Shown here: one piece after another, positions 1 to 10,113 of the stretch
Position numbering within the stretch: the stretch's first letter is position 1
Layout of the letters: each line of letters opens with the position of its first letter
Source of the DNA: an uncultured bacterium
GTDB lineage: Bacteria > DRYD01
Length of the DNA stretch: 10,113 bases
Assembly: GCA_937139605.1 (NCBI GenBank)
Contig: CAKZQG010000042.1
Location: 1-10,113 of the forward strand
Reading direction: 5' to 3'
Program-made: the position numbers and the translations under genes
The notes under the pieces: model-generated
Databases searched by the model: none
Seen by the model: the letters and a program-made list of their open reading frames with translations, nothing else
What the model was told of the DNA's origin: nothing

Positions 1-825
1 TTTTTAGCTAATAAAGTGTATAATCCATTTGATGTGTTGTTATATTTAGATAAGAAGGAGATAAGGAATTATTGGTACGAAACAGGAAGGACCGAGTTTT
101 TATTTAAAATAATAAAACAAAAAAACTTTGATCTACCTTATTTACATAAGAAATACTATACAAGTGAAATATTAGAGAAGTTTGATATAGAGTATATAAG
201 TATAGAAGCGTTAATGTTTCAAACAGGGTATTTAACAATAAAAGAAGAATATAAGTATGAAAATGAGGAAGTATTGTATTCATTAGATTATCCGAATAAA
301 GAGGTAAGAAAATCATTTAATAGTGAGATATTATTTTATATAACAGGAGATTACCAAATAGATAAAACGACATTAATAAATATAGCATTTAAAAGAGAAG
401 ATCTACAAGAGATAAAAAAACAAATAGAAGTGTTTATAAATACAATAAGCTATGAAGTATTAAAAAATGAGTATGTATATTCTGCAGCGATATATGGATT
501 AGTATATGCAACGGGATATAATGTAATAATAGAAGATAACACATCAAAAGGGAGAATAGATTTAACAATAATAGTGAATAACAAATTAGTATATATAATA
601 GAGTTCAAAGTAATATTAACATATAACTCAGATAACTCAAATAAGGCAAATATAGAATTTTTCGTTATAGAGAAGAAAGAAGAAAAAGGGAAAGCGTTAA
701 AACAAATCAAAGAAAAAGAGTATCACAAAAAATATCTAAATTATGAAAAAATTTATCTTGTAGGAATAGAGTTTGATAAAATAAATAAAAATTTAGTTAA
801 TTTTGAGTATGAGATAGTTAGGTAG
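1..825 (+). CDS. AAA-ATPase-like / PD-(D/E)XK nuclease family protein (DUF1703 type), 5' partial
   Basis: The reading frame is open to the left edge, so the gene begins outside the window. A GTG at 16 gives a 269-residue product, but the frame continues upstream without a stop and no ribosome binding site precedes it, so it is probably not the real start. Numbering from that GTG, residues 1-110 resemble the middle of DUF1703 proteins (NPFDVLLYLD, FQTGYLTIKE, YPNKEVRKSFN). These are the lid and linker that follow an N-terminal P-loop ATPase domain. Residues ~150-265 form a PD-(D/E)XK nuclease-like domain: KGRIDLT supplies D182 and the strand YIIEFK supplies E196 and K198, followed by the usual ALKQIKEKEY helix. 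Between them sits a polar stretch (residues ~201-222) that looks longer than usual. Family members are often multicopy in thermophile genomes and their biological role is poorly known. The family assignment is confident; cleavage activity is inferred from motifs only. Confidence 0.85.
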   Translation, partial: FLANKVYNPFDVLLYLDKKEIRNYWYETGRTEFLFKIIKQKNFDLPYLHKKYYTSEILEKFDIEYISIEALMFQTGYLTIKEEYKYENEEVLYSLDYPNKEVRKSFNSEILFYITGDYQIDKTTLINIAFKREDLQEIKKQIEVFINTISYEVLKNEYVYSAAIYGLVYATGYNVIIEDNTSKGRIDLTIIVNNKLVYIIEFKVILTYNSDNSNKANIEFFVIEKKEEKGKALKQIKEKEYHKKYLNYEKIYLVGIEFDKINKNLVNFEYEIVR

Positions 826-859
826 TTTTTTTTAACTAAGTAATGTTTTTAAGTGATGG

Positions 860-1930
860 TATTTAAAATAGTACATTTAAGATTTCTGGATTTTTTGAGT
901 TGTATAGACCTCTTATTTTCTAGTAGCTCATACGGGATAAGAGAATCTTATTATTAATTGGTAATGGGTAATCTCTTTGAGAAATTACCATATTCCCTGG
1001 TTTTTAATATTATTACTCTTTTCTTTAGTTTATCATTTAGAAACGAATAATAGCTTTTAGATATTTTGTCGGATCTTCAACCCACTTTTATCGCATAATT
1101 AGATAGTATTCTGTTTTCTACTAATGATGCAGTTTGCTGATCTCCTATTAGTATTATTCCTAAACTTCTCTACCACGCTCTGAAATATCTATTAGTATAT
1201 CCTTTATTGGAGTATCTACATTACCTGGAGCATATTTATTTAATTCATCTATTACAAAGAAATATTTATTTAAATCCTGTTCTTCTTCTTTTTTTTGATA
1301 TATTAAATATGAAATGGCGGATACTACAAAGCTTTAGGCTTTTTCCGGTAGACTATGGACATCTATTACTGTTAAGCTGCTATTAATTATTTTTTCCATT
1401 ATATTAATTTTATCGTTAGTAATTGAGGAAACTAAGAAATTGCAATCTTTTTTGATTTTCCTAAATCTTCTTAGGAAAGCAAAAATGGTTCCTGGGGCTT
1501 CATTTATTTCACTCCTATTTATTTTTAAATATTTTTCTAAATAATTATACAAATCTTCTAAGTTTTCTAATTGAATTTTCTTGTCTTTTATTTTAACAAT
1601 TAAAATTTCTTTATTATATAGTTCTTTATCATTTTGGATAATATAACCTAATAATATAGCTTAAATGTTTTTCTATATAAAAAATTATTTCTTCTAAATT
1701 TCAGTCATCTTTTATTTCATTAGTAAAGAAGAATTTAAATAAATTATTTTTAGCTATTTCTGATAAAGTAAAATAATATAAATATGAAATGATGGGGATT
1801 ATTTAGAGTATCTTTTTCTTTTAATATTGAATTTTCTAGAGAGACTAATATTGATACGTTTTTTGAATTCTTTAGACTTAAGTAGCTCATATTCTTTTAT
1901 TATTTGCTCTTTGATATAATAAAAATGTAG
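860..1930 (-). pseudogene. HerA-like ATPase (DUF87/FtsK-HerA family), degraded C-terminal remnant
   Basis: No intact gene reads here, but the minus strand keeps recognisable HerA-type blocks in shifting frames. In order they are APGTIFAFLRRF (~1470-1505), a strand-like VIDVHSLPEKA ending in TAA at 1334-1336, a Walker B segment FFVIDELNKYAP (~1225-1266), DISERGR, the sensor-like block [12 protein letters not shown] (~1124-1160), MVISQRDYPLPI, and FSYPV-stop-ATR (~919-945). The last matches the conserved PAWATR-type end of bacterial HerA-like ATPases with Trp changed to TGA. I count at least two frameshifts and four in-frame stops (1334, 1160, 1077, 928). A 72-codon open stretch (1334-1552) is the longest surviving piece. 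No Walker A P-loop is visible, so the N-terminal half seems lost. HerA proteins are hexameric DNA translocases that work with a nuclease. The assignment is by motif recognition; the boundaries are approximate. Confidence 0.75.
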
Positions 1931-1934
1931 ATTT

Positions 1935-2345
1935 AACAATTAAACATAATAGCTTTATATGTATGTGCTTGGAAAGATTTTTAGAACAATGAGAATAATA
2001 GGAAGATAGAAATAGTTATTTGTTAGCAATCCTGAATATAGTGCTAATTCAATGTGATTTAGATTAGCTTTATATACTTCATTAGTTAGGTTTGATGGAA
2101 TATAAATTTCTAGTTTTATCCTTGTTGTTATCACTTTTGTAACTGAGATATTTAAAACTGAGATATTTAAATATGGTCTTTAATTATTATAGGTTAATAT
2201 ATCTACTACTATCCCAATAATGATAGATTTCTATATCTTTTATTATAGTTTTTGGATATGCTATATCATCTAATTGTATTAATTTATCTAAAAGCAAAAT
2301 CCATTTTGTTTGTTTTATGTTTTTTTTACTTTTAGGATTTTTTAA
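1935..2345 (-). pseudogene. Degraded ORF remnant, possibly NurA-like nuclease C-terminus
   Basis: On the minus strand, fragments read like the end of one protein in at least three frames. They are WILLLDKLIQLDDIAYPKTI with IYHYWDSSRYINL (~2170-2310), RPYLNISV...KLEIYIPSN with LALYSGLLTNNYFY (~2000-2170), and AHTYKAIMFN followed by TAA (~1938-1970). The order and the ending (a short strand with Tyr/Pro, then an Ala-His helix and a beta strand) resemble the C-terminus of NurA 5'-3' nucleases. NurA genes usually sit directly beside herA, which supports the reading given the HerA remnant just downstream. The catalytic N-terminal region is not visible. The block also carries a tandem 15-base duplication at 2141-2170. 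It could instead be the N-terminal part of the same HerA-like gene or an unrelated ORF, so the identity is tentative; the degraded state is clear. Confidence 0.4.
2141..2170. repeat. Perfect 15-base tandem duplication inside a decayed ORF
   Basis: AACTGAGATATTTAA occurs twice, head to tail and without mismatch, at 2141-2155 and 2156-2170. On the minus strand it encodes a repeated LNISV. It is a multiple of three and so does not itself break the frame. It probably arose by replication slippage in the decaying gene. Confidence 0.9.
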
Positions 2346-2459
2346 GGAGTGTTTTTTAGATATTTTAATTCTTAATTATTTTTTATAGAAAGTATACTTT
2401 TTATTTTGTAGTTTTTGAAGGAAGATATGATAAAGTTTTTAATATAATTAATATAAGGA

Positions 2460-3803
2460 ATGGGGAATATAGCATTTATTGGTGGTGGGATAACTGCATT
2501 ATCTGCAGCTTTTTTAATAAAAAAATACTATTCAAATAATTATGATATTTACATTATAGACAAAGACATTGGCGGAAAGATCAAGACTAAATTATTAGAG
2601 TTTAATGGTAATAAATATTTTATAGAGCTTGGACCTGATTCATTAGTATATAATGAAAAATTTAATAAAATTAATAATGAATTTCAATTATCTACTTTAC
2701 AACCTATTTTTTCTAATAATAACCCTAATTATGTATTTTTTAGTAATAAAATATATAAAATTCCAAACAACATAATAGATTTTTTACTTTCTAATCTGGT
2801 TTCTTTTAAATCTAAACTAAATTTTATATTTAATCTATATAAAAAAATAGAGTATGATCTAAATGATACTTTATTAACTTTTTGTCAAAAAAATTTTAAT
2901 AAGGAGTTTAATGAAAATATTTTATTTCCTATTTTTTCTAATGTTTTTTCTACTGATATTGATAAATTAAGTATTATTCCATTACTACCTTATTTAAAAA
3001 ATATAAAAAAAAATTTATTAAAAAGTAAAGCTACTATTTTTTTTAACTTTAAAAATGGTTTGCAATCTTTAGTTAATTATTTTTATCAATTTTTAATAAA
3101 TAATGGTGTAAAATTTGTAAATGATTACTTAGTTAATTTTAAATCCGATAAAGAAAAATACATATTAAAAACAGAAAAAACAGAGTTAATTGTTAATAAA
3201 ATATTTTTTTGTATCCCTGCTTTTAATTTAAATGATGTAATTAATAATTCATTAAATGATTGTAATAATGAAAATTTTTTAGAGTTATTAAAAGAATTAA
3301 CTGAGCTTTTAAAAAATATTTCTTATCATAGCTCCTTTATTTATATATTAATTTTAAATAATTTTTTTGACTTAAAAATAAATGGATTGCTTTTTAAAAA
3401 TCATGAAATCTTTAAAGCTATTTCGTTTTTTAACAAAAAATGGAATAATTTAATATCAAATTATAAGTTTAATAATAACTCTATAGAATTTTTAAGGGTT
3501 TTTTTAAAAGATGATTTTAATCTTGATCTAAAAGATCTTATAAATGAATTAAACAAAATTACTTTATTTAAAAATGTTAAAATAGAGGATATACTTTATG
3601 GTGAATACGTAGAGTGGCAACACGCAATCTTAACTAATAATGTAAATTTATTTAAAGTTTTAAAAAATATTGAAACAGTATCTGAAAAATTAAAGGATTA
3701 TAATATTTATATTTTGGCTAACTTTATAAAAGGAAGTTCCATTATAGATAGACTTTATAATTCCATTGAATTTGTTAATACTAATTTAAAATATTTTAAA
3801 TAA
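2460..3803 (+). CDS. hemY: Protoporphyrinogen oxidase, HemY type (FAD-dependent)
   Basis: A 447-residue protein, about the usual length of oxygen-dependent protoporphyrinogen oxidases. These oxidise protoporphyrinogen IX to protoporphyrin IX in the penultimate step of heme synthesis, at the inner membrane. The FAD-binding Rossmann motif is at the N-terminus (IGGGITALSAA, residues 7-17, with Ala where the third Gly is common). It is followed by the acidic strand end and IDKDIGGKIKT (33-43) and the family signature ELGPDSLV (56-63). W386 lies in EYVEWQHAI, matching the region before the C-terminal FAD contacts. ANFIKGSSIIDR (420-431) matches the usual GN.f.G....dC/R block. The sequence is extremely Asn/Lys/Ile/Phe-rich. 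An in-frame TAA at 2454-2456 forces the ATG at 2460, although AAGGA runs straight into it, giving an abnormally short spacing. It is probably cotranscribed with malQ. A related FAD amine-oxidase/desaturase role is less likely but possible. The gene is called hemG in some annotations. Confidence 0.85.
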   Translation: MGNIAFIGGGITALSAAFLIKKYYSNNYDIYIIDKDIGGKIKTKLLEFNGNKYFIELGPDSLVYNEKFNKINNEFQLSTLQPIFSNNNPNYVFFSNKIYKIPNNIIDFLLSNLVSFKSKLNFIFNLYKKIEYDLNDTLLTFCQKNFNKEFNENILFPIFSNVFSTDIDKLSIIPLLPYLKNIKKNLLKSKATIFFNFKNGLQSLVNYFYQFLINNGVKFVNDYLVNFKSDKEKYILKTEKTELIVNKIFFCIPAFNLNDVINNSLNDCNNENFLELLKELTELLKNISYHSSFIYILILNNFFDLKINGLLFKNHEIFKAISFFNKKWNNLISNYKFNNNSIEFLRVFLKDDFNLDLKDLINELNKITLFKNVKIEDILYGEYVEWQHAILTNNVNLFKVLKNIETVSEKLKDYNIYILANFIKGSSIIDRLYNSIEFVNTNLKYFK

Positions 3804-3827
3804 CTAAATAAATCAAAAAATAAAGAT

Positions 3828-3833
3828 AGGGGG
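3828..3833 (+). promoter_or_regulatory. Ribosome binding site of malQ
   Basis: AGGGGG lies seven bases before the ATG at 3841 and fixes that start. It sits inside the 37-base gap after hemY, with no obvious promoter or terminator in between, which supports cotranscription. Confidence 0.7.
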
Positions 3834-3840
3834 AATTTAT

Positions 3841-5373
3841 ATGATTATAAAAAGAAGTAGTGGAATACTTTTCCCAATTTTTTCTTTTCCATCTTGTGAT
3901 GATTATGATATATTTATAGGGGATTTTACTACTATATATAAGACTAACTTTATTAATTTAATAAAAAGTTTAGGGTTTTCTAAAATCCAAATATTACCAA
4001 TTAATCCAGTTTGTAATTTATCTTTTTCTCCTTACAGTAGTTATTCTGCTTTTGCTGGTAATCCTTATTTTATTAGCATTTATAAACTAATTCAAGATGG
4101 ATTAATTTCTCCTAACGAAGTAAATAATATTTTAAATGAAATTATTAATAAATACTCCCTAGTAGAATTACCTTTAGATAAAGTACATTATAACTTAGCA
4201 TTTGAATTTAAAGATAAAATCTTAAGATTAGTTTTTAACAATTTTAAAAATTCTAAAAATAATACTAAAATTGAGCTAGAATTAGAGATATTTAAAAACC
4301 AAAACAATTATTGGATTAATGATTATGCTGTTTTTAAATATTTAAAAAAGATTAATAACAATCAAAGTTGGAACAACTGGAATTTAAAATTTAAAGAACA
4401 TATTAATTTAAATGATTTAGATAGAAATGAAGTAGAATTTTATATTTTTGAACAGTATTTATTTTATAAACAGTATTTTGAAATAAAAGAGATCTTAAAT
4501 AATGAAGGAATAGAAATTATAGGGGATATTCCGATATATGTTTCATATGATAGTGTAGATGTATGGGCTAATAGAGAATTATTTAAATTAGATAATGAAG
4601 GGAATATGTTAGCAGTTGCAGGAGTCCCACCTGATTATTTCTCTGAAACTGGTCAGCTCTGGGGAAACCCTATTTATAATTGGGAGGTATTAGCTAAAAC
4701 TGGCTTTAAGTGGTGGATTAAGAAATTACTGCATTCATTTAAAGTATATGACTTAGTTAGGATAGATCATTTTAGAGGGTTAGTAGCATTTTGGGAGGTA
4801 CCTGCTTATGAAAAAACTGCCATCAATGGGAAATGGACTAATGCTAAACCTTATGAACTGTTTAATACTTTATTAAACTATAAATCAATATTGCCTATTA
4901 TTGCGGAAGATTTAGGGGTTATAACTGAAGATGTTGAACTTTTTAGACAACATTTTTATATACCTACTATGAGGGTTCTACAATTCGCTTGGGATAATAT
5001 TGATACTAACCCACATATCCCCCATAATTACCCTTCTAATAGTGTGGTATATACTGCTACCCATGATAATAATACTACTAAAGGCTGGTTTTTAAATGAA
5101 GCTTCTTCTTATCAAAAAGAATTAATTAATAAATATTTTGCTAAAGAAATAACTGAACATAATATTTCTATCGAATTTATTAGATTAATATTATCATCTA
5201 ATTCTAATTTAGCTATTATTCCTATTTTTGATTTATTAAATTTAGATCAAAATTATAGGATTAATAAACCAGGAAGTATTGAAAACAATTGGGTATATCG
5301 TGATAACTTATTCTTTAACATCAATAATGATTATAAAAATTATATTTATGAGCTAAATAAAATTTATAGATAA
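3841..5373 (+). CDS. malQ: 4-alpha-glucanotransferase (amylomaltase, GH77)
   Basis: A 510-residue cytoplasmic enzyme of typical bacterial MalQ length. It transfers alpha-1,4-glucan segments between maltodextrins and releases glucose, serving glycogen or maltooligosaccharide turnover. Family landmarks are in order. The N-terminus is RSSGILFP, followed by ILPINPV and SPYSSYSAFAGNPYFIS (~51-79). GDIPIYVSYDSVDVWANREL (228-247) and the 250s loop AGVPPDYFSETGQLWGNPIYNW follow. RIDHFRG holds the nucleophile D309, IIAEDLGV holds the acid/base E356, and TATHDNNTTKGW holds the transition-state Asp D409. All three catalytic carboxylates are present and the reading frame is intact, so the enzyme is probably active. 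Trp is encoded by TGG throughout, showing standard decoding. It lies downstream of hemY in what looks like a two-gene transcript and converges on cas5 with a 114-base gap, in which I see no convincing terminator hairpin. Confidence 0.96.
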   Translation: MIIKRSSGILFPIFSFPSCDDYDIFIGDFTTIYKTNFINLIKSLGFSKIQILPINPVCNLSFSPYSSYSAFAGNPYFISIYKLIQDGLISPNEVNNILNEIINKYSLVELPLDKVHYNLAFEFKDKILRLVFNNFKNSKNNTKIELELEIFKNQNNYWINDYAVFKYLKKINNNQSWNNWNLKFKEHINLNDLDRNEVEFYIFEQYLFYKQYFEIKEILNNEGIEIIGDIPIYVSYDSVDVWANRELFKLDNEGNMLAVAGVPPDYFSETGQLWGNPIYNWEVLAKTGFKWWIKKLLHSFKVYDLVRIDHFRGLVAFWEVPAYEKTAINGKWTNAKPYELFNTLLNYKSILPIIAEDLGVITEDVELFRQHFYIPTMRVLQFAWDNIDTNPHIPHNYPSNSVVYTATHDNNTTKGWFLNEASSYQKELINKYFAKEITEHNISIEFIRLILSSNSNLAIIPIFDLLNLDQNYRINKPGSIENNWVYRDNLFFNINNDYKNYIYELNKIYR

Positions 5374-5487
5374 TAATTTATAAAAGTTTTAATTATTTTG
5401 CTTTAAAGACTCTGATTATTTTGGTTGTATTATAAGTTTAAAATTTAAAAGGAATAAAAGCAATTTAGGTAATTTTAGGAAGCTATT

Positions 5488-6186
5488 TTATATCCAAAAG
5501 ATTGGAATATTTTCAATAGGATCTAAAGCTATATTTTCATTTACTTCTAATATTTGATCTTTTAAAACAAACATAGTTCTTATGTAATCATAAGTTTTTA
5601 TAATATTAGGTTTTTTAGATATATATTCTGTTGTTTTGTTATAATAATAAGGAATGCTATAAATAGGATTTATTATTTTGTCTTTTATTACATTTTTAGA
5701 AAAGTACTTTTCAAAAGGGATGTAGTGATTATACTCTAGTTTTATAAGACTAACATTTTCAATAGTTTCTTCTATTTCTTGAATATTTAAGTAGTTTATA
5801 ATATCTTCATATCTTCCTAAGTATAGAAAATATGGGGGATTTTTAAAGCTTTTTATTAATTCGTTATTTAAATTTTTATCAGGTAGCTTTATATAAATTA
5901 TGCTTTTTAAGTTTAATAAAGATGATACTAAAATGGGATAATTTTTTGATTCGTTTTTAGAAATCTTTTTATAAACTACTGTTTCTCTTATAATGCTTTC
6001 ATATTCCCCACATATTGATAAGTTTATATTCCATATAGTTTCTTTTAGATTTAATACATTATGTAATAGTCCTAAAATAGAGGAAAAAGGGGGTAGTGGA
6101 TATGTTTCTACAAATTCAAAAGAATACGGGATTCTAAAGCTAACTTTCTCCTGAAATATTTCCAATTTTATTATTTTATTGCTCAT
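5488..6186 (-). CDS. cas5: CRISPR-associated protein Cas5 (type I-B, Tneap/Cst lineage)
   Basis: A 232-residue RAMP-fold protein. The N-terminal block FRIPYSFEFVETYPLPPFSSILGLLHNVL (a shared Cas5 pattern: strand, then Y-P-x-P-P-ST-x-x-G-L-L, residues ~18-45) is the standard Cas5 signature. In Cascade, Cas5 caps the 5' end of the crRNA and anchors the large subunit. No catalytic His arrangement of the Cas5d processing type is evident, and a Cas6 exists in the operon, so processing by Cas5 is not expected. The start is supported by AAGGGGG (RBS at 6193-6199, about six bases upstream). It is the last cas gene read in the operon, 70 bases after cas7. The gene that would normally follow, cas3, is absent; the tail converges on malQ instead. 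The family is confident; the exact Cas5 subfamily (Cas5t versus Cas5h) is inferred from its neighbours. Confidence 0.88.
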   Translation of the reverse strand: MSNKIIKLEIFQEKVSFRIPYSFEFVETYPLPPFSSILGLLHNVLNLKETIWNINLSICGEYESIIRETVVYKKISKNESKNYPILVSSLLNLKSIIYIKLPDKNLNNELIKSFKNPPYFLYLGRYEDIINYLNIQEIEETIENVSLIKLEYNHYIPFEKYFSKNVIKDKIINPIYSIPYYYNKTTEYISKKPNIIKTYDYIRTMFVLKDQILEVNENIALDPIENIPIFWI

Positions 6187-6256
6187 ATTTTTCCCCCTTA
6201 GGAATATGTATCTTTTTAATGATTAAGTATATATATAAATAAAGTGAAAAATATAA

Positions 6257-7159
6257 TTAAAATATTTGTTCTAGATCTGATTTAATTTTATCTATTACTT
6301 GGGTAGGGGATAAAGATATATTTATTTCATTATTATCTATGTTTAGTTTATTATTTAATATACCGATGTGGGTAAAATCTTTTATGAAGAATTTTTGAGA
6401 ATTAATTTCATATTGAGAATTCAGGATCTGATTAATAGGGTCAAATTTTATTGTAGGCTTTTCTAATGAAAAATCTATTTCAATAGAATTAGAAAAGAAA
6501 GGAGATTTTATATGGTATATTCCACCTATTACGAATAGTGGGCTTAAGTTTTCTCTTCTTCCCCTTATATCTCTATATAAATATTTGGTAGCTTCTAAGA
6601 TTAGATTTATTCTTTTTATTTTTTCTTCTCTGCTTAGGTTTATGTTAAAGTTCTCATCTACTCCTATTTTATCTAAATCTATTGTTAGAGTATATTTATA
6701 TAAATTTAAAGCTGTTTCTATGTTAGCTAAGTTAGGGTTATCATTAACTCTATCTGCAAAGTTTTTGTTATTAAGTAATTCATAATCTCCGTAGTATTTT
6801 TCTAGTGATATTAGATGACTTAATCTAACGGGAGCTGTTCTTGTTAGTGCTTTTTCTCCTTTAATTGTTATCATATACCCAAATAAATCGGCTTCTTCGT
6901 AGTAATATTTTTTTAATTCATCTTCTTTATATTGGATTACTCCTTTTTCTTTAGTTAATGGAGCTTCATTAATTAGGTTATGTTCTAATAGGTAGTTAAT
7001 TAAAGAATATCTAAGGGATTGTCTGGAGGAAAATAAATAAGCTTCTCCGTTCGCTCTGTGAATTTTTTTAGCTACAGATATATTCCCATATCCTTCATCG
7101 TAATTGGTAGGGAACGCCTCTATTATATATGTCAATGTTAATCCATACCTTTTATCCAT
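6257..7159 (-). CDS. cas7: CRISPR-associated protein Cas7 (Cst2/DevR family), Cascade backbone
   Basis: A 300-residue protein of the Cst2/DevR Cas7 group. Subunits form the helical backbone that binds the crRNA spacer. Recognisable blocks are GYGNISVAKKI and NGEAYLFSSRQSLRYSL (residues ~23-53), EEADLFGYM (88-96), TRTAPVRLSHLISLE (106-120), LYKYTLTIDLDKIGV (153-167) and RGRRENLSPLFVIGG (199-213). The last, with the APVR-x-SH block, is highly typical of Cst2 from Tneap-type I-B loci. An RRM-like core with a thumb insertion is expected. The start is clear: AGGAGG at 7170-7175 is ten bases upstream, and the preceding 62-base gap to cas8 holds a poly-T/TATTAATTAT duplication. The frame is intact. 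Autoregulation of Cas genes by DevR homologues has been proposed for Myxococcus, but nothing here shows it. Confidence 0.93.
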   Translation of the reverse strand: MDKRYGLTLTYIIEAFPTNYDEGYGNISVAKKIHRANGEAYLFSSRQSLRYSLINYLLEHNLINEAPLTKEKGVIQYKEDELKKYYYEEADLFGYMITIKGEKALTRTAPVRLSHLISLEKYYGDYELLNNKNFADRVNDNPNLANIETALNLYKYTLTIDLDKIGVDENFNINLSREEKIKRINLILEATKYLYRDIRGRRENLSPLFVIGGIYHIKSPFFSNSIEIDFSLEKPTIKFDPINQILNSQYEINSQKFFIKDFTHIGILNNKLNIDNNEINISLSPTQVIDKIKSDLEQIF

Positions 7160-7184
7160 AATTTTATATCCTCCTTTTTTGTCA

Positions 7185-7217
7185 TTTTTTTATTAATTAT
7201 TTTTTTTTATTAATTAT
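7185..7217. repeat. Short direct repeat in the cas8-cas7 gap
   Basis: TTTTTTTATTAATTAT-like units occur at 7185-7200 and 7202-7217 (17-base period) between cas8 and cas7. In so AT-rich a context this may be slippage without function. As mRNA it would be an unstructured A/U-rich stretch ahead of the cas7 ribosome binding site. Confidence 0.6.
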
Positions 7218-7221
7218 TATT

Positions 7222-7605
7222 TTAATTGTTTTCAGGGATATTTTCTAAGGAAATATTTTCGGGAGAAATATTTTCTTGGGAAATATTTTCTGGATAGTTT
7301 TTTATGTAGGAATTATCTGTGGGATTAATGAAGCCTGTTATAAATGCTAATGCCTTTTCCTGGAATGTTAAATAATTACTTTCATATAGTATATTTTTGA
7401 TAGCTTCTGGGATTGGTTTATTATATACTACATATAGTCTAAGTAATTCATTATAAAAATCTTCTTTTTTATTGCCCTTTACTAGGTTAAGGAATCTAAA
7501 AGCGATGGAAGTTCTTTTATTTTGATTTATTTCGGATATTGTGAAACTATTGGCTGCTTCTCTTTCTATTGATTTTATTATCCCGTATATTTTATTAATA
7601 TCCAT
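7222..7605 (-). CDS. cas11: Cas11-like small subunit from an internal start within cas8
   Basis: Inside cas8 and in the same frame, the ATG at 7605 (Met472 of Cas8) is preceded at a six-base spacing by AGAGGTGAT. This is a nearly perfect match to the 16S anti-Shine-Dalgarno and stronger than the site of the full-length cas8. Translation from here would give a 127-residue, predominantly helical protein (start MDINKIYGIIKSIEREAAN, then helices up to ~105 and the ENIS repeat tail). Size, helical character and position agree with Cas11, which lines the belly of Cascade. Internal translation of Cas11 from the 3' end of cas8 is established for type I-B, I-C and I-D systems. No separate small-subunit gene exists in this operon, so this product would fill that gap. 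Seen here: the site, spacing, frame and length. Inferred: that it is translated and joins the complex. Confidence 0.72.
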   Translation of the reverse strand: MDINKIYGIIKSIEREAANSFTISEINQNKRTSIAFRFLNLVKGNKKEDFYNELLRLYVVYNKPIPEAIKNILYESNYLTFQEKALAFITGFINPTDNSYIKNYPENISQENISPENISLENIPENN

Positions 7606-9018
7606 AAGATTATCACCTCTTTCAGATTTTTTGTTTTTTTCTATTATTTTATTACTTACTAAAAAGTTTAGGTAAATTAAATTCTTTATGGATAGTAAAT
7701 AATAGAATTCTTTTTGAAGAAATTGTTTTAGTAAATGTATTATTAATGGAATGATATTATTTTGGTAGGTAAGGTTTTTTATAGTTTCATTTGCTAAATT
7801 TATCCTTTCGTTTTTGTAATTAATAGTTATATTTAAACTTTCTATTAATGATTTAATTAGGTTTTGGTTTTCTTGATATAGTTCTATTAGGATTGGATTT
7901 ATGTAGAAAAAAGTAAATTTATGATTTTTCTCAAGTTTTCTACCAGGATTTATTTCTACTATATAGACATTGTTTATGTAGTAATTTAGTTTATTTAATA
8001 TTTCAGTGTTTTGAGTTAGGTTTTCTAATATTTTTATAAATGTTTTATTTTGGAGATCTTGGTTTAATTTTATTATATCAGTTAATAAGGGGGCAGATAG
8101 GAATATATAATTAGTTTTGCTAGTATCTTTATCTTCTTTTTTGGTGAATCCTGCAAATGAACATAGTAATATTAATTCACATATTTTACATTTTAGGTTA
8201 TAATGTTTGTTATTATCTTTATAAAAGTAAAAGTAGTTTATAAATTCTTTTGAACTTACTCCTAAAATTGAGAAATCTGATTCTATAAATTCACATAAGA
8301 ATTCTCTATTCTTATATTTCTTATTACATATAACACATGTATAGTATTTATTAGTTTCGTATTTATTTTGGGCTATATTGTTTAGAATTTCTGTTTCTAT
8401 TGGTTTTATATATTCCTGGTAGAATTTTTGGATTTTATCTTTTATAGGTAATTTTTGGGTTGATGGAATTGCTAATAGTGATTTATTAAAATATAATCCT
8501 TGGAAGTAGCTTAATAAATTTAGAGTGTTTATTTTTTCTATTTTTTGAGATAGTAGTTCTTTTATTTTTAATTTTTGTAGTATTGATTCTATTTCATTTT
8601 TAAATTGGATTTTTAATAAATTTTCTATGTTAGTTATAGTATTTTCTATATTTACTAAATATTCTTCAATATTGGGGTTAAATTTTATTTCATTTTCTAG
8701 GAAGTTTGTTATGCTTGATTTTATTTCTTTTAGATCGATATTTTTAGTTTTTTGTTTTTTAAATATTTCAGAGGTTATTTCGTTTGGGATTTTTTCTATT
8801 ATGTATTTTTTTATATAATATTCAAAGAATGCTATGGGGATTATTTGTAAATCTTTTATGTTTATATTTAGATAATGTTCGGTGCAATTTGGATTGATAT
8901 TAGAGAAATTAAGGATTCTATATAATCCTAATATTCCGCTATTATATAGCCAGTTAGATAGGTAAAGGTTTAGTTCTTGTAAGTTAATTTCATTTTGGTT
9001 TAAAATTATGTTATTCAT
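7222..9018 (-). CDS. cst1: CRISPR-associated large subunit Cas8 / Cst1 (CXXC-CXXC family)
   Basis: A 598-residue protein matching the Cst1 (Cas8a1/Cas8b, CXXC-CXXC) large subunit of Tneap-type I-B Cascade, which recognises the PAM and helps open target DNA. The diagnostic zinc-ribbon pairs are C228-V-I-C231 and C277-K-I-C280, separated by ~45 residues, followed by a hydrophobic CSFAGFT segment. LSNWLYNSGILGLYRIL (~20-36) is the typical N-terminal start of the family. Residues ~100-165 are helical and charged. The last ~127 residues are all-helical and appear to be also made as a separate small subunit from an internal start (see the 7222-7605 entry). The C-terminal 23 residues are a pentapeptide repeat of ENIS type. 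The ATG at 9018 has AGAGGG at 9025-9030, six bases away. It is read 42 bases after cas6. The frame is intact and the family call is strong. Confidence 0.92.
   Translation of the reverse strand: MNNIILNQNEINLQELNLYLSNWLYNSGILGLYRILNFSNINPNCTEHYLNINIKDLQIIPIAFFEYYIKKYIIEKIPNEITSEIFKKQKTKNIDLKEIKSSITNFLENEIKFNPNIEEYLVNIENTITNIENLLKIQFKNEIESILQKLKIKELLSQKIEKINTLNLLSYFQGLYFNKSLLAIPSTQKLPIKDKIQKFYQEYIKPIETEILNNIAQNKYETNKYYTCVICNKKYKNREFLCEFIESDFSILGVSSKEFINYFYFYKDNNKHYNLKCKICELILLCSFAGFTKKEDKDTSKTNYIFLSAPLLTDIIKLNQDLQNKTFIKILENLTQNTEILNKLNYYINNVYIVEINPGRKLEKNHKFTFFYINPILIELYQENQNLIKSLIESLNITINYKNERINLANETIKNLTYQNNIIPLIIHLLKQFLQKEFYYLLSIKNLIYLNFLVSNKIIEKNKKSERGDNLMDINKIYGIIKSIEREAANSFTISEINQNKRTSIAFRFLNLVKGNKKEDFYNELLRLYVVYNKPIPEAIKNILYESNYLTFQEKALAFITGFINPTDNSYIKNYPENISQENISPENISLENIPENN
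7234..7293 (-). repeat. Four 15-base repeats coding for an ENIS pentapeptide tail
   Basis: Four in-frame 15-base units at the 3' end of cas8 encode PENIS, QENIS, PENIS and LENIP, followed by ENN and the stop. The core GAAAATATT is kept in each unit while the first codon varies (CCC/CCA, CAA, TTA). The tail is hydrophilic and probably disordered. It would be present in both the large subunit and the internally started small subunit. Confidence 0.92.
7612..7620 (-). promoter_or_regulatory. Internal Shine-Dalgarno for the Cas11 start
   Basis: Read on the minus strand, AGAGGTGAT occurs six bases before the in-frame ATG at 7603-7605. In a gene this AT-rich, such a G-rich match to the anti-Shine-Dalgarno at ideal spacing is unlikely by chance. 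In frame it encodes only a plain Arg-Gly-Asp. Confidence 0.75.
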
Positions 9019-9060
9019 TGTTTTCCCTCTTGATTTTATTTTTATTATTTTTATTATTTT

Positions 9061-9803
9061 TTAAATTACATCTACCATTCCAAATCCTTCACCTGTTCTG
9101 TTTCCTATACCTTTTTTGTATAGAATTTTTAGGATAGTTTTGTCTCCAGTTATTTCTAAGATAGCGTCAAATGCTGTTATGTACATTATATTTTTGTTTG
9201 TTTTTTCTTGGAATTCTGAGAAAGTATTTTTTATTACTCGTTTTTTCCAGGAGATTATATTTATTTTTAGATCTTTGTAATTGTATCCAAGGGAGTTTAT
9301 TATTTTTTGGTGGATTTTATTGAATTCGTAATTAAAGTTAGGGTTATCGGGTAGGATTGGTTTATTATCTTTTGTTTCTAATAATATTGGGGATAGGGTT
9401 TTAAATTTTATTTTATTAGTTTTTATTTTTTTTTCTGATATGAAACCACAGTATTTTAGGGTAATGAATAGATCTTCTTGTAGGTAGAATTTATTTATTC
9501 TTATTAATCCGTTATATATTTTTATAGTTGTTTCGTAGTAGTAGTATGGAAGGTTTAGGACATTTATGTCGTAATTTTCAAGGAAACTGAACAGTAATGT
9601 GATTTTATTTTCGTTGAGGTATATTTTGTCATTATTAATTTTTCCGTTGAATTTTAAGGAAAATGTAAAGGGTTTAGTTATTTTTTAGAGTATATTTTAT
9701 CTACATCGCTTCCTAAGGATGCTTTTATTAATGAAATTATTTTTGGTCTATATATTAATGGGATGTAGTTTTTATTTACTTCATATTTTAATTTTATTCT
9801 CAT
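9061..9803 (-). pseudogene. cas6: CRISPR RNA endonuclease Cas6, interrupted by a one-base frameshift
   Basis: The minus strand starts at ATG 9803 after GAGGA (RBS ~9809-9813). It reads MRIKLKYEVNKNYIPL and continues to IYSKK, then meets TAA at 9678-9680. Adding one A to the A6 run (9681-9686), or shifting -1, restores a single ~247-residue frame: ITKPFTFSLKF, LLFSFLEN, and on to the Cas6 signature GIGNRTGEGFGMVDVI near the end, stop at 9061-9063. KPFTFS and the glycine-rich C-terminus are typical of the RAMP endonuclease Cas6, which cuts the pre-crRNA repeat and stays on the 3' handle. The rest shows no decay, so this is a recent mutation, a sequencing or assembly error in a homopolymer, or a slippage-decoded gene. 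The only His in the product is in the middle (NKIHQKI, ~residue 164). The usual N-terminal catalytic His before the KPFTFS block is not seen. First gene of the cas operon, 42 bases before cas8. Confidence 0.85.
9681..9686 (-). other. A6 frameshift site in cas6
   Basis: On the minus strand the run reads TCT AAA AAA TAA. One extra A, or a -1 slip of Lys-tRNA from AAA to AAA with a stop in the A site, gives AAA AAA ATA ACT and continues the Cas6 frame. Both explanations fit what is seen; so does a homopolymer sequencing error. Confidence 0.8.
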
Positions 9804-9997
9804 TTTTTCCTCTTTTTTTATTTTATTTTTTATTTTACCTATAGGATATCTATATTATTATATTTTTATGTTATGAAATCCTTCTTTTTTGGAAGTTAAT
9901 TTTTTTGTTTTTTTATAAAATTTTTTATATTATTTTTTGTGAATTTAGGATGTTAAAATTGTAAAAAATATATTAAAAATATGTTAAAAAATTGTAA

Positions 9998-10020
9998 AAT
10001 AAAAATTGGGGGTTTTTATT
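9998..10020. repeat. 8-base inverted repeat with a G5/C5 loop
   Basis: AATAAAAA (9998-10005) and TTTTTATT (10013-10020) are exact inverted repeats around the loop TTGGGGG. All pairs are A-T, so the hairpin is weak. It lies exactly where a transcript from the candidate cas promoter would begin. The five-G run is conspicuous in this composition. Confidence 0.6.
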
Positions 10021-10048
10021 ATAATAGTGTTTTTATTAGTATTATCAA
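10021..10048 (-). promoter_or_regulatory. Candidate promoter of the cas operon
   Basis: Read on the minus strand, TTGATA (10043-10048) and TATTAT (10021-10026) are separated by 16 bases. Each matches five of six consensus positions for a housekeeping sigma factor. Transcription would start near 10013, leaving a ~210-base leader before cas6. In DNA this AT-rich the -10 match alone is weak; the TTGA box helps. Confidence 0.35.
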
Positions 10049-10113
10049 GGGTTTAATTATATTTATTGTATATTATATTAGATAAATTATGGTATATTTT
10101 ATAAAAAATTTTG

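Follow-up and report, generated by a model that had tools for sequence, protein, structure and literature searches.

The cas8 gene of a type I-B operon from an uncultured bacterium would appear to be translated twice: initiation at codon 1 would yield Cas8, the large subunit of 598 aa, and initiation at an internal ATG, codon 472, a small subunit of 127 aa, Cas11b. From comparisons of sequences and from structure models we estimate the probability of this reading at roughly 0.93. The window, i.e., the whole stretch of 10,113 nucleotides that was analysed, is an entire 10-kb contig belonging to a 1.88-Mb draft bacterial genome. On its minus strand the genes cas6, cas8, cas7 and cas5 were identified, in this order, by profile searches, and the following features were recognized:

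9061..9803, minus strand: cas6, matching PDLC01783 in two pieces, the reading frame being interrupted once, at the A6 run 9686-9681
7222..9018, minus strand: cas8 (Cas8b, Cst1-like, CXXC-CXXC), 598 aa, from PADLOC PDLC02050 and Pfam PF09706
8143..8352, minus strand: CXXC...CXXC region of Cas8, residues 223-292, from PF09706
7612..7620, minus strand: internal Shine-Dalgarno (SD) sequence AGAGGTGAT, from 16S complementarity and duplex energy
7603..7605, minus strand: putative internal start ATG, codon 472 of 598 in cas8, the sole in-frame start besides codon 1
7222..7605, minus strand: putative nested cas11 (Cas11b), 127 aa, from Cas11b profiles and AlphaFold2
7238..7297, minus strand: 15-nt tandem repeats, ENIS(Q/P/L) tail of Cas8/Cas11, from a repeat search; pLDDT below 50
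6257..7159, minus strand: cas7 (Cst2/DevR), 300 aa, from TIGR02585 (E=2.4e-53)
5488..6186, minus strand: cas5 (Cas5t/Cas5b), 232 aa, from PF09704 (above cut-off) and TIGR01895 (near cut-off)

Judged by the profiles of Cas7, Cas5 and Cas8, the operon is of type I-B of the Cst1/TNEAP kind. Cas7 reached 181 bits against TIGR02585 (cut-off 72.75); Cas5 exceeded the cut-offs of general Cas5 models, including PF09704, and obtained 92.9 bits against TIGR01895, slightly below the cut-off of 96.7. Residues 16-568 of Cas8 matched the Cas8b profile PDLC02050 of PADLOC (E=3.5e-41), and the protein scored above the cut-off for Pfam PF09706 (Cas_CXXC_CXXC). No match of the window's Cas8 to TIGR01908, the model of the Cst1 family, was obtained at E 0.1; among those relatives with an unsplit cas8 which were tested, L012, L016 and L002 passed this model and L032 did not. 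A phmmer search of the PDB with full-length Cas8 gave no match, and no relatives of this protein were found in the viral contigs and plasmids searched. The intergenic gaps between cas8 and cas7 and between cas7 and cas5 measure 62 nt and 70 nt, respectively, and neither contains an ORF of at least 80 aa in the ORF list of the window; therefore the operon is without a small-subunit gene of its own, as had been stated in the initial annotation. Methionine is very scarce in the proteins of the window (16-5373 and 5488-9018), with 2 residues among the 598 of Cas8 and 1 among the 447 aa of an oxidoreductase-like ORF at 2460-3803.

The two pieces of cas6 match the Cas6b profile PDLC01783 in order, the first covering profile positions 1-38 (E=6e-6) and the second 45-225 (E=9.6e-37), and the frameshift may represent an assembly error, slippage or decay. 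Because this adjoining gene is frameshifted, the copy of the operon in the window may be decaying, while the internal site would be functional in the lineage. We regard such decay as unlikely, though it deserves more weight than the other alternatives considered below. Besides the single frameshift at the A6 run, the window is devoid of cas3, cas1 and cas2, and another complete I-B system is present in the same genome. However, cas8, cas7 and cas5 are all intact, a lone homopolymer indel may be an error of the assembly, a second Cas6, encoded on contig C26, could act in trans, and the cas3-cas4-cas1-cas2 genes on contig C6 lack Cascade genes of their own.

A CRISPR array is likewise absent from the window. 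Both cas3 and cas1 are present elsewhere in the genome, on contigs C6 and C26. On C6 (L045, G000:C6:132000-151000), cas3-cas4-cas1-cas2 are situated beside a Cmr (III-B) locus; no Cascade genes were found in this cas locus (132000-151000), and its genes may serve the Cascade of the window. The Cmr locus contains a pair of neighbouring Cmr5-like genes, of 129 and 152 aa, together with one Csx1/Csm6-type CARF-HEPN gene. Contig C26 harbours the second I-B system, with a TM1802/Csh1-type Cas8, a Csh2-type Cas7, Cas6, cas1, cas3 and a CRISPR array. This array (L046:4835-5544) lies amid the cas genes and consists of units resembling the 30-nt repeat GTTTCAATTCCTTATAGGTAGGCTAAAAC, at a spacing of about 65 nt.

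On the minus strand, AGAGGTGAT (7620-7612) is followed by the six-base spacer AATCTT and the in-frame ATG (7605-7603), so that a near-perfect SD six bases ahead of an ATG at codon 472, as claimed earlier, was confirmed in coordinates and in spacing. The 16S rRNA of the window's own genome has the 3' end GGATCACCTCCTTT; therefore the anti-SD is present, and the SD bases GAGGTGAT provide eight exact matches to it. The duplex energy of -13.1 kcal/mol is the best among the 263 ATGs of the window, both strands included. The corresponding values (kcal/mol) are -6.9 at the start of cas8, -11.8 at cas7, -10.2 at cas5 and -5.9 at cas6, and therefore the internal site does surpass that of cas8 itself, as had been claimed. 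Measured from the GGAGG register, the spacing amounts to 10 nt, which is at the long end of the range. Structure at the site is slightly above the operon average; a weak hairpin (-5.0 kcal/mol) is predicted, with the SD in its loop and the ATG partly paired. Apart from codon 1, cas8 has no ATG, GTG or TTG in frame other than codon 472, and since the proteins of the window are generally poor in start codons, the SD is more remarkable than the occurrence of Met472 as the lone internal start.

The 127-aa C-terminal product matched two Cas11b profiles of PADLOC, PDLC01193 (E=4.6e-6) and PDLC01190 (E=3.3e-5). With a three-sequence alignment (window, L012 and L013) as input, AlphaFold2 predicted a five-helix bundle for residues 1-93, with helices at 3-18, 28-43, 47-60, 67-75 and 81-93; block means were mostly 81-96 pLDDT over residues 1-90. 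The helical nature proposed for the product is thus borne out by the model. Residues from about 94 to 127 form a disordered tail, and the C-terminal tails of the relatives are likewise rich in N, E and D, with differing sequences. The model of full-length Cas8 was unusable at a mean pLDDT of 35, except that the C-terminal domain stood out: values above 50 were obtained solely at residues 479-567, just past codon 472, which fits an autonomous domain starting near that codon.

Searches with the Cas11 model gave modest scores at best. VIA-align ranked first a chain of SsoCsm that is 119 residues long (Z 5.9), and after it type III-A Csm chains, matched at about residues 652-758 (Z 4.9 and 4.3); for helical bundles, none of these scores is high enough to be trusted. 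This region of the Csm chains we take to be the small-subunit-like end of Cas10. Cmr5 was found with Z 4.2, likewise too low to be trusted and tied with an unrelated protein. Small subunits of CRISPR systems and the corresponding region of Cas10 predominate among the best matches; with Z values below the trusted level, these matches fit a Cas11 fold and do not prove it. Foldseek gave no match to the Cas11 model at E<=0.001, and a search of the PDB with the Cas11 sequence profile gave nothing credible. Of the expected Cas11 fold, then, the helical bundle and the prevalence of small subunits among the best matches were found, with modest Z values and no Foldseek match at the stated level.

Homologues with an unsplit cas8 were gathered from whole genomes and from contigs, yielding 19 genes, the window included, from about 12 lineages. 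The contig search gave three relatives, one of which, from a Persephonella MAG (L014:3998-5706), was left out of the comparison because its cas8 is broken into several frames, probably through sequencing errors. In every one of the 19 genes the strongest internal SD with a start codon is located at the linker before the same C-terminal domain. Multiplying 1/n across 12 lineages, which are diverged and not strictly independent, gives a chance probability of 10^-13.6 for such a shared position. An SD arising by chance was rejected as an explanation, since the site is the best among the 263 ATGs in the window and its equivalents rank first among the internal starts in 19/19 genes. The internal site reads CAGGGAGGGAAAT-ATG in G001, which belongs to the genus of the window, AAAGGAGTGATAGA-ATG in G084, GGAGGTTTACAT-ATG in L012, AGGAGGTTGAAGAAA-ATG in G424, CAGGAGGTGAGTACA-TTG in G290, the closest relative (48% identity in the C-terminal domain), and AAAAGGAGGTGTTAAT-GTG in G390. 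Conservation of the SD and of a start codon at the position equivalent to codon 472 is therefore complete (19/19), but that of the methionine, which had been expected as well, is not strict, with TTG in G290 and GTG in G390. Those refuting conditions of the initial annotation that could be examined all spoke for its reading. Between the start and the core of the domain there are 34-37 residues in the window and in the majority of relatives, but 41-53 in G001 and most genes of the G319 family.

The linker peptides vary among the relatives (RGDNL, RSDR, GGLH, RRLKK, QEVST, REGN), since the SD core is found in all three codon registers. In a synonymous-recoding test the choice of codons favoured the SD (combined p about 1e-7 across 12 lineages which are not strictly independent); the window gene alone fell short of significance (p=0.13), as an SD is already favoured by its peptide ERGD. 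Given the varying linkers, registers, start codons and codon choice, the constraint, as far as sequences can tell, is one acting on nucleotides. A constraint at the protein level alone was rejected for the family, by the recoding test and the variety of registers, and not from the window gene taken singly. These results also bear on the notion that the C-terminal domain is only a fused small-subunit domain of Cas8, the SD being incidental to a linker that is basic or rich in glycine (RG, GG, RR). Fusions of the small to the large subunit are known from types I-F and I-G (PMC13199841), and in the window the ERGD peptide alone would make an SD likely. This notion nevertheless seems very improbable, considering the SDs in three registers ahead of differing peptides, the combined recoding test, the start codons which follow at normal spacing in 19/19 genes, and the existence of separate cas11 genes with the same start.

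Such separate genes were found in five relatives, G097, G223, G023, G136 and G153 (loci L010, L020, L021, L022 and L023), in which a short cas8 (about 370-420 aa) is followed by a separate cas11 (106-221 aa) and then by cas7. The separate cas11 has its SD and ATG within the last part of cas8, in another reading frame, so that the two genes overlap by 4-17 nt. Among the separate products which were scanned, matches to Cas11b profiles had E values of 2.8e-57 and 1.6e-49, and of 3.5e-26 for the product of G136; in the standalone gene of G136 the start-to-core distance is 36 residues. G001, from the window's own genus, possesses the fused form with the internal SD and ATG, and its nested Cas11 shares 57% identity over 92 aa with the standalone Cas11 of G136. 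From the split genes and this identity it follows that the internal start of the fused genes is homologous to the start of a real cas11 gene; of all the evidence that can be had without an experiment, this homology is the strongest. That the SD instead has another role, such as ribosome pausing for co-translational folding or coupling to cas7, is hardly credible, although it lies exactly at the boundary of the large and small domains, since a pause would need neither a start codon at fixed spacing nor GTG or TTG in place of a lost ATG, cas7 begins 62 nt past the stop of cas8 with a strong SD of its own (-11.8), and standalone cas11 genes truly start at the same site.

Translation of cas8 from two starts could then be pictured as follows. 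A single mRNA would carry two initiation sites; initiation at codon 1 would give the 598-aa large subunit, and independent initiation at the internal SD and ATG472 would give the 127-aa Cas11b, whose sequence is that of the Cas8 C-terminal domain. More Cas11 than Cas8 would presumably be produced, because the internal site is the stronger one, and several copies of Cas11 may run along the inner face of Cascade and keep the non-target DNA strand in place, by analogy with the I-B complex of Synechocystis. For the window, we infer the use of the codon-472 site in the cell, the stoichiometry and the function. Nested and overlapping cas11 in Cst1-like I-B systems might furthermore be two states of one locus, with a fixed start, where small changes of frame at the junction join or part the reading frames and the excess of Cas11 is set in both by an internal start that outdoes that of the gene; we offer this tentatively, as a proposal with slightly less than even chances.

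A comparable site was present in the TM1802-type cas8 on contig C26 (L046:13317-15128, G000:C26), where CAGGAGGTGATAGGT-ATG at codon 454 precedes a 150-aa C-terminal product. The internal SD has -17.6 kcal/mol, compared with -8.0 at the gene's own start, and the 150-aa product is likely another nested cas11. Thus one device would appear to occur twice in this genome, in cas8 genes that are unlike each other.

Annotation calls cas8 alone, and the Cas11 subunit goes unnoticed; reconstitutions or transplants of Cascade would then omit Cas11 and could fail, as was the case with Thermotoga maritima (PMC13199841). With the site conserved over Cst1-like Cas8 proteins, exact start codons can be given for supplying cas11 as a gene of its own. 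The fused and split relatives constitute a natural experiment, in which one gene with two starts can be compared with two overlapping genes that retain the start site, and this comparison is the part likely to be of interest to specialists.

Internal translation of Cas11 is established in types I-B, I-C and I-D, according to PMC11899642 and PMC13199841 (both citing McBride et al. 2020), and the initial annotation was in agreement with these sources. The mechanism is therefore already known; in the window it is found, almost certainly, in the branch of Cst1-like (CXXC-CXXC) Cas8 proteins, for which no earlier report was found in the open-licence literature. Among open-licence papers, searched in full text, joint mention of Cas11 and Cst1 was found only in a classification paper from 2011. 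In the I-B system of Haloferax an internal Met545 yields Cas11b, which is required for interference (PMC11899642). Haloferax volcanii resembles the window in that its small subunit begins at an in-frame Met inside cas8b, close to the end of the gene, and is identical to the C-terminus of Cas8 (PMC11899642); it differs in being archaeal, with an experimentally shown product and a poor SD (GGATG), whereas the site in the window is bacterial, with an exact SD of 8 bases in a Cst1-like Cas8, and is known from its sequence.

The I-B Cascade of Synechocystis (PDB 8H67, PMC11096372) has the composition Cas8b1-Cas7b7-Cas5b1-Cas6b1-Cas11b3, and one Cas8b together with three Cas11b forms the inner belly supporting the non-target strand (PMC11096372). 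A ribosome-binding site inside the 3' end of cas8b is shared with the window (PMC11096372), although the Cas8b of Synechocystis is a Cmx8-type variant and a search with the Cas11 profile of the window gave no sequence match to any PDB chain. In the I-B system of T. maritima no detectable Cas11 was produced from the internal site in E. coli (PMC13199841). Cas11 of its I-B1 Cas8b1/Cas11 pair, predicted from an internal site, has a mass of 15.1 kDa (PMC13199841), close to what the 127-aa product should have, but PDLC02050, which is matched by Cas8 of the window, was silent in the T. maritima control genome. Also close are the standalone Cas11b proteins of type I-B (PADLOC PDLC01190/PDLC01193; G136, G097), which possess a homologous helical domain and the same position of SD and ATG at the end of cas8. 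Some of them have an N-terminal extension longer than that of the nested form in the window, and in G136 and G097 the gene has its own frame, overlapping the end of cas8 by 4-17 nt, whereas cas11 of the window would be nested in frame.
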